A stretch of DNA of 64,000 nt, taken from the NCBI RefSeq assembly GCF_003097315.1, contig NZ_QDDL01000002.1, forward strand, positions 124,001 through 188,000, written 5' to 3'. A program made the translations under genes and the position numbers. How positions within the stretch are numbered: the stretch's first letter is position 1; each line of letters begins with the position of its first letter. The notes under the pieces were generated by a model. The model did no database searches and was not told where the DNA came from. It was given only the letters and a program-made list of their open reading frames with translations. The stretch is from Pelagibaculum spongiae (GTDB lineage: Bacteria; Pseudomonadota; Gammaproteobacteria; Enterobacterales; Pelagibaculaceae). Below, piece after piece: positions 1 through 64,000 of the stretch.

Positions 1-771
1 AGAAATACTGCCAAATACTGCTGCGCCAATAACCATGGCTTCGGGTGATTTTGCAATTCTTCCTGAAGTCGCTGCTGGAATTAGCATTAGTCCGGTGAGT
101 ACTAAAACACCGACTACTTTAATTGCCAATGCCACAGCAATCGCGAGCAACAGCACTAATTGAATGCGCAATCTGGCAACTGAAACACCTTCTATTTTTG
201 CTAGGGTTTCATCAACCGTGATCATCAACAAATCGCGCCAGCTAAAACTAATACCTGCAATCACTAGCAATAATCCGCTAGCGATCCACCACAAGTCTTG
301 CTCAGCAACCGACAACACATCACCCAACAGGTAATTGCTTAGATTTACCCCGCGATCGGCAACCAATGAAGCCACCACAATGCCAAGCGCTAACGAACCA
401 TGGGAAATAATACCGAGTAGGGCATCGTTGCCAATAACAGGTTGATTCGCTGTAAAAGTTGCAGATTTTTTAAATGGATTTAGCCGCTGCAGATTTAAAC
501 TTGAAACAACATTGCTACCATCACCAAGCATTAGACCTAAAATCAATGCCAGCAATAGCAAAACCACTACCACACCATATAAAGGTGCAAATTCAAAAAA
601 TACCGCCAGCGCGACACCTAATAAAGAACCATGGGCCAAGGTATCGCCAAAGAAAGCCATTTTTCGCCAAATCAAAAAGCTGCCCAGCGGGGCTGACATT
701 AAGCTGATCATGATCGCAGCTAATCCTGGTACCCATAAAATTTCTAGCCATTCACTCATTGTTTCAATCAT
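1..771 (-). CDS. znuB: Zinc ABC transporter permease ZnuB (partial, 3' end outside window)
   Basis: This is the inner-membrane permease of the high-affinity Zn(II) importer; it works with the ZnuC ATPase and the periplasmic binding protein ZnuA. The reverse strand reads open from an ATG at 771 (MIETMSEWLEIL...) through 257 codons to the window edge. It contains the family signature region 'APLGSFLIWRKMAFFGDTLAHG' in its first 50 residues, followed by several hydrophobic helices. A second in-frame ATG lies at 759; neither has a strong ribosome site. About 210 bases, mostly a palindromic repeat, separate it from znuC, whereas these two genes are usually contiguous. ZnuB proteins are normally about 260-270 residues, so only a few are missing. 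Confidence 0.9.
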   Translation of the reverse strand, partial: MIETMSEWLEILWVPGLAAIMISLMSAPLGSFLIWRKMAFFGDTLAHGSLLGVALAVFFEFAPLYGVVVVLLLLALILGLMLGDGSNVVSSLNLQRLNPFKKSATFTANQPVIGNDALLGIISHGSLALGIVVASLVADRGVNLSNYLLGDVLSVAEQDLWWIASGLLLVIAGISFSWRDLLMITVDETLAKIEGVSVARLRIQLVLLLAIAVALAIKVVGVLVLTGLMLIPAATSGRIAKSPEAMVIGAAVFGSIS

Positions 772-844
772 GTTGGTCGCTTCTTTTTTTAGGCGAATCT
801 ATCGTTATAAGCTGCGGTTTTCGTTTTATGCTTGACCCTTAATT

Positions 845-972
845 CCTGGGTGCGCCGTCAGGCTTAGCCAGGCTACGAAAACCGATTGGTTTTTATTGAT
901 AAAATTCGAGCTTTTCAATTAATACCAACCCAAGTCAGATACAAGGTTGGGCAAGCCTGTGGGCGCACCCAG
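845..972. repeat. MITE-like palindromic repeat, copy 1 (between znuC and znuB)
   Basis: The ends are inverted repeats: CCTGGGTGCGCC at 845-856 against GGGCGCACCCAG at 961-972, extended inward by CAGGCTTAGCCAGGC and GGTTGGGCAAGCC. An internal short palindrome AAAACCGATTGGTTTT follows the left end. Related copies lie at 3052-3213 and 4997-5160. There is no coding capacity, so this looks like a non-autonomous mobile or REP-type element. Confidence 0.75.
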
Positions 973-981
973 CACAATTTG

Positions 982-1749
982 TTAATGCTTGCACTGCTCA
1001 TCACCACCTCCCACTACTTCGCCATCGCAACCGTGGGTGTGATTATGGTGATGGGTATATACCGCTAAAGCCTCAGCTTCTGTAGGACTAAATAAACGAA
1101 GATATTCTGGATGCTGGCTAACCATTTCCGGGTGACCGCTGCAGCAGATATGTTGATTGAGGCATAAAACCTGATCGGTACCTGACATTACTAGGTGCAA
1201 ATCATGGGATACCATTAATACGCCGCAGTTCAGTTGATCTCTTAGCTGGCCAATCAAACGATACAGTTCGGCCTGACCGGTGATATCCACGCCCTGCGCA
1301 GGTTCATCTAACACGAGTAAATCTGGTTTACGCAATATAGCCCTGGCTAACAATACTCGCTGCCACTCTCCGCCAGACAACACATGTACCGAGCGCTGCA
1401 GTAAACGCAGCATGCCGACTTGCTGCAATGCTTGTTCTATTTCTTGCTGGCTAATTTGCTTGCAAGCCAATCTTAAAAAACGTTCAACCGATAAAGGCAA
1501 TGCCGGATTAACTTGCAGTTTTTGCGGCATATAGCCAATGCGTAGCTTTCGCTTGCGTTTAATTTGGCCCGAATCTTCCCGCTCTAACCCCAGCAATAAT
1601 TTGAGCAAGGTAGATTTCCCGGCACCATTGGGGCCGATGACTACCACAATTTTCCCTGCAGTTACTTCCAGAGAAATATCTTTTAAAATATGCCGTTGGT
1701 TGCGTACAAAACAGATATTTTCTGCCTTGATTAAAAATGATTCAGCCAA
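982..1749 (-). CDS. znuC: Zinc ABC transporter ATP-binding protein ZnuC
   Basis: This is the cytoplasmic ATPase that powers zinc import by ZnuABC. The 255-residue protein has Walker A GPNGAGKST near residue 39, the ABC signature LSGGEWQRV, Walker B LLVLDEPAQGVD, and the switch His in VSHDLHLV, in normal order. The C-terminus is rich in histidine and acid (HHHNHTHGCDGE...), a common trait of ZnuC proteins that may bind zinc. It is divergent from znuA with a Zur-type operator between them. Downstream on the same strand is znuB, but a 128-bp repeat element sits in the gap. The start at 1749 is followed by MAESFLIKAENICF, a normal family N-terminus, and GAGGTCCTC-like bases upstream on the minus strand could serve the ribosome. 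Confidence 0.93.
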   Translation of the reverse strand: MAESFLIKAENICFVRNQRHILKDISLEVTAGKIVVVIGPNGAGKSTLLKLLLGLEREDSGQIKRKRKLRIGYMPQKLQVNPALPLSVERFLRLACKQISQQEIEQALQQVGMLRLLQRSVHVLSGGEWQRVLLARAILRKPDLLVLDEPAQGVDITGQAELYRLIGQLRDQLNCGVLMVSHDLHLVMSGTDQVLCLNQHICCSGHPEMVSQHPEYLRLFSPTEAEALAVYTHHHNHTHGCDGEVVGGGDEQCKH

Positions 1750-1777
1750 GAGGACCTCTGTAAATCAAATGTTTTGG

Positions 1778-1861
1778 TGGTCGAATTTACCATTGGTGTC
1801 AATTGCAGCATGGTCTGTTGTGGTCAAATTCACCGTTGGCATTAATTGCACCATGGTCTGT
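1778..1861. repeat. Two 41-bp imperfect direct repeats upstream of znuC
   Basis: Two copies of a 41-bp sequence lie at 1778-1818 and 1821-1861, each starting TGGTC and ending CATGGTCTGT, with 7 differences by my count. They lie in the leader between znuC and the Zur-like site. Function unknown; it may be simple duplication or a binding region. Confidence 0.7.
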
Positions 1862-1891
1862 AGGTTGTACGGAGCGCTAGGCGCGACCTAC
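1860..1891. repeat. Short palindrome GTAGGT...ACCTAC
   Basis: GTAGGT at 1860-1865 pairs with ACCTAC at 1886-1891 around a GC-rich centre containing GAGCGCTAGGCGC. It looks like a small REP-type palindrome inside the znuC-znuA intergenic region. Confidence 0.5.
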
Positions 1892-1977
1892 AAATTTCGG
1901 GGATTGATACCAATCAATACCCGGCAAATAATCTGTCGTGTGTGGTGCTTGTATCTGCAGTTGTGACCACTGCCCAA

Positions 1978-1996
1978 GTTGTTATATTATAACAAC
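1978..1996. promoter_or_regulatory. Zur-type operator between znuA and znuC
   Basis: The 19-bp sequence GTTGTTATATTATAACAAC is a perfect 9-1-9 palindrome. Its core TGTTATATTATAACA matches the gammaproteobacterial Zur consensus (TGTTATA-n-TATAACA). Its place, 25 bases before the znuA ATG and in the divergent znuA/znuC gap, is where Zur repression of both genes would be expected. The Zur assignment is an inference from consensus and context. Confidence 0.85.
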
Positions 1997-2020
1997 ACAC
2001 CAATAAGCAGTAGTAGTTTA

Positions 2021-3016
2021 ATGTCTCGCCGCCAATTCTCACTAATAAGTAGTTTGTTTTTTTTATCAATCATCTTTCTAAGCCCTGTCAGCCATGCCGC
2101 CAAGGTTGAGACTTCGATTGCACCCATTCATTCTGTTGTTAGCTACTTGCTGGATGGTATTGACCAGCCAGGCTTGCTGATCGACAAGGCCACTTCACCA
2201 CATGATTTTGCCCTCAAACCATCACATCGCTTAAGACTAAAACGGGCCAAGTTAATTATTTGGGGCGGCGAATCTCTGGAAACCTCGCTGGCATTGCCGA
2301 TTAAAAAAATCACTCGCAAGAAAGATTTAGCGCTGTTAGATAACCGTAAACTGGACTTACTAGGCTTTCGTACGCAAAATCATTGGCTACCAGCTGTTGC
2401 ACAATCCAGTGCGATTACTTACTCAGCTTCTCAAGAGAGCAGCAGTGATAAACACAGTAATAAACACAAGCATGACCATTCATTGCACAGCCAGCTATAT
2501 AAAGACCCACATTTCTGGCTAGATCCTCGTAGAGTTTCCACCGCTGCTGAAATTATTCACCAGCAACTTCAGGCCGTTTACCCCAAGCAATCGCTGCAAC
2601 TTAAAAGCAACTTGGCCGCTTTTAATCGTCAATTGGAAGTTTTGGATCAGAACTTGCGCAATAAGTTATACCCAGTTCAAAAAACACCTTTTTTGGTCTT
2701 TCACGATGCTTGGCAATATTTCGATCATCGCTATCAGCTGAACCCTGCAGGGGCTTTAACCAATAACCCGGAACAGCCGTTAAAACTGCGAACCATTCAC
2801 TTGCTAAAGCAGCGTATTCGCAATCAAAATATTCACTGTTTGTTTAGTGAACCCCAGTTCCCTACTAAGTCGGTGCAAACCCTCGCCAGACTAACGGATA
2901 TTAAAGTGGCATTACTTGACCCACTCGGCAGCCAATTAGCGCCAGGTAAGCAGCTTTATTTTCAGATGATGAATAAGATTGGCGACGTTATGCGCCAATG
3001 CTTGATTCATTCGTAG
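2021..3016 (+). CDS. znuA: Zinc ABC transporter substrate-binding protein ZnuA
   Basis: This periplasmic protein captures Zn(II) and delivers it to ZnuB. I place the start at the ATG at 2021 (MSRRQFSLIS): the longer frame opens at a TTG inside the Zur operator, and 2021 gives a proper signal peptide with a cleavage-like SHAA. The predicted 331-residue protein has the expected zinc ligands: His in SPHDFALKPS, His in DPHFWLDP, His in FHDAWQYF, and a late Asp in ALLDPLG. A His/Lys/Asp-rich loop (KHSNKHKHDHSLHS) precedes the DPHFW motif, as in other ZnuA proteins. It is divergent from znuC. A MITE-like repeat begins about 35 bases after its stop. Confidence 0.93.
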   Translation: MSRRQFSLISSLFFLSIIFLSPVSHAAKVETSIAPIHSVVSYLLDGIDQPGLLIDKATSPHDFALKPSHRLRLKRAKLIIWGGESLETSLALPIKKITRKKDLALLDNRKLDLLGFRTQNHWLPAVAQSSAITYSASQESSSDKHSNKHKHDHSLHSQLYKDPHFWLDPRRVSTAAEIIHQQLQAVYPKQSLQLKSNLAAFNRQLEVLDQNLRNKLYPVQKTPFLVFHDAWQYFDHRYQLNPAGALTNNPEQPLKLRTIHLLKQRIRNQNIHCLFSEPQFPTKSVQTLARLTDIKVALLDPLGSQLAPGKQLYFQMMNKIGDVMRQCLIHS

Positions 3017-3051
3017 GCGTTCATTGGTCGTCATGAATAGAGCCTTGGCTT

Positions 3052-3213
3052 TCGGGTGCGCCACAGGCTTATTCATTTTGAGCCTTTGGTTCCCGGGTGC
3101 GCTGTCAGGCTTACCCAGGCTACGAAAACCAATTGGTTTTCATCAATATTAACCTCAAAATTGTTAATTCACTCCAAACCAAATGCAGGTTGGGTAAGCC
3201 CGAAGGCGCACCC
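3052..3213. repeat. MITE-like palindromic repeat, copy 2 (znuA-egtB gap)
   Basis: The main unit runs from CCCGGGTGCGCTGTCAGGC at 3092 to GGTTGGGTAAGCCCGAAGGC at 3188-3207 plus GCACCC, giving inverted ends. It has the same internal AAAACCAATTGGTTTT as copy 1. A partial extra left end (CGGGTGCGCCACAGGC) precedes it at 3053. Together with flanking sequence it fills most of the 345-base gap before egtB. Confidence 0.72.
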
Positions 3214-3361
3214 AACAATTCAAGCGGCAATCGCACCCAACAGTTTAAGCGCTAGCCATACCCGGTAAAACACAAACCCTCTACAACTGACATCAACAGT
3301 TAATTTCTATGGTCTATGCTTGATTTCCAATACCTGACGAAACAAAAGAACAGGATTGGTT

Positions 3362-4963
3362 ATGGATACCCCAGATTCAGATTTTCTCCCAAGCGCTATC
3401 GGCACTTTGGCAGCTTCTCCGACTATATCTTCAACTGTTTCTTCACAACCTGCTGACTCTAAGCCAACACTTGAAGCACTTGCCCAAGATTACTGCACTA
3501 TCCGAGCAATCAGTGAACAGCTTTGTCAGCCGTTGGAAATTGAAGATTATATGCTCCAAAGCATGCCAGATGTCAGCCCTACAAAGTGGCATCTTGCGCA
3601 TGTTAGCTGGTTTTTTGAAACTTTCATTTTGATCCCTTTTTCTGATAACTATCAGGTATTCAATTCTGAATGGGATCATCTGTTTAATTCCTATTACCAG
3701 CATCACGGCACCCCTTTTTCTCGCCCCAAAAGAGGGCTGCTTAGTCGGCCTACCGTTAAACAGGTTTACCAATACCGGGCGCATATTGACCAAAAAATGC
3801 AGCAGCTGTTGCAAACACTACAGAGCCCGAATAAAGACCTAATCAATCAAGAGACGACCCAACAAACAACCGAAGAAATAATTCGCCGTTGTTATATTGG
3901 GCTAAATCATGAGCAGCAGCATCAAGAATTATTGCTCACCGATATAAAATATAATTTATTTCAAAACCCCGCCTACCCCAAATACCAAAGTGAAAAATCA
4001 CACAGCACTTCATATGAACCTTCGCACGACTCTTTACACAATTCATCACACGACTCTTTACACGACCTCTTAACGCCGAGCGCTGCTCAAATTCAACCAA
4101 CAGATATGAACTGGATTAAAATTTTTGGCGGCCAGCATTCAATTGGAATAAATAAAGAACAGACATCAGAAAATAGTACTTCTAATTTCGATTTTAGCTA
4201 TGACAATGAACAGCCCATTCACCCGGTAATTATTAATGATTTTTTACTAGCCGATAGAACAATTACTAATCAAGAATTCTTATTATTTATTGAAGATGGC
4301 GGCTATCAAAATTTCGAGTTTTGGCTTTCCGACGGCTGGGATACTTGTTGCGAACAAAAATGGCATGCGCCACTTTATTGGGTTAACAAAAACAACCAGT
4401 GGTTTGAATATACTTTAAATGGTTTACAGCGATTAAATCCTTTACAACCGGTTTGCCATATTAGCTTTTACGAAGCCGATGCCTACGCCCGCTGGGCGGG
4501 CTGCCGATTACCCACCGAGGCAGAATGGGAAGTGGCAGCAGCAATATCACAAGCATCTGAATCAACTGAACTATCTACCACCGAACTATCTACCACCGAA
4601 CTATCTACCACCAAACTATCTACCACCAAATTATCCGCAACTAGCAATGGTCATTGGCTAGAAGATGGCCTGCGCCAAAATCGACTGCATCCTATCAGCG
4701 TTCAGAATCATTCAGATATAACAAAACTGCAACAGATGATGGGTAATGTCTGGGAATGGACCTCCAGCGCTTATCTTGCTTACCCTGGCTATAAAGTAGA
4801 GGCAGGTGCTTTGGGCGAATACAATGGGAAATTTATGTGTAATCAAATGGTGCTTCGGGGCGGTAGCTGCATATCTCAACGTAACCATTTACGAACCAGC
4901 TACCGTAACTTTTTTTATCCACAAAGTCGTTGGCAGTTTAGTGGCATTAGGCTGGCGAAATAA
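3362..4963 (+). CDS. egtB: Ergothioneine biosynthesis sulfoxide synthase EgtB
   Basis: EgtB is the non-haem iron enzyme that oxidatively joins trimethylhistidine (hercynine) to a thiol to form the sulfoxide intermediate of ergothioneine. The N-terminal DinB-like half carries the probable iron ligands H80 (in WHLAHVSWFFET) and H183/H187 (NHEQQHQE). The C-terminal half is an FGE-sulfatase fold with CRLPTEAEWE, MGNVWEWTSS and LRGGSC...RTSYRNFF. I use ATG 3362 with AGGA 6 bases upstream rather than TTG 3356. At 533 residues it exceeds the usual 420-450 because of a Ser/His/Asp-rich linker near residues 213-240 and an STTEL repeat near residue 405. There is no C-terminal methyltransferase domain, so it is not OvoA. 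The methylating partner egtD follows. Confidence 0.9.
   Translation: MDTPDSDFLPSAIGTLAASPTISSTVSSQPADSKPTLEALAQDYCTIRAISEQLCQPLEIEDYMLQSMPDVSPTKWHLAHVSWFFETFILIPFSDNYQVFNSEWDHLFNSYYQHHGTPFSRPKRGLLSRPTVKQVYQYRAHIDQKMQQLLQTLQSPNKDLINQETTQQTTEEIIRRCYIGLNHEQQHQELLLTDIKYNLFQNPAYPKYQSEKSHSTSYEPSHDSLHNSSHDSLHDLLTPSAAQIQPTDMNWIKIFGGQHSIGINKEQTSENSTSNFDFSYDNEQPIHPVIINDFLLADRTITNQEFLLFIEDGGYQNFEFWLSDGWDTCCEQKWHAPLYWVNKNNQWFEYTLNGLQRLNPLQPVCHISFYEADAYARWAGCRLPTEAEWEVAAAISQASESTELSTTELSTTELSTTKLSTTKLSATSNGHWLEDGLRQNRLHPISVQNHSDITKLQQMMGNVWEWTSSAYLAYPGYKVEAGALGEYNGKFMCNQMVLRGGSCISQRNHLRTSYRNFFYPQSRWQFSGIRLAK
4571..4630 (+). repeat. 15-bp tandem repeat inside egtB (STTEL repeats)
   Basis: Four consecutive 15-bp units, CTATCTACCACCGAA twice and then CTATCTACCACCAAA twice, encode LSTTE/LSTTK. 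Partial units flank them. The period is a multiple of three, so gain or loss of units leaves the frame intact. Confidence 0.92.
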
Positions 4964-4996
4964 ATAAACGTTGGGGGCGTTTTAATTTACCCACAT

Positions 4997-5160
4997 TGTT
5001 GGGTACGCCGTAGGCTTACCCAACCTACTTTTTCGGTATTAATTTGAATATTCGACATTTACCAACAAAAAAACCAATCGGTTTTCGTAGCCTGGGTAAG
5101 CCCGTAGGCGCACCCGGGAACCACAGGTTTAATATGGGTAAGCCCGTAGGCGTACCCGGG
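4997..5160. repeat. MITE-like palindromic repeat, copy 3 (between egtB and egtD)
   Basis: This copy is in the opposite orientation to copies 1 and 2: TTGGGTACGCCGTAGGC near 4999 opens it, and AAAACC..GGTTTTCGTAGCC followed by GGGTAAGCCCGTAGGCGCAC closes it at about 5115. A second right end (GGGTAAGCCCGTAGGCGTAC) is repeated at 5136-5155. It fills the gap between two genes of one pathway. Confidence 0.75.
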
Positions 5161-5195
5161 AATCGAAGGTTTATTTTGCTAAAAAGGATTTTGGC

Positions 5196-6206
5196 ATGAA
5201 TAAGAGCAATCAAAAGCTTATGACAGAAAATTTACAACCAAATCTGCAACAACACACAGCTGACTTTCAATTTCATGATTTTGCGCCGAAATCAGAAGAT
5301 TTGTCGCAAGCAATTCAAAGTGGCTGGTCAGAGAAACCAAAAAATATCTCGCCTAAGTTTTTCTATGACCAGCGTGGCTCACAATTATTTGATAAAATTT
5401 GTCAGCTTGATGAATATTACGTCACTCGAACTGAAATCATGCTGCTAGAAAAACACGCCAATGAAATAGCAAAGAATATTGGCGACAATAGCTGCTTAAT
5501 TGAAATGGGCAGTGGCAGCAGTAAAAAAATACGATTAATTCTAGAAGCATTGCGCCCGGCTCTTTACATGCCGATTGATATTTCCCGTGAACATCTAATC
5601 GAATCAGCTAGCCTATTAGCCAAAGACTACTCTTGGTTAAAAATTAATGCAGTGTGCTTGGATTATTCAGAGCAGTGGAACCTTCCCGACGAGACACCAA
5701 GACTGAACCGCGCTGCTTTTTTCCCTGGCTCGAGCATTGGTAATTTTCATCCTCTGCAAGCTTCGCAACTGCTGCAGCAAATGTCTCAAGCACTCGGTAA
5801 GGGCGGAAAAATTATTATTGGCGTCGACCTGAAAAAGCCAGAAAAACAGCTTAATGCGGCCTATAACGATAAAAATGGCATTACTGCTGAGTTTAATAAA
5901 AATCTATTGCATCGAATTAACCGTGAGCTTTTTTGCGACATTAACCCTGACAGCTTTAGCCATAACGCCTTCTACTCCCATTCACATAATCGAATTGAAA
6001 TGCACCTAGTAAGTAACCAGCAACAAGTTATTTCTATTCAAGGAATCGATTACCATTTCGACAAAGGGGAATCAATTCATACCGAATGCTCATATAAATA
6101 CTCAGCAAGTGACTTTCAACAGCTAGCAGTAAATTCAGGACTAACACCGCTCAAATGCTGGATAGACAACGAAGCGAAGTTCAGTATTCATTTGTTGGAA
6201 TATTAA
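5196..6206 (+). CDS. egtD: L-histidine N-alpha-methyltransferase EgtD
   Basis: EgtD trimethylates histidine with three S-adenosylmethionine molecules to give hercynine, the substrate of EgtB. The 336-residue protein has the family's KFFYDQRGSQLFDKIC, a SAM-binding LIEMGSGSSKK, the IDIS acidic turn and FPGSSIGNF, typical of EgtD. The ATG at 5196 has AAAAGGA about 9 bases upstream; an in-frame ATG at 5220 is less likely. egtB lies upstream on the same strand, with a 230-base gap largely filled by a palindromic repeat. No egtE-like lyase is visible nearby, so the last pathway step must be encoded elsewhere or done by another enzyme. Confidence 0.92.
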   Translation: MNKSNQKLMTENLQPNLQQHTADFQFHDFAPKSEDLSQAIQSGWSEKPKNISPKFFYDQRGSQLFDKICQLDEYYVTRTEIMLLEKHANEIAKNIGDNSCLIEMGSGSSKKIRLILEALRPALYMPIDISREHLIESASLLAKDYSWLKINAVCLDYSEQWNLPDETPRLNRAAFFPGSSIGNFHPLQASQLLQQMSQALGKGGKIIIGVDLKKPEKQLNAAYNDKNGITAEFNKNLLHRINRELFCDINPDSFSHNAFYSHSHNRIEMHLVSNQQQVISIQGIDYHFDKGESIHTECSYKYSASDFQQLAVNSGLTPLKCWIDNEAKFSIHLLEY

Positions 6207-6253
6207 AATAAAAGTCACTATTCAGCAAAAAAGATGAGGCGGTTAATTGTTAG

Positions 6254-6390
6254 CGCATCGTCATTCTCGCCAAGGAATGGCGAGAATCCAGCGACAGGGA
6301 GGTTTCACGGCAATGCAACGTACGTGCTGGATGATTTACCGCCCATGGCAGCTGGATCCCGGCATCCCTGCTCGGAACGACAGAACCCAA
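6254..6390. repeat. Palindromic repeat element downstream of egtD
   Basis: The left end contains a hairpin ATTCTCGCCA-AGGAA-TGGCGAGAAT followed by CCAGCG. The right end has GCTGGATCCCGGC and GGAACGACAG, mirroring CGTCATTC...ATCCAG. This is the style of the widespread TCGTCATTCC...GGAATGACGA chromosomal repeats. It occupies much of the 297-base convergent gap between egtD and radA; I see no gene there. Confidence 0.6.
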
Positions 6391-6503
6391 TTAAATCTGC
6401 CTATTACGAAGCGGTCGGTAAATATGCTGAATAGTTACAAATTAAAAAATATCGAAATTGAATTAACAATTTCGACATTTTAATTTGTCTGTTTTCAACC
6501 GTT

Positions 6504-7871
6504 TTACAAAGCATCAACCGCTTCAGACAAATGTTCGACCGCAACTACTTCCATACCATCAATTGGAGTGCGGGGTGCATTGCCTTTTGGGACAATCGCT
6601 CGGGTAAAGCCATGTTTAGCAGCATCTTTAATTCGCTCTTGCCCGGAAGGCACCGGGCGAATTTCTCCCGATAATCCTATTTCGCCAAAAACCACCAGCC
6701 CTTCTGGCAATGGTCGACTGCGCAGGCCTGAAATGACGGCCAATAGCACCGCGAGGTCAATACCGGTTTCTAATACTTTTACCCCGCCAACCACATTTAA
6801 AAAGACATCTTGGTCATGGGTCGCAATACCACCATGGCGGTGTAAAACGGCCAATAACATCGCGAGCCGATTATGATCTAAACCGACCGCTACCCGACGT
6901 GGGTGCCCGGTATGACTATCATCAACCAGCGCCTGCACTTCTACCAATAATGGCCGAGTACCTTCCCAACTCACCATTACCGCACTGCCGGGTAAGTCTG
7001 TTTTTCTGCCGGAAAGAAAAATTGCCGACGGATTACTGACTTCTTTGAGGCCGCGATCGGTCATGGCAAATACGCCCAGTTCATTGACTGCGCCAAAGCG
7101 GTTTTTAATCGCCCGAATTGCCCGGAAACGACTGCCTTTATCCCCTTCAAAATAGAGCACAGTATCAACCATATGCTCTAACACTCGTGGGCCAGCAATA
7201 GAGCCATCTTTGGTCACGTGGCCCACTAGAAAAATTGCAACGCCTGATTGCTTAGCAAGCCGAACTAAACGTGCGGCGCTTTCTCTCACTTGGCTTACCG
7301 AACCCGGCGCAGAACTCACAAGATCTGAAAAAATGGTCTGAATCGAATCAACCACCATTACTTTGGGTTTTTCCCGTTCAGCGACTTCGGCAATTTTTTC
7401 GACTCGGGTTTCGGTGAGTAATTTTAATTTATCGGTCGGCAGACCTAAGCGACGGGCACGCAAGGCAACCTGCTGCAACGACTCTTCACCGGTCACATAC
7501 AGCACTGGCATTTTGGTTGATAAATGTGCCATCGATTGAATCAACAATGTTGATTTACCAATACCCGGATCACCGCCAATTAGCACCACTGCGCCATCAA
7601 CCATGCCACCACCAAGCACACGGTCGAGCTCTAATAAACCACTGGAGAAACGTGGGTCTTCAACCAGATTAACTTCATTGATTAATACCGCCTCAGTTTG
7701 GGCAGTACCGGTCCAGCCTGCGGAGCGAGGGTTTTTTGAAACAGCCGGCGCATTGGAAACCAGCTGTTCTTGCATAGAGTTCCAGGCACCACAGTCATTA
7801 CAGCGACCGGCCCATTTGGGCGAATCTGCGCCACACTCTGAACAAACGAAACGAATTTTTTCTTTGGCCAT
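6504..7871 (-). CDS. radA: DNA repair protein RadA (Sms)
   Basis: RadA is a RecA-related hexameric ATPase that drives branch migration during recombination and repair. The 455-residue protein starts with a C4 zinc finger (C10, C13, C24, C27), then Walker A GGDPGIGKS at 99-107, the RadA-specific KNRFGAVNELGVF, and a C-terminal Lon-protease-like domain with VGGVKVLETGIDLAVLLA and FGEIGLSGEIRPV. Length and domain order are normal. It is convergent with egtD. The start is fixed by the MAKEKIRFVCSECG N-terminus, typical of the family, although no strong ribosome site is seen. Confidence 0.96.
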   Translation of the reverse strand: MAKEKIRFVCSECGADSPKWAGRCNDCGAWNSMQEQLVSNAPAVSKNPRSAGWTGTAQTEAVLINEVNLVEDPRFSSGLLELDRVLGGGMVDGAVVLIGGDPGIGKSTLLIQSMAHLSTKMPVLYVTGEESLQQVALRARRLGLPTDKLKLLTETRVEKIAEVAEREKPKVMVVDSIQTIFSDLVSSAPGSVSQVRESAARLVRLAKQSGVAIFLVGHVTKDGSIAGPRVLEHMVDTVLYFEGDKGSRFRAIRAIKNRFGAVNELGVFAMTDRGLKEVSNPSAIFLSGRKTDLPGSAVMVSWEGTRPLLVEVQALVDDSHTGHPRRVAVGLDHNRLAMLLAVLHRHGGIATHDQDVFLNVVGGVKVLETGIDLAVLLAVISGLRSRPLPEGLVVFGEIGLSGEIRPVPSGQERIKDAAKHGFTRAIVPKGNAPRTPIDGMEVVAVEHLSEAVDAL

Positions 7872-7983
7872 GGTTCAACGGTTTGTACAATAGTGGCTAA
7901 ACTTTATCACATTGACTAAAAGCTAAAAGCTAAATCACTACTAACACCTATTCAACTTGGCCGCTAAGGAAAGAAAAGCTGAT

Positions 7984-8853
7984 ATGCTTAAACCAAAAAC
8001 AATTTGCAATGACAACGCTTTATTATGGAAAATAGGGCAGCCTAAAACGGTATATATTCGAGCTGCTACCTATGGCGCAAAAACAAAAGACAAGCATAAC
8101 ATTCCCGCCAACATGGAGGTGAAATTATATTTACATATGAATTATTTCGATGTCGCTACAATAGCTGATGGCATGCCTTATGATTATGGCTCATTTACTG
8201 CCCTTCCTCCTTCATTAGCATTTACTGACAAACCGATATATACCTGTGTTGATGGTAATGACAAGGCAATAATTCATACCTCTGCTGACTTTAAAGTTTT
8301 TCAAACCTTAAAGTCTATTACTCGAATCTTTAATATTTATCAGACCTTTGAAGGCAATGATTCAACGCCACCTTCAAAATTGAAAGCTGTTTCATCGTTT
8401 CGATCAGAAATGGAAGCTTTTGCATTACACGATACTGCTTATATTCATGTGATTGGAGAAACGAGTATATTGAAAATAATTAGTTATCTTAAAAAATTTA
8501 AAACGGTTCAATATGTAAATTTTTTACTTTCTGATTTTGTCGTAACAGGGCGTTTTAAGTCTCAATATACTCGCTCTAACCCGGCACCAAGTTTCAGTCT
8601 GCCCCAACCTAACCCCGAAGCAGAAAAAGTACGACAACAAATGATTGAAGAATATGGAACAGAGCATCAACTTCAAACTACAAAAGCAACATCTAGCGAC
8701 ATATCACTTGCAGATTCCGTTCCCGCCGATGAAGAATCAAAAAATGCAGCGCAGCTCTACCTCGATACACGACCACAAATGCGAGCACGGAGCAAACCGG
8801 TATCTGCGCCTTCTCTCCATCGCAGACAAGGAGCAATTCGAAGAAGATCTTAA
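7984..8853 (+). CDS. Hypothetical protein, unrecognised
   Basis: I do not recognise a family. The ATG at 7984 has AAGGAAAG about 11 bases upstream and is preferred over TTG 7957. The 289-residue product looks soluble, with no signal peptide or membrane helix. An N-terminal mixed region (about 1-200, e.g. PKTVYIRAATYGAKTKDKHN) is followed by a low-complexity, Ser/Pro/Glu-rich tail and a basic C-terminus (LHRRQGAIRRRS). It is flanked by radA (divergent) and the HAD gene, with no operon signal. Its AT-rich codon use differs a little from radA, which may suggest later acquisition. Confidence 0.6.
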   Translation: MLKPKTICNDNALLWKIGQPKTVYIRAATYGAKTKDKHNIPANMEVKLYLHMNYFDVATIADGMPYDYGSFTALPPSLAFTDKPIYTCVDGNDKAIIHTSADFKVFQTLKSITRIFNIYQTFEGNDSTPPSKLKAVSSFRSEMEAFALHDTAYIHVIGETSILKIISYLKKFKTVQYVNFLLSDFVVTGRFKSQYTRSNPAPSFSLPQPNPEAEKVRQQMIEEYGTEHQLQTTKATSSDISLADSVPADEESKNAAQLYLDTRPQMRARSKPVSAPSLHRRQGAIRRRS

Positions 8854-8900
8854 TAGCTGAGCTCATTTTCTAGCTAAGTTGAGCTGCTTTTTCATCAACG

Positions 8901-8940
8901 ATTAATCAGGAATGCTGTTGAATTAATATTCCTGATTAAT
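8901..8940. terminator. Inverted repeat, possible terminator or structural element
   Basis: ATTAATCAGGAAT at 8901-8913 pairs perfectly with ATTCCTGATTAAT at 8928-8940 (13 bp, 14-base loop). It follows the hypothetical gene by about 50 bases. There is no T-run after the stem, so intrinsic termination is uncertain. Confidence 0.45.
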
Positions 8941-9017
8941 GCGACTTAGAGCCCCTCTTTATTAACAAGACCCGTCCAGAGGGCTGAGCAACCCACCCGG
9001 CGGAGCGCTTAATCAAA

Positions 9018-9040
9018 GCATTTTGAAGTAGTTTGGGTAT
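9018..9040 (+). repeat. 23-nt dispersed intergenic motif, copy 1
   Basis: GCATTTTGAAGTAG followed by TTTGGGTAT. A copy with two differences lies at 59618-59640 and a weaker one on the minus strand at 49125-49147. All three are in intergenic DNA near gene starts; function unknown. Confidence 0.6.
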
Positions 9041-9075
9041 ACAATCTGTGCATTGTTTATCTTGATTTTCCAGCC

Positions 9076-9831
9076 ATGACACCTTCATTATTGATTTTTG
9101 ACCTGGATGGTACTGTCTATCAAGGCAACCAGGTTATCGCCGGTGCGCCGGAGTTTTTTAGCCAGCTTGTCAGCAACAACATCCGCTACATATTCGCCAC
9201 TAACCGAGCCGATCGCCGCGCTGAAGTCGTTAGCGAGCAATTGAATTTACTGGGTATTGCCTGCCAACCCGATCAAGTGATTACCTCATCAATGGTCGCT
9301 GCAGACATGGTTGCTGGCCAACGAGTATTCGCGATTGGCGGAGAAGCTGTTAGTTATTACCTAGAACAACAAGGCTGCGTTCTTGCCAGCGATCAAGTTG
9401 ATAGTGTGGTAGTTGGTTTTGATCCGGAAATTAATCTGGAAAAGCTGACTATCGCAACACGATTGATCAAAAATGGTGCGCACTTTATTGGCACCAATCC
9501 TGATCCAACCATTCTGCTGGATGATGGCCTAATGCCAGAATGCGGTGCTTTGCTGGGTGCAATTGAGATTTCAACTAACCAGAAGCCGAAAATTGTTGGC
9601 AAGCCTGAAGCGGCCATGATTCATTTTGCGTGTAAAAAAGCAGGCGTTAATCCTGAGCAAGCCATCATGATTGGTGATTATTTATATACCGACATCGCTG
9701 CAGCCAATGCTGCAGGTTGTAAATCGGTATTACTGCTAACCGGCATTAGTACCCAAGAACAATTAGATAGCTCTGATATTCAACCAAGTCATGTATGCAG
9801 CACATACGATGAACTAGCGTCATACATATAA
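9076..9831 (+). CDS. HAD-IIA family phosphatase (NagD-like)
   Basis: This is probably a phosphatase of sugar phosphates or nucleotides in the HAD superfamily, subfamily IIA. The nucleophile motif DLDGTVYQG is at residues 8-16, motif II is TNRADR, motif III Lys is in GKPEAAMIHFACKK, and motif IV is MIGDYLYTDIAAANAAG. The 251-residue length is normal. Substrate cannot be read from sequence, so I give no gene symbol. It stands alone, with about 300 bases of non-coding DNA after it. No good ribosome site precedes ATG 9076, but the protein begins with the family's usual short lead-in. Confidence 0.85.
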   Translation: MTPSLLIFDLDGTVYQGNQVIAGAPEFFSQLVSNNIRYIFATNRADRRAEVVSEQLNLLGIACQPDQVITSSMVAADMVAGQRVFAIGGEAVSYYLEQQGCVLASDQVDSVVVGFDPEINLEKLTIATRLIKNGAHFIGTNPDPTILLDDGLMPECGALLGAIEISTNQKPKIVGKPEAAMIHFACKKAGVNPEQAIMIGDYLYTDIAAANAAGCKSVLLLTGISTQEQLDSSDIQPSHVCSTYDELASYI

Positions 9832-9900
9832 CCACGCTACTTCAAATTTTGACCTCACAATTTAAAATGACTTAGGTGTAAATCTACCTAGCAAACGATG

Positions 9901-9924
9901 AGTGGTCATTACTAAATGACCACT
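9901..9924. terminator. Perfect hairpin after the HAD gene
   Basis: AGTGGTCATT-ACTA-AATGACCACT is a 10-bp perfect stem with a 4-base loop, about 70 bases after the HAD stop. There is no downstream T-tract; it may still stop or process the transcript. The rest of 9832-10135 shows no gene. Confidence 0.5.
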
Positions 9925-10135
9925 ACTCCCTGAAGTCTTGCTTCAATTCAATTCATACAAATTCAATACAACTATCTATTTACAAAGAAAAATCACACTA
10001 AACCAACGCTACTCTAGCCTGGTTTTCACCCCGTTTTTTGAAGCATAAATACCATATTTGCAAATGTGCAAAGAAATGATAGGCTGCATATGTAACATTT
10101 ATTCACCTCCATAACATCATAATAACGAGGTTGAA

Positions 10136-10942
10136 ATGACACATAAGCCGAGGAACTACTTGCCTCTTTTGCTGCTTCTCCCCTTTCAGATTGGGGCTCA
10201 GGAGCAACCTTGGTCAGCAACAATTGCAACTGCTGCTTCGACCAATGCCTATCAATATGGCGAGACAGATAATGCTCGGAGTTTATCTCTGGACATTATC
10301 GCCAATTACAAAATCGCAACAAATCAAACGCTAACATTACTCAGTGGTGTATCCCAAGATTTAGATGACGGTAAAGAAGACGGCTTTAGTAACAGCTGGA
10401 TTTTTTATAAAAATGCTGCCTGGAAAAACATCACACCTGATACCGATGTTAGCTACCGATTCGGTCTGCAACTGCCTACCAGCGAATACTCAAACAAAAC
10501 CAAAAAATATGCCGCGCTCAGAGCTGAATTACCGATGGTGTATTCCATTCAGAGCGATTGGCTTAAAGGCTGGAATTTTGGTTTTACTCCGAGACTCACT
10601 AGAAATTTTTATGAAAGAACAACGCCTATCGAGGGTAGTCGTGCTTTTGTAGAAATTGAGTTAAGGGGCGCTGCATCTCTATCGGGGGATTTAGCCAACA
10701 ACCTTTCTGCATCTATCAACGGTTATTTCCGTCGCGATAAACCCTTCGATAATGGCTGGCGCTCCCCCAGATATGGACTCGGCTTCGATCTAAGTTACTC
10801 ACTTCCTGAGGATTTCAGTGTTTCCGCTGGTTTTAGTAACCAAGGCGCACTTTATGATTCTGAGCGAGGAGATAAAGGTGATGTATCACTGATAGATCGT
10901 GAAGGTACAGAGTTTTATCTCTCGCTAGAAAAATCTTTATAA
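10136..10942 (+). CDS. Secreted beta-barrel-like outer membrane protein
   Basis: The 268-residue protein begins with a signal peptide (MTHKPRNYLPLLLLLPFQIGAQEQ). The rest shows alternating polar/aromatic strands such as LSLDIIANYKIATNQTLTLLSG, VSYRFGLQLPTSEY, FVEIELRGAASLSG and YGLGFDLSYSLPEDFSVSAGF, as in a small outer-membrane barrel. It does not end in the usual aromatic residue (it ends LSLEKSL), so barrel insertion is inferred. GAGG lies about 4-7 bases before the ATG. The stop is 24 bases before the next ATG, so it is almost surely co-transcribed with the large lipoprotein that follows. Confidence 0.75.
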   Translation: MTHKPRNYLPLLLLLPFQIGAQEQPWSATIATAASTNAYQYGETDNARSLSLDIIANYKIATNQTLTLLSGVSQDLDDGKEDGFSNSWIFYKNAAWKNITPDTDVSYRFGLQLPTSEYSNKTKKYAALRAELPMVYSIQSDWLKGWNFGFTPRLTRNFYERTTPIEGSRAFVEIELRGAASLSGDLANNLSASINGYFRRDKPFDNGWRSPRYGLGFDLSYSLPEDFSVSAGFSNQGALYDSERGDKGDVSLIDREGTEFYLSLEKSL

Positions 10943-10966
10943 GAATAAAAATTGGAGAAAATAATA

Positions 10967-13900
10967 ATGAAAAAGTGGTTACCATTTGCACTGGTGCCCT
11001 TGATGGCTACCGGTTGTTTTGAGAAGTCAGCAGAATATCAAGAGGTAGATAAAGACGCTGACCTAATTTCAAAAAATGCAATTAATTTAAATACGACCTA
11101 TCTATACGTCCCATCAACAAGCGCAGCACCAAGATACGCGATATCTCAATTCCCATTTTACCAAGGTGAAGAAAAGCTTGTTCAGCTGCATTTCTCAAAA
11201 AAAGGGCTCGAAGTACTAGAGCTTGACCGTGATGCAGAACTTAACGACAAAGGTATGATTGTTCCTGGTCGCTATGTTACTGACAATGAAGCAAGTGTTA
11301 AATACTCTCCAGTTTTAACTATTCCTGGCGAACACATTGATTTCCGTTGTAATGAAGACGAATTTGGTGAATGCACTAACTCGGAAGAAGTTATTCCAGG
11401 AGACGACGACGGAGAGGAAACATGGAAGGGATTTGCTTACTTTGATCCTGAATATAAAGGTATTATTCAACATGAACTGAACACCACCAATTGGTTTTTT
11501 GAAGGTGGCGGTCTAGATCTTACTGAAACAAAAGTAATTAGCTATGAAGTAAAAGATGGTGTAATTGATATTGAACTGGAAAAAACTTTCCAGGTTCAGG
11601 AATCAGCAATTTTCGATCACTACAACAATGGGTTAAGCGACCTATCATTCAAAAGTCGTTTCCACTATTCTTTAGTAGATATCAACAAGCTGGCAAGTAA
11701 AGATTATACACCAGTCTATTATGCGGATACTGACCACGATACTTTTGGTTTCTTTAAAGATGAAATTAATAAATATAATGTTAATGGCACTTGCTATAAC
11801 GATTGCAAAGTAAGCCATTTATTGAATCGATTTAATCCTACAAAAGAAACGCTTGACTATCATTTGAGCGGTACTTTCTTAAAGCCTGAAAACAAAATAT
11901 TTTTAGATGCTACAGAAGAAGTTTTCCAAGCCATCAACCCAATGATGCAAGCTGCTGGCGTACCACCAGTTAAATTGATTACACCAGAGTCAGTGGAAAC
12001 TGCTCGGAATTCTGGTGATTTACGAATCAATATGATCAATTTAGTGGATGACCCACTAGAAAATGGTTTGCTTGGATATGGCCCTTCAGTATCTCACCCA
12101 TTAACCGGTGAAATTGTTAAGGCACACATCAACCAATATTCTGGCGTAGCAAGAACCATCACTCGCAGGCATTGGAATGAACTAGTTCGCTTATTTAACC
12201 GTGATGCCATTGCAAAAACACCTGCAATAGTCGCTGAGAGATCTACATCTCTTATTGGCGAAAATCAGGCTGACACCGATCCTCAATCAACAGAAAGAGC
12301 ATTACTGCTGCCGGTAACGAATGGTATTTCTCAAATTGATCGCGCTACTGTTGAGAAAGCTAAGCAAGCAAGTCGCAGACAAGTTCACATCGACGACTTA
12401 CAAGTAATTGAAAAGAATCGCGATGTAACATCAAAAGAATTTAACTTTAACAATGAATTGCTAGTTGAAGAAAAACGCCTTTTACAATGGGGCGAGCAAA
12501 CTGCACTTGGCGTTGAAGCATCGTGGGTTTCATCCACCGTCAAAGGTTTTTTACCTGGGCTTGATGAAAATGACTCTCGCTGGAATGTTGAAGGTAAGTT
12601 AATTGCTTGGGATAACTTAAGTGACGAAGCGCAACGGATTATTTCTGATGCGGTTGCAGTATATGTCTATAAAACCACTTTGGTTCACGAGCTTGGCCAC
12701 AACTTAGGCTTGAGACATAACTTTAAAGGCTCACTGGATGGAAATAATTTCTATTCTGAAGCTGAAGTTAATGAATTAAATCTAAAGCATGTTCCTGCTT
12801 ACAGCTCTGTAATGGATTACGCACCTTCTGTTCTGGATGAATTGCCAGTATGGGGCAAGTATGATTTAGCAGCATTCCGCTTCGCATATAAGCGTGAACT
12901 TGATTTAGTCGCTGAAAATACTGCTGATGTCGAAAATCAACAACTGACTTTTTCATTAGATGCTTATGACACTATTTATAATGCAGAAATCAAAAACTCT
13001 GACGGTGATAACAGCCAAGACGGCAGTCTGAAACTACCTTACGGTGTTGTTGATTTTATTGAAAATATCAACGCATTAAAAGATGAATCAGACCGTGACG
13101 TAAAAAATGCTACTAGCGAAATGCTTGCTGCACAGGCTAAAGCTGATTCATATAGAGAAATTACCCAGCGCGTACTATCACTTAATAATGCTGAGTATTA
13201 CCGAGATGAGAATGAAAACTCTCAAGCAGAGCAGTATGGAATTATCGATGCTGAAACAGCATTAATTAATGACAGAATAGAACAGCTAAAAGCTGACGAC
13301 TTAACTGATGAAGATCGATCCAGATTAACAGCAGAAATCGATCAAGCACGCGACAATATTGCAGCCAGCCAAAAAGTGATTGGCGATTTAGAAGCTGCGC
13401 ATATCGCTTTAGAAAATGCTGTTGCGTCAGCTCGAGATTTATATGCTCAAGTATTCTTGAATAACAGGCAGTTTATTGTTGAAAACTTTGCATTGCAGTT
13501 AGATAGCTATTTAGATCATTACGATTTGGCCGAAGATGAAGCTGAAAAATTGCAAGCTAGTCTGGCGTCATTAGACGAAACAGACACTCGCTATTTTTCA
13601 TCTGAAGAGCTCATCAAACACCAGGAAACTATTCAAACTCAGCAACAACGACTAGATGATTTATTTACTTTTATCGATTATGTCAAGCCTAACCCGAATG
13701 ATTCTAGAACGAATATTGATAATCGTTATTCCGAAATTTCTTTTGAATACTACCAAGTAGCCAATGAAATTAGTCAGCTGAAAAATGATATCCCTCAAGT
13801 TGAAGCATTTTCAGATAATGCCAAGCAATCGCTTGATGTTGTGATAAATGATTTTGAGGTTATTAAAGAAATATCAGAAAAAACTGAAGAGCAGAAAGAA

Positions 13901-16111
13901 GAGTTTGACCGCCTTGAAGCAGAAATGATTCAAGCACAAGAGCTATACAATGGATCTGTTTCATATCTTGCGCAGCTAAGAAATTCGCTATCTGGAAAAC
14001 TAAGTCAATTAACTACTTTAAAACGTGATATCGACCAAAATAAGAATGAAATTCTTAAAGGTCAGCAACATTTTTCAGAGATCTTCTCATTATTTGATGG
14101 CGATCAGAATAACGGTGAATACCCTGTTTGGAAAATCGAAATTGGTTCTTATATAGCAGAAGTCTCTGCAACAGATATTGATTTAGAAAAAGCAACTGCG
14201 GCATACGATTTAGCCAACGCTAAATCAGAAAGCCTTAAACAGTCTTTCTCTAAAATTGATATTTTAAGTGACGATACTAAAGAATTACTTTCTTACTACA
14301 ATCCAAGAAGTTACGAATTCTGTACTGATGGGAACGTTTCATTAAACAACGATTGTAATCGTTTTGATGAGGGCACCAATTTATCAGAAATTGTTGATTA
14401 TTGGATTCAACGCTACATCGATGGTTTTGAAACTAGCAATACCCGTAATGGTCGCACTAACTTCTACGAAGATCACATCATTAATTATGCTGCAAGACGT
14501 TTGAACCAGCAAAATCAAATGAGAGATGTAATAGAAGATTACGATCTATATAAAAGCATCACTGACAACAACATCGATGGTTATGCAGATTTCTGCGGTC
14601 GTGAACTAGCCAAACAACCACTCGAAATTAGCCAAGGATTTGCTAGTTTCTGTGGTCGGTTACTTGCCGTAAATGACAGTGCGGTAAAAGTAGGACAATT
14701 CTTATTAGAGCTAGCGTCTATGCCTGATCACACATGTGAATTGAAAGGCACTGACATTACTGGCGCTGAAAAGTACTTTACTATGCCACTATCTGAGTTA
14801 TTTGGTGATTTGAACTACCGCGCACTGCCAAAAGGCTACCCTGCACCGTTAAGCTGTTTTGACCAAGGCATGCAACAAGCACTTAAAGCAAATGATTTAA
14901 ATAAATCGATTGGCTTTGATGCTTTAGAAGTTGGTGATGATTTCGATACAGGTTATCGTGCGGTAGACGTTGTTTCAGAAACTGGCCGTTATTTAAATGG
15001 TTTTAGAAATAACGATCCGTCCCATAAATTCTCTAATGATCGTTCTGTTTTAGGTACTTGGGTTGATCGCGTATTTGCAATTGAAACACTGGCACGTCGC
15101 GCATCATTGCGCCCGACTACTGACGAGGGCACTTCTGCATTAACAGATATTCCTGAAATCAAAGCCGGCTTTAATGAATTTGCTCGCTATATCACCTTAG
15201 GCGGCTCATCAACTAACGGCGTTAAGTTCACTGATGCCCAAGGCAATCCTGTTACACCAAAAGCACAATACAGCTACGACGGCTTGCAGAAAATTGCAGA
15301 GCCATTGTCTTATTGGTCAGAAAGTTTAATTAGCCGCTTAGGTTTAAATGATTTCTCTAAGACAGAAGTAACCAAAGCATTATTGAACAAAGTTTGGTAT
15401 GGAGCTGATGTAACCGGATCATGGCGCTCGGATTGGGCAGAAGAAGCCAGAGGTTTAGTCAACATGGTTTCTAGCCGTTACTATGATCAGCAAAACGAAG
15501 AGCTTGATGCACTTACCTTAACTCACGATGGTTTTGTTTATCAGGCAACTGCTGATAACCGCATTGCCTATGAAATTATTCAAAACCAATTTTGGAATAA
15601 ACAGCTTACAAGGTTAAGCACCGGAGGTGTTAATTTCGAAGCGATATTAGATACTAAAACTTTCGCTGATGAGAATTATCAGCAATTGGCTTTAGCATCG
15701 TGGAAAGTAATGGACACCACTGGTACCGATAATAACGATCTTTACCAGCTTGCAGAATTTATCTTCACTTATGGTATGGATAACATTAGATCTCAAATTG
15801 GTTTAGTGTTCCAAATTGGTAACTTCAGTGCTGATTATTCTACTTGGTTCGCAACCGACCGAGACCGTGACGCATTCTGGAAAGCAATGAGAATCGTTGA
15901 AAGTGCCGAGAGCCTCGGTGATCTTGAGTTATTGTTTGACCAAATAACTGATCAGAAAATAGATATTGTATCTAAATTGGAAAGTGCCGATGAAGCAACT
16001 ATCGAAGCATACCAAGTTAACTACAACGCCTTATCTCTATACATTTCCGGTGAGTTAGCGCCATTGTCAGCTAAGCAACTTAACGTATTGCCATTACTCC
16101 CTAGAAGATAA
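10967..16111 (+). CDS. Very large lipoprotein zinc metalloprotease (metzincin-like) with coiled-coil insertion
   Basis: The 1714-residue product starts MKKWLPFALVPLMATGC, a lipoprotein signal with the acylated Cys at 17; I use ATG 10967 with GGAGAAA 6 bases upstream instead of TTG 10952. The zinc site is HELGHNLGLRH at 574-584 (HExxHxxGxxH), with a Met-turn SSVMDY around M616, as in the 'zinc-dependent metalloprotease' lipoproteins carrying DUF5117/DUF4953-type domains. Residues about 700-1100 form a long, charged heptad-rich coiled coil (e.g. DDLTDEDRSRLTAEIDQ, SEKTEEQKEEFDRLEAEMI). A long C-terminal domain has paired cysteines. It probably acts at the cell envelope, possibly with the barrel protein upstream. 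Substrate unknown. Confidence 0.85.
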   Translation: MKKWLPFALVPLMATGCFEKSAEYQEVDKDADLISKNAINLNTTYLYVPSTSAAPRYAISQFPFYQGEEKLVQLHFSKKGLEVLELDRDAELNDKGMIVPGRYVTDNEASVKYSPVLTIPGEHIDFRCNEDEFGECTNSEEVIPGDDDGEETWKGFAYFDPEYKGIIQHELNTTNWFFEGGGLDLTETKVISYEVKDGVIDIELEKTFQVQESAIFDHYNNGLSDLSFKSRFHYSLVDINKLASKDYTPVYYADTDHDTFGFFKDEINKYNVNGTCYNDCKVSHLLNRFNPTKETLDYHLSGTFLKPENKIFLDATEEVFQAINPMMQAAGVPPVKLITPESVETARNSGDLRINMINLVDDPLENGLLGYGPSVSHPLTGEIVKAHINQYSGVARTITRRHWNELVRLFNRDAIAKTPAIVAERSTSLIGENQADTDPQSTERALLLPVTNGISQIDRATVEKAKQASRRQVHIDDLQVIEKNRDVTSKEFNFNNELLVEEKRLLQWGEQTALGVEASWVSSTVKGFLPGLDENDSRWNVEGKLIAWDNLSDEAQRIISDAVAVYVYKTTLVHELGHNLGLRHNFKGSLDGNNFYSEAEVNELNLKHVPAYSSVMDYAPSVLDELPVWGKYDLAAFRFAYKRELDLVAENTADVENQQLTFSLDAYDTIYNAEIKNSDGDNSQDGSLKLPYGVVDFIENINALKDESDRDVKNATSEMLAAQAKADSYREITQRVLSLNNAEYYRDENENSQAEQYGIIDAETALINDRIEQLKADDLTDEDRSRLTAEIDQARDNIAASQKVIGDLEAAHIALENAVASARDLYAQVFLNNRQFIVENFALQLDSYLDHYDLAEDEAEKLQASLASLDETDTRYFSSEELIKHQETIQTQQQRLDDLFTFIDYVKPNPNDSRTNIDNRYSEISFEYYQVANEISQLKNDIPQVEAFSDNAKQSLDVVINDFEVIKEISEKTEEQKEEFDRLEAEMIQAQELYNGSVSYLAQLRNSLSGKLSQLTTLKRDIDQNKNEILKGQQHFSEIFSLFDGDQNNGEYPVWKIEIGSYIAEVSATDIDLEKATAAYDLANAKSESLKQSFSKIDILSDDTKELLSYYNPRSYEFCTDGNVSLNNDCNRFDEGTNLSEIVDYWIQRYIDGFETSNTRNGRTNFYEDHIINYAARRLNQQNQMRDVIEDYDLYKSITDNNIDGYADFCGRELAKQPLEISQGFASFCGRLLAVNDSAVKVGQFLLELASMPDHTCELKGTDITGAEKYFTMPLSELFGDLNYRALPKGYPAPLSCFDQGMQQALKANDLNKSIGFDALEVGDDFDTGYRAVDVVSETGRYLNGFRNNDPSHKFSNDRSVLGTWVDRVFAIETLARRASLRPTTDEGTSALTDIPEIKAGFNEFARYITLGGSSTNGVKFTDAQGNPVTPKAQYSYDGLQKIAEPLSYWSESLISRLGLNDFSKTEVTKALLNKVWYGADVTGSWRSDWAEEARGLVNMVSSRYYDQQNEELDALTLTHDGFVYQATADNRIAYEIIQNQFWNKQLTRLSTGGVNFEAILDTKTFADENYQQLALASWKVMDTTGTDNNDLYQLAEFIFTYGMDNIRSQIGLVFQIGNFSADYSTWFATDRDRDAFWKAMRIVESAESLGDLELLFDQITDQKIDIVSKLESADEATIEAYQVNYNALSLYISGELAPLSAKQLNVLPLLPRR

Positions 16112-16142
16112 AAATAGAAAGTAACGGTACAACGTAAAAACA

Positions 16143-16178
16143 AAAGGCGTTTATTGGAAACAATAAACGCCTTTTTTC
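16143..16178 (+). terminator. Strong intrinsic terminator
   Basis: AAGGCGTTTATT-GGAAAC-AATAAACGCCTT followed by a T-run. The A-run before the stem lets it also act on the minus strand, serving both the metalloprotease operon and the convergent dehydrogenase gene. Confidence 0.92.
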
Positions 16179-16188
16179 ATCGAGCTAA

Positions 16189-17043
16189 TTACTTCCTCGC
16201 AATCACACTCGAATCCAACTCACCATCGCCTTTCTCTACCGCTTTATTTAAATCATCGGTCACTCTTTGTGCAGCCGTTAAATCAAGCCCCAGTGCTACA
16301 GCATTTTCCATTACAATATTCATATCTTTTAAATGCAATGCGGCTTTAAATCCTGGCTTAAAATTATTATCAATTAATCGTTGGCCATGAATTTCCATTA
16401 CCCGGCTTTGGGCAAAACCACCTAAAAGCGCTTTTCTGACTTCGGCAAAATCAACATCTTGTGCACCGGCATATTTCAACGCTTCACCGGCAGCAGCAAC
16501 CGTCGCACCGACCATAATTTGGTTGCAGCCTTTAGCAACTTGGCCTGCACCATGATCACCGATATGGGTAATAGTTTTACCCATGGTTTGCAAAACTGAC
16601 GAAACTCTAGCCAATACTTCAGGCTTACCTCCAGCCATAATAGTCAGCGTGGCATTTCTGGCACCAACATCTCCGCCAGAGACTGGTGCATCGAGCATAT
16701 CGATATTTTTTTCTGCTAGCTTGGCGGCAATTTCTCGGGTGGTTGCCGGGGAAATGGTCGACATATCAACCACCACACAACCTGGTTGTGCACCTTCAAT
16801 AATACCCTGTTCACCCAAAATAACGGCTTCAACATCTGGCGTATCGGAGACACAAGTAATGACCATATCACTGGCAACAGCCACTTCAGCAGCAGAGCTG
16901 TACACTATCATTCCTAGTGCTTTAGCTTGGTCAGTAATAGCTTGCTTACGCGCCCAAACATGTAATTGATAGCCAGCCTTTTGGATGTTCTTCGCCATGG
17001 CGAAACCCATAATACCCAAGCCAATAAAACCAATGTTTTTCAT
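16189..17043 (-). CDS. NAD(P)-dependent beta-hydroxyacid dehydrogenase, tartronate-semialdehyde reductase type
   Basis: This 3-hydroxyisobutyrate/6-phosphogluconate dehydrogenase-family enzyme has an N-terminal Rossmann motif GFIGLGIMG (residues 5-13), substrate-binding DAPVSGGDVGARNATLTIMAGG, and the catalytic Lys in GHGAGQVAKGCNQIMV. The wording DAPVSGGDVGARNATL and GQVAKGCNQ resembles 2-hydroxy-3-oxopropionate (tartronate semialdehyde) reductase GarR/GlxR, which reduces tartronate semialdehyde to D-glycerate. AAGGAG lies about 10 bases before the ATG at 17043. It sits 28 bases after an FAH-family hydrolase on the same strand, so the two probably form one transcript. Exact substrate is inferred. 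Confidence 0.85.
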   Translation of the reverse strand: MKNIGFIGLGIMGFAMAKNIQKAGYQLHVWARKQAITDQAKALGMIVYSSAAEVAVASDMVITCVSDTPDVEAVILGEQGIIEGAQPGCVVVDMSTISPATTREIAAKLAEKNIDMLDAPVSGGDVGARNATLTIMAGGKPEVLARVSSVLQTMGKTITHIGDHGAGQVAKGCNQIMVGATVAAAGEALKYAGAQDVDFAEVRKALLGGFAQSRVMEIHGQRLIDNNFKPGFKAALHLKDMNIVMENAVALGLDLTAAQRVTDDLNKAVEKGDGELDSSVIARK

Positions 17044-17071
17044 TGCTGATAACTCCTTAATTATTTCTAAC

Positions 17072-17737
17072 TTATTTAAAGGCAGCTAAAAATGAAAAGC
17101 TATTTTGCAAAGTCATTTTTAATTGATCGCCCGACTCAACCGGCCCAACACCTGCTGGCGTGCCGGTTAAAATAATATCACCCGGCTGTAGGGTAAAGGT
17201 CTCGCTGATATGGCTGATTAACTGTGAAATCGACATAATCATGTCTTGGCTATTACCGGTTTGCTGCAGTTGATCATTTCGGTGCAGGGTAAAATTTATT
17301 TCAGTCAGATCTTTGATTTGTGAAATTTCAACCCACGGTGCAATTGGACAGCTATCGTCAAATGCTTTGGCGCGTTCCCACGGGTGACCTTTTTGTTTTA
17401 ATTGATTTTGCAGGTCACGCAATGTCAGATCTAACGCGAGGGTAATATGAGAAATCCCCGCCAGTGTTTCAACTTCAGATACATTTTTTAGCGGTTTGCT
17501 CACTAACACGGCGACTTCTAATTCATGGTGGCAACTACCTTGTCCTGTCGGTAACTCAATTGGCTTTAGCAAGTCAATTAATGCGCTGGCCGGTTTGAGA
17601 AACAGCAATGGCTGGCTAGGCACGGCATTACCGAGCTCTTTGGCATGCTCAGCGTAATTGCGCCCGACACACACCACTTTTCCAACGGGGATATTCAGGC
17701 TAAGGCCATTCGTAGTAAGATGGGAGAAGCTGATCAT
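17072..17737 (-). CDS. Fumarylacetoacetate hydrolase (FAH) family protein
   Basis: This resembles YcgM/FAHD1-type acylpyruvate hydrolases or oxaloacetate decarboxylases. Motifs are VGRNYAEHAKELGN, PLLFLKPASALI, the metal-binding HHELEVAVLV, and ILTGTPAGVGPVESGD. I choose the ATG at 17737 (MISFSHL), which has AGGA about 11 bases upstream; the ATG at 17779 has no ribosome site and adds a charged lead-in atypical of the family. The resulting 221 residues fit the small FAH class. The stop is 28 bases before the dehydrogenase gene. Confidence 0.85.
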   Translation of the reverse strand: MISFSHLTTNGLSLNIPVGKVVCVGRNYAEHAKELGNAVPSQPLLFLKPASALIDLLKPIELPTGQGSCHHELEVAVLVSKPLKNVSEVETLAGISHITLALDLTLRDLQNQLKQKGHPWERAKAFDDSCPIAPWVEISQIKDLTEINFTLHRNDQLQQTGNSQDMIMSISQLISHISETFTLQPGDIILTGTPAGVGPVESGDQLKMTLQNSFSFLAAFK

Positions 17738-17819
17738 ATTGCTTTTATCCTGCTTTGAGTTGACCTGCTCGAAACCCATCGAGCAGCACAGAGGCAGAGA
17801 TTATCTCAGTGAGGGGAGA

Positions 17820-18227
17820 ATGATGAAACACCTGATTGCTGCAGCCTTAATTACTTTACCTGTAATGGCTTTTGCGAAAACTTTACCAGAATGCCAAGTA
17901 ACCGACGGCGTATGTAACTACCAAGACCCAGAACTGGGCGAGTTACAGCTAGTGATTGACCCGGTTGAACCTGCACCTATGAAACCTGTGCGCTTTATTT
18001 TACAAGCCAAGGGCCAGAGCGGCGAAATTGTTAGCCGCAGTGAAGGCGTAAAAATGTTTATGGGTTATACCGATATCAAGTTCAAACAAAGTGGCGATCA
18101 ATATCAAGGCGAAGGTATTTTTCCAAAATGCCACAATAAGAAAATGGGTTGGAAAATGAATGTTACTTTGAATCATCAAGGTGAAGAAATTATCTGGCCG
18201 GTTAAATTCTTTATGATTCAAAAATAA
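17820..18227 (+). CDS. Small secreted protein, unknown function
   Basis: The product of about 135 residues begins MMKHLIAAALITLPVMAFAKTLPECQ, a signal peptide with cleavage after AFA. The mature part has a few Cys residues (PECQ, VCNY, PKCHNKK) and beta-rich segments (LQLVIDPVEPAPMKPVRFILQA; WKMNVTLNHQG) suggestive of an Ig-like or FixH-like sandwich; no family can be named. GAGGGGAG sits just upstream, fitting ATG 17823 slightly better than 17820; the longer frame from 17658 overlaps the divergent FAH gene and is rejected. It is probably periplasmic. Confidence 0.75.
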   Translation: MMKHLIAAALITLPVMAFAKTLPECQVTDGVCNYQDPELGELQLVIDPVEPAPMKPVRFILQAKGQSGEIVSRSEGVKMFMGYTDIKFKQSGDQYQGEGIFPKCHNKKMGWKMNVTLNHQGEEIIWPVKFFMIQK

Positions 18228-18284
18228 TATTTAGTTTTCTAAATTGAATCTATCGAAATCTTCGTGCCAAGATCTATCATTGGA

Positions 18285-18540
18285 AAATCCGCACCGGCTT
18301 CCTGGCAGATAATTGCTCCCGGCATTATCTGCATTCCTCACATTCATGTGAGTTCCTTTTTGCGGTATACATTACATCCATGTAAATATCCGCACCGGCT
18401 TCCTGCTTCTTTGCGGTATACATTACATCCATGTAAATATCCGCACCGGCTTCCTGCCTCTTTGCGGTATACATTACATCCATGTAAATATCCGCACCGG
18501 CTTCCTGCCTCTTTGCGGTATACATTACATCCATGTAAAT
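18285..18540. repeat. 51-bp tandem repeat array with variable-arm palindromes
   Basis: TTTGCGGTATACATTACATCC plus ATGTAAATATCCGCACCGGCTTCCTGCCTC forms the unit. Copies of TGCGGTATAC start at 18361, 18412, 18463 and 18514, an exact 51-bp period. A more diverged unit precedes them (18285-18360) with hairpins GCAGATAAT...ATTATCTGC and CTCACAT-TC-ATGTGAG. Related single copies lie at 34111-34140 and 50353-50412. Because 51 is a multiple of 3, long frames read through it (repeating YMDVMYTAKRQEAGAD), but I do not regard them as genes. Confidence 0.92.
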
Positions 18541-18577
18541 AAAAATCCCGGCCATTTTGCAATGACCGGGATTTTTT
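18541..18577. terminator. Bidirectional intrinsic terminator (mdh side)
   Basis: ATCCCGGCCATT-TTGC-AATGACCGGGAT has one mismatch, with an A-run before and T-run after. It abuts the tandem array and lies 13 bases after the mdh stop on the minus strand. Confidence 0.9.
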
Positions 18578-18589
18578 AAATATTACTGA

Positions 18590-19621
18590 TTACAGCAGGC
18601 GATCTGCTTTCAGGAATAATTCATTTTTAACTTGCGCAGGCTTAGACTCTGGCAGCAAATGCTTAACCATATCCATTTCACCTTGTAGCTCATCAACGTT
18701 GGCTTGAACTGCTGCCACACCAAAGTCGCTTAACTCCATGCCCTGAACAATTTTCCAATTACCAAACTGACAGATACATGGGAAAGAGAAAATCAGGCCT
18801 TCTGGTACGTTATAGCTACCATCAGAATATACCGCCATCGAAACGATATCATCAGAACCCAACGCCCAATCACGCATGTGATCCAGAGCTGCCTGAGCCG
18901 CTGAAGCAGCAGAAGAAGCACCGCGAGCACCAATGATTTCTGCACCACGCTTTTGCACGGTAGGAATCATGGTGTTCTTGTACCAATCATCTTCAATCTG
19001 ATCGAGAACATCCATACCCAGCGCTTCTGCATTTTCCAGACCTGGATACATCGTTGGAGAGTGATTACCCCAAACCACCAAACCGGTCAGCCCCATTGGG
19101 TTGACGCCCAATTTTTGCCCCAATTGACCGATAGTACGGTTATGGTCCAAACGGGTCATTGCAGTGAACTGCGAAGAATCCAAATCAGGTGCATTTCGTT
19201 GCGCAATTAATGCGTTAGTGTTGCAAGGGTTGCCCACAACCAAAACACGAACTGCCGGGTTAGCAAAATCATTTAATGCCTTACCCTGACGCGCAAAGAT
19301 TTCAGCATTAGCTGCCATTAAATCTGCACGCTCCATTCCAGGTCCACGTGGACGAGAACCAACCAAGAATGCGTAATCTATGTCTTTGAAGCCTTCTTCT
19401 GGGTTGTCATGCAAGCTAATTTCAGCCAGCAGTGGGAAACCGCAATCCAGCAATTCCATGGCAACACCTTTCAGTGCTTTCATTCCCTGAGGAATATCAA
19501 CCAGCTGTAAAGCAATTGGCTGGTCTACGCCGAGGAATTCACCTGCAGCCAACTTGAACAGAAGCGTATAAGAAATATTACCGGCTGCACCGGTGACCGC
19601 AATGCGTAAAGGTTTTTTCAT
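18590..19621 (-). CDS. mdh: Malate dehydrogenase
   Basis: The TCA-cycle enzyme interconverts malate and oxaloacetate with NAD. The 343-residue protein has the cofactor motif [14 protein letters not shown] (residues 9-22), the substrate loop [16 protein letters not shown] with its mobile arginines, VGNPCNTNA, the catalytic D/H pair in RLDHNRT and [12 protein letters not shown]. This is the cytosolic-type MDH class also used by many proteobacteria (usually about 326-330 residues); a short C-terminal extension accounts for the extra length. AGGAG lies about 9 bases before the ATG. A terminator follows, so it is monocistronic. Confidence 0.95.
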
Positions 19622-20016
19622 CGTTCTGGCTCCTATGGCATCGGTTTTATAATTTTTAAAAGAAAAACCGTGCCGTTATCAACAAAAAACCAGGCCTCAA
19701 AATACGACATTGAATGGCTATCAATAATTGGCCATCAATAAATGATCATTAATAAATAACTGCCAATAAAAATTACCAGAATATTAAAGTCATATTTAAA
19801 TAATGCCGTGAGCGAGTAACTACATGTTCATGGTTGAAAAAGAACATGTCATACCAATTAAGCTACAGGCAAAATATGCCTACAAAAACATCAAATCAAG
19901 CCCAAAGGCGTGAAATTAGCAGTTTTAGTTAACAATTATGACTTGCAGCAAAATTGTTGGTTCATCGCTCTTGGCGTTTATTTTATGTTTTCAATAATCG
20001 CTTTCGAAACCCAGAC
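19622..20016. other. Intergenic DNA upstream of mdh
   Basis: I see no gene in these 395 bases. There is one inverted repeat, ACATGTTC at 19822-19829 with GAACATGT at 19842-19849, in AT-rich DNA likely holding the mdh promoter. Short frames here overlap the end of rlmG and are not convincing. Confidence 0.5.
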
Positions 20017-21204
20017 TTATTCTTTTGTCTTTGCCTTGCTCTCGCGTTTTCGCGGTTTTCTTGCAGCAAGAACCACAAACTTGGGATCAGCCGCCACTTG
20101 CCTGACTTCATGAAACAGGCGTTTCAACGTGACGTGATAGCCAAGATGGCGATTACCTACCACCAGTAGTTCACCATTGGGACTCAGCACTTTTGCTGCC
20201 TGACTTAGCATGCGCCAGGCAATCTGATCTCCAACGGTGTGACCCTGATGAAAAGGCGGGTTGCAGAGTATCAGATCTGCACTGTCTGCATCAAAGCCAT
20301 CGAGACAATTATTTTGTTGGAAAGTCACCGGGTTGGCTAACGAACCCTCTAAATTATTGAGCTTGAAGCCATCTTCAGCCGAAGCAACCGCCAAAGAAGA
20401 TTCATCTACAAAATGTATTTCAGCCTGCGGGTTGAGTTTTGCCGCCTGAATACCCAGCACGCCATTACCACAACCGAGGTCGATAATCTTACCGGTAACC
20501 TCTTTAGGGATATGCGGCAAAATAACTTGAGCGCCGGGGTCTAACTTGCTTCGACTAAATACACCGGGACGGTTATTCAACTGAATAGAGTAGGGTTCTG
20601 CCTGCCAGCGCTTATCTTGGGGGCCAACCGGTTTTTCAGGATTGGTTGTTTTTGCTAGCAGCTCAAGATCTGGCGTGACGTGCAACACCCGAGCTTTCTT
20701 CTTTGCCAGCGAAGGTTGAACCTTGCCAAGATATTTCTCAAAAATTTGGTTCTGCGCCAGCGTCATATGCTTGACCATGCCGGCGGCCATTATTTTGGTT
20801 TGTGGGCCAATCAGGTGGGCAATTTGCACCAATTGCCATTCCAGTAAAGATAAAGAACGCGGCAATTTAACGACCAGCAGGTCAATTGGTTGCTTCAACT
20901 GCTGAAAAGGAAGCTCGGTTAACGACTGAAAATCGACCGAATAACACTGGGGGTTGGCCTTTTGGTTATGTGCTAATGCAAGTTCAGCTAATTTCGAGTC
21001 ACTCCATAACGTGACAGAGTGACACTGAATGCATAGCGATAACGCACCAAACGCATCGTTAATCACTAAAGCTGTCGCTAAGCCTTCGGTGTCGCTAACT
21101 TGTTGCAACAGATACTCATCTGCGGCATCCCAGGCTCGTAATGTCTCGTTTTGCCGTAATGGCCAACGAACTAAATCCAGCGATGTAGGCAATATAACTG
21201 ACAA
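20017..21204 (-). CDS. rlmG: 23S rRNA (guanine-1835-N2)-methyltransferase RlmG
   Basis: This SAM-dependent enzyme makes m2G1835 in 23S rRNA. The 395-residue protein has an N-terminal degenerate methyltransferase-like domain and a C-terminal catalytic domain with IIDLGCGNGVLGIQAA (SAM binding) and NPPFHQGHTVGD, the NPPF motif of N2-guanine methylases. Its start MSVILPTSLDLVRWP resembles the family. A basic tail ends the protein. The nearest gene on the other side (DUF349 protein) is divergent, about 115 bases away. Confidence 0.93.
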   Translation of the reverse strand: MSVILPTSLDLVRWPLRQNETLRAWDAADEYLLQQVSDTEGLATALVINDAFGALSLCIQCHSVTLWSDSKLAELALAHNQKANPQCYSVDFQSLTELPFQQLKQPIDLLVVKLPRSLSLLEWQLVQIAHLIGPQTKIMAAGMVKHMTLAQNQIFEKYLGKVQPSLAKKKARVLHVTPDLELLAKTTNPEKPVGPQDKRWQAEPYSIQLNNRPGVFSRSKLDPGAQVILPHIPKEVTGKIIDLGCGNGVLGIQAAKLNPQAEIHFVDESSLAVASAEDGFKLNNLEGSLANPVTFQQNNCLDGFDADSADLILCNPPFHQGHTVGDQIAWRMLSQAAKVLSPNGELLVVGNRHLGYHVTLKRLFHEVRQVAADPKFVVLAARKPRKRESKAKTKE

Positions 21205-21318
21205 GATGAACCCTCAAAAACGTCAATTATATCCTGCTACGGGCACCTATACACACCTCTTGAAAAGCTATAACCTCTCTGGTCAGGTTAAACCACTGGT
21301 TCAGAGCTACAAGTCCTG

Positions 21319-24051
21319 ATGATTCTGGATAAATTATTCAAGCCCAAGTGGCAAAATTCCCGCCCCGAAACTCGTATCAGAGCGCTCAAAGATATGGATT
21401 GTGGCACGGCGGAGAATGCAAACATCATCTCTAATCTGGCCTTCGAGGATTCCAATACAGCAGTACGCTGCATTGCAATTGCTCGCCTGAACCAGATAGA
21501 CCGTTTAATTAAATTGACCCAGGATGGTCAAAAGAAAATTTCCGATGCGGCCCGTGAGCGACTCGGATTATTTATTCTCGGCCGAGCAGGCCAGCTTGAT
21601 CTAACCGACCGCCACCAACTGATGCAAAAGCTACAGCCCCTAGGCGATGGCTTGATTATTCATATCATGCAAGGTGGTGATGCTGGCTTACAAGCTGCAC
21701 TGGTTGAACAGACAAAAGACGATTTACAGTTGGTAGAGTTAGCACTCACTGCCAGTACCACCAAAGTTCGTCAATTAGCCGCTAATCAAATTGAAAAGCT
21801 GGAAACGCTAGAAGAACTGGCCCGCAAATGCCGCGGTAAAGACAAAAGCGTTTTACAGATTTGCCGTGACAAGCTGAAAAAACATCAGCAACAGTTACAG
21901 CAATTGCAGCAGGCTAAAGCTGACTTTCAAAAGCTGATTGATCAAATTAGTAAATTATCTCGCCAAGATTCTGATCCACTATATGAAGGTAAGGTGGCTC
22001 ACCTTCAGCAGTCATGGGATCGTTTGAGCAAAGAGCAGCCAGAAATTGGCCAGCAAATGCATTCAGCCTTCGCTGAAAAAATGCAGCTTTGCCAAAATCA
22101 GCTCGATCAATGGCAGCAAGCCCGTCAGTTGGAAATTCAAAAACAACAGCAAATTATTGAGGCCGGTGAAAACCAGCAGCAAATTTGTCATCTATTGGAT
22201 ACCGCACTTGATGAGCGTCAGCAAGTTGTCGATTTCACCGAACAAGACATCCAGTTAACCCGAAGCCTGTTACAGCTTCAGGAACATTGCTGGCATGAAA
22301 GCTGTGAAATTCAGAAAGCTGCAGATGAACTAGCTCGCCAATACCATCGTTTGTCTCAGCTGTTACATGTTTGGGTCAATGCGGCAGAAAATTACCTGAA
22401 GCTGCAGCCGGAACTGACTCGAGTCATCGAAGAAGATCATCAGCATTTATCTAAAATCATTGATCAGGTTCGCTGGCCAACCGAATTACCCGCGCCGGCG
22501 TTAATTCATCAGGCTAATGGCATTTTGGCTGAAGTTCGCCAACAGAAAGCTCAAGTCAGGCAAGAACAGCAAAATCAGGCGGCACAACTGCGCCAAGAAA
22601 TGGATCAACTGGCAAAATTGCTAGATTGCGGCGAGCTTAAACAAGCTCGCAAAATGAATCGACAGCTGCATAAAGACTTGAAAGCTTCACCTAAGCTGCC
22701 AGACCAACTGCGCAAGCAACTGCATGTGTTGGAAGCTCGACTGTATGAACTGGAAGATTGGCAAGGCTACGCCACGCTTCCTAAGCAACAGCAGCTGATC
22801 GATAATATGGAACAGCTGATTGATTCTGAATTACCTGCAGAAGCTCTGGCGGATCAAATCCACCAGCTGCAGATGGAATGGAAAGAATTAGGCGGCAGTG
22901 GACAAAAGCAGTGGAAGCAATTTAGCGATGCGGCCGATAAAGCTTTTATCCCTTGTAAAAAATTCTTTGAACAGCGCAATTTAGTTCGTCAGCAAAACTT
23001 GCAACAACGCCAAGTTATTGTTGATGAGTTAACCGCGTTTTATGAGCAAACCGATTGGGAAACTGTCGACTGGAATGCACTGGAAACCATTCTTCGCACC
23101 GCGCGTGATGAGTGGAGTAAATACCAGGAAGTCGATCCAAAAAATAATCGTAAGGTTCATCGTCAGTTCGACCGTATTTTGAAAAAATTACGCGAAAAAC
23201 TGGATGGTTTCCGCAAGCAAAATTACGACCTAAAGCAAGCACTGGTTGAACAAGCACAAAGCTTGATTGAACTGCCAGAAGACGATGCCTTAGCTCAAGC
23301 CAAAGAATTGCAGTCCCAATGGAAAGCAATTCCTTTAACCTGGCGGCGTGACGAACATAAACTGTGGCGTAATTTCCATACGGCCTGTGAAGCGATATTC
23401 ACTGCGCGCAAGGAAAACTATCAGGCACGGAAACAGGTCAAGCAGCAAGGATTTGAACAAGCAGAGCAAGTCTTGCAGGGCATACAGCAACAATTTGAGC
23501 AAGCAGGCGACAGCAAGGCATTACGTGCCAACCTGAAACAAGCAACGCAGCAAATTGAACAAGCTTTGCCCGGTCAGCGTGATCGCAGCAAATTTGATCA
23601 GCAATTACAGTTGTTGGAACAGCAGTTAATCCAACAGCAACAAAAAATGCAGCAGCAAAATCTGGTGCAGCGTTTTGAGCAAATCAAACAAGCCGCTTTC
23701 TCACAAGATCCGGTTGAATCCTTTAATACATTGACTGAACAAGACAAAAAGGCCTTCGCCCAGCGCAACCATCAACCTTTGGTCAGTGAAGCATTGCTGC
23801 GTGAGAAAACCGTTGAGCTGGAAATTTTGTGCGGTCATATTTCACCAGAACAAGATCAGGCACTGCGTTTGCAACTGCAAGTCGCTCGACTGGCCAATAG
23901 TCTGGGTCAAACCACTCAAGCTGAATCTTCTCTGGTTGACCAAGCAATAGCAGCAGCACGAGAAATTTTGTTGTTACAAAAACTGGATGAACATGAACAC
24001 CAGTCTTATATTTACCGAGTCGAGCAGGCTATTGTTTTCCTGCTTAAGTAG
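21319..24051 (+). CDS. DUF349 domain protein, long glutamine-rich coiled coil
   Basis: The 910-residue protein begins with HEAT-like helices (RPETRIRALKDMDCGTAENANII; EDSNTAVRCIAIARL) and continues as a very long helical, Gln-rich coiled coil. It has several copies of the DUF349 pattern, such as QMEWKELGGSGQKQWKQFSDAADKAF, ARDEWSKYQEVDPKNNRKVHRQFDRIL and QWKAIPLTWRRDEHKLWRNFHTACEAIF. No signal peptide is present. Function of this widespread proteobacterial family is not established. The next gene starts 23 bases after its stop and is probably co-transcribed. The start ATG 21319 has a weak ribosome site. Confidence 0.85.
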   Translation: MILDKLFKPKWQNSRPETRIRALKDMDCGTAENANIISNLAFEDSNTAVRCIAIARLNQIDRLIKLTQDGQKKISDAARERLGLFILGRAGQLDLTDRHQLMQKLQPLGDGLIIHIMQGGDAGLQAALVEQTKDDLQLVELALTASTTKVRQLAANQIEKLETLEELARKCRGKDKSVLQICRDKLKKHQQQLQQLQQAKADFQKLIDQISKLSRQDSDPLYEGKVAHLQQSWDRLSKEQPEIGQQMHSAFAEKMQLCQNQLDQWQQARQLEIQKQQQIIEAGENQQQICHLLDTALDERQQVVDFTEQDIQLTRSLLQLQEHCWHESCEIQKAADELARQYHRLSQLLHVWVNAAENYLKLQPELTRVIEEDHQHLSKIIDQVRWPTELPAPALIHQANGILAEVRQQKAQVRQEQQNQAAQLRQEMDQLAKLLDCGELKQARKMNRQLHKDLKASPKLPDQLRKQLHVLEARLYELEDWQGYATLPKQQQLIDNMEQLIDSELPAEALADQIHQLQMEWKELGGSGQKQWKQFSDAADKAFIPCKKFFEQRNLVRQQNLQQRQVIVDELTAFYEQTDWETVDWNALETILRTARDEWSKYQEVDPKNNRKVHRQFDRILKKLREKLDGFRKQNYDLKQALVEQAQSLIELPEDDALAQAKELQSQWKAIPLTWRRDEHKLWRNFHTACEAIFTARKENYQARKQVKQQGFEQAEQVLQGIQQQFEQAGDSKALRANLKQATQQIEQALPGQRDRSKFDQQLQLLEQQLIQQQQKMQQQNLVQRFEQIKQAAFSQDPVESFNTLTEQDKKAFAQRNHQPLVSEALLREKTVELEILCGHISPEQDQALRLQLQVARLANSLGQTTQAESSLVDQAIAAAREILLLQKLDEHEHQSYIYRVEQAIVFLLK

Positions 24052-24074
24052 ATAAACGCTGGAGAACCAGTTTC

Positions 24075-25115
24075 ATGAGCAAGTGGCTTATTCGTTCTGC
24101 CCTGCTTTTGGTTTTAATCGTAGCCGGGATGCATTCCTGGCTATGGTTCCAGATCAAGGATCAGATCGACGTCAAAATCAGCAGGTACGCTGACACGGCA
24201 ACCATTAGCTACAACTCTTTTCGCTTATACCCTAATGCCAGTGTTGTTTTAACTGACCTGGTAGTAACCCCTGTTGCAACGCCTACTAACATTCGTGCCG
24301 ATGAGCTTCATTTAACACCGGAATCTTATTTCCAATTAATTCGCTCAGCACTAGGCAATCCTGGCGGTGAAATACATCTAAAGCTAAGCAATTGGCGCTT
24401 ACCGCTAGATGGCTTTGTATTTGAAGATCTAGATAATAAACATCGGATTAATTATTTAGGTACACCACTAGATGCACTTGGTTGCGGTAAAACCTATGCA
24501 TTGCAGAGCGAGCAATTAAAACAGATGGGATTTCAGCGCTTAAGTGGCGATTTGGAATTTTCAATGAATATGGCTAGTTCATCTAAGCCATGGCAATTTA
24601 ACGCCAAGCTCACTGCAGATCAGGCAATGTCGATTGACTTGAGTGTTGGATTAGACAACATTTCTCTCGAACAATTGGCTAAAAAATCGCTCGATCAAGT
24701 TCGGCTTCGTAGCTTGTCTTTGCATTACCAAGATTTAGGTTACAACCAATTAAAAAATGAATTTTGCGCCGAACAGTTCCGCAGCAATCAAACTGATTTC
24801 CTTAAACGCCATACATTCAGAGTTGAAGATACTTTACGCCGCCATGGCTTAACCGTTTCTGAACAAGCACTCGAGCTATGGCATGAATTCCAGAAAGGTA
24901 GCGATCTGTTCAGCATCAACACATTGATGCAGCCAGTGAAACTAACCGAACTCAGCCAGCAGCTTCCTATGCAGATTGTTTCACAACTGGATTTGTCTTT
25001 GAGCCTTGCAGGTAAGCCACCGGTTGAATTAAAGCTTCAGCAGATTGACCCAGATGAACGCTTCACTTGGCAAGATTTAATCAACTGGCTCACCGAGCCT
25101 GCCAATAAGAATTGA
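24075..25115 (+). CDS. Membrane-anchored envelope protein, unknown function
   Basis: The 346-residue protein has one N-terminal transmembrane segment (about residues 5-25, LIRSALLLVLIVAGMHSWLWF) and a large periplasmic part. Segments such as ATISYNSFRLYPNASVVLTDLVVTP and LHLKLSNWRLPLDGF-like strands resemble AsmA/YdgA-type envelope proteins, but I cannot assign a family. GGAGA lies about 9 bases upstream. It follows the DUF349 gene by 23 bases and is followed by a strong terminator, so the two make a two-gene unit. Confidence 0.75.
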   Translation: MSKWLIRSALLLVLIVAGMHSWLWFQIKDQIDVKISRYADTATISYNSFRLYPNASVVLTDLVVTPVATPTNIRADELHLTPESYFQLIRSALGNPGGEIHLKLSNWRLPLDGFVFEDLDNKHRINYLGTPLDALGCGKTYALQSEQLKQMGFQRLSGDLEFSMNMASSSKPWQFNAKLTADQAMSIDLSVGLDNISLEQLAKKSLDQVRLRSLSLHYQDLGYNQLKNEFCAEQFRSNQTDFLKRHTFRVEDTLRRHGLTVSEQALELWHEFQKGSDLFSINTLMQPVKLTELSQQLPMQIVSQLDLSLSLAGKPPVELKLQQIDPDERFTWQDLINWLTEPANKN

Positions 25116-25130
25116 TAAAACAACAATTTG

Positions 25131-25174
25131 ACAGGCCAACCTTTTAATTGAATATATTTAAAAGGTTGGCCTGT
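25131..25174. terminator. Long perfect hairpin terminator
   Basis: ACAGGCCAACCTTTTAA at 25131-25147 pairs perfectly with TTAAAAGGTTGGCCTGT at 25158-25174 (17 bp, 10-base loop), followed by TAGATTTT. It lies between convergent genes and could serve both strands. Confidence 0.85.
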
Positions 25175-25187
25175 TAGATTTTGAGAA

Positions 25188-25562
25188 TTAAATATCGCCA
25201 TCCCACTGGAAAAAACTATCCATAGGCAGCAGCCTAATACCACCCAACATTGCTAGCGCGGTTTGTTTTTCTACTAATTCAAAAACTTTATCTTTAGCTC
25301 GTGACGAATGACCAAATTTTGCTCCAACTTGATAATGACCTGATTTATTCGTCCAAAGCACTAGGTCACCATAGCGAAAATATTTACCTTCATCATCACG
25401 GTAACCGGCTTCAGGGGCAAAAAATAATTCTCCTGCAAAGTGCACTGACTTGAACTTTGCAACAGTCGAATGGCCAATAGTACCGCTTTGGGTTTGTTCC
25501 GTTAAAAAAATAACCGATGGGAGTTCTTTTTTTATTACAAAATCATACCAGCCAGTAGGCAT
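25188..25562 (-). CDS. Hypothetical protein, possibly 5'-truncated
   Basis: From ATG 25562 the reverse strand encodes 124 residues (MPTGWYDFVIKKEL...QWDGDI) with a compact, beta-rich look (FKSVHFAGELFFAPEAGY; YFRYGDLVLWTNKSGHYQVGAKFG). I do not recognise the family. The same frame stays open upstream to about 25688, reading protein-like sequence (RLFFFADERYRIIEYQHE...) without an ATG, GTG or TTG. So either translation begins at 25562 or this is the 3' remnant of a longer decayed gene. It has no clear promoter and is convergent with the upstream gene. Confidence 0.45.
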   Translation of the reverse strand: MPTGWYDFVIKKELPSVIFLTEQTQSGTIGHSTVAKFKSVHFAGELFFAPEAGYRDDEGKYFRYGDLVLWTNKSGHYQVGAKFGHSSRAKDKVFELVEKQTALAMLGGIRLLPMDSFFQWDGDI

Positions 25563-26106
25563 TGTTATTTGTCGCGTTGGTTTTTCATTAAAGCTCCTAA
25601 TACTTGAGCTTCTCTCATGTTGATATTCAATAATTCGATAGCGCTCATCAGCGAAAAAGAATAATCTTTTTTCTAATATTAGCCCTTTCTACTGACGACC
25701 AATCATAGGATAACTGCAAAGTTGAAGCTCTGTTACTTTTCTGAACAGCTCTCGCTTTTGCCTATTTTTTGCAAAAAAATTAGCCAAAGACATAACTTAC
25801 ACCACTAAATAATCATTACTTTACTTATCTTAATTTCAAAAAGTACACTCGAATTATTCGATAGGCTGTAAATTTTATCCCCTAATCGGTTACGTGGTGT
25901 TTTACTTCTCAACGTGGAAGCTTCATACCTTTTAATCTGTACTGTACGAATAAAAAATCATATACCTACGGTCAACAATATATTTTATAGACTTTGGAAA
26001 CCATAGCGTTTTGACATTTTTGACGCAGATGCTTTTTTATCAGCCAATTCCATTTAGTTCAAACGCTATACAATACACTGCAAAACATGACAATCAGTAG
26101 CAATCA
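25563..26106. other. AT-rich intergenic DNA with possible gene remnants
   Basis: There is no complete gene here. On the minus strand a 27-codon frame (MSAIELLNINMREAQV..., 25648-25565) ends 2 bases before the next ATG. Stretches between 25650 and 25780 read protein-like in different frames (AKARAVQKSNRASTLQLSYD; FFAKNRQKRELFRKV), as would be expected after frameshifts. From 25790 to 26106 the DNA is very AT-rich; it presumably includes the promoter of the nitronate monooxygenase gene. Confidence 0.4.
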
Positions 26107-27156
26107 ATGAAAACAAGAATTACCGACCTACTTGGCATCGAAAAACCGCTAATCCTTCCCGGTATGAGCTGGGTTTCTATCCCAGAGCTAGTGGCAGCAG
26201 TCAGTAATGCCGGTGGTTTAGGCATTTTGGCGACTGGTCCGCTAAATGAAAAAGAAACCCGAGCAGCCATCCAAAAAATTCGTCAGCTAACCGATAAACC
26301 CTTCGGTGTGGGTTGTACCTTGCTGATGCCTGGCGCCAAAGAAAATGCCAAGGTCGCTTTAGCTGAAAAAGTACCGGTGATTAATTTTTCATTAGGTAAA
26401 GGCGACTGGATCTGCAAGCAAGCTCACGCCTATGGCGGCAAAGTCATTGCAACAGTGGTGAATGAAAAACACGCATTGTCTGCCCAATCGATTGGTGCCG
26501 ATGCTTTGATGGTGACAGGCCATGAGGCAGCAGCTCATGGTGGCAACGCAACTTCAATGGTTTTATTGCCGGCAATTGCCGACGCTGTCGACATTCCGCT
26601 TATTTTGGCCGGTGGCGTTGCTGATGGCCGTGGACTGGCTGCAACCTTGGCGCTAGGTGGCCACGCTGCAGCGATGGGAACCCGACTGGCAACCTCCCAG
26701 GAAAGCCCAGTCCATGCTGCAACTAAACAGTTAATTCTCGAAAAATCAATTCTGGAAACGATCTATTCCAAAGACTTTGATGGCTTATGGTGCCGCGTAA
26801 TGGAAACACCATCGGCAAAGTCTGCTTGCAAGAAAAAGATGAACTTCTTTAAAGCCTGCAGAGGCGCATTAAAAGCGAGAAAGGAAATAAGTATTCCTTT
26901 ATGGAAGATTGTTGCTGCAATGGCGGTGGCTCCAACCAAAGTTAAAGATCTGGCATATTTCGGTGCAGCCAGCCAAGCAATTCGCGCATCGATTGAAGAT
27001 GGCGACCATGAAATGGGGGTGCAATTGATTGGTCAAAGCCAAGGGCTAGTTAATGATATTGCATCGGTCGATGAAATCATTTCTCGCACCGTTAATCAGG
27101 CAGAGCAGGTGCTGGGGAATTTACAGCCTGAAACGGTTTTAGATAAAGTGTCTTAG
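26107..27156 (+). CDS. Nitronate monooxygenase (2-nitropropane dioxygenase family)
   Basis: This FMN-dependent TIM-barrel enzyme oxidises alkyl nitronates or relatives. The 349-residue protein has the N-terminal PLILPGMSWVSIPELVAAVSNAGGLG, the active-site segment MVTGHEAAAHGG with the likely catalytic His, and the FMN phosphate site ILAGGVADGRGLAATLALGGHAAAMGTRL. This is the usual family length and order. No strong ribosome site precedes ATG 26107. The C-terminal third is diverged, so the natural substrate is open. It stands alone, convergent with glpD. Confidence 0.88.
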   Translation: MKTRITDLLGIEKPLILPGMSWVSIPELVAAVSNAGGLGILATGPLNEKETRAAIQKIRQLTDKPFGVGCTLLMPGAKENAKVALAEKVPVINFSLGKGDWICKQAHAYGGKVIATVVNEKHALSAQSIGADALMVTGHEAAAHGGNATSMVLLPAIADAVDIPLILAGGVADGRGLAATLALGGHAAAMGTRLATSQESPVHAATKQLILEKSILETIYSKDFDGLWCRVMETPSAKSACKKKMNFFKACRGALKARKEISIPLWKIVAAMAVAPTKVKDLAYFGAASQAIRASIEDGDHEMGVQLIGQSQGLVNDIASVDEIISRTVNQAEQVLGNLQPETVLDKVS

Positions 27157-27259
27157 TCGTTTTTTCTATGGCGGTATTTTCGGCATGCAATACATTGCTG
27201 TATATCATCGCACCGTCATCTTGGAAAAAATGCTCTCTGCATTTCTTACATTCCGGCAT

Positions 27260-27284
27260 AAAAAACCCGGCTAAATTAGCCGGG
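27260..27284 (-). terminator. Intrinsic terminator for glpD
   Basis: On the minus strand CCCGGCTAA-T-TTAGCCGGG is followed directly by TTTTTT. It lies about 80 bases past the glpD stop. A degenerate ATACATTGCTGTAT palindrome is found at about 27187-27200 in the same gap. Confidence 0.88.
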
Positions 27285-27366
27285 CAACCCGTCGTATGAT
27301 CTTTTTCGATCACTTTTGCTCTCCGGACTTAATTGCTTCCTGCAATCTTTCCGAAACTGTAAATTT

Positions 27367-28893
27367 CTATTTAACTGCTTGCTGCTCAATCAATCTATTT
27401 CTTAGCCAATCATTCAGTTCTGTTTGTTGCTGTTGGCTTAAATTCATTTTCAGGCGTGTTCTGCGCCAGATAACATCTTCCAATTCTATCGCCCATTCTT
27501 GATCAATCAGATAATCCAGCTCAAGTTGGTACAAACTTGCACCAAAATGTCTTCCTAAGTCCTTAATTGACTTTGCATTACCTAATACTTTCCAGCACAA
27601 GCTACCGTATTGGCGAACCAGCCTTTTTACAAAAGCATCGCCACCTGCGGCTACCAAAAATGGATAGTCTTTGATTAGTCGACGCTTAATTCCATCAATG
27701 CCATCAGAGAAATCACCACCCGGCAATGGATTTTCAGCCGTCCAGTTACCTGTCATTTCTGAAAAGAACGGTTTTAAGCGATTGACCGCGGCTTCAGATA
27801 ATTTTCTATAGGTCGTTAATTTACCGCCAAATACCGATAAAAGCGGCGACTGATTATTTTCAGCGTCCAGCTCCATGGTGTAATCACGGGTAATGGCTTG
27901 CGGGTCATCGGATTCGTCTTCACAGAGAGGACGCACACCGGCAAAACTATCCAGAATATCGGTAGATGCGATTTGCTGAGTAAAATGCTTATTAACCACA
28001 TCACATAAATACTGAGCTTCATCTTCAGAGCAATGGGTTTTTCGAACATCACCCAACTCTTCAACATCGGTAGTACCGATTAAAGAGAACTGATCCAGCC
28101 AAGGAATTACAAAAACAATTCGACGGTCTTCATTTTGTAAAATATATGCCTGATCACCCTCGTGCAGCCGATTCACAATAATATGACTGCCACGAATCAT
28201 GCGAATTTTACGCGGTGCCTTGAGAGTTAATGCCTGGTCAAAGAATTTACCAACCCAAGGGCCAGCAGCATTAACCAGTGCTTTGGCTTTAATGCTATAG
28301 AACTCACCGGTTAAAGTGTTTTCTAACTCAACCTGCCATAAATCATTATTACGAACCGCTTTAACCGCCTTGGTGCGAGTCAAAATAGTTGCGCCATTTT
28401 CTCTGGCCTGACAAGCATTCAAAATAACCAAACGCGCATCATCAACCCAAGCATCCGAGTACTCAAAACCTTTTTTCATTTCAGGTTTGAGCGGGTCTGA
28501 TGATGAAAACTGAATGCTTTTCGAGCCTGGTAAAGTTACCCGTTTACCGAGGTTGTCATACATCCACAGACCAATTCGAATCATCCACGCTGGGCGTAAA
28601 TGCGGTCGATGTGGCAAGCGAAAACGCATTGCTTGTGCAATATGAGGCAGCTTTTTTAAAAGTACTTCTCGTTCACTCAAGGCCTCCTTGACCAAACGAA
28701 ACTCATAATGCTCAAGATATCGAAGCCCACCATGGATCAACTTGCTACTCGCCGATGACGTGGCACCTGCCAAATCATGACTTTCACATAAGCCAACCTT
28801 TAGCCCTCTTCCTGACGCATCATTTGCGATACCTATGCCGTTGATGCCACCACCAACAACAAACAGGTCATAAACTTCGTCGACCCGACTCAT
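27367..28893 (-). CDS. glpD: Aerobic glycerol-3-phosphate dehydrogenase
   Basis: This membrane-associated flavoprotein oxidises sn-glycerol 3-phosphate to dihydroxyacetone phosphate and passes electrons to ubiquinone. The 508-residue protein has the FAD Rossmann motif DLFVVGGGINGIGIANDASGRG near residue 10, SSKLIHGGLRYLEHYEF, ALVNAAGPWV, SLIGTTDVE, and SVFGGKLTTYRKLSE. Length and order are those of GlpD. AGGTGAG lies 3-10 bases upstream of the ATG. Several GlpR-like half-sites lie within 110 bases upstream, matching control by the GlpR encoded at 34.2 kb. Confidence 0.96.
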   Translation of the reverse strand: MSRVDEVYDLFVVGGGINGIGIANDASGRGLKVGLCESHDLAGATSSASSKLIHGGLRYLEHYEFRLVKEALSEREVLLKKLPHIAQAMRFRLPHRPHLRPAWMIRIGLWMYDNLGKRVTLPGSKSIQFSSSDPLKPEMKKGFEYSDAWVDDARLVILNACQARENGATILTRTKAVKAVRNNDLWQVELENTLTGEFYSIKAKALVNAAGPWVGKFFDQALTLKAPRKIRMIRGSHIIVNRLHEGDQAYILQNEDRRIVFVIPWLDQFSLIGTTDVEELGDVRKTHCSEDEAQYLCDVVNKHFTQQIASTDILDSFAGVRPLCEDESDDPQAITRDYTMELDAENNQSPLLSVFGGKLTTYRKLSEAAVNRLKPFFSEMTGNWTAENPLPGGDFSDGIDGIKRRLIKDYPFLVAAGGDAFVKRLVRQYGSLCWKVLGNAKSIKDLGRHFGASLYQLELDYLIDQEWAIELEDVIWRRTRLKMNLSQQQQTELNDWLRNRLIEQQAVK

Positions 28894-28937
28894 CTGCTCA
28901 CCTTTTGCCTGCCCTCAGCAAGCTGCAACAAAAAAAC

Positions 28938-29000
28938 ACATGTTCGTTTATTTTTTAACGAAAATTTATTCGAACATAATTAGTGCGATTGCGAACATAT
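28938..29000. promoter_or_regulatory. GlpR-like operator cluster upstream of glpD
   Basis: ATGTTCGTTTATTTTTTAAC with CGAAAAT, then TTTATTCGAACATAAT, then GCGAACATAT at 28991-29000 repeat the (A)TGTTCG / CGAACAT(A) half-site seen in E. coli GlpR operators. Their place before glpD supports GlpR repression; the assignment is an inference. Confidence 0.7.
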
Positions 29001-29307
29001 TGGGTTAAAAACTAGCCACCGTCAATACAAAGCATCACATCCCAGCAAAATACTGAAATCCATAAACCAGGTGAATTGAAAGCAACTGATTTAAAAAAAT
29101 AAGCGAGCGTCGCTATTAATTGTTTCGCAAGAGAAGTGCGTAGTAATTTCTAACAGACACAGTTCAAACCTCTTAGTAGCAACTAATCGTGGCGCTGTCA
29201 TAATCAGATAATTTATCTCTACAATCGGTACAAATTCCATTCATCGTGAATAGAATTCTTATAGAATAAGACGCGCTTAGTTTCTCCCTGCTATTGAAAG
29301 GATCATC
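29001..29307. other. Divergent glpD-antiporter intergenic DNA
   Basis: About 300 bases without a gene. Promoter-like AT-rich DNA lies before the antiporter (TAGAATTCTTATAGAATAAG near 29250). Nothing else is recognised. Confidence 0.4.
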
Positions 29308-30930
29308 TTGGAACCCGCCATACTCATCATTACCTTAGCCTGCGGCATGTTAGTCAATCGTTTTGGGTTGCCACCTCTTATCGGCTATCTGGCGGCGGGA
29401 TTTGTCCTGTTTCTATTTGGTATCGACGAATCAAGCCTGCCGCTGCTTGAACAACTTGCCAATCTCGGTGTGACCTTACTGTTGTTTATTATTGGTTTGA
29501 AACTGGATGTTCGAAGTTTATTCAAAGCCGAAGTTTTAGCAGGTTCAAGCCTGCACTTAATGGCATCGATGTTGTTTTTTATTCCTCTACTGAAAATTTT
29601 AGGGGTATTAGGCCTAGAACAACTCACTGGGCTTGAGTTAAAGCAGCTTGGGTTATTAGCCTTTGCCTTGAGTTTCTCGAGTACCATTTTTGCGGTAAAA
29701 GTACTCGAAGAAAAAGGCGATATAAAATCACTGTACGGCCGTATCACCATTGGCATCCTCATTATGCAGGATATCTTCGCTGTCGCTTTTCTCACTATTT
29801 CAAAGGGAGATGTTCCTTCAATCTGGGCTTTAGGACTTTTGTTCCTACCTCTTGCTAAACCCATTATTTATAAGATATTTGATCGAGTCGGTCACGGTGA
29901 ACTGCTAGTGCTATTTGGTTTAGTGATGGCGTTGGTATTAGGGGCAGGCCTGTTTGAACTTGTGGGGCTGAAGCCTGACTTAGGCGCCTTGATCATCGGT
30001 ATCTTATTGGCTGGTCATACAAAGTCTTCTGAACTGGCTAAATCATTGTTCTATTTTAAGGAGCTATTCTTAGTCGCTTTCTTCTTAACTATTGGGCTTA
30101 ATGGTTTACCAAGCTTTTCAGACATAGGCCTCGCGTTGCTATTGGTGCTTATCGTGCCGATTAAGGTGGCGTTATTTCTCTATCTATTCACTTATTTTAA
30201 GCTGCGTTCACGCACCGCAGTATTAACTTCTATTAACCTAGGTAATTACAGTGAGTTTGGTCTCATTGTGGCAGCAGTCGCCACCAGCAAAGGCTGGTTA
30301 CCGCCGCAATGGATGATTATTTTAGCGGTGGCTTTGAGTTTAAGCTTCCTCGTCGCGGTGCCATTCAATGCGGCATCGAATCGTCTATATCAAAAATTCC
30401 AATCTCGGCTACAAAAGCTAGAGCGTCATCCACTACACCCTGAAGATCGTCCTATTCATATCGGCAACCCTCGCTTTTTAATCTTAGGAATGGGGCGTAT
30501 TGGTAGTGGTGCTTATGATGAACTAACCAGTAAATTCGATGGTGAAATTTTAGGCATCGAACATAAACAAGAATTGGTCGATTTCCATCAAGCAGCAGGC
30601 CGCAACATAGTTAAAGGCGATGCATCTGACACTGACTTTTGGGAGAAGCTAAACATGGCTCCTAACCTTGAATTAGTGCTATTAGCAATGCCACACCATA
30701 TCGGTAATCAGTTCGCTGTCGAACAGTTAAAGCGGCTCGACTACCAAGGAAAACTGAGTGCGATTGTCCAATACAGCGAAGATGCGCTGTCGCTTAAAGA
30801 CTCTGGCGTACACAGTGTTTTCAACCTCTATGAAGCAGCCGGCGCTGGTTTTGTTGACCATGTGGTTCAAGAACTTAAATCAGGCAAACAGCATGAAGCT
30901 GATATTGCTGTCGATACATCTAAATTGTAA
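29308..30930 (+). CDS. CPA2-family cation:proton antiporter with TrkA-N domain
   Basis: This 540-residue inner-membrane protein is of the KefB/KefC-like monovalent cation:proton antiporter-2 family. Roughly residues 1-355 form hydrophobic helices including NRFGLPPLIGYLAAGF, FSSTIFAVKVLEEKGD, LKPDLGALIIGILLAGH and FLTIGLNGLPSFSD. Residues about 390-510 form an NAD-binding RCK_N/TrkA-N domain (RFLILGMGRIGSGAYDEL; IVKGDASDTDFW). The start is TTG at 29308, with AAAGGA 7 bases upstream, since the first helix begins at once. Its role is probably K+ or Na+ efflux linked to pH or redox; the ion is not shown by sequence. Confidence 0.88.
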   Translation: MEPAILIITLACGMLVNRFGLPPLIGYLAAGFVLFLFGIDESSLPLLEQLANLGVTLLLFIIGLKLDVRSLFKAEVLAGSSLHLMASMLFFIPLLKILGVLGLEQLTGLELKQLGLLAFALSFSSTIFAVKVLEEKGDIKSLYGRITIGILIMQDIFAVAFLTISKGDVPSIWALGLLFLPLAKPIIYKIFDRVGHGELLVLFGLVMALVLGAGLFELVGLKPDLGALIIGILLAGHTKSSELAKSLFYFKELFLVAFFLTIGLNGLPSFSDIGLALLLVLIVPIKVALFLYLFTYFKLRSRTAVLTSINLGNYSEFGLIVAAVATSKGWLPPQWMIILAVALSLSFLVAVPFNAASNRLYQKFQSRLQKLERHPLHPEDRPIHIGNPRFLILGMGRIGSGAYDELTSKFDGEILGIEHKQELVDFHQAAGRNIVKGDASDTDFWEKLNMAPNLELVLLAMPHHIGNQFAVEQLKRLDYQGKLSAIVQYSEDALSLKDSGVHSVFNLYEAAGAGFVDHVVQELKSGKQHEADIAVDTSKL

Positions 30931-30987
30931 ATTTTGAATTCAAATCTTAGTCGGATGATTCCTTTAATTATTTTTAAGCGATACCTG

Positions 30988-32094
30988 CTAGATAGCGGGT
31001 ATATGACTCTCTTTACTATATTTTTTTATTCTTGCTCGAAGTTGATCGTACGAGAGTTGAAGCTGCTCTGCGGTTTTTTGCTGTTGCCGATGGTTGGTTA
31101 GTAAGGCTGTTTCTATCAGCTGTTTTTCTATTTTTGACAAGCAACTTTTCAAATCAATCGCCTGTTTCTGCTCAAGCAAATGCTGCAACTTTTCTACTTC
31201 TCCAAGCGTTTTATTTTCTAGTTGCAAGTCCAGCGGCATATTTGGAGTATCTTGCGTCATATCAAGTTGATCGAAATCAACCGACAAACCAGATAACCCA
31301 GATAACCAAGGCGAATCAAATGGGTCAAACACCACTAAATTTAACAATTGGTTTTCTTGATTGTTTCCAAGCGCTTCCTGCCGACAAACACTTCTTTCTA
31401 CAACATTTTTTAATTCACGCACATTACCAGGCCACTGATAGTCATTTAAAGCCTGCTGCGCCTGCACTGAAAACCCGGCAAAACTTTCCCAGCCAAGCTC
31501 ACTGGCCATTGCAAAAGCAAAATGACTGGCCAGTCTTAAAATATCTTCATCACGAAATCTAAGCGGCGGCAAAGCCAATACATCAAACGCCAACCGGTCT
31601 AGCAAATCATGACGAAATTTTCCCTGCCTTGCCAAACCTGGAAGATCTTCATTGGTTGCGGCAACCACTCGAACATCTACCGTTACCGTTTCAGAACCAC
31701 CAACACGGTAATATTCGCCATATTCAATTACGCGCAATAGCTTTTCTTGGAGTTTCGAACCCATGGTTGCCAACTCATCAAGAAACAATGTTCCGCCGCT
31801 AGCTGCATGAAATAAACCATCACGCTTTCTTTGTGCACCAGTAAAAGCTCCAGCTTCATAGCCAAACAGCTCGCTATCAAGTAGCTCATCGCTGAATGCA
31901 GCACAGTTCACTTTGACCAGTTGTTGCTGCCATCTTGGCGATAAATAATGCAACCGATCAGCGATCGCTTCTTTACCTGTTCCTCGCTCACCAACCACTA
32001 GAACAGACCTCTGGTGCCTGGCAAACCGAGACACTGATTCCATCATTTCCAGAAACGCCGAAGAGTTTCCAATCAAACCTTTCTTTACAGCCAT
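30988..32094 (-). CDS. pspF: Phage-shock sigma-54 activator PspF
   Basis: PspF is the enhancer-binding AAA+ ATPase that activates the psp operon with sigma-54 RNA polymerase and is held inactive by PspA. Walker A is GERGTGKE at 35-42, the sigma-54 contact loop GAFTGA is at 82-87, and Walker B is GGTLFLDELATM. A C-terminal HTH (QKTAEQLQLSYDQLRARIKKY) binds DNA. It lacks an N-terminal receiver domain, as expected of PspF. The 368 residues exceed E. coli's about 325 because of a Leu/Asp-rich linker before the HTH. It is divergent from pspA, the classic arrangement. Confidence 0.93.
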   Translation of the reverse strand: MAVKKGLIGNSSAFLEMMESVSRFARHQRSVLVVGERGTGKEAIADRLHYLSPRWQQQLVKVNCAAFSDELLDSELFGYEAGAFTGAQRKRDGLFHAASGGTLFLDELATMGSKLQEKLLRVIEYGEYYRVGGSETVTVDVRVVAATNEDLPGLARQGKFRHDLLDRLAFDVLALPPLRFRDEDILRLASHFAFAMASELGWESFAGFSVQAQQALNDYQWPGNVRELKNVVERSVCRQEALGNNQENQLLNLVVFDPFDSPWLSGLSGLSVDFDQLDMTQDTPNMPLDLQLENKTLGEVEKLQHLLEQKQAIDLKSCLSKIEKQLIETALLTNHRQQQKTAEQLQLSYDQLRARIKKYSKESHIPAI

Positions 32095-32243
32095 AGTGTT
32101 TTAGTTTTTTTAGCCATCTTTCGGTTAATTTAACCATTATGCGGCTTTTTACGCCAATGAAAAATATGTCGAAAACTTAGATCCTTAATGAAAATTCGAT
32201 GCAACAGATTGATATTAAAAAGTTAGAAACATTAAAACCAAAT

Positions 32244-32260
32244 CTGGCACGCATTATGTA
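32244..32260 (+). promoter_or_regulatory. Sigma-54 promoter of pspA
   Basis: CTGGCACGCATTATGTA matches YTGGCACG-n4-TTGCW well at -24 (GG at 32246-32247) but has GT instead of GC at -12. The GG and GT are at the right 10-base separation, about 55 bases before the pspA ATG. Confidence 0.7.
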
Positions 32261-32315
32261 GATAAAGCATCAAACACCTGCGATTTTGCAGAGACGTATA
32301 ACAAGGGTAATCAAC

Positions 32316-32975
32316 ATGAGTATCTTTTCTCGCCTTAGCGATATTTTGAGTTCCAACATTTCTTCAATATTGGATCGCGCTGAAGATCCAGAAAAAATGG
32401 CCCGCCTAATGCTTCAGGAAATGGAAGAAACCCTGGTAGAAGTCAGAACTGATGCCGCTCGCTTGATTGCACAAAAAAAAGAACTGCAACGACAAGTCGA
32501 CTCTTTTGATGCCTCAATCCAAGACTGGACCGATAAAGCATCGCTCGCGCTACAACATCAAAGAGAAGATTTAGCTCGCAAGGCATTAGCCGAAAAACAA
32601 TCGGTCACCAACCAGAAAGAACAAAAAAATGGTTTCCTTGTTGAAATGGAGCAACAACTGACCAAGCACGATGAAGACATCACTCGCTTACAAAATGCCA
32701 TGGATGATGCCCGCAAGCGGCTTGAGTCAATACGGCTGCGAGAGCAGGTTTCTTCAAATCGAGTTAAAATGCGGCAGAAGACGCAAATTGAAACTCTGGT
32801 TAAACAGGAAATCCGCTTCGAACAATTAGAAAAAGGCATTGATGCGATAGAAAGCCAACTCGACTCTCAGTCACTTGGCAAAAAAGATATCCACGCTGAG
32901 TTCGAAGCATTACAAGCAAATCATGAAATTGAAAAGGAACTTGAAGTTCTGAAAAAGAACCTTGCGAAACAATAA
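32316..32975 (+). CDS. pspA: Phage shock protein A
   Basis: PspA is an ESCRT-III-like coiled-coil protein that supports the inner membrane under stress and inhibits PspF. The 219-residue product begins MSIFSRLSDILSSNISSILDRAEDPEKMARLML, the amphipathic N-terminus of the family, and continues as charged heptads to the end. I use ATG 32316 with AAGGG upstream, not the TTG at 32286. It is first in a four-gene run with pspB, pspC and a lipoprotein. Confidence 0.95.
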   Translation: MSIFSRLSDILSSNISSILDRAEDPEKMARLMLQEMEETLVEVRTDAARLIAQKKELQRQVDSFDASIQDWTDKASLALQHQREDLARKALAEKQSVTNQKEQKNGFLVEMEQQLTKHDEDITRLQNAMDDARKRLESIRLREQVSSNRVKMRQKTQIETLVKQEIRFEQLEKGIDAIESQLDSQSLGKKDIHAEFEALQANHEIEKELEVLKKNLAKQ

Positions 32976-33023
32976 GTTCTAACCAATTATATTTGCTGCT
33001 ATTTATTTTATAGGGATGCATTC

Positions 33024-33251
33024 ATGTCAGAAGATATTCTGGAGCTCGTGATTCTTATTAGCGTGCTTTTAGCTCTCTTTATTTATATGCCATGGCTTAG
33101 GCACAAAAGAAGGCAAGACGAACGCCTAGATCAAGAATCACAAGAACTTTTTGATGCGTCAATAATTCGCTTAGAAAGCATGGAAGAAAGAATTCATACC
33201 TTGGAGAGAATTCTCGATAGCGAGGTTCCCGACTGGAGAAACCGGCCATGA
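33024..33251 (+). CDS. pspB: Phage shock protein B
   Basis: The 75-residue inner-membrane protein has one N-terminal helix (LVILISVLLALFIYMPW) followed by a short cytoplasmic coiled coil (RLESMEERIHTLERILDSEVPDW, with the end typical of PspB). With PspC it senses envelope stress and draws PspA away from PspF. It overlaps pspC by 4 bases (ATGA), suggesting coupled translation. Confidence 0.92.
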   Translation: MSEDILELVILISVLLALFIYMPWLRHKRRQDERLDQESQELFDASIIRLESMEERIHTLERILDSEVPDWRNRP

Positions 33252-33712
33252 AGCAACAAACTGAGCTTTTAATTAAAGCCCATGGCCAACCCGTTATTTT
33301 AGGCTTGTGTCATTTAACAGCTAAGAAGTTCGATCTTGATGTGATTCTGGTGCGTTTGGCCGCAATACTTTTAACCTACTTTATTAGCGCTCAGATTTTT
33401 ACTGCTTATATCGTAATTGGCATTGTCGTTAAAATCAGCCAACCGAAATCAAACAGCAAAAAGATTCGAAAAGTAAAGAAAAAAAATGTTTATCAGACAG
33501 TTGCGATGAATACGCAACCTCAAAAAGTGGCAATCAAAACTGCTCTCGATGAATCGAGATTAACTCGGGCATCAACACAAGCTTTTGCTCGGAAGATTTC
33601 TCGACTAGAGCAACGATTACAAAAGCTGGAGCAACATACAACTTCCAGCCATTTTCAGTTAAACCAAGCGTTTAACCATTTAAAAAATAATAACTCAGAG
33701 ACGTTACTATGA
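33248..33712 (+). CDS. pspC: Phage shock protein C
   Basis: The 154-residue protein carries a PspC domain with two hydrophobic stretches ([28 protein letters not shown]) preceded by [13 protein letters not shown], a diverged version of the family's GVCAGIAxYFxxD. The C-terminal half has a basic linker and a coiled coil ([14 protein letters not shown]) likely to contact PspB or PspA. Both ends overlap neighbours by 4 bases, so pspB-pspC-lipoprotein are translationally coupled. Confidence 0.88.
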
Positions 33713-34089
33713 AAAAAACAACTACTGCACTTTCAGCACTTTTAGCTACATCTGTTTTTATGAGTGGTTGTGCCATCAATATTGGCGATAAGAAAGATGA
33801 CGATGGTTACAGCTACCAGCTAGAAATCTCAACAGAAAAAGACAATCGACAAAACCTGTCATTACTCAATCTTGGGCAAACCAAGCAGCAGGTAATTGAT
33901 ATTTTTGGCACCGCTGATTTTAGTGAGGCCTTCAGCCTTAATCAGCAGAAGGTTCAGATTCTTTACTATCGCACTCAAAGATCAGATGAAAACGCGCCGT
34001 TGACCAAAAAAGAGTGTACCCCGCTTATTTTTAAGCAAGGCCAACTAGATAGCTGGGGACAGTTAGCTTTGGTCGCGATGCAAAAGTAG
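33709..34089 (+). CDS. DUF3192-like lipoprotein at the end of the psp operon
   Basis: The 126-residue product starts [24 protein letters not shown], a lipoprotein signal with lipobox MSGC. The mature part ([44 protein letters not shown]) has the SmpA/BamE-like 'lG-t-eqV...lG.Pd' layout of DUF3192. Its ATG overlaps the pspC stop, so it is part of the operon. An envelope-stress role is inferred from position; a terminator follows. Confidence 0.85.
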
Positions 34090-34110
34090 CCGAAAGCAGA
34101 ATCACGACTG

Positions 34111-34140
34111 TTTGCGACATACCATACTTCCGTGTATATA
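34111..34140. repeat. Single copy of the TTTGCGG..TATAC / variable-arm element
   Basis: TTTGCGACATACCATACTTC then CGTGTATATA resembles the unit of the 18.4-kb array (TTTGCGGTATACATTACATC). The arms here are ATAC/GTAT around TTCCGT. It abuts the next terminator directly. Confidence 0.6.
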
Positions 34141-34166
34141 AAAAAACCCGCCGTAGCGGGTTTTTT
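34139..34166. terminator. Bidirectional terminator between psp operon and glpR
   Basis: AAAAACCCGC-CGTA-GCGGGTTTTTT gives a 7-bp GC-rich stem with A-run and T-run on either side; it serves the convergent psp and glpR transcripts. Confidence 0.9.
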
Positions 34167-34178
34167 ACTTTCTGGAAA

Positions 34179-34976
34179 TTACTCAGCCAGAAACTGCGGA
34201 GCATCCATATCAGGTAAAACAAGCTGAACCTGTTTTTGCTCCAACAGGCGAATTAATTCTTCTGGTGGTGGCTTGTCGGTAAACAAGGCATCCAACATAG
34301 AAATGTCGCCTAAACGAACCATTGCCTGACGACCAAATTTAGAATGGTCTGCAGCCAAAAACACATGGGTCGCATTGTTAACCATGGCTTGCGCAACACG
34401 AACTTCGTGGTAATCAAAATCGATTAGCGCACCGTCCATGCCAACACCACTGATGCCGATAATGGCATAGTCCATGCTGAACTGATGGATGAAATCACGA
34501 GTGGCTTCACCAATAATGCCGCCATCTCGATTTCGAACTTCACCACCAGCAAGAATCACAGTGAAACTGCTGTTTTCGGTCAAAATTGCTGCTGCATGCA
34601 AGTTATTGGTAACAACTCGTAGGTTGTTTCTTACCAACAATGCTCGAGCGACTGATTCTGTAGATGTACCGATGTTAATAAATAAAGAAGATCCGTCGGG
34701 GATATGTCGAACCAGAGAATCGGCGATCTTTTTCTTCTCAGAACGAAACTGATTCAGTCGAGTCGCATAATCTGTATTTTCGGTACTGGAAGGAGACGCC
34801 GCGCCACCATGGTGTCTACTCACCAAGTTGGCTTCTGCTAAATCATTCAAGTCACGACGAATTGTCTGGGGCGTTACATTAAAATGCTGTACCAGGGTTT
34901 CCGTAGTGACAAACCCCCTCTCCCGTACCAGATCAACGATGGTTTTCTGACGCTGACGTTGATTCTGTTTATGCAT
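34179..34976 (-). CDS. glpR: Glycerol-3-phosphate regulon repressor GlpR
   Basis: GlpR is a DeoR-family repressor of glycerol and glycerol 3-phosphate genes, relieved by glycerol 3-phosphate. The 265-residue protein has the HTH FVTTETLVQHFNVTPQTIRRDLNDLAE with the family's RHHGGAA, then a sugar-phosphate sensor domain with SLFINIGTSTESVA, VVTNNLHAA, ILAGGEVRNRDGGIIGEAT, DYAIIGISGVG, DFDYHEVRVAQ and ADHSKFGRQAM, matching E. coli GlpR closely by eye. It lies 118 bases after glpT on the same strand. Likely targets are glpD and glpT, which have GlpR-like sites. Confidence 0.93.
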   Translation of the reverse strand: MHKQNQRQRQKTIVDLVRERGFVTTETLVQHFNVTPQTIRRDLNDLAEANLVSRHHGGAASPSSTENTDYATRLNQFRSEKKKIADSLVRHIPDGSSLFINIGTSTESVARALLVRNNLRVVTNNLHAAAILTENSSFTVILAGGEVRNRDGGIIGEATRDFIHQFSMDYAIIGISGVGMDGALIDFDYHEVRVAQAMVNNATHVFLAADHSKFGRQAMVRLGDISMLDALFTDKPPPEELIRLLEQKQVQLVLPDMDAPQFLAE

Positions 34977-35094
34977 TTAGGTTACCTCGTTTGCGGAAGT
35001 CATCCTGACTAGCTGCAAACATTATTCTTGTTGTCAGAGAAAAGTACAAATAAAGTAGGTGAAGCTTTAGCAAAAGCTTCACCTTACTTTGATC

Positions 35095-36447
35095 TTATGC
35101 AGACACCTCATGACCCATTGAACGTTTTTCAGAGTTCAATGTTAGAGCAATCAAGACAATCGACATCACACAAGCCGCTGTAATAATCATAAAGCCTGCG
35201 TCCCAACCTGCAACGTCAACCGCATGACCAATCACAACGTTAGCAGTTACTGCACCACCAACATAACCAAACAGACCGGTGAAGCCTGCAGCAGTACCAG
35301 CCGCCTTCTTAGGCACCAGATCCAGTGCATGTACACCAATCAACATGACTGGGCCGTAGATCAAAAAGCCAATCGCAATCAGCATTGCAATATCAACACT
35401 AGGATTGCCTGCTGGGTTGAACCAGTAAACCAATACGCATATCAGAGTTAGCACCATATAGATGATGCTTGCTGGTGCACGACGGCCTTTAAAGACTTTA
35501 TCCGACAACCAACCACAAGCCAGCGTACCTGGAATACCGGCCCACTCGTACAAGGCATACGCCCAACCTGCATCTTGAAATGAGAAGCCTTTGGCTTCTT
35601 CTAAATACAGCGGTGCCCAGTCCAGAACGCCATAACGCACCAAATAGACAAATGCGTTAGCAATTGCGATGGCCCATAACAGTCGATTGTTCAGAACATA
35701 CTTAAAGAAAATCTCTTTGGCAGTAAATTCTTTTTCATGCTCTTTTCCATACTCAAATCCTTTCGGATAATCGTTTTTGTACTCTTCAATGCTTGGCAAA
35801 CCTTGTGATTGAGGTGCATCACGAACAGTTAACCAGATGAGTACTGCAACACCCAGTGCGACAAAACCATTGGTATATAGCACTGCGTGCCAATCAGCAA
35901 AGAATGCCATACCAAACAGTGCAATCGGTGCTAATAAGCCACCACCAATATTGTGGGCAACGTTCCACACCGCCATTTTGGTGCCGCGCTCGCTGGCAGA
36001 AAACCAGTGAACCATGGTCCGGCCTGCTGGTGGCCAACCCATTCCTTGGAACCAACCATTAGCCATCAATAAAACGAACATGATGCCAACAGAGCTGGTG
36101 AAGAAAGGCACCATACCCATTGCAATCATGGTCAATGAACTAACAAACAAGCCAAGTGCCATAAAGTTACGCGCATTACTGCGGTCGGAAACGCTGCCCA
36201 TCAAGAACTTGGACAAACCATAGGCAATCGCAACACCGGAAAGTGCAAGACCGAGCTCTGCTCGGGTATAGCCTTCATCTACTAAATGAGGAATAGCTAA
36301 AGTAAAGTTTTTACGAACTAAGTAATAACCGGCATATCCGAAGAAAATACCGAGAAAAACCTGCATTCTTAAACGCTTGTAAGACTCATCTACCTGATCT
36401 TCAGGCAAACGCTCTTTATGCGCTGGTGGCTTGAGAAATCCAATCAT
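35095..36447 (-). CDS. glpT: Glycerol-3-phosphate transporter GlpT
   Basis: GlpT is a major-facilitator antiporter importing glycerol 3-phosphate in exchange for phosphate. The 450-residue protein has the OPA-family N-terminus ([21 protein letters not shown]), [26 protein letters not shown], the [20 protein letters not shown] segment and [17 protein letters not shown]. Twelve hydrophobic helices are expected. It imports the substrate oxidised by GlpD and sensed by GlpR. The upstream DNA has GlpR-like half-sites. Confidence 0.95.
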
Positions 36448-36486
36448 TTGCTTAACCGCACTGTGAATTATTTTGAGTTAGGTAAC

Positions 36487-36520
36487 AGTTCGAACATTAA
36501 GCGCAAGCGAACGAAAACAT
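36487..36520. promoter_or_regulatory. GlpR-like operator upstream of glpT
   Basis: AGTTCGAACATTAAGCGC then AAGCGAACGAAAACAT contains repeated TTCGAACAT and GCGAACGA half-sites 40-75 bases before the glpT start. They resemble those at glpD, so GlpR control is inferred. Confidence 0.62.
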
Positions 36521-37104
36521 CTTGATGCATGTCACCTGCCAACCAGTTGAATGGCACATAAACGAAAAAAAAAGTGTACCAGTTATTGATATGTAAAATA
36601 ATAAAATATACCGCCAGAAACGCATAACTTGCTACCTCAAAGGAGATAGGTAAACTTGTTTTTATTTATTTAATTTAGATAGATACAAGAACTTAAAGCT
36701 CATTAACTCAAGATAATAATGATGATAATTACTCGTTTTTTATGATTTTCATTGGAAATTTCAGCACTCGGAAATGATCAGAAACGATCTTGAATGCGAT
36801 ATTTGAAGTTCTTTTATTATCGTTAACAGCGCCAGCGCCGCTATATGCAATAGCTTGCTCTAATAGCTATTTGGCTAGTAATCCATTGCTAGAACCATTT
36901 TGTTGTTTTTATTGAAATGAGTGCCAATACGGCCCATGAAAAAGATAAAACTGATGCAAGTCATGCCTTTTAAGCGAAGTTTGAATAATCGGTATCGTTT
37001 GATTCGAACATGCAACTAACAGTCATTTATTTCAAAAATTACCTTCAGTTGGTAACGAAGGAATTGAGCAACACTGCCCATTTCAGTTAACAAGCTGTAG
37101 ATAC
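36521..37104. other. Long AT-rich intergenic region between glpT and ubiK
   Basis: Close to 600 bases with no supported gene on either strand. Homopolymer A and T runs and short palindromes (AATAGC...GCTATT near 36850-36870) are present. A small RNA or a lost gene cannot be excluded. Confidence 0.35.
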
Positions 37105-37138
37105 AAAAACGCTGATGACCATAAAATGATCATCAGCG
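37105..37138 (-). terminator. Intrinsic terminator of ubiK
   Basis: On the minus strand CGCTGATGATCAT-TTT-ATGGTCATCAGCG is followed by TTTTT, about 70 bases past the ubiK stop. Confidence 0.88.
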
Positions 37139-37208
37139 CTGGGCAAAACATTATTTGGCAAAAACTAACTGCTAACTAGATCGAGCCAATTTTCTACTTT
37201 CCGATTCG

Positions 37209-37478
37209 CTATTCTTTTTCTTCTGGCTGCGACGGATTCAACTGCGCTTGAAGTTCAGCCATTTGCGCTTCCAGCTGCTCTAATTTGGAGCGGGTGCGTG
37301 ACAACACACCTTTCTGCACTTCAAATTCTTCACGAGTGACCAAATCCATCTTGGAAAAAAAGCCCTGCAGCACTGAGCGCATGCTCTTTTCGCTCTCTTG
37401 TTGAAACTGTTTCAAACCAGGGGGCAAAGCCGCAGATAGCTTCTTGCTCAGTTCATCGATCATATTGGGATCGAACAT
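37209..37478 (-). CDS. ubiK: Ubiquinone biosynthesis accessory factor UbiK
   Basis: UbiK (YqiC, BMFP family) is a small coiled-coil protein that assists the cytoplasmic ubiquinone-synthesis complex. I start at the ATG at 37478 (MFDPNMIDELSKKLSAALPPGL), with GGAG about 8 bases upstream; the 14-residue extension to 37520 is not family-like. The 89-residue product shows the typical RSVLQGFFSKMDLVTREEFEVQKGVLSRTR followed by LEQLEAQMAELQAQL heptads. Confidence 0.92.
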   Translation of the reverse strand: MFDPNMIDELSKKLSAALPPGLKQFQQESEKSMRSVLQGFFSKMDLVTREEFEVQKGVLSRTRSKLEQLEAQMAELQAQLNPSQPEEKE

Positions 37479-37678
37479 AGGACATCTCCGGTTCTGGTTA
37501 AAACACACCTTTGACAGCAAATATGTAGTGTGTTGGTTAATTTACTTTAGGTAATTTAGCAGGTTTCTTTTTTTGATTCAGCCCGAGCCCTGCCACTTCA
37601 ATCCAACTTTCCTTTTATTTGTTGCCTGACAACCCACCAATTAACGATGCACTTAACTGCAACTTATTGATAACTAAC

Positions 37679-37693
37679 GCACCAAATGCGTGC
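37679..37693. promoter_or_regulatory. NtrC-type enhancer site upstream of glnK
   Basis: GCACC-AAATG-CGTGC fits the GCACY-n5-RGTGC pattern of NtrC sites with one arm difference. It lies about 85-100 bases upstream of the sigma-54 promoter. GGTGCGCACC at 37708-37717 may be a second site. Confidence 0.62.
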
Positions 37694-37776
37694 GTTTGTC
37701 AGGTTTTGGTGCGCACCGCTTTCGTCCACAATAAATGATTTCACTTCAACACGTTGATATAAATGAATAAATAAAA

Positions 37777-37793
37777 CTGGCACAGGGATTGCT
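37777..37793 (+). promoter_or_regulatory. Sigma-54 promoter of glnK-amtB
   Basis: CTGGCACAGGGATTGCT matches the -24/-12 consensus YTGGCAC-n5-TTGCW in full, with GG at 37779-37780 and GC at 37791-37792. It is 79 bases before the glnK ATG and is fitting for nitrogen-limitation control. Confidence 0.93.
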
Positions 37794-37841
37794 CCTTCCT
37801 CAGCAATCGCAATACAAATTTCCAATAAGTCAGCCCGGTGA

Positions 37842-38210
<369 letters not shown>

Positions 38211-38297
38211 CACCATTTGACGATGAATGCTGCAACAACTCATAAGTGAAACAAAAAGATTTCACTGAGTTGCGCCCAGAACAAGAGGATAAATACC

Positions 38298-39539
38298 GTG
38301 GAAGATCTGACTCAAGTTAAATACGCACTGGATACTTTTTATTTCCTAATGTGCGGCGCGCTAGTTATGTGGATGGCAGCTGGTTTTGCCATGCTAGAAG
38401 CCGGCCTGGTTCGCGCTAAAAACACCACCGAAATTCTGACTAAAAATATTGCGCTATTTGCTATTTCCTGCGTGATGTTTCTGCTAGTGGGTTACAACAT
38501 TATGTATGTTGATAACGCTTCTGCCGGTTGGTTACCAAGCCTTGGTTTCACCATCGGTGCTGAACACACAACCGACGCAGTGTTAAAAGGCGAAGCCGAC
38601 CACTCATTAGGCGCCGACTTCTTCTTCCAAGTGGTATTTGTTGCCACTGCAATGTCTATCGTCTCTGGCGCAGTGGCCGAGCGGATGAAGTTGTGGGCTT
38701 TCCTAGCCTTCTCAGTAGTAATGACCGGATTCATCTATCCAATGGAAGGCTACTGGACCTGGGGCGGCGGTTTCTTGAGTGAAACCGTTGGCTTCTCTGA
38801 CTTCGCAGGTTCCGGCATCGTTCACATGGCAGGTGCTGCTGCAGCTTTAGCAGGGGTATTGGTACTTGGGGCACGTAAAGGAAAATACGGCGCTAACGGT
38901 GAAGTTAATGCGATTCCTGGTGCTAACTTACCTATGGCAACATTGGGTACATTTATCCTCTGGTTAGGTTGGTTCGGGTTTAACGGTGGTTCTCAATTGC
39001 TGCTGTCAGATGTAGAAAACGCTAACGCAGTCGGTCAAATCTTCCTTAACACTAACGCAGCAGCTACTGGCGGCGTAATCTCAGCATTAATTACCGCCCG
39101 CTTGTTGTTCGGTAAGGCTGATTTAACCATGACACTTAATGGTGCATTAGCTGGCTTGGTTGCCATCACTGCAGAACCTCTAGCACCAACTGGCCTAGCA
39201 GCGACGTTAATCGGCGCATGTGGCGGCGTGTTAGTGGTGTTCTCTATCCTGACTTTAGACAAGCTGAAAATTGATGATCCAGTCGGCGCAATTTCAGTAC
39301 ATGGTGTAGTGGGTTTATTCGGTGTGATGGTCGTTCCCGTCAATAACAGTGGCGCAAGCTTTGGCGCACAAGCAATTGGTGCAGCCGTGATCTTTGCTTG
39401 GGTATTCGGTGCCAGCTTGGTGGTTTGGCTAGCACTGAAAGCACTGATGGGTGTTCGAGTGAGCGAAGAAGACGAATACAACGGTGTTGATTTAGCAGAT
39501 TGTGGAATGGAAGCCTATCCAGAATTCACTAATAAATAA
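38298..39539 (+). CDS. amtB: Ammonium transporter AmtB
   Basis: AmtB conducts ammonium/ammonia across the inner membrane and is blocked by GlnK when nitrogen is ample. The 413-residue protein starts at GTG 38298 with AGAGGA upstream and has the pore twin-His residues in GSGIVHMAGAAAALAG and SVHGVVGLFG, plus AGFAMLEAGLVRAKN and GWFGFNGGS. There is no cleavable signal peptide, unlike E. coli AmtB. It forms an operon with glnK and ends at a strong terminator. Confidence 0.95.
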   Translation: MEDLTQVKYALDTFYFLMCGALVMWMAAGFAMLEAGLVRAKNTTEILTKNIALFAISCVMFLLVGYNIMYVDNASAGWLPSLGFTIGAEHTTDAVLKGEADHSLGADFFFQVVFVATAMSIVSGAVAERMKLWAFLAFSVVMTGFIYPMEGYWTWGGGFLSETVGFSDFAGSGIVHMAGAAAALAGVLVLGARKGKYGANGEVNAIPGANLPMATLGTFILWLGWFGFNGGSQLLLSDVENANAVGQIFLNTNAAATGGVISALITARLLFGKADLTMTLNGALAGLVAITAEPLAPTGLAATLIGACGGVLVVFSILTLDKLKIDDPVGAISVHGVVGLFGVMVVPVNNSGASFGAQAIGAAVIFAWVFGASLVVWLALKALMGVRVSEEDEYNGVDLADCGMEAYPEFTNK

Positions 39540-39589
39540 TACTAAAAAGTTGTAAAAGCGTTAATTGAAAAGCAGTCTTTTGACGTATA

Positions 39590-39632
39590 AAAAAACCGCC
39601 GCTATTTCACAATAAATAGCGGCGGTTTTTTA
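39590..39632 (+). terminator. Intrinsic terminator of glnK-amtB
   Basis: AAAACCGCCGCTATTT-CACAAT-AAATAGCGGCGGTTTT is a 16-bp perfect stem followed by further T residues. Confidence 0.94.
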
Positions 39633-39777
39633 TTTCAAAACCAATTAATTTGTTAAACTGGTCACAATCTATCAACACCCAGCAGCAGCCATTGTTAAAA
39701 GCGAGAGCTAATCGACACATCCGATTGATCTAACTTTCTAGTTTTTCGAGAGATAACCAGTTTCTCGGAGCAGTAAC

Positions 39778-40239
39778 ATGAAAGTGCTTCCTATTTTTGC
39801 TTTGGCAATTGCACTTCTCGCAGCGAATTATTCAGATGCAGCAGAAATTTACAAATGGAAAGATCAAGACGGCAAGGTAGTCTTTGGCAGCTCACCACCT
39901 GCTGGCATCGAGGTTGAAAGAACCGGCCAACAAACTGGTTCAGGCTTGGCTGGCGAAGCGATTGATGCGCCAAATTCTGTTAAAGAGCAGCTAGATTCTG
40001 TCAACAAGAGCAAAAAATCTCGCCTGAAGGGAAAAACTTTAGCCCGGCATAATGAACGATTGCGTAAGCGCAGCGCTATATTATGTGATCAATCAAAAAA
40101 CCGGCAAAACATGCTAAAGCATTCTCCCCGCGCCGGTTCGTATGACGCAAAAGGCAATAAACGCATTTACTCAACAGAAGAACGTCGCTTGATGACCGAA
40201 CAAGCACAGCAAGAGGTTAACAAGTACTGCGCAAAATAA
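39778..40239 (+). CDS. DUF4124 domain-containing secreted protein
   Basis: The 153-residue product has a signal peptide (MKVLPIFALAIALLAANYSDAAE) and the DUF4124 opening motif EIYKWKDQDGKVVFGSSPPAGIE near residue 25. A basic, coiled-coil-prone tail ends with TEERRLMTEQAQQEVNKYC. Family function is unknown; it is probably periplasmic. GGAG lies about 8 bases upstream. Confidence 0.88.
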   Translation: MKVLPIFALAIALLAANYSDAAEIYKWKDQDGKVVFGSSPPAGIEVERTGQQTGSGLAGEAIDAPNSVKEQLDSVNKSKKSRLKGKTLARHNERLRKRSAILCDQSKNRQNMLKHSPRAGSYDAKGNKRIYSTEERRLMTEQAQQEVNKYCAK

Positions 40240-40309
40240 TGACGTGATTATTTGCTGAAGAAGCAATGGTAAGGCATATAATGAGGCAATCAAGCCAAGA
40301 GAGAACGTT

Positions 40310-40843
40310 ATGCCTTCCACGCTTTTCCAATGGCACGTATTTCAGGTGCAACAACAAAAACATACCTTACCTGATGATCGCATTGTCGACTGGACTCACC
40401 TGCATCACCCTGGTGCTGTAGTCATACTTCCTCTAATGCCGGATGGCAAAATTCTGTTACTCAAGCAATATCGCCCAGCAATTGGCAAATGGATCTACGA
40501 AGTACCCGCCGGTACCTTGGAGCCAGATGAAGATATCTTGCAGTGTGCACAACGTGAATTAATCGAAGAAACCAATCACCATGCAACCGACTGGACCGAC
40601 CTAGGCACTCTGTTACCAGCACCTGGTTTTTGTGATGAAGTTCAGCACTGTTATTTAGCCCGTGCATTAGAACAACATGCAGGTCAAAAAGATGATGATG
40701 AGTTTTTTGAGCAGGTACCCGTCACAGAGAAACACTTTGTTGAGCTGATTGCCCAAGGAAAGATCATCGATTCAAAAACCATCGCAATCTGGGCGAAATG
40801 GAAAGCCAACAAAAATTTATTGCTAGCTGAAATGACGTCATAA
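40310..40843 (+). CDS. Nudix hydrolase (ADP-ribose pyrophosphatase-like)
   Basis: Nudix enzymes hydrolyse nucleoside diphosphates linked to another moiety. The 177-residue protein has the box GTLEPDEDILQCAQRELIEE-TN (G-x5-E-x7-REUxEE), with Asn where the second Gly usually is. The flanks ILLLKQYRPAIGKWIYEVPAG and LLPAPGFCDEVQHCYLA resemble the NudF-type ADP-sugar class. Its stop is immediately followed by the ATG of the next gene, so they are co-transcribed. Substrate is inferred. Confidence 0.88.
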   Translation: MPSTLFQWHVFQVQQQKHTLPDDRIVDWTHLHHPGAVVILPLMPDGKILLLKQYRPAIGKWIYEVPAGTLEPDEDILQCAQRELIEETNHHATDWTDLGTLLPAPGFCDEVQHCYLARALEQHAGQKDDDEFFEQVPVTEKHFVELIAQGKIIDSKTIAIWAKWKANKNLLLAEMTS

Positions 40844-41200
40844 ATGCGGCGAATTCTTTATGCTATTGCTGGCACGCTATCTCTGATCACCGGATTGATC
40901 GGAGTGGTGTTGCCGGTACTGCCAACCACTCCTTTTCTATTGCTTTCTGCATGGTGTTTTGCCCGCAGCAACAAGCGACTGCACGCATGGTTAATTAACC
41001 ATAAGTATTTTGGCCCAGCCATTAACGATTGGGAAAAACACAAAGGGATAAAAGCCAGCAATAAAAAACGCGCTTATGTTTTAATTGTTCTGAGTTTTTC
41101 AATTAGCATTTATGTGGTACCGCTAACATGGGTAAAGGTGTTGCTATTATTTATGTGTATTGCATTGCTGTGGAATATGAAACGGATTAAAACGCTTTAA
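40844..41200 (+). CDS. DUF454 (YbaN) family inner membrane protein
   Basis: The 118-residue protein starts directly after the Nudix stop codon. It has the DUF454 signature LSLITGLIGVVLPVLPTTPFLLLSAWCFARSNKRLHAWLINHKYFGPAINDWEKHKGI, with two or three hydrophobic stretches. Its function is not established. The zero-base spacing suggests translational coupling with the Nudix gene. Confidence 0.9.
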   Translation: MRRILYAIAGTLSLITGLIGVVLPVLPTTPFLLLSAWCFARSNKRLHAWLINHKYFGPAINDWEKHKGIKASNKKRAYVLIVLSFSISIYVVPLTWVKVLLLFMCIALLWNMKRIKTL

Positions 41201-41234
41201 TTAATTTTAATTTTTTAATACCACTCAATAGATA

Positions 41235-41256
41235 ATTTTCCCATCCCTGGGAAAAT
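41235..41256. terminator. Hairpin ATTTTCCCA-TCCC-TGGGAAAAT
   Basis: A 9-bp perfect stem with a TCCC loop lies between the convergent ybaN-type gene and ppnP. Its arms and TCCnTG core match the variable-arm palindrome family described elsewhere in this window. T-rich DNA follows on the minus strand. Confidence 0.6.
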
Positions 41257-41261
41257 ATCAA

Positions 41262-41546
41262 TCACTCATAGCGACACAAATAACTACTAGCCACTTCAAC
41301 CGTTAGCTTGAAGCTACTATTCGCTTCTACTTCAAAGGTTTCACCGGCATGGTACATTTTCCAGCTATCGCTGTTAGGCAGCTGTACATTTAAGCTACCG
41401 CTAATCACTGTCATAAATTCCCTTACCGCGGTAGAAAACTGGTATTCACCCGGTTCCATTGCGCCGATGGTTGCATCCATCTCTTGTGAACGAATACCAC
41501 CAATCGATTTTACTTTACCTTCAAAATATTCATTACTGCTTAGCAT
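41262..41546 (-). CDS. ppnP: Pyrimidine/purine nucleoside phosphorylase PpnP
   Basis: PpnP (YaiE, DUF1255) phosphorolyses several nucleosides. The 94-residue cupin-fold protein begins MLSSNEYFEGKVKSIGGIRSQEMDATIGAMEPGEYQFST and includes REFMTVISGSLNVQLP and AGETFEVEANSSFKL, with normal length. AAGGAG lies about 6 bases upstream of the ATG. No operon partner. Confidence 0.93.
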   Translation of the reverse strand: MLSSNEYFEGKVKSIGGIRSQEMDATIGAMEPGEYQFSTAVREFMTVISGSLNVQLPNSDSWKMYHAGETFEVEANSSFKLTVEVASSYLCRYE

Positions 41547-41670
41547 AAGAGACTCCTTTTGAAAATTTTTGATTAGTTTTTAAAACAACTATTTTTATTT
41601 TTTATCGGCCCAATCAAATGAAAAGGCCGTTGGCAACAACTCAATTCTGTAACAACACAAAAGACAAAGC

Positions 41671-42525
41671 TTATTTAGCCAGTGCCTTTTTCATAAACTC
41701 TGGCAAAGCCAAAGATTTATGGTGGCACTCAAGGTTGTAATAAAGTGTTTCAAACGGCTTATTGGCAATATCAGTTTCTCTGAAATTATTCAGATCGCGT
41801 CCTTTCGCCGCCATGGTAGCGCTCCACCAGCCAGATGGGTAAACCGGCTGCGGGAAATCTAGCGTTTTCGTGTCAGCAAAACCAGCTGCTTTCATATCTC
41901 GGTGCATGCCTGCAATTAAATCGGAATGATAAATCGGTGATTCACTCTGCTGGACCATAATGCCGCCAGTTTTTAAGGCTTTCAGGCAGTTTGCAAAAAA
42001 TGCTTGAGTAAACAGACCTGCAGCTGGGCCAACCGGATCGGTAGAATCAACAATAATCAAATCAAAGGCAGCTTCACCCTGATCAGCCATCCAGGCAATA
42101 CCATCACCAAAATAGAAATGGGCTCTTGGATCTTTATTCGCCGAGCATAATTCAGGGAAATATTCTTCTGACAAATCAGTGACTCGCTGGTCAATTTCGA
42201 CCTGCCAAGCTTCTTCCACACCCGGGTGTTTCAATACTTCCTTCATGGTGCCGCAATCACCACCACCGATAATCACCACACGTTTAGGATCGGCATGGGT
42301 AAACAGCGCCGGATGTGACATCATTTCGTGATAGAGAAAGTTATCCCGATCGGTCAACATCACACAGTCATCAATCACCATTAAACGACCAAACGTTTCA
42401 GTTTGATAGATTGCTATCTGCTGATATTCAGTTTGTTCTTCATGCAACTTCTCTTTGATTTTAAAAGAAAAGGCTGAGCCATCTTTGCCATGAATTTCGC
42501 TATACCAGCTCTCATCAAGCGCCAT
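41671..42525 (-). CDS. speE: Spermidine synthase (polyamine aminopropyltransferase)
   Basis: SpeE transfers an aminopropyl group from decarboxylated SAM to putrescine. The protein is 284 residues from the ATG at 42525 (MALDESWYSEIHG), which has GGTGG 5 bases upstream; an ATG at 42537 gives 4 more residues. Motifs: LVIDDCVMLTDRDNFLYHEMMSHPALF, the decarboxylated-SAM site VVIIGGGDCGTMKEVLKH, YFGDGIAWM and LIIVDSTDPVGPA. The nucleotide loop is GGGDCG where many SpeE proteins have GGGDGG or GGGDGA. It is divergent from speA, a sensible polyamine pairing. Confidence 0.92.
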   Translation of the reverse strand: MALDESWYSEIHGKDGSAFSFKIKEKLHEEQTEYQQIAIYQTETFGRLMVIDDCVMLTDRDNFLYHEMMSHPALFTHADPKRVVIIGGGDCGTMKEVLKHPGVEEAWQVEIDQRVTDLSEEYFPELCSANKDPRAHFYFGDGIAWMADQGEAAFDLIIVDSTDPVGPAAGLFTQAFFANCLKALKTGGIMVQQSESPIYHSDLIAGMHRDMKAAGFADTKTLDFPQPVYPSGWWSATMAAKGRDLNNFRETDIANKPFETLYYNLECHHKSLALPEFMKKALAK

Positions 42526-42672
42526 CATTTCCACCATCTAAAACTAAAACATTAATTGCTGGGCAAGCATAGCTAGGCGAAACCTGCTGGCAAGTATTTT
42601 TTACTCTGTAGTGGAAAATTACTTTCATTAAATTGAGTTCAGCAAATTGCTAGAGCAGCTCCGCAAGATAGG

Positions 42673-42678
42673 TATAAT
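42673..42678 (+). promoter_or_regulatory. Probable -10 element of speA
   Basis: A perfect TATAAT lies 37 bases before the speA ATG. A matching -35 at the usual 17-base spacing is not clear, so this is only a partial promoter call. Confidence 0.45.
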
Positions 42679-42714
42679 GATCGGCTGTATCTCATGCCGC
42701 TTAATGGAAAATGA

Positions 42715-44667
42715 ATGAGCGAGTGGAGTATCGAGCAATCCCGCCAAACTTATAATATTGCTCGCTGGAGTGAAGGTTACTTCGATATCAGCCAGCAAGG
42801 GCACCTGATCGCCAAACCCAATCATCATTGCCCTGATGTATTTGATGACCAGCCTGAAAATCGATCACCGACCAATCGGTCAACTGGTATCGATTTACCG
42901 CAACTAATGGAAGAAATTCAACAAAGCGGCTTACGCTTGCCGGTATTAGTCAGGTTTACCGATATATTGGATGGCCGAGTTCGCCAACTCTGTAGTGCTT
43001 TTGATAAGGCACGCAAAGCGTTTTCTTACCAAGGAAGTTACAGCTCGGTTTACCCGATCAAAACCAATCAGCAACGCCATTTAGTGGAAGGGCTGCTGAA
43101 AGCCGGTGGAAATCGGCTTGGCCTGGAAGCAGGTTCAAAGCCAGAATTACTGGCGGTACTCGGTCTGCTAAGCCAACAAGAAACTGTTCATGGTGCAATA
43201 TCAGGCCGGATTATCGTCTGCAATGGCTACAAAGATCGCGAATATATTCGCCTAGCACTGATTGCCCAACAACTCGGCCATCAAGTGTATTTGGTGGTAG
43301 AAAAACTCAGCGAACTTGAGCAAATTCTGCAAGAAGGCCGGGTGATGAATATTCAACCCGTGATTGGCTTACGAACCCGGTTATCCACTGTTTCATCAGG
43401 GCAATGGCAAAATACCGGTGGCGAAAAAGGCAAGTTCGGCTTAACTGCAGGCCAGTTGATTCAGGCGATGGATATTCTCAAGCAGCAGCAGTCTCAGCAC
43501 TGCCTGAAATTATTACATTTCCATATGGGTTCGCAGATTTCTGATATCCATGAAATTCGTCGTGGCGTTAGCGAGTGTGCTCGCTATTACGCCGAGCTAC
43601 GCCGTTTTGGCGCACCGATTGATATTGTTGATGTTGGTGGTGGCCTAGGCGTTGATTACGAAGGTACCGGCTCAAATAGCCATTTCTCTACCAATTACAC
43701 CATTGATGATTATGCTAGCCAAATAGTTCGTGGATTAGCCGAAGCCTGTAACAGAGAAAAGCAGCCCCAGCCGACTATTTTCACTGAGTCAGGCCGTGGT
43801 TTAAGTGCACACCATGCGGTACTTATCACCAATGTGATTGATCGGGAAATTCCCGATGCTCTGCCAGTTTCAGCACCCGCTGCATCATCACCTCTGGCAT
43901 TACAATTGTTGTGGCAAAAACTGCAACAGGTGAACTCCAACCAGCCATTGCAAGCATTCAGCCAGGCAGAGCAGGCCTTGTCTGAAATTGCCGAGGGCTA
44001 TCTGCATGGTGAGTTTTCTCTGGTAGAAAAGGCTCAGGCTGAAGCAATTTGGATGCAATTTTGTCGGCAGCTATTGCCCAAATTAGATCCAGCTCGCCGC
44101 CCCCATCGCCCAATTCTCGATCAGTTAAATGAAAAACTGGCCCACCGGCTGTTTTGTAATTTATCACTGTTCCAGTCATTGCCAGACGTTTGGGGAATTG
44201 GCCAAGTTTTTCCAGTGATGCCTTTGCAAGGGTTGGATCAACCGCCAGCAATTCGTGCGCGCTTGCAGGACATTACCTGTGATTCAGATGGCCGAATTGA
44301 CGATTACGCCGATGGCGAAGGCGTTGAAAGCACCCTGCCACTGCCCCTGCCCCCCAAAGACAAACCTCAGCTGTTGGCTTTTTTCTTAGTGGGTGCTTAC
44401 CAGGAAATTCTGGGCGATATGCACAACCTGTTCGGTGACACCGACTCGGTGCATGTCGAATTAACTGCGACTGGCTATCAACTAGTTCAACCTAAAATGG
44501 GCGATACAGTTGAAGATTTATTAGAATACGTGAATTATGACGCAAAAGAATTGCTCAATTCACTGGAAGCCAGCTTGAACGCCAGCAACCTCGACCCAGC
44601 AGACAAACAATGCTGGCTGGGCGAACTCCGCGAAGGCTTTCGCGGCTATACCTATTTGGAGGACTAA
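42715..44667 (+). CDS. speA: Biosynthetic arginine decarboxylase SpeA
   Basis: SpeA is a PLP-dependent enzyme that converts arginine to agmatine, the first step toward putrescine. The 650-residue protein has the PLP-Lys segment YSSVYPIKTNQQRHLVEGLL, HFHMGSQISDI, the Gly-rich DVGGGLGVDYEGT, ESGRGLSAHHAV and the late CDSDGRIDDY. Normal length is about 630-660. The ATG at 42715 (MSEWSIEQSRQTYNIARW) is typical; an overlapping ATG at 42711 is out of frame. Its stop overlaps the next ATG by one base. No speB is seen in the window. Confidence 0.95.
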   Translation: MSEWSIEQSRQTYNIARWSEGYFDISQQGHLIAKPNHHCPDVFDDQPENRSPTNRSTGIDLPQLMEEIQQSGLRLPVLVRFTDILDGRVRQLCSAFDKARKAFSYQGSYSSVYPIKTNQQRHLVEGLLKAGGNRLGLEAGSKPELLAVLGLLSQQETVHGAISGRIIVCNGYKDREYIRLALIAQQLGHQVYLVVEKLSELEQILQEGRVMNIQPVIGLRTRLSTVSSGQWQNTGGEKGKFGLTAGQLIQAMDILKQQQSQHCLKLLHFHMGSQISDIHEIRRGVSECARYYAELRRFGAPIDIVDVGGGLGVDYEGTGSNSHFSTNYTIDDYASQIVRGLAEACNREKQPQPTIFTESGRGLSAHHAVLITNVIDREIPDALPVSAPAASSPLALQLLWQKLQQVNSNQPLQAFSQAEQALSEIAEGYLHGEFSLVEKAQAEAIWMQFCRQLLPKLDPARRPHRPILDQLNEKLAHRLFCNLSLFQSLPDVWGIGQVFPVMPLQGLDQPPAIRARLQDITCDSDGRIDDYADGEGVESTLPLPLPPKDKPQLLAFFLVGAYQEILGDMHNLFGDTDSVHVELTATGYQLVQPKMGDTVEDLLEYVNYDAKELLNSLEASLNASNLDPADKQCWLGELREGFRGYTYLED

Positions 44668-45560
44668 TGCTGCAGTTTCTTCCCGCACCGGTTTTAGGTG
44701 CCATCAGTTTTATGTTGTATCTCATCAATACAATATTGTGGGCTACGCCAATTGTGGTGTTTGGCTTGGTTAAAGCACTATTACCGATTACTCCGGTGCA
44801 AAAAGGCCTCAGTAAGATCCTGCATTTTTTTGCCGGAAGCTGGGTGACTTGTAATAGTGGAATTTTGGCTCTGACCCGCAAAGTAAATTGGCAAGTCACC
44901 GGGATAGATAATCCAATGTTAAAAACCAACGATTGGTTTTTAGTGATTTCCAACCACCAAAGCTGGACCGACATTTTGGTATTACAGCATGTCTTAAACC
45001 GGAAAATACCTTTTTTAAAATTCTTCTTAAAACAAGAATTAATTAAAGTACCTGTTTTAGGCTTGGCATGGTGGGCTTTAGACTTCCCATTTATGAAGCG
45101 CTATAGCAAATCTTATTTAGCTAAGCATCCTGAAATGAAAGGAAAAGATAAAGAGACTACAAAAAAGGCCTGTGAGAAATTTCGCCATATGCCAATTTCA
45201 GTGATGAACTTTGTCGAAGGCACTCGCTTTACTCCGGCCAAGAAGCAGCGACAAAACTCGCCCTACCAAAACCTGTTAAAACCAAAGTCAGGTGGGATTA
45301 GTTTTGTACTCGATGCATTGGGTGATCAAATTCAGAACATTGTTGATGTCACGGTTCATTACTCGACTAAAAACAATAGTTTTTGGGATTTCTGTTGTGG
45401 CAGGATTCCAACAATTAAGGTTGATGTCAAAGTGATTCAGCGGCCTGCTGACCTAGTCGGTGACTATGAAACAGACAAGGCCTATCGGACTCAGTTCCAA
45501 GGCTGGCTGAATAGTATTTGGCAAGCGAAAGATCAACAGTTAAGCCAACTTCAAAAATAA
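44667..45560 (+). CDS. 1-acylglycerol-3-phosphate acyltransferase-like protein (YihG type)
   Basis: The 297-residue protein has the PlsC acyltransferase motifs NHQSWTDIL (NHxxxxD) and FVEGTRFTP (EGTR), after two N-terminal hydrophobic helices (LGAISFMLYLINTILWATPIVVFGLV). It is likely an inner-membrane lysophosphatidic acid acyltransferase. I start at ATG 44667, which overlaps the speA stop (TAATG) and has GGAGG 5 bases upstream. Translational coupling to speA is likely, though no metabolic link is obvious. Confidence 0.88.
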   Translation: MLQFLPAPVLGAISFMLYLINTILWATPIVVFGLVKALLPITPVQKGLSKILHFFAGSWVTCNSGILALTRKVNWQVTGIDNPMLKTNDWFLVISNHQSWTDILVLQHVLNRKIPFLKFFLKQELIKVPVLGLAWWALDFPFMKRYSKSYLAKHPEMKGKDKETTKKACEKFRHMPISVMNFVEGTRFTPAKKQRQNSPYQNLLKPKSGGISFVLDALGDQIQNIVDVTVHYSTKNNSFWDFCCGRIPTIKVDVKVIQRPADLVGDYETDKAYRTQFQGWLNSIWQAKDQQLSQLQK

Positions 45561-45575
45561 TTTGTTTAACTGATT

Positions 45576-45610
45576 ATGCGCGCTATTGATTTAGTAATAG
45601 CGCGCATTTT
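45576..45610 (+). terminator. Intrinsic terminator after the acyltransferase gene
   Basis: ATGCGCGCTATT-GATTTAGT-AATAGCGCGCAT is a 12-bp perfect stem followed by TTTAT. Confidence 0.88.
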
Positions 45611-45707
45611 ATCTTCTCCCAATTGACACCCTTTTCAAACCTTCATTTTTTTAACCAGACTCAATTACTTAAACCTGTTTTGTAAATTATTTTCGGTAGG
45701 ATATTTT

Positions 45708-46673
45708 ATGGGCCAACTTGGTGTTTTTCTAGATTGCGATACCCTCTGCCAAGCCAACGGCCAAGGGCCAGATCTGTCAGGTCTAACGGCTACCTTAAAC
45801 AACTGGCAGCTTTGGCCTAGCACACAACCAACGCAGGTTGCCCAGCGGATAAAAAACGCAACCGTTGTTGTCAGTAATAAAGTATTTTTAAATCGAGAAA
45901 CGCTCAGCCAAGCTAAATCACTTAAATTAATTTGCATTGCAGCTACCGGAACCAATAATGTAGATTTAATCGCCGCTAAAGATTTAGGCATTGCAGTATG
46001 TAACGTAGTGAATTATGGCAGAGCCTCAGTTGCCCAACATGCTTTTTCACTGATATTGGCATTAGCAAACAAAACCGCAGAATATGCTCAAGCTGTTAAT
46101 CAGGGTGACTGGTGCCGCTCCAATCAGTTTTGCTTATTGGATTACCCGATTGTTGAACTAGCAGGAAAAACTCTCGGTATTGTTGGCTATGGTGATCTGG
46201 CCAAAGGAGTTTGTCAGATTGCCGAAGGTTTTGGCATGAAGATTATTCTGGCGGGTGAAACTAAACCTAAAGACCCGTATCCGCGAATGGTACTTGATCA
46301 GTTATTGGTTGAGGCGGATGTATTAAGCATTCACTGCCCACTAACCGCCAATACAGAGAACCTGATTGATACTGCACAGTTGGCACAAATGAAACCATCA
46401 GCATTTATCATTAATACTGCTCGCGGGGGAATTATTAATGAAACTGCTTTAGCCAAAGCGTTAATTAATCGAACAATTGCTGGTGCCGCGACCGATGTAC
46501 TTAGCCAAGAACCACCTACGCCTGACAATCCGCTGCTAAACCCATCGATTCCCAACCTGATTATTACACCCCACTGCGCCTGGGGCAGCAGTGAAGCACG
46601 TCAGCGATTGGTAGGTATCATTACTAGCAACATTGAAAACTTTATTGCTAAAAAATCTTTTAATCAGGTTTAA
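45708..46673 (+). CDS. D-2-hydroxyacid dehydrogenase (glycerate dehydrogenase-like)
   Basis: The 321-residue NAD-dependent enzyme has the cofactor motif LGIVGYGDLAKGVCQIA (G-x-G-x2-A variant), the active-site Arg in INTARGGIINE, Glu in DVLSQEPP and the catalytic His in TPHCAWGSSEA. It looks like glycerate/hydroxypyruvate reductase HprA, but the substrate is not certain. It could link with the tartronate semialdehyde reductase-like enzyme at 16-17 kb in glycerate metabolism. Its stop codon directly abuts the stop of the convergent gene. Confidence 0.88.
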   Translation: MGQLGVFLDCDTLCQANGQGPDLSGLTATLNNWQLWPSTQPTQVAQRIKNATVVVSNKVFLNRETLSQAKSLKLICIAATGTNNVDLIAAKDLGIAVCNVVNYGRASVAQHAFSLILALANKTAEYAQAVNQGDWCRSNQFCLLDYPIVELAGKTLGIVGYGDLAKGVCQIAEGFGMKIILAGETKPKDPYPRMVLDQLLVEADVLSIHCPLTANTENLIDTAQLAQMKPSAFIINTARGGIINETALAKALINRTIAGAATDVLSQEPPTPDNPLLNPSIPNLIITPHCAWGSSEARQRLVGIITSNIENFIAKKSFNQV

Positions 46674-47921
46674 TCAACCAGATTTAACCTGATAAATAAT
46701 ACGATTCTGATGTTGCCTTAATAAATTTTGAACATCAGGGTCGTTTTCAAAGCAGCTATGCGGCACTACAGTCAGAATCACATCATACTGTTTTTTTGGT
46801 AATTTCGAATATAACTCGATAGAAAATCTCTTATCCGCATCTTGCTTGTCAACCAGCGGATCATAAACATCGACTTGCAAGCCGTATTCTTCTAAATTCC
46901 TGATCACATCGATAGTTTTACTATTACGAATATCTTTGCAGTTTTCTTTAAACGCCAGCCCCATCAATAGAACACTGCCACCTTCCACATGCATTTTTCT
47001 TTTTAACATCTTTTTAACGACTCGACTGGCAATGTATTCCGCCATACAGTCATTAACCTGACGAGCGCCAGTAATAATTTGTGGATAATAACCATGCTGC
47101 TCTGCTTTATAAATCAAATAATACGGGTCAACTCCAATGCAATGCCCACCTACCAAACCCGGGGTAAACGGCAAGAAATTCCATTTGGTTCTAGCCGCTT
47201 GTAGAACTTCACCAGCATCGATATTTAATTTATCCAGAATTACTAATAATTCATTCATTAAAGCAATATTGACATCTCGCTGGGTGTTCTCAATAACCTT
47301 TGCTGCTTCTGCGACCTTAATAGAAGGCGCTCGGTAGGTCTTGGCAATCAGTACACTTTGATAGATTTGATCTATGTAGATGGCAGATTCTGGACTGGAT
47401 CCAGAGGTAATCTTGCAGATATTTTTTAGCTGATTTTTCTTATCGCCAGGATTAATTCTTTCTGGACTATATCCAACAAATAAGTCTTCATTTAATGTCA
47501 GCGATGATTTTTTCTGCAGAATTGGAATACAAATTTCTTCGGTAGCGCCAGGGTACACCGTCGATTCAAACACCACTACATTATTTTTTTCGAGGTAACC
47601 GGCCAGCATCGAGCAAGCGAACTTCAATGCTGACATGTCAGGCCGGCGGCTATCATCAATCGGCGTAGGTACCGTGACGATGTAAATATCAGCTCGCTTT
47701 AAATCACCCAATTGCCCGGTGAGACTTAAATAATTCGCCTTAGCAATATCTCTGGCAGATACTTCTTCAGTTTCGTCATAACCATCTAATAACGCCTTAA
47801 CCCGCTCATCTCTGAGATCAAAACCTAGCGTTTGATAGTGTTCACCAAAAGCCAATGCCAGCGGTAAACCTACATAGCCCAGCCCGATAACTGCAATAAC
47901 AGGATCATCCTTGAATTGCAT
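46674..47921 (-). CDS. Nucleotide-sugar dehydrogenase (UDP-N-acetylglucosamine/galactosamine type)
   Basis: This UDP-sugar 6-dehydrogenase of the TviB/WbpO class makes a uronic acid for surface polysaccharides. The 415-residue protein has the NAD motif VIGLGYVGLPLALAFG, VPTPIDDSRRPDMS, the VFESTVYPGATEE and GYSPERINPGDK segments, AEAAKVIENTQRDVNIALMNE, and the catalytic Cys in GLVGGHCIGVDPYYL. AAGGA lies 8-9 bases upstream. No other polysaccharide genes lie next to it, so it is an orphan here. Confidence 0.92.
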   Translation of the reverse strand: MQFKDDPVIAVIGLGYVGLPLALAFGEHYQTLGFDLRDERVKALLDGYDETEEVSARDIAKANYLSLTGQLGDLKRADIYIVTVPTPIDDSRRPDMSALKFACSMLAGYLEKNNVVVFESTVYPGATEEICIPILQKKSSLTLNEDLFVGYSPERINPGDKKNQLKNICKITSGSSPESAIYIDQIYQSVLIAKTYRAPSIKVAEAAKVIENTQRDVNIALMNELLVILDKLNIDAGEVLQAARTKWNFLPFTPGLVGGHCIGVDPYYLIYKAEQHGYYPQIITGARQVNDCMAEYIASRVVKKMLKRKMHVEGGSVLLMGLAFKENCKDIRNSKTIDVIRNLEEYGLQVDVYDPLVDKQDADKRFSIELYSKLPKKQYDVILTVVPHSCFENDPDVQNLLRQHQNRIIYQVKSG

Positions 47922-47962
47922 AGTGCATTCCTTGATATCAAAACCAGCAATAAAAAAGCCGG

Positions 47963-48000
47963 TTAGTTCGTATACAAAAAATATGCTTATACCGAACTAA
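47963..48000. promoter_or_regulatory. Inverted repeat, candidate ArsR operator
   Basis: TTAGTTCG at 47963-47970 pairs with CGAACTAA at 47993-48000, with TATA flanking each arm on the inner side. It lies in the gap between the divergent sugar dehydrogenase and arsR-type genes, as an autoregulatory operator would. Confidence 0.5.
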
Positions 48001-48107
48001 ATTTGCCGAATACCTACCTTTATAGACCTAATTGAGCAAACAGATACTTGACCAAATCTCCCGAGAACGAAATCATAGGCACTCTTGCATGTGACAATTC
48101 GGCCCAG

Positions 48108-48416
48108 ATGACTTCTCCTGATCCCAAACAACTCTCTCAGATGGCAACTCTGTTCAAGCTACTTGGCGATGAAGGTCGCTTGAAACTAGTAATGGCTTGC
48201 CTAGATGAGCCCAAGCCGGTGTGCTGCCTATCCACCGCAGCAGACATGTCACAGTCGCTTACCAGCCATCACTTAAGAAGTCTGCGCAAGGCACGCATTC
48301 TTAAGGGCACTCGCAGTGGCAAGCAAATGCTTTATCAGCCAGATGACCATCATATTCGTGATTTACTGCAGCGGATGATTGAACACGTCAGCGAACCGGA
48401 ACAATGCGACGATTAG
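48108..48416 (+). CDS. ArsR/SmtB-family metal-responsive repressor
   Basis: The 102-residue winged-helix protein (from ATG 48108; a TTG at 48048 would add 20 residues) has the core LFKLLGDEGRLKLVMACLDEPKPVCCL and recognition helix SLTSHHLRSLRKARIL. Its C-terminal helix has D80-x-H82-x10-H93-x2-E96, exactly the alpha-5 metal site DxHx10HxxE of SmtB, CzrA and ZiaR, which bind Zn(II) or Co(II). The CC pair before the HTH may add ligands. It is therefore probably a zinc sensor; no efflux gene adjoins it. Confidence 0.85.
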   Translation: MTSPDPKQLSQMATLFKLLGDEGRLKLVMACLDEPKPVCCLSTAADMSQSLTSHHLRSLRKARILKGTRSGKQMLYQPDDHHIRDLLQRMIEHVSEPEQCDD

Positions 48417-48569
48417 ATATCAAACAAAATTCAACGATTCACTACGAAATCGATTATTTCACTGCAAGTAATTGACAGTTTGTCAGCTGTCACTGAGCAT
48501 ATAGCCACCCCCTAAAGAGGCCTGAGCATTATGATCAGTTCCTCACGAATATAATGAGAAATAGCTGTT

Positions 48570-49001
48570 ATGAAATACTTACTGAGTGCCGCAATGGTTA
48601 TGTCTTTATTAGGTTGCGCAGGTACGCCTGTCGCCGGTGGGTTGAGCGATCAAAAATTAGCTGACTGCGCTTCTAAGCCCAACTGCGTTTGTAGTGATAT
48701 GGCCATCTCAGATAGCCATTACATTGAGCCATTGGCTGTTCAATCGGTTGATGATTGGAACTGGCTCGCGGATGATTTAGCCGCTCAGAGCAATACTGAA
48801 GTCGTTTCCAGATCAGAAAATTATCTTCACCTGACTTTTACTACACCCCTCATACGTTATACCGATGACGTTGAGTTGCATTTTGTGGCTACTAAAAAAC
48901 ATATCGCAGTTCGTTCAGCATCACGGATTGGATATAGCGATTTAGGCGCCAATAAAAAACGGGTAGAAATGATTCGAGAAAAACTAAAACAGAAAATCTG
49001 A
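48570..49001 (+). CDS. DUF1499 lipoprotein
   Basis: The 143-residue product has a lipoprotein signal (MKYLLSAAMVMSLLGC) and the DUF1499 core KPNCVCSDMAISDSHYIEPL and VELHFVATKKHIAVRSASRIGYSDLGANKKRVEMIREKL. Function is unknown. A TATAAT at 48550-48555 may be its -10 element. It follows the ArsR gene by 153 bases and might be one of its targets; this is only positional. Confidence 0.88.
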   Translation: MKYLLSAAMVMSLLGCAGTPVAGGLSDQKLADCASKPNCVCSDMAISDSHYIEPLAVQSVDDWNWLADDLAAQSNTEVVSRSENYLHLTFTTPLIRYTDDVELHFVATKKHIAVRSASRIGYSDLGANKKRVEMIREKLKQKI

Positions 49002-49124
49002 TCGAGCACTTCTTTGCATCGCTTGCTTATTTCTGTTGATGGTTGCCGATATTTTTGTCGACAACCATTTGATACATATCAAACGCATTTATTTTACTTC
49101 TGCCAATCTGCATCTAATCTATTT

Positions 49125-49147
49125 ATACCCAAGCCACCCTAAAATGC
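49125..49147 (-). repeat. 23-nt dispersed intergenic motif, diverged copy
   Basis: On the minus strand this reads GCATTTTAGGGTGG followed by CTTGGGTAT, with about five differences from the 59.6-kb copy. It lies 90 bases before gldA. Confidence 0.45.
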
Positions 49148-49238
49148 AGAATTCAGCTGCAATTAGCTTGGCTATGCAACTGAATTCCCCCCTATCACTC
49201 CATAGTGTTGTTCATTTGACACTGTTTCAGGAGGCTTC

Positions 49239-50333
49239 ATGCTCGCAACTGCTATTTTCCCTGGTCGTTATGTTCAGGGTGATAACGCATTATCCGCACT
49301 CGGCGAAGAAGCGGCCCGCCAGGGACATAGAGCATTAATCATTGCCGATTCATGGGTTCACCTTCACTTAATGCCAGAAATCAGCGAAGGTCTGTCTGAT
49401 TACATGCCGTGGCTGGTTGAAACTTTTAGCGGTGAATGTAGTGATGAAGAAATTGACCGACTAGTTATCCAAGCCGAAGACGCTGACTGTGATGTCATTA
49501 TTGGAATAGGTGGCGGCAAAACCCTCGACACTGCCAAAGTTGTTGCTTTCATGCACGGCTGTCGACTGGTTGTCGTTCCAACGCTCGCTTCTAACGATTC
49601 TCCTTGTAGCTCGCTGTCGATCATTTACTACAAAGACGGCCGCTTTAAACGATATCTGCAACTGCCAAGAAATCCCGATGCCGTGATTGTCGATACCGGT
49701 GTTATTGCCAGAGCGCCCCTTCGCAGTTTGGTCGCAGGTATGGGCGATGCGCTAGCGACGCTTTATGAAACCGAGGACTGTCGCCAGTCAGGTAAATCTA
49801 ATCAAGCCGGGCGACGGCCACCATTAATTGCCACCGCGATTGCCAAGCTATGCCATGAGACTTTAATGGAATGGGGAGAGTTAGCCGTCGACGCGGCAAA
49901 GATTCAAGTCGTAACACCGGCATTGGAACACATCGTTGAAACCAATATTTTACTGAGTGGTTTAGGTTATGAAAGTGGCGGTTTAGCAGCAGCACATGCC
50001 ATTGGCAATGGGCTGACAGCACTACCTCAAACCCGCCAGTCGATGCATGGTGAGAAGGTTGCATTCGGCGTGCAGGCAATGATGTTTTTAACCGGTCGCA
50101 GTCGAGATGAAATAGATCGTGTTTATAGTTTTTGTCACCGGATAAAGCTGCCAATGACTTTGGAATCACTCGGCTTGGCTGACCCGTCAACAACAGAATT
50201 ACAAATGATTGCCGAAGCTGCCTGTAGTAAAGGCGAATCGATGGACCATGAACCCTTTGCAGTATCAGTTAAGCAAGTTATTGACGCGCTTAAAATGGCC
50301 GATAGCGAAGGTAGAAAATGGCTGAAAAAATAG
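49239..50333 (+). CDS. gldA: Glycerol dehydrogenase
   Basis: GldA oxidises glycerol to dihydroxyacetone with NAD. The 364-residue iron-type alcohol dehydrogenase has NAD-binding IGIGGGKTLDTAK, PTLASNDSPCSSLSIIY, and zinc ligands Asp in GMGDALAT, His in AAHAIGNG and His in SMHGEKVAFG. AGGAGG lies 5 bases upstream of the ATG. With GlpT, GlpR and GlpD in the same window it adds an alternative glycerol route. It ends at a palindrome-plus-terminator module. Confidence 0.93.
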   Translation: MLATAIFPGRYVQGDNALSALGEEAARQGHRALIIADSWVHLHLMPEISEGLSDYMPWLVETFSGECSDEEIDRLVIQAEDADCDVIIGIGGGKTLDTAKVVAFMHGCRLVVVPTLASNDSPCSSLSIIYYKDGRFKRYLQLPRNPDAVIVDTGVIARAPLRSLVAGMGDALATLYETEDCRQSGKSNQAGRRPPLIATAIAKLCHETLMEWGELAVDAAKIQVVTPALEHIVETNILLSGLGYESGGLAAAHAIGNGLTALPQTRQSMHGEKVAFGVQAMMFLTGRSRDEIDRVYSFCHRIKLPMTLESLGLADPSTTELQMIAEAACSKGESMDHEPFAVSVKQVIDALKMADSEGRKWLKK

Positions 50334-50352
50334 CTATCGCGTTTAAAGTAAC

Positions 50353-50412
50353 AATATCCGCACTGGCATCCATGCCTCTTTGCGGTATACATTCCGTCCT
50401 TGGAAATAAAAA
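50353..50412. repeat. Single copy of the 51-bp-type element beside the gldA terminator
   Basis: AATATCCGCACTGGCATCC, ATGCCTCTTTGCGGTATAC and ATTCCGTCCTTGGAAATAAA read closely like the 18.4-kb unit. The palindrome arms differ: GGCA-TCCA-TGCC at 50365-50376 and TTCC-GTCCTT-GGAA at 50392-50405. Confidence 0.85.
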
Positions 50413-50444
50413 CCTCGATAATTAATTATTGAGGTTTTTTTCGA
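50408..50444 (+). terminator. Intrinsic terminator of gldA
   Basis: AAACCTCGATAATT-AATTATTGAGGTTT followed by a T-run. It is convergent with the chemoreceptor gene. Confidence 0.9.
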
Positions 50445-50484
50445 TTTAACAACTTTCCAAATCCGCTATTTTAAAGCCTATTTC

Positions 50485-52113
50485 CTAACAGCGATACCTA
50501 CTAATTTCCTTGCGTAATTTTTCAGCCAAATCAGCTACCTGATGACAGCTATTTAATGTTTGATCGCAGCCAGACAAATTCTCTCGAGACATTCCGCTGA
50601 TATTTACCAGATTACGGCTAATTTCTTCAGCAACTGCCGTTTGTTCAGTCGCCGATGCTGATATTTGCTGGCCTAAACCTGAAGTAAACGACAACTTTTT
50701 CAACACTTGCTGCAGTTGCTGGCTACTTTCGGCCACTACCTCAACAGATTCACGAGTAGATGTTGAGCTGGTTTGCATTACCTCAGCAGCCTGATTAGCC
50801 TGACTCTGCAATTGTTCAATGATCCCTTGAATTTCTGTAGTCGACTGGCGAGTATTTTGCGCCAACACACGCACTTCATCGGCAACCACCGCAAAGCCCC
50901 GACCAGATTCACCTGCTCGCGCTGCTTCAATTGCAGCATTTAATGCTAATAAATTAGTTTGTTCAGAAATCTGATTAATCACCGACAGCACTTCGTTAAT
51001 TTTTTCAGTGCCTTCTCGTAACGCCAAAACCACTGTTTCCGCCTGACCAATTTGCTGCGATGCCAAACTGATTGAATCACTGGCTTTATCTAGTTTTTGC
51101 CCGGTTTGTAACCCAAGCTGATTACAGGTTTCTGTTGCATCCGCAGATTGAGTAATATTTCTATCAACTTCTGCAATCGCCGCTGCCATTTCTTCTACCG
51201 CACTGGCAATATTATCTACTTCTTGTGATTCATTTCTAGCATTGCGATTAGTTTGCTCTGCAACTGCTGTCACATCTGAAATAGTGCTATCCAGATCATT
51301 GGTCGAATGACCCAGCTGCTTCACCAGTGCTGACATACTCTCTAACATAGAATTAAACGCATCGGCCAACTGACATAATTCACTCTTACCACAGCTATTT
51401 AAACGATGAGTTAAGTCACCCGCAGCAGATTTTTGAGCCAGACCAACCATCATTTGCAATGGCATGGTAATCGATTTGGCAATCGCCAGACTTACCGCAA
51501 TAAAAGCTATTGCCAGTAGTCCAATAATTAGCAATGTAGTTCGTAGTTTCGAATAAAATAGCGCATCAATATCATCGATATAAACACCGGTTGCTAAGAC
51601 CATATCTAGCTTAGGAAGATATTTTAGCAAGGTCGCTTTTGGGTGAGGTTCGCCACCCGAATTCTTTGGATAATAATATTCAATATAATTTTCACCATTA
51701 TCAACCAAACCCCACATATCTTTAAAAATTCGTCTGCCATGGGAGTCTTGCCAATTAGCAACATTGGTTCCTAATAAAGTTGAATCATCTCGCGTGGCAC
51801 GAAGCTGATAGTTCCTGTCAAGAATAATGAAATATCCAGAGCCTTTTGAATATCGATATTTACTCACCTGACCAAAAGTCATATTTAGCGATTTATCAAT
51901 AGGTATACCCGATGCCTGCATACTTTTTAATTGCTGGTCAATTACGCCGTCCATAGTTTCTAATTGCGTTGCTAGTAAACCAATTCGTTCCTGCCTCATT
52001 AAGTTTTTTTGATCAACTAGCGCAGAAACAGATAGCCCAGCCATCATAGCTAAAGCTATAAAAACTAAGCCAAACAGTCGTTTCTTTACTGTCATCGTCA
52101 TCAGAACCCGCAT
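50485..52113 (-). CDS. Methyl-accepting chemotaxis protein with Cache sensor
   Basis: This 542-residue receptor has a first transmembrane helix (about residues 12-30), a periplasmic sCache_2-type domain (about 35-185; [49 protein letters not shown]), a second helix ([20 protein letters not shown]), a HAMP segment, and a signalling domain with the conserved hairpin [19 protein letters not shown] and [20 protein letters not shown] lies 7 bases before the ATG at 52113. Ligand unknown; sCache_2 sensors often bind small organic acids. Confidence 0.93.
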
Positions 52114-52354
52114 GATTCACTCCAAGATATCCAGATGCCACATTGTTATAAATGCTGACTTTCTGATAAATTTATTTTGTTACTCATGTAACAAATAGCG
52201 CCCAGTCAAATGATGAAAAAGCAAATATTACTTTTAAATTTACTGGCTAAGCATTTATCGGCATTCACCAACAAATGTTTAGGCAAGAATGTCGCCTTTT
52301 AAAATACTAGCCGGGGTCTAAACTTGAAGCTCATACCCTTAAAGTTTTTTTCTT

Positions 52355-53875
52355 ATGAGCCTCGCCCAAGTTACCAGCAGAGCAGCTGGTCTTGATGCAC
52401 CGTCGGTATTAGTTGAAGTTCACCTCAGCGGTGGCTTGCCCGGCTTTACATTGGTTGGCCTTCCAGAGACAGCAGTCAAAGAAAGTAAAGAGCGCGTTAG
52501 AGCGGCCTTGCTTTCATGTGGCTATGAATATCCTTCCGAGCAACGAATCACCATTAACCTTGCACCTGCCGATTTACCCAAGGATGGTGGTCGTTTTGAC
52601 CTGCCGATTGCCGTGGCACTTTTGCTAGCAACCAAACAGCTTTATGTGCCCCAACTAGAACATTGGGTATTAATTGGTGAGTTGGGGTTATCGGGTGAAG
52701 TTCGCTCGGTTGATAGTGTTTTGCCTACCGCTTTAATGTGTAAAAAGAAACAACAGGCACTGATGCTGCCATCAGCTAATGCGGCAGAAGCAGCACTGGC
52801 CAACGGTGAAAATTTCGCCGCTTCTAATAATTTGTTGCAAGTATGCGCTCACTTATCCCAGCAACAATTACTGCCACCTTTATGGAGCGAACAGTTATCC
52901 AGTCAGCAATCTTTGGCGCGCCACCACAAGCAACTACCTGACATGGCCGACATTCAAGGGCAGTTTCAAGCCAGAAGAGTGTTAGAAATTGCTGCTGCCG
53001 GCAATCACCATCTCCTAATGTCAGGCCCTCCCGGTAGCGGAAAAACCATGTTGGCGAGCCGACTAGCAGGAATTTTACCGGCAATGACCGAACGAGAAGC
53101 ACTGGAATCTGCGGCGGTTCATTCGCTGCGAAATCCTTTTAATGCTGATTTGTGGGGTATTCGGCCTTTTCGCAGCCCACATCACACTAGTTCTGCAGTG
53201 GCTCTAATTGGCGGCGGTAGTAAGCCCTTACCCGGCGAGATTTCTCTGGCTCATCACGGGGTATTATTTCTCGATGAACTGGCAGAATTTCCAAGAAAAA
53301 TTCTCGATACATTGCGCCAACCATTAGAAGCCGGTGCGGTAGAAATATCTCGCGCCAGCCAGCAAAAACGCTACCCAGCTCGCTTTCAGTTAGTCGGCGC
53401 AATGAACCCATGCCCTTGTGGCATGCTCGGCCACCCCAAACAAGCTTGCCAATGTAGCCAGGAAAACATTCAGCGTTATCAATCTCGAATATCTGGCCCA
53501 CTACTCGATCGATTTGATTTATCAATTGAAGTACCGGCTCAGCCACTACAACAAATTAGCCAGACCAGCCTCGGCGAAGCAAGCGAGCTAGTTCGACAGC
53601 GAGTAATCGCATCTCGGCAAATTCAGCAACAGCGGCAAAATATTCCAAATGCACGGCTGTCGGTAAAACAGATCAAACAATTCTGTCAATTAACTACTGA
53701 GGACTATGATTTCCTATGCCAATCACTGGATAAATTAGGGCAATCTGGCCGAGCCCTTCACCGCACCTTACGGGTGGCAAGAACCTTGGCGGATATGCAA
53801 CAGCTGGCGCAAATAGAACGACCGCATCTATTAGAAGCGTTGAGTTATCGGCTTAGCCTTAAAAGTAATCACTAA
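52355..53875 (+). CDS. comM: ComM (YifB) family magnesium-chelatase-like AAA ATPase
   Basis: ComM is a hexameric helicase that promotes branch migration during natural transformation. The 506-residue protein begins with a Lon-like domain (SLAQVTSRAAGLDAPSVLVEVHLSGGLPGFTLVGLPETAVKE), then a Mg-chelatase AAA core with Walker A MSGPPGSGKTML, Walker B GVLFLDELAEFPRK, the zinc-like CPCGMLGHPKQACQC, and the C-terminal LSKSGRALHRTLRVARTLAD-like segment. Normal length. No clear ribosome site precedes ATG 52355. Confidence 0.93.
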   Translation: MSLAQVTSRAAGLDAPSVLVEVHLSGGLPGFTLVGLPETAVKESKERVRAALLSCGYEYPSEQRITINLAPADLPKDGGRFDLPIAVALLLATKQLYVPQLEHWVLIGELGLSGEVRSVDSVLPTALMCKKKQQALMLPSANAAEAALANGENFAASNNLLQVCAHLSQQQLLPPLWSEQLSSQQSLARHHKQLPDMADIQGQFQARRVLEIAAAGNHHLLMSGPPGSGKTMLASRLAGILPAMTEREALESAAVHSLRNPFNADLWGIRPFRSPHHTSSAVALIGGGSKPLPGEISLAHHGVLFLDELAEFPRKILDTLRQPLEAGAVEISRASQQKRYPARFQLVGAMNPCPCGMLGHPKQACQCSQENIQRYQSRISGPLLDRFDLSIEVPAQPLQQISQTSLGEASELVRQRVIASRQIQQQRQNIPNARLSVKQIKQFCQLTTEDYDFLCQSLDKLGQSGRALHRTLRVARTLADMQQLAQIERPHLLEALSYRLSLKSNH

Positions 53876-53972
53876 CTCATCCCAATTTTTGAAAAATTCA
53901 ACATCGCCAAAAGACTGCTCAATCGGTAGAATCTTTGGTCACAGCTAAAAATAACAAAAACAAAGGCTGGCT

Positions 53973-56375
53973 ATGTTGCAGCGTTATACCGATTGGCTTC
54001 TACAGCGGCATAAACTGATTGTGCTGTTTTCACTTCTAATTATTCTGGGTTTGTCCTCCGGGCTGGCTCTACTAAGCATCAGTTCTGACTTGCGTATCTA
54101 TTTCGACAAAGACAATCCATGGCTGATGGATCTTGAGCGGATGGAGCAAGATTTCACCGGTCAACATAGCTTGGTTTTTTACGTCGAGGCCGATAATGAA
54201 AAGTTTCCACAGGGTATATTCAACCCGCAAACGCTGGAGCTGGTTTATCAACTGACCGAAGCGAGTTGGCAGTTACCCTTCGCCCAACGCGCATTCTCTT
54301 TATCCAATTACCAGCATACGGTGGTTGAGCAAGATGATTTACTGATTAATCCGCTGATTGAAGACCCGTCGGACTTATCAGTAGAGAAAGTCGCATATAT
54401 TCGAAAAACATTGCTACAAGAACCAGAACTCAATGGCGCATTGGCTAAAGATAATGGCAAAGCCACCGTGGTATTGGTGACCTTTGTATTGCCAGAAGAA
54501 GACAGTGAAGGCGCAACCACCAAACAAGTGGTGGATGCTGGCCGGGCACTGCGCGACCAAATGCTAGCGCAGTTTCCAGGTAATAAAATTCTACTGGCTG
54601 GCACCACCATTTCTAACCAGAGCATGAAAGAAGCGATCGAGCAAGATTTACAACAACTCACTGGGCTTAGCTCATTAGTGATTATTTCCATGCTGTTTTT
54701 ACTACTGCGTAGCCCTTCTGGAGTTATTTTAACCTTGGCAATTATTGCTAGCTCAGTCGGCTTGGCAATGGGAATTTGGGGTTTAATTGGTGGAAAACTA
54801 ACCCCAGTTTCTGGCTTTGTCCCTACGGCAATTATGACCATTGCAGTGGCCGATGCAGTTCACCTGCTAGTAAGCTATTACCAGAGCTTGCAGCAGCAAA
54901 ATATTCGGCTATTAAGACGGGCATCCGAATGGTCATCACAACAAATTAAATTCGCTGCGATTAAAGAAACATTACGACTTAATTTCAGCCCAGTAGTTAT
55001 TACCAGCATAACTACTATTATCGGCTTGCTGTGTTTAAATACTTCAGATTCACCACCCTATCGGGATATGGGCAACCTAATCGCAATGGGGGTGTTTATG
55101 GCAATGGTGTTATCACTATTTTTATTGCCAGCATTACTTGCTTGGTTACCACTTCCAAAAGGCAAACTAGCAACCAGTGCTAATGCATCGAACACCACCA
55201 ATCAGCAAGTGCATATTATGTCACGCTTCGCCGATATAGTGATTCGCTGGCGTAAAGGTTTAATGCTGGCAACTATTGTTGTGGTGCTAGGACTCGGTAG
55301 TTTTGTACCGCAAAATACTCTGACCGAAAACTGGCACCTCTATTTCGATGAAACCTTCGAAGCCAGACAATCCATTGAAGCAATGAATCAAAACCTGGGC
55401 ACTGGCCACCGCATTCATAAAATTGTCGATTCTGGCAAAGAAAATGGCATTAATGACCCTCAATATTTGCAGCAGTTGGAAGAACTTGCCAATTGGTACC
55501 GTCAGCAGCCTGAAGTGAGTCATGTTGAAAGCTTGGCGGATATTATCAAACGGCTAAATCGGAATATGAATGCCGATGACCCCAAGCTATATCAGATACC
55601 AGAAAACCGACAATTAACCGCTCAGTATTTATTGCTGTACGAATTATCGCTGCCAATGGGTTTAGGGCTGGATAATTTATTAACCATGGATCGCGCCGCC
55701 AGCCGAATGGCCATTGTACTGAAAATGACCGATTCAGAAACCTTGCTTAATCTCGATCAGCGATCGCAAATTTGGGCAAAAGCAAACCTACCATCGGTTA
55801 TCGTCTCCGATGCTACTGGACTGGAAATGGTCTTCGCCCGATTAATGCGTACTAACATTCAAGGCTTGGTACAAGGCACCGGGCTGGCGTTGCTTATGAT
55901 TTGTATCGTCATGGCATTTGCACTTAAATCGGTAAAAATGGGCTTAATTACTTTGGTGCCGAATATTTTCCCAGCATTATTGGCTTATGGTGTTTGGGGA
56001 ATTGTCGCTGGATATGTCGATACTGCAGTCGCGGTGGTGATCTGCATATCGCTTGGCATAGTAGTCGATGATACAGTGCATTTTTTGAGTAAATACCTGC
56101 GCGCTAGAAACGAACAAAACCTCGATGCTGCCGATGCGATTCGCTATGCATTTAAAACAGTCGGGGTAGCTTTGATTATTACATCTAGTGTTTTAATTGC
56201 CGGATTTTTAGTGATGCTAACCTCTCACCTTAATCCGACTCGCGATTTAGGTATTTTACTTTCAATTACCATCGGTTTTGCATTGATGGTTGATTTATTA
56301 TTCCTACCGCCGCTATTAATTTGGCTAGATAGAAATAAAGCAGTAAAAGTAGACGCGTTTCAGAAGGCTGCTTGA
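53973..56375 (+). CDS. RND/MMPL family transporter
   Basis: The 800-residue inner-membrane protein has two similar halves, each a periplasmic loop followed by a helix bundle with sterol-sensing-like MMPL character (LVIISMLFLLLRSPSGVILTLAIIASSVGL; VVICISLGIVVDDTVHFLSKYLRARNE). It resembles the HpnN/YdfJ-type lipid exporters. Cargo is not shown; hopanoids or other lipids are possible. AAAGG lies about 7 bases upstream. No membrane-fusion partner adjoins, as is usual for this class. Confidence 0.85.
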   Translation: MLQRYTDWLLQRHKLIVLFSLLIILGLSSGLALLSISSDLRIYFDKDNPWLMDLERMEQDFTGQHSLVFYVEADNEKFPQGIFNPQTLELVYQLTEASWQLPFAQRAFSLSNYQHTVVEQDDLLINPLIEDPSDLSVEKVAYIRKTLLQEPELNGALAKDNGKATVVLVTFVLPEEDSEGATTKQVVDAGRALRDQMLAQFPGNKILLAGTTISNQSMKEAIEQDLQQLTGLSSLVIISMLFLLLRSPSGVILTLAIIASSVGLAMGIWGLIGGKLTPVSGFVPTAIMTIAVADAVHLLVSYYQSLQQQNIRLLRRASEWSSQQIKFAAIKETLRLNFSPVVITSITTIIGLLCLNTSDSPPYRDMGNLIAMGVFMAMVLSLFLLPALLAWLPLPKGKLATSANASNTTNQQVHIMSRFADIVIRWRKGLMLATIVVVLGLGSFVPQNTLTENWHLYFDETFEARQSIEAMNQNLGTGHRIHKIVDSGKENGINDPQYLQQLEELANWYRQQPEVSHVESLADIIKRLNRNMNADDPKLYQIPENRQLTAQYLLLYELSLPMGLGLDNLLTMDRAASRMAIVLKMTDSETLLNLDQRSQIWAKANLPSVIVSDATGLEMVFARLMRTNIQGLVQGTGLALLMICIVMAFALKSVKMGLITLVPNIFPALLAYGVWGIVAGYVDTAVAVVICISLGIVVDDTVHFLSKYLRARNEQNLDAADAIRYAFKTVGVALIITSSVLIAGFLVMLTSHLNPTRDLGILLSITIGFALMVDLLFLPPLLIWLDRNKAVKVDAFQKAA

Positions 56376-56504
56376 ACAAGAGACACGATAGGTTTCTTTG
56401 AGCTAAGGCGAAGCGTGGCAGTTATATCTTGTCGCGTTTCGCTGCGTGAAAAATGACCTGTATTCTTTTGAATATCAATACCTACCAAGAGATTGCAAAA
56501 AAAA

Positions 56505-57101
56505 TCACTTACACGCTATTGCCGCCCCACTAGAAAAATATTCCTGAACACCGTCACCATCTCCATCGATAGTTTCTCTGGCACGGCCACCTTTGTTAAT
56601 ACTCAAGCCTTTAAATTTATCTGCAGCGACCGATTCGGCACAAAAAACAAAGGTGCCGTTCATATCATTACTGCGACCCAGAGCTGAATATTGAAAATAA
56701 TTGGATGATGGAAAACCACGATAATCTAGTTTGTCTGATCGACTTAAACTATCTCGAATGAGAAAAATAGAATCATTAGCATCAACTTGCCTATTTGAAT
56801 TCCTATCTAAAAAGGCAATCCTACCGACACTCCAACTTCCTCGGCTTCCATTACAGCTGGCACCATCACTACTAGAGCAAATCGTCACAACAGAAGCATT
56901 TTTCATTGCTTCAGAACGTGCTAGACGGAAATCAGTTTTTAGATCAGAAACGGTAGTTTTGATTCGGTTACCCACCATAAAGCTTTGAAAAGAAGGAATC
57001 GCTACACCGGCCAAAATACCCACCAAGGCAATAACAATCATCAATTCAATTAGGGTGAAACCATTTTTGAAAGGGTGTGGAACGATTTTTTGCAGCGCCA
57101 T
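56505..57101 (-). CDS. Type IV pilus minor pseudopilin (FimT/GspH family)
   Basis: The 198-residue protein has a leader MALQKIVPHPFKNG cut before FTLIELMIVIALVGILAGVAIPSF, the type IV pilin processing site, and the GspH-type body with KTTVSDLKTDFRLARSEAMKNASVVTICSS. A single minor pilin gene without the usual PilVWXY neighbours. The next minus-strand gene upstream is a large lipoprotein, about 190 bases away. It may take part in pilus priming or DNA uptake, for which comM nearby is suggestive but not evidence. Confidence 0.88.
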   Translation of the reverse strand: MALQKIVPHPFKNGFTLIELMIVIALVGILAGVAIPSFQSFMVGNRIKTTVSDLKTDFRLARSEAMKNASVVTICSSSDGASCNGSRGSWSVGRIAFLDRNSNRQVDANDSIFLIRDSLSRSDKLDYRGFPSSNYFQYSALGRSNDMNGTFVFCAESVAADKFKGLSINKGGRARETIDGDGDGVQEYFSSGAAIACK

Positions 57102-57292
57102 AACAGATCAAACCTGATTCAAATTATTATTTAAAAACAGCATAGACCAAGCTAGAATACATGGCGGTTCATTTCAAAATACAAGACCTTAAATACCTGT
57201 ATTGTAACAATAAACAAAACCCAAAACACTCTCTGGCACTAATTAGCCAGAGGGTGCTAGGAATTTTATTTTTTGAGCTTACATCTGATTAA

Positions 57293-59455
57293 TCAGATAT
57301 TAATTCGGATAATCAAAAAGCCAATCCTTACCAACGCACTTAAACTCAGCGCTTCACCATAAGCGGCTTGCTCAGCTTCCAATGTCAGTGCATCGATGCC
57401 AGCCATGCTCAGAGTTATATCCAAGTTCAAGTGATCAATCATCTGCACCATTTGCTGACTATCTTGCGGCGAAAGCTGGCTTGATAGCGTTGCATTACCT
57501 TGAATATCTAACTGGGCATTCGGTAGAACTAACTGGCCATTAATAGAAAATGCATTGCTCTTCCAACTGTCAGAAACTTTCTGTGCCGAGATTTGTAAAC
57601 TAGCTTCAAGAGTCGAACCATTGGTTGCGGCAAAATCTAGCTCACTAGCTGTTAATCGATCTGCACCTTTAGTTACCTGAATAAAATAGTTTTCCACCGA
57701 CTGTCCAGCAGCTGGCGTTAATTCTAGATAATTCAAACTGGCTTGCTGTGTAACGACACCCTCAGTTTCTAAAGACATTTTCAGCAGCGCAAAATCACCG
57801 TTAAAAATACTCTGGCTACCTTGTAACAATTCACCGTCAAGCTGCAATCCAGAAAACTTATCCCACACTCCCAGAGGTAGACTATCGGTTGCACCGAGTA
57901 AATCTTCAATTGCTGGCAAGCTATCTAATCGACTAATTAATTGAGAATCAGCGAGCAAATTCCCCTGGTCACTTTGCACCTTGAGGTTCCAGCCACCACT
58001 CCAACTTAGAGGATTTTGTTGACCAAGTTGGCTGATAGTTGCCTGGGCCGACATTTGATATTGGCCGCTGGCAATAAAAGTTAAATCACCTGAATCAAAC
58101 ACCACCGACAAATCATTAGTCGTCAGTTGATTATTAATATTTTCGCTTTGCTCTAATTGCCAATTTCCAATGCCATCTTGAAGTGCTTGCAATGAATCAC
58201 CTAACAAACTCATTTCAATATTGGTAGTAGAACCAGAAACCGTAATCGAGCCATTAATAATTAATCTTGTGTTATCACCAGCAACAGCTGCAGTAATAGT
58301 GCCGTCGGCCGATGCATTGGGTAACCCTAGACTAGTTAATAAATCCGCTAAATTAACCGTAACTGCATTATTTACCAGATCAACACTCGATACCGCAGCC
58401 AACAGTTGTAACAATAAAGAAGCTTGCTGCTCAGCACCGGTTAAAGGCTGCATTTTCTCTCGCCAATCTGCTTGGCGCTGATCTTCCGCTTGGCTACCTT
58501 GCTGTAGCTGCTCGGCAATAGATTGTTTTAAATTGCTCGAACTATCTCTTACCTGATTGACCGCCGAACGTGAAGTAACCCGCGTAGCATCGCCATTCCA
58601 ATTCGTTGAATCTGACTGACGCGCTTGATCACGCATTTGCTGTAAACGATTGGTCGCCGCATGGTTAGTCGGCAAAATTTGCATTGCCGCTTCGGATAAC
58701 TCAGCAATCGAGTGGCCATCATCTGAATCTGCAGGTAATTGGCCGTCAGCTGAAAAATCATTTTTCATTTGCTGTAAATAAACACTCAGAGATAATTCTT
58801 GCTCCGCAGCTGCTCGAGCAAACGCGGCCATTAACGCCATTTCTCTTGCTTGATCCGCTTGTGCAGAAAGTAGCCCAGCAAACCCTGGCAGCATTTCTGC
58901 TTCGGGAGGTAAATCAAAATATAATCGGGCTTGCTGATTTTGCTGACGGATATCGTCAGCCGAGAATACCGCTTGTTGCTCAATTCTAGCGGCTGCCATA
59001 TCGCTGATGGGGGTAATCAGTTGGAAATCATCGGCAGATGCCATATAAGCTTTTAACTGAAAACTGGCTTGGTGAAAGTTAAAAAATTCACCCATAGCAA
59101 CTTGGCTATTTCCACCATTATTGTCACTCTCACTTTCACTACAGCCAAGAGATAATTCACATTGCATAAGAGTGTTTGCAGTGGTGCTTAAAATCAGAAG
59201 TACCGGCCCGCTCCAATCTGACAACGGTAATGAATAGTTTCCAGTGATATCGGTAGTAGTGCTAGCAAGTGCGGTGCTATCTACTTGTCCATCGCGAATT
59301 GCATAAGCTGCAACCTGCGCATTATGCAATATGCCTTTAACGGCCTGACCTTGAATAATGCCAGGTGTAAATTGACTACTATTTGAGCCACCACAACCAG
59401 CAAGCATAATTGCCAGTGCAAGGGTGATTGAGAATCCAGCAAGCCGCAACATCAT
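57293..59455 (-). CDS. Large lipoprotein, unknown function
   Basis: The 720-residue protein has a lipoprotein signal (MMLRLAGFSITLALAIMLAGC, acylated Cys 21). An early beta-rich segment (GIIQGQAVKGILHNAQVAAYAI...TDITGNYSLPLSDWSGPVLLILS) looks like a carboxypeptidase-regulatory/Ig-type fold. The middle is Gln-rich and helical, and the C-terminal half repeats beta-strand patterns. I cannot name a family. GGAGATG lies 5-10 bases upstream. It is probably on the outer membrane surface or periplasm. Confidence 0.78.
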   Translation of the reverse strand: MMLRLAGFSITLALAIMLAGCGGSNSSQFTPGIIQGQAVKGILHNAQVAAYAIRDGQVDSTALASTTTDITGNYSLPLSDWSGPVLLILSTTANTLMQCELSLGCSESESDNNGGNSQVAMGEFFNFHQASFQLKAYMASADDFQLITPISDMAAARIEQQAVFSADDIRQQNQQARLYFDLPPEAEMLPGFAGLLSAQADQAREMALMAAFARAAAEQELSLSVYLQQMKNDFSADGQLPADSDDGHSIAELSEAAMQILPTNHAATNRLQQMRDQARQSDSTNWNGDATRVTSRSAVNQVRDSSSNLKQSIAEQLQQGSQAEDQRQADWREKMQPLTGAEQQASLLLQLLAAVSSVDLVNNAVTVNLADLLTSLGLPNASADGTITAAVAGDNTRLIINGSITVSGSTTNIEMSLLGDSLQALQDGIGNWQLEQSENINNQLTTNDLSVVFDSGDLTFIASGQYQMSAQATISQLGQQNPLSWSGGWNLKVQSDQGNLLADSQLISRLDSLPAIEDLLGATDSLPLGVWDKFSGLQLDGELLQGSQSIFNGDFALLKMSLETEGVVTQQASLNYLELTPAAGQSVENYFIQVTKGADRLTASELDFAATNGSTLEASLQISAQKVSDSWKSNAFSINGQLVLPNAQLDIQGNATLSSQLSPQDSQQMVQMIDHLNLDITLSMAGIDALTLEAEQAAYGEALSLSALVRIGFLIIRINI

Positions 59456-59799
59456 TACATCTCCATCAGCGGAAAAATCATTCCTGATCAGAGCCTAAAA
59501 GCAACAGTTGCGACTTGCTTGATCTTCGACAGCAAACTGAGAGGACAAAACCTGACAAAATAACTAACTGTGAGACAGCGCCCATGATTCATATCCATTC
59601 GCCAAAATGTGAGTTCTGCACTTTGAAGTGGTTTGGGTATCGCTGGATCTGGTAAACTCGCTGTAAGAAAATTCATTTACTTTAGATTTTTAGTAGCAAG
59701 CAACGGTATCTGAGCTAAGACTTGGTAGCTGATTGCGCGCAAATATATGACATCTAGCTGAATTCAGCGGTGCCAAACCACATTAGATTAGAGGCAACA
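59456..59799. other. Divergent intergenic DNA before pfkA
   Basis: No gene is seen here. It contains a 23-nt motif GCACTTTGAAGTGG then TTTGGGTAT at 59618-59640, nearly the same as 9018-9040. The rest is presumably promoter DNA for pfkA and the lipoprotein. Confidence 0.45.
59618..59640 (+). repeat. 23-nt dispersed intergenic motif, copy 2
   Basis: GCACTTTGAAGTGG followed by TTTGGGTAT. Two of 23 bases differ from the 9018-9040 copy. Here the centre CACTT-TG-AAGTG is palindromic. Confidence 0.6.
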
Positions 59800-60777
59800 A
59801 TGGCTAAACCTTCTATTGCAATATTAACTTCTGGCGGTGATGCTCCAGGTATGAACGCAGCAGTTCGTGCAGCGGTTCGTGCTGGTCTAAATGCTGACGT
59901 CGACGTATACGGCGTTCGTTGCGGTTATCAAGGATTGATCGATGATGACTTCATTCCAATGGATGCTAAATCTGTCTCGCACATCATCAACCAAGGCGGC
60001 ACTACTTTACTGTCAGCCCGCTGTGAAGATTTCCGTACCGAAGCTGGCCGAGCCACCGCAGCTGAAAACCTAAAAAAACGAAATATTAAAGGTCTGGTTG
60101 TAATCGGTGGTGATGGCTCTTTTACCGGCGCCTTAAAAATCGCTCAAGAACACGGCATTTCAGTAGTCGGTGTTCCAGCTACTATCGATAACGATATTTA
60201 CGGCACTGACTTCACTATTGGCTTTGATACCGCGGTTAACACGGTAATGGAAGCGGTGGATAAAATTGACGACACCGCAGAATCCCATAACCGTTTATTT
60301 TTTATCGAAGTCATGGGCCGAGATGCGGGCTTTATTGCATTGCACGCTGGTATGGCTTCTGGCTGCAGCGAAATTCTGATTCCAGAAGAAGAAACCGATG
60401 TGAAATATCTGGTTTCTCGTTTGAATGATCTTCACTCACGCGGCAAACGTTCAATGATTGTGATGGTTGCCGAAGGCGATCAGTGTGGCGGCGTATTCAA
60501 ACTGGCTCGCCAAACTGAAGATGCATTAAAAGATATGCAGGTTCGAGTTACTGTATTAGGTCACTTGCAGCGCGGCGGTTCACCGACTTGTGCCGATCGA
60601 GTTTTAGCTTGTCGATTAGGTGTGGCCGCAGTAGAAAAATTATTGCAAGGCGTAGGTGGTGTAATGGTCGGCACTCGGAACCAGCAAGTAGTGACGACGT
60701 CTTTAGCAGAAGCGATCGAGAAAAAATCTAAGCCGGATGAAGATATGATTCGTGTGGCTCACACCATTACTTACTAG
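59800..60777 (+). CDS. pfkA: ATP-dependent 6-phosphofructokinase
   Basis: PfkA phosphorylates fructose 6-phosphate in glycolysis. The 325-residue protein from ATG 59800 (MAKPSIAILTSGGDAPGMNAAVRA), with GAGG about 5 bases upstream, has the ATP-binding GGDGSFTGA and the catalytic PATIDNDI. A Gly rather than Asp after GGD points to ATP, not pyrophosphate, as phosphate donor. The GTG at 59770 is rejected as start. A terminator follows. Confidence 0.94.
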   Translation: MAKPSIAILTSGGDAPGMNAAVRAAVRAGLNADVDVYGVRCGYQGLIDDDFIPMDAKSVSHIINQGGTTLLSARCEDFRTEAGRATAAENLKKRNIKGLVVIGGDGSFTGALKIAQEHGISVVGVPATIDNDIYGTDFTIGFDTAVNTVMEAVDKIDDTAESHNRLFFIEVMGRDAGFIALHAGMASGCSEILIPEEETDVKYLVSRLNDLHSRGKRSMIVMVAEGDQCGGVFKLARQTEDALKDMQVRVTVLGHLQRGGSPTCADRVLACRLGVAAVEKLLQGVGGVMVGTRNQQVVTTSLAEAIEKKSKPDEDMIRVAHTITY

Positions 60778-60797
60778 TTTTACTAAGTAAGCATTTT

Positions 60798-60828
60798 AAA
60801 ATACCTGCTCCCGAGCGGGTATTTTTTT
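60798..60828 (+). terminator. Intrinsic terminator of pfkA
   Basis: AAATACCTGCTC-CC-GAGCGGGTATTT followed by more T residues, with one G-T pair in the stem. Confidence 0.9.
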
Positions 60829-61288
60829 GTCTGGTGGCTTCCGCAACTGAGATTTTTGTTTTACTTGTCATTTAACTCGCGTCGCTGATTCATCTCTCAC
60901 TTGTTATTCGCCGCCAGTCCGGTAGTTATAAAATAGCGCAATAAAAAAACTCCGATGCGTCACAGATAATTCAGGCTCAAGCGAAATTAGTTAATTGTTG
61001 GAACTAGTCCGATAAAAACTTTGGCTCTGAATAAGATAAAAGAAGTTTGGACTCAGTTTTAATCGAATTATTATTTAGTAACTTTATTCGACAACAGACC
61101 ATTGCAGACTAGTCAAATCTGAATAACCCAGCAGATTCAATTCAGCGAGACAAAGCTTTACCTTGGGCCGATGCCATAGCTAAAAGCACCTTCGACAGCG
61201 CAGCCAATTACTAGGCTGCCTGCAGTTTGTTATTTTATCTATTTCCTCAGCTCGAAATTACTCCGCCAAGCAAAAGAATAAAATTAAT
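60829..61288. other. Intergenic DNA between pfkA and alkB
   Basis: About 460 bases without a supported gene on either strand. No strong repeat or hairpin is recognised here. Confidence 0.45.
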
Positions 61289-61936
61289 TCAATTTGATTT
61301 TCTAAACGTCAAATTAATTCTCTGCCCCCCGACTAAAGGATGCTGTGCTTGCTTTACAGTGAGCACGCCATGATAACGCAATCGATCTTCGCCACCCCAA
61401 ACCAGTACATCTCCATGGGCCAAAGGCACCTTCAGCTTTGGGCCAGTTCGAGTAAATCCGCCTAATTGAAATACTGCATCAATTCCCAGCGAGACAGAAA
61501 CAATCGGCGCTGTCATGTCTTGCTCATCTTTATCTTGGTGCAATGACATTTTACAGCCAGTTAAATAACGATTAATCAAGCAAGCATCCGGTAGAAACGA
61601 ATCAAACCCTGCAGCTTTTGCTGCACTCACTGCTAAGTCGAATAATGATTCCGGAATCGCAGGCCATGAACTGCCAGTCTGAGGATCTGTTGCTGAGTAA
61701 CGATAACCGCTACGATCACTGACCCAACCATAATCACCACAATTGGTCATCGCTACCGACATAGTTTTGCCACCCGGTATTTGCATTTGTCGCAGCGCTG
61801 CTTGAGCAATCACCGTTTGAATATCAGCCCACAACTGCTGGTCAACCGAGCAAGCAAAAGCGGGCAATAACCAAGCTTGTGCTTGTAACTGGATCGCTGG
61901 TTGAGGCTGTGAGGCAAAGAGATCATCGGTCAACAT
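61289..61936 (-). CDS. alkB: DNA alkylation repair dioxygenase AlkB
   Basis: AlkB uses iron and 2-oxoglutarate to demethylate 1-methyladenine and 3-methylcytosine in DNA. Iron ligands are HQD in KMSLHQDKDEQD and His in LRYHGV, and the 2-oxoglutarate Arg is in RINLTFR. YGWVSDRSGYRYS is the family's substrate loop. I start at the ATG at 61936 (MLTDDLFAS) giving 215 residues, near E. coli's 216; a 17-residue extension to 61987 is possible. It is divergent from prfC. Confidence 0.93.
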   Translation of the reverse strand: MLTDDLFASQPQPAIQLQAQAWLLPAFACSVDQQLWADIQTVIAQAALRQMQIPGGKTMSVAMTNCGDYGWVSDRSGYRYSATDPQTGSSWPAIPESLFDLAVSAAKAAGFDSFLPDACLINRYLTGCKMSLHQDKDEQDMTAPIVSVSLGIDAVFQLGGFTRTGPKLKVPLAHGDVLVWGGEDRLRYHGVLTVKQAQHPLVGGQRINLTFRKSN

Positions 61937-62163
61937 GATTTTTCCGTTAGAAAATGGCTGGCACAAGCTTGATATACCGCATCTCAAGGGTTTAATTCTT
62001 CACAGTTTATAGCGATTGGCCAACCACTTGCGATATGAGATTTGTTTCGCGCGGCAAGATCAGCGAAAATGGCCGCCGTTTATAGATTCGACCAATGTTC
62101 ACGGCCTAGGCAGAACCACTGCCGCACCGTTCGGTCATGGTTTGAGCCAGATAGAAGGCAGAC

Positions 62164-63768
62164 ATGTCACAACCCACTTCAAATACTCAAGTGATGCCAG
62201 AAGAAATCGCCCAGCGACGAACCTTTGCCATCATCTCTCACCCAGATGCTGGTAAAACCACCATGACTGAAAAATTGCTGTTACACGGCAAGGCAATTCA
62301 GGTGGCAGGTACCGTAAAAGGACGTAAAAACACCAAGCATGCCACATCCGACTGGATGGAAATGGAAAAGCAGCGTGGTATTTCTGTAACCACTTCGGTG
62401 ATGCAGTTCCCTTACCATGACTGCACAGTTAATTTGCTCGACACCCCCGGTCACGAAGATTTCTCAGAAGATACTTACCGGACTTTGACCGCAGTTGACT
62501 CAGCTTTAATGATGATCGATGCGGCAAAGGGTGTAGAAGCACGAACCATCAAACTTTTAGATGTATGTCGGTTGCGCACCACACCGATTCTGACATTTAT
62601 AAATAAACTCGATCGAGATACACGAGATCCTATCGAGCTGTTAGATGAAGTCGAAGACGTTCTCAAGATTAAATGTGCCCCTGTGACTTGGCCAATTGGC
62701 ATGGGTAAATATTTTAAGGGTGTTTATCACCTGTTAAATGACGAAATCATTTTGTATGAAGGTGGCCACGGCCATGAACGTCATGACTACCGTCGTATCA
62801 AAGGGCTCGATAGCGCCGAATCGCGTGAAGCCATTGGTAGTGAAACGGTTGATGAAATCATCGACGAGATCGAATTGGTTCAAGGCGCTAGCCACGAATT
62901 CGACTTAGACATGTTCCTTAAAGGTGAGCTAACGCCAGTATATTTCGGCACGGCAATGGGCAATTTTGGTATTGACCATTTCTTGGATGATTTTGTAAAA
63001 ATTGCGCCACCACCTCAGCCCCGTGAAACAGAAGATCGAATGGTTCAAGCCGGCGAACAAACCATGACCGGCTTTGTGTTTAAGATTCAGGCAAACATGG
63101 ATCCTCAGCACCGAGACCGTATCGCTTTTATGCGCATTTGTTCTGGCCAGTACACTAAAAGCCTTAAAATGCGACATGTGCGGTTAAAGCGTGATATTCA
63201 AATTGCTAACGCATTAACCTTCATGGCTGGCGACCGTCAACATCTAGAAGAAGCTTGGGCTGGCGACATTATCGGCTTGCATAACCATGGCAATATTCAA
63301 ATTGGCGATACCTTTACCGTCGGTGAAGATCTCAAATTCAAAGGCATTCCAAACTTTGCACCAGAATTGTTTAAGCGAATCCGTCTACGTGATCCACTGA
63401 AAAACAAAGCATTGCAAAAAGGTTTGATCGAGCTATCTGAAGAAGGGGCAACTCAAGTATTCCGCCCGTTAAACAGCAACGAACTAATCGTTGGTGCGGT
63501 TGGTGTATTGCAGTTTGATGTGGTTGCTCACCGCTTGAAGGCTGAATATAAAGCAGAAGCAATTTATGAAGGTGTTAACGTTGCCACTGCTCGCTGGGTA
63601 GAGTGTGATGACCCAAAGAAATTCGAAGAATTTAAAAAGAAATGCTTCGATAACCTAGCACTCGACGGCGCAGATAATTTAGCCTATATCGCACCCACCC
63701 GAGTTAATTTGAGCCTGACTGAAGAACGTTGGCCTGAAGTAAGATTCTTCGCAACTCGCGAGCATTAA
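62164..63768 (+). CDS. prfC: Peptide chain release factor 3
   Basis: RF3 is a translational GTPase that recycles RF1 and RF2 after termination. The 534-residue protein has G1 [15 protein letters not shown], switch [17 protein letters not shown]4 NKLDRD, and the RF3 C-terminal domain with [10 protein letters not shown] and [16 protein letters not shown]. Length is normal (E. coli 529). AAGG lies 6 bases before the ATG. Confidence 0.96.
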
Positions 63769-63780
63769 CAAAGAATGCCT

Positions 63781-63818
63781 ATCAGCATCAGGGCCTTTTT
63801 GTAGCACCTGATGCTGAT
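63781..63818. terminator. Hairpin after prfC
   Basis: ATCAGCATCAGG at 63781-63792 pairs perfectly with CCTGATGCTGAT at 63807-63818 (12 bp, T-rich 14-base loop). There is no T-tract after the stem, so it is only a possible terminator. Confidence 0.5.
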
Positions 63819-63872
63819 TGAGTACTGCCTACTACGGATAGCACCAAGCAATACTTTTTCCTTTCCCTTGCA

Positions 63873-63952
63873 GCATATGATAATCATCCACTAAAGTTCA
63901 CTTACTTACCTTTTCTATTTAAAAATGATTTTCATGGATGATAATTATTCTG
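63873..63952. promoter_or_regulatory. Fur-like palindromic sequences at the window edge
   Basis: ATGATAATCAT near 63877-63887 is a perfect 5-1-5 palindrome resembling the core of Fur boxes, and AAATGATTTTCATGGATGAT then AATTATT follows near 63923-63949. Iron control of a gene beyond the edge is possible; the match to the full consensus is partial. Confidence 0.35.
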
Positions 63953-64000
63953 TAGCTGGTGCTCCTGAAGCCATTTACAGCTCACAGCCCATACAATCAG
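63934..64000 (+). CDS. Possible start of a gene running off the window
   Basis: From ATG 63934 the frame is open to the edge (MDDNYSVAGAPEAIYSSQPIQ), with an in-frame ATG at 63925. It has no convincing ribosome site and is too short to identify; weak call. Confidence 0.2.
   Translation, partial: MDDNYSVAGAPEAIYSSQPIQS

Follow-up and report, generated by a model that had tools for sequence, protein, structure and literature searches.

A metzincin lipoprotein paired with an outer-membrane barrel in Pelagibaculum spongiae: a candidate route for peptide entry

We analyzed a 64,000-nucleotide stretch of the Pelagibaculum spongiae genome (the window), in which two genes on the plus strand follow each other closely. 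In the list of open reading frames, a barrel gene at 10136–10942 precedes a lipoprotein gene at 10967–16111, coordinates that agree with those of the original prediction. The gap between the stop codon of the barrel gene and the ATG of the protease gene is 24 bp and contains GGAG (10954–10957, +), probably the ribosome-binding site from which the protease is translated. A hairpin with a T run lies 3′ of the protease gene (16142–16177, +) and is likely a terminator shared with a convergent gene. From the short gap, the ribosome-binding site, and the terminator-like hairpin, we infer that the two genes are co-transcribed. The P. spongiae genome also carries a second barrel/metzincin copy.

The first gene (10136–10942, +) encodes a 268-aa predicted outer-membrane barrel, in line with the barrel-like protein initially proposed. 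It matches PF13557 with 32.5 bits (gathering cut-off, 22), and its AF2 model (pLDDT 89.4, pTM 0.83) has 12 strands, counted by eye in the DSSP listing with short breaks joined. The contrast produced by hydrophobic/polar alternation in these strands was reached by 0 of 1000 permutations. Residues 1 to ~21 (10136–10198, +) form a likely signal peptide; its end was placed by eye from the sequence and the model listing, where confidence is low at residues 12–20, and ~4 residues separate it from strand 1. The N terminus is longer in some other barrels of the set, and the Aeromonas barrel of locus L048 gave no Pfam match at 0.001.

Sequence searches returned no convincing solved structure for either the barrel or the protease. 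PF13557 was the only profile matched by the window barrel at E up to 1, and the KdgM profile did not match, in a search whose HMMER filters can drop weak matches. Foldseek placed FapF first for the barrel model (E 1.2e-8). In VIA comparisons, the uptake porins KdgM (Z 17.0) and NanC (Z 16.2) were no closer or farther than the COG4313 channel 4rl8 (Z 16.9) and FapF (Z 16.9), all lying at Z 16–17. Folds of this kind serve secretion in FapF and uptake of hydrophobic molecules in COG4313, so the barrel fold fixes neither substrate nor direction. COG4313/PF13557 (Phenol_MetA_deg) channels resemble the window barrel in PF13557 score and in having 12 strands, but they are linked to aromatic catabolism, whereas the genetic partner of the window barrel is a protease. 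In the portion of the COG4313 report covered here, the pore is described as plugged by its N-terminal residues (PMC4493636), for which the window barrel would have little room.

The second gene (10967–16111, +; ORF, Pfam, and a 14-sequence alignment) encodes a 1714-aa lipoprotein in which the originally predicted features are all present on the plus strand: the lipobox cysteine C17 (ATGC-F; 11015–11017), the HExxHxxGxxH zinc-binding motif as HELGHNLGLRH (residues 574–584; 12686–12718), and the Met-turn SVMDY (residues 614–618; 12806–12820). G16 and C17 are invariant in the 14 aligned sequences, and the +2 position after the cysteine is not Asp. Among 89 homologues longer than 1000 aa, the window copy included, HExGHxxGxRH is kept in all; the Met-turn pattern is found in 85, and 4 have no match to that pattern. 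The protein also has a cysteine pair in its N-terminal region, C128/C136 (11348–11374, +), invariant in the 14 sequences, and a second pair within the C-terminal motif CTDx(8)CxRxDEG (residues 1119–1136; 14321–14374, +), where C1119, T1120, D1121, C1130, D1134, and G1136 are invariant in the same alignment.

We delimited the catalytic core to residues 287–644 (11825–12898, +) by structural matches to residues 3–360 of the protease model, a 1200-residue slice that leaves residues 1–284 and 1485–1714 outside. As modeled, this core is a metzincin fold, recovered by VIA at modest Z: karilysin aligned at Z 9.1 over 143 residues (3.5 Å), and karilysin, 1kuh, and matrix metalloproteases together gave Z ∼8–9 and rmsd 3.0–4.0 Å over 130–150 residues. 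The first rows of the VIA list also held an axonemal helical chain, aligned on the helical segment described below, and EcxAB (4l6t), both at Z 9.4. Foldseek with the 1200-residue slice, swamped by helices, returned nothing at E <0.001.

The protein narrowly passed the cut-off of PF16313 (DUF4953 “Met-zincin”; 26.2 vs. 24.2 bits) over profile positions 15–148 of 316 only, and it exceeded this cut-off in a genome-wide search as well. It shares HExxHxxGxRHNF and the Met-turn with the DUF4953/DUF5117 Met-zincins (PF16313, PF17148). Eight such cousins (805–990 aa) scored 204–266 bits against PF16313, and DUF5117 was present in all eight, whereas a profile search of the window protein did not list it at E ≤1. 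On this domain content, the window protein is a distant branch of the DUF4953/DUF5117 family rather than an ordinary member. Compared with the cousins, members of this branch are large lipoproteins whose conserved N- and C-terminal regions are their own; none of the eight cousins had a barrel neighbor.

Motif spacing and the model place an enlarged, mostly helical, length-variable site at the boundary between the core and the C-terminal region (residues 645–1114; 12899–14308, +). The spacing between fixed motifs is 477 residues in the window copy, with 164 as the next largest value and a median of 69 among the 83 of 89 homologues that could be parsed. Among the six left unparsed by the motif pattern is the other P. 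spongiae copy; read from the alignment, its segment spans ∼140 residues with a shorter helical stretch. Given at most 164 residues in the other 82 parsed homologues, we rejected the helical segment as a family trait, and the suspicion that it is nonstandard in the family was borne out. Pro and Gly make up 3.6% of residues 645–1114, which are modeled as long helices with middling confidence, and two of three helices tested beat shuffles in heptad periodicity (reached by 2/2000 and 35/2000), whereas the third did not (1019/2000). A label of helical hairpins or coiled coil is fair on these grounds. The ∼400-residue coiled coil of the original prediction is thus retained as a helical segment of ∼470 residues but not as a single unbroken coiled coil; it does lie inside the lipoprotein, but rather than splitting the catalytic fold it follows the core and precedes the region from residue 1115 onward. 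Internal duplication is unsupported, since the two halves align with a score of 55, within the range of 100 shuffles (mean 45, max 67). The GC content of the segment is 0.360, vs. 0.391 and 0.404 in its flanks. Judged by motif spacing, the long segment enlarges a length-variable site in the window copy only, in a bacterial family sampled by this genome alone.

The pairing itself proved to be conserved, as had been anticipated. A barrel gene lies within 500 bp upstream of 82 of 91 metzincin ORFs (87 loci), 81 of them on the same strand, with a median gap of 24 bp. The nine exceptions comprise five ORFs at contig edges, one half of a split gene, one with the barrel downstream (the second copy of this genome), and two that have upstream sequence but no adjoining barrel (L107 and L124). 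When the set was restricted to 79 named loci plus the two of this genome, 77 of 85 had an upstream barrel. The pair is present in Gammaproteobacteria (Vibrio, Shewanella, and Aeromonas) and in Bdellovibrionota, and so is common to lineages that we take to be free-living and predatory. Among 295 genomes sampled from the order, 13 carry the metzincin (E below 1e-30) and 11 the barrel, all within those 13; no genome of the sample had a barrel without a metzincin, and the list of barrel matches, which ran to E 1e-5, contained none weaker than 2.8e-62. The two genomes that have two pairs contain 2 copies of each gene. Tree distances of barrel and protease correlated across 80 pairs with r 0.72, whereas 1000 permutations gave 0.14 at best. 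For two-copy loci or genomes, the distance profiles of a barrel and its own protease agreed in sign in 9 of 9 cases (r 0.39–0.95), although exact nearest neighbors matched in only 8 of 18 and do not separate the two copies of this genome. That the two genes are chance neighbors without a functional link is extremely improbable: the adjacency, the correlated tree distances, the confinement of the barrel to metzincin genomes in the order sample, and the conservation across Gammaproteobacteria and Bdellovibrionota all contradict it. Phage cargo was also rejected, as none of 450 pattern-matched stretches in viral contigs encodes a relative (tblastn).

Of 81 loci, 21 have an SBP_bac_5-type binding-protein gene near the pair, with permeases and ATPases of the Opp/Dpp type: the second pair of this genome and 20 further loci. 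The importer may lie upstream of the pair or, in two gene orders, downstream of it, and may also be divergent or convergent; the binding proteins fall into three lineages with ∼20% identity between them. In its 4.99 Mb, this genome carries 3 SBP_bac_5 genes, one of them beside the second pair; the chance of finding one within 10 kb of a random place is ∼1.2% by arithmetic. No SBP_bac_5 binding protein, permease, or ATPase lies beside the window copy, one of 60 loci among the 81 where no importer was seen, in a set where at least 7 kb was available on both sides for only 56. Three binding proteins were scanned; all stayed below the NCBIfam cut-offs, and two of them gave weak scores for SapA, among others. 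SBP_bac_5 importers also transport nickel and other solutes.

The original prediction is partly supported: its gene pairing and nonstandard segment held up, a surface protease anchored beside or through a barrel is still a conjecture, and the function suggested by the recurrent importers was not part of it. A pore and a protease encoded together in numerous marine as well as predatory bacteria, often near a peptide importer, raise the possibility of a little-studied system for cutting and taking up proteins. We put at about an even chance that the protease and a dedicated channel form one outer-membrane unit for the uptake of peptides from external protein. The lipoprotein would sit in the outer membrane by its lipid anchor, most probably facing outward, and its zinc metzincin domain would cut proteins or large peptides. 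Through the 12-stranded barrel, acting as a dedicated channel, the pieces would enter the periplasm, from which a binding protein and an ABC importer of the Opp/Dpp type would carry them into the cell; for the window copy, the importer would presumably be encoded by the genes beside the second copy. The helical segment of the window copy may serve as a reach or gating arm. Known systems offer analogies. KdgM and NanC, 12-stranded oligosaccharide porins with the Z scores given above but no sequence match, follow the logic of a depolymerase with an oligomer porin, which resembles the proposed protease and channel. Lactococcal PrtP is a surface protease that supplies the oligopeptide ABC importer Opp, the same scheme as proposed here, but it is a serine protease of the Gram-positive cell wall without an outer-membrane channel, whereas the pair combines a metzincin with a barrel. 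To our knowledge, it is poorly understood how sizeable peptides pass the outer membrane in Gram-negative bacteria without SusC/D-type systems, and a porin whose gene almost always accompanies that of a protease, repeatedly near peptide-type importers, is a concrete and testable candidate for such entry. In the literature searched, whose scope did not extend to subscription journals and preprints, neither DUF4953 nor DUF5117 was mentioned, and among the matches listed no title or abstract opening described the gene pair.

The barrel might instead be a private assembly or export conduit that brings the lipoprotein to the surface or anchors it there, with no role in nutrient uptake. We consider this doubtful, even though there is nearly one barrel per protease, usually encoded first and evolving in correlation with it, the top Foldseek match is a polypeptide exporter that ties with KdgM by VIA, and most loci show no importer. 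A conduit would not explain why peptide-type importers of three lineages recur near the pair. FapF, the 12-stranded amyloid secretion channel, is moreover described in the part of its report covered here as having an N-terminal trimeric coiled coil and a plug (PMC5557850); both are absent from the sequence and model of the 268-residue window barrel, whose mature N terminus is too short to hold either.

Running against uptake are the many loci without a visible importer and, near 7 of the 81 loci, genes for a PmrA/PhoP-like response regulator and a kinase, which would fit antimicrobial-peptide defense. Omptins destroy cationic peptides at the cell surface, and the Sap importer clears fragments; by analogy, the protease could destroy such peptides and the neighboring importer clear what is left. 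In Vibrio (L083 and L103), the regulator and kinase genes follow the pair on the same strand, downstream of it, and in Shewanella (L129) they are convergent. The two kinases scanned have HisKA and HATPase domains, and the one regulator scanned, that of L129, scored best against the PmrA and PhoP models, a hint to which the weak SapA scores may be added. This regulator nevertheless falls below the NCBIfam cut-offs (205 vs. 330 bits for PmrA), a porin beside the protease would let peptides in rather than keep them out, and the pair is common to free-living and predatory lineages, so that we regard defense as unlikely. Outer-membrane lipoproteins face the periplasm by default, and the lipoprotein might accordingly trim peptides entering through the barrel or process envelope proteins from that side; we think this quite improbable, as tight pairing with a barrel is, by analogy with SusC/D and MtrB/C, more typical of surface units.

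Returning to peptide uptake, we tentatively entertain a more specific form of it, more apt to be wrong than right, in which barrel and lipoprotein make up one complex. The protease would cap an oligopeptide-specific porin at its outer mouth and pass the cut peptides directly into it, as a non-TonB machine that is coupled to one or another Opp/Dpp importer depending on the lineage and is common to Vibrio–Shewanella relatives and predatory Bdellovibrionota; the window organism would have added a 470-residue helical arm beside the active site. In the portion of a Bdellovibrio predation proteome study covered here (PMC12546842), we found no link to the barrel or protease genes. In favor of uptake, at 8 loci from Bdellovibrionota or similarly labeled MAGs, the pair is preceded on the same strand by a gene from one cluster, whose sole scanned member is a Peptidase_M14/AstE-type enzyme.

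We gathered relatives by searching genome contigs with the protease alignment A1; loci were fetched by the protease alone, so barrel presence was not selected for. The search returned 348 relatives, the best 80 of which were kept, representing 79 distinct loci. Among these best 80, the gammaproteobacterial genera were Vibrio, Photobacterium, Aliivibrio, Grimontia, Enterovibrio, Aeromonas, Ferrimonas, Shewanella, and Motilimonas; Bdellovibrionota were also present (Bacteriovorax, Bdellovibrio, Halobacteriovoraceae, and others), as were one metagenome-assembled genome (MAG) labelled Epsilonproteobacteria and one labelled Deltaproteobacteria. At order level, 13 of 295 evenly sampled genomes had the protease at E < 1e-30 (the tool's count of 19 combines these 13 strong hits with six weak ones). 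In an even class-level sample, 5 of 369 genomes matched at E ≤ 0.001, the sole strong one being the P. spongiae genome, and in the phylum sample 2 of 299 matched at E ≤ 1e-30. The zinc motif was present in all 89 homologues longer than 1000 residues and the Met-turn pattern in 85 of them. Eight genuine DUF4953/DUF5117 proteins scored 204–266 bits against PF16313 and carried DUF5117, whereas the window protease reached only 26 bits and had no DUF5117 match at E up to 1; these proteins are its distant cousins.

In the window, the barrel gene (10136–10942, plus strand; 268-residue product) is followed after 24 bp by the protease gene (10967–16111, plus strand), which encodes a 1714-residue lipoprotein with its zinc motif at residues 574–584 and Met-turn at 614–618. 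A hairpin with a T run lies 3′ of the protease gene, and this layout suggests that the two genes are co-transcribed. A census of 87 loci (the 79, two of P. spongiae, and six further) yielded 91 protease ORFs at least 590 residues long. The pairing proposed in the original prediction held across these relatives: a barrel gene lay at most 500 bp upstream of the protease in 82 of the 91 ORFs, on the same strand in 81, with a median gap of 24 bp, although many loci come from related species and the counts are not independent. Leaving out the six further loci gave 77 of 85, with 76 barrels sharing the strand of the protease. The 82 include a barrel fragment (L086), the first half of a split protease (L114), and a locus whose nearest barrel is on the opposite strand, 319 bp off (L140). 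Among the other nine ORFs, five abut the edge of their contig, another is the remaining half of the split L114 gene, and one is the second P. spongiae copy (L004), where the barrel lies downstream; the last two, in L107 (948–4832) and L124, have no adjoining barrel. In the order sample, the barrel profile A2 gave 13 hits spread over 11 of the 295 genomes, and all 11 belong to the 13 protease genomes; the two lacking a hit (G095 and G110) are fragmented assemblies in which the protease sits at the end of a contig. The barrel–protease pair is well supported as a near-invariant unit. Nine distant loci were also fetched, one of which (L156) had no protease hit with A1; the other eight gave no barrel hit at E up to 10.

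Several loci depart from the simple layout. An uncultured Shewanella has two pairs in succession (L121:8828–18769), and in a Halobacteriovoraceae MAG the protease is split between successive ORFs (599 and 662 aa) after a full-length barrel (L114:8967–13753). In an Oligoflexia MAG (L140:2757–15406), two divergent protease genes enclose two minus-strand barrel genes; the Met-turn pattern was not found in the plus-strand protease (2169 aa).

The partners also appear to have diverged together. Barrel and protease tree distances correlated across 80 pairs (r 0.72; maximum of 1000 permutations, 0.14), a value to which shared species history contributes. Because of that history, the nine two-copy loci or genomes weigh more: barrel and protease difference profiles correlated positively in all nine (r 0.39–0.95, weakest in P. 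spongiae). Exact nearest neighbours matched in only 8 of 18 two-copy cases.

We modelled protease residues 285–1484 (mean pLDDT 73.6, the catalytic part mostly about 90). Plain Foldseek gave no match below E 0.001 with this model. Its residues 3–360 aligned with solved metzincins, namely karilysin (Z 9.1), the Streptomyces zinc protease 1kuh (Z 8.8), and matrix metalloproteases (Z about 8); these values are modest, and the same list holds an axonemal helical chain at Z 9.4 and 54.5 Å rmsd, which falls on the helical segment. From the extent of the metzincin alignment, the catalytic core ends near residue 644, and the helical segment (645–1114) lies beyond it. The original prediction had a coiled-coil stretch splitting the protease: the long helical segment is there, but it is placed after the catalytic core and before a conserved C-terminal region that opens with CTDx(8)CxRxDEG. 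It is not a standard feature of the family: the distance between two fixed motifs is 477 residues in the window copy against a median of 69 and a next largest of 164 among 83 parsed homologues. The second P. spongiae copy, read from the alignment because the pattern did not parse it, has about 140 residues and a shorter helical stretch at this site. The site is a length-variable hinge, and its enlargement is, among parsed homologues, well supported as private to the window copy. GC is slightly lower in the segment (0.360) than in its flanks (0.391 and 0.404).

The window barrel scored 32.5 bits against PF13557 (cut-off 22) and was modelled with 12 strands (mean pLDDT 89.4, pTM 0.83). Hydrophobic/polar face alternation along the strands exceeded all 1000 permutations, and the inner face (77 positions) carries 8 K/R and 11 D/E. 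The C-terminal residue is F, Y, or L in 56 of 57 aligned barrels. Comparison with solved barrels by VIA gave a near tie of KdgM (Z 17.0), COG4313 (16.9), FapF (16.9), and NanC (16.2), with the V. harveyi oligogalacturonate porin at 16.1. These matches include oligomer uptake channels, among them KdgM and NanC; COG4313 is described as a channel for hydrophobic molecules (PMC4493636) and FapF as a polypeptide exporter (PMC5557850). The fold by itself does not decide the direction of transport.

We propose, mainly because different importers are repeatedly linked to the same pair, that the pair serves peptide uptake; this is the best-supported reading, with roughly an even chance of being right. 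In a neighbour census of 81 loci (the 79 and two of P. spongiae), 21 contained a binding protein belonging to a single BLAST cluster, and 20 of these also had both permease clusters. Nine named vibrio loci share the order permease-permease-SBP-ATPase-ATPase-barrel-protease; five Photobacterium loci and V. tapetis have protease-permease-permease-SBP-ATPase-ATPase, and V. metschnikovii and V. injensis have protease-SBP-ATPase-ATPase-permease-permease. The importer is divergent from the pair in P. sanguinicancri and convergent, a few genes off, in two Motilimonas loci. The second P. spongiae copy is followed by an SBP_bac_5 binding protein, two permeases, and a double ATPase with oligo_HPY domains, in a genome with only three SBP_bac_5 genes. 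The three binding-protein lineages share about 20% mutual identity; the binding proteins from L083, L075, and L004 scored best, below cut-off, with nickel and oligopeptide binding-protein models. The main rival to peptide uptake is that the barrel exports its own lipoprotein, and the near tie of solved barrels places the exporter FapF beside uptake channels. Next after export comes defence against antimicrobial peptides; a PmrA/PhoP-like regulator and kinase, each named by scanning one or two representatives, lie near 7 of 81 loci, four on the same strand.

Other neighbours were named on the same basis: an HTH regulator near 17 of 81 loci (opposite strand for 17 of 18 genes) and, in eight loci from Bdellovibrionota or MAGs with similar labels, an M14/AstE-type enzyme gene that lies upstream of the pair and shares its strand. 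In the Bdellovibrionota-type loci L104, L109, L115, L117, L122, L125, and L130, the pair adjoins opposite-strand genes that we take to be truB-, infB-, and nusA-like. At window positions 18355–18541, within a small ORF, a 51-base unit is repeated in tandem (3.7 copies, 97% matches). Upstream of the second protease copy, on the same strand of P. spongiae contig 10, are two large lipoprotein-like genes (L004:9415–12423 and L062:9520–12483): the first (1002 aa) has no Pfam hit and, by eye, a coiled-coil-like stretch, and the second (987 aa) has an Ig-like He_PIG match.
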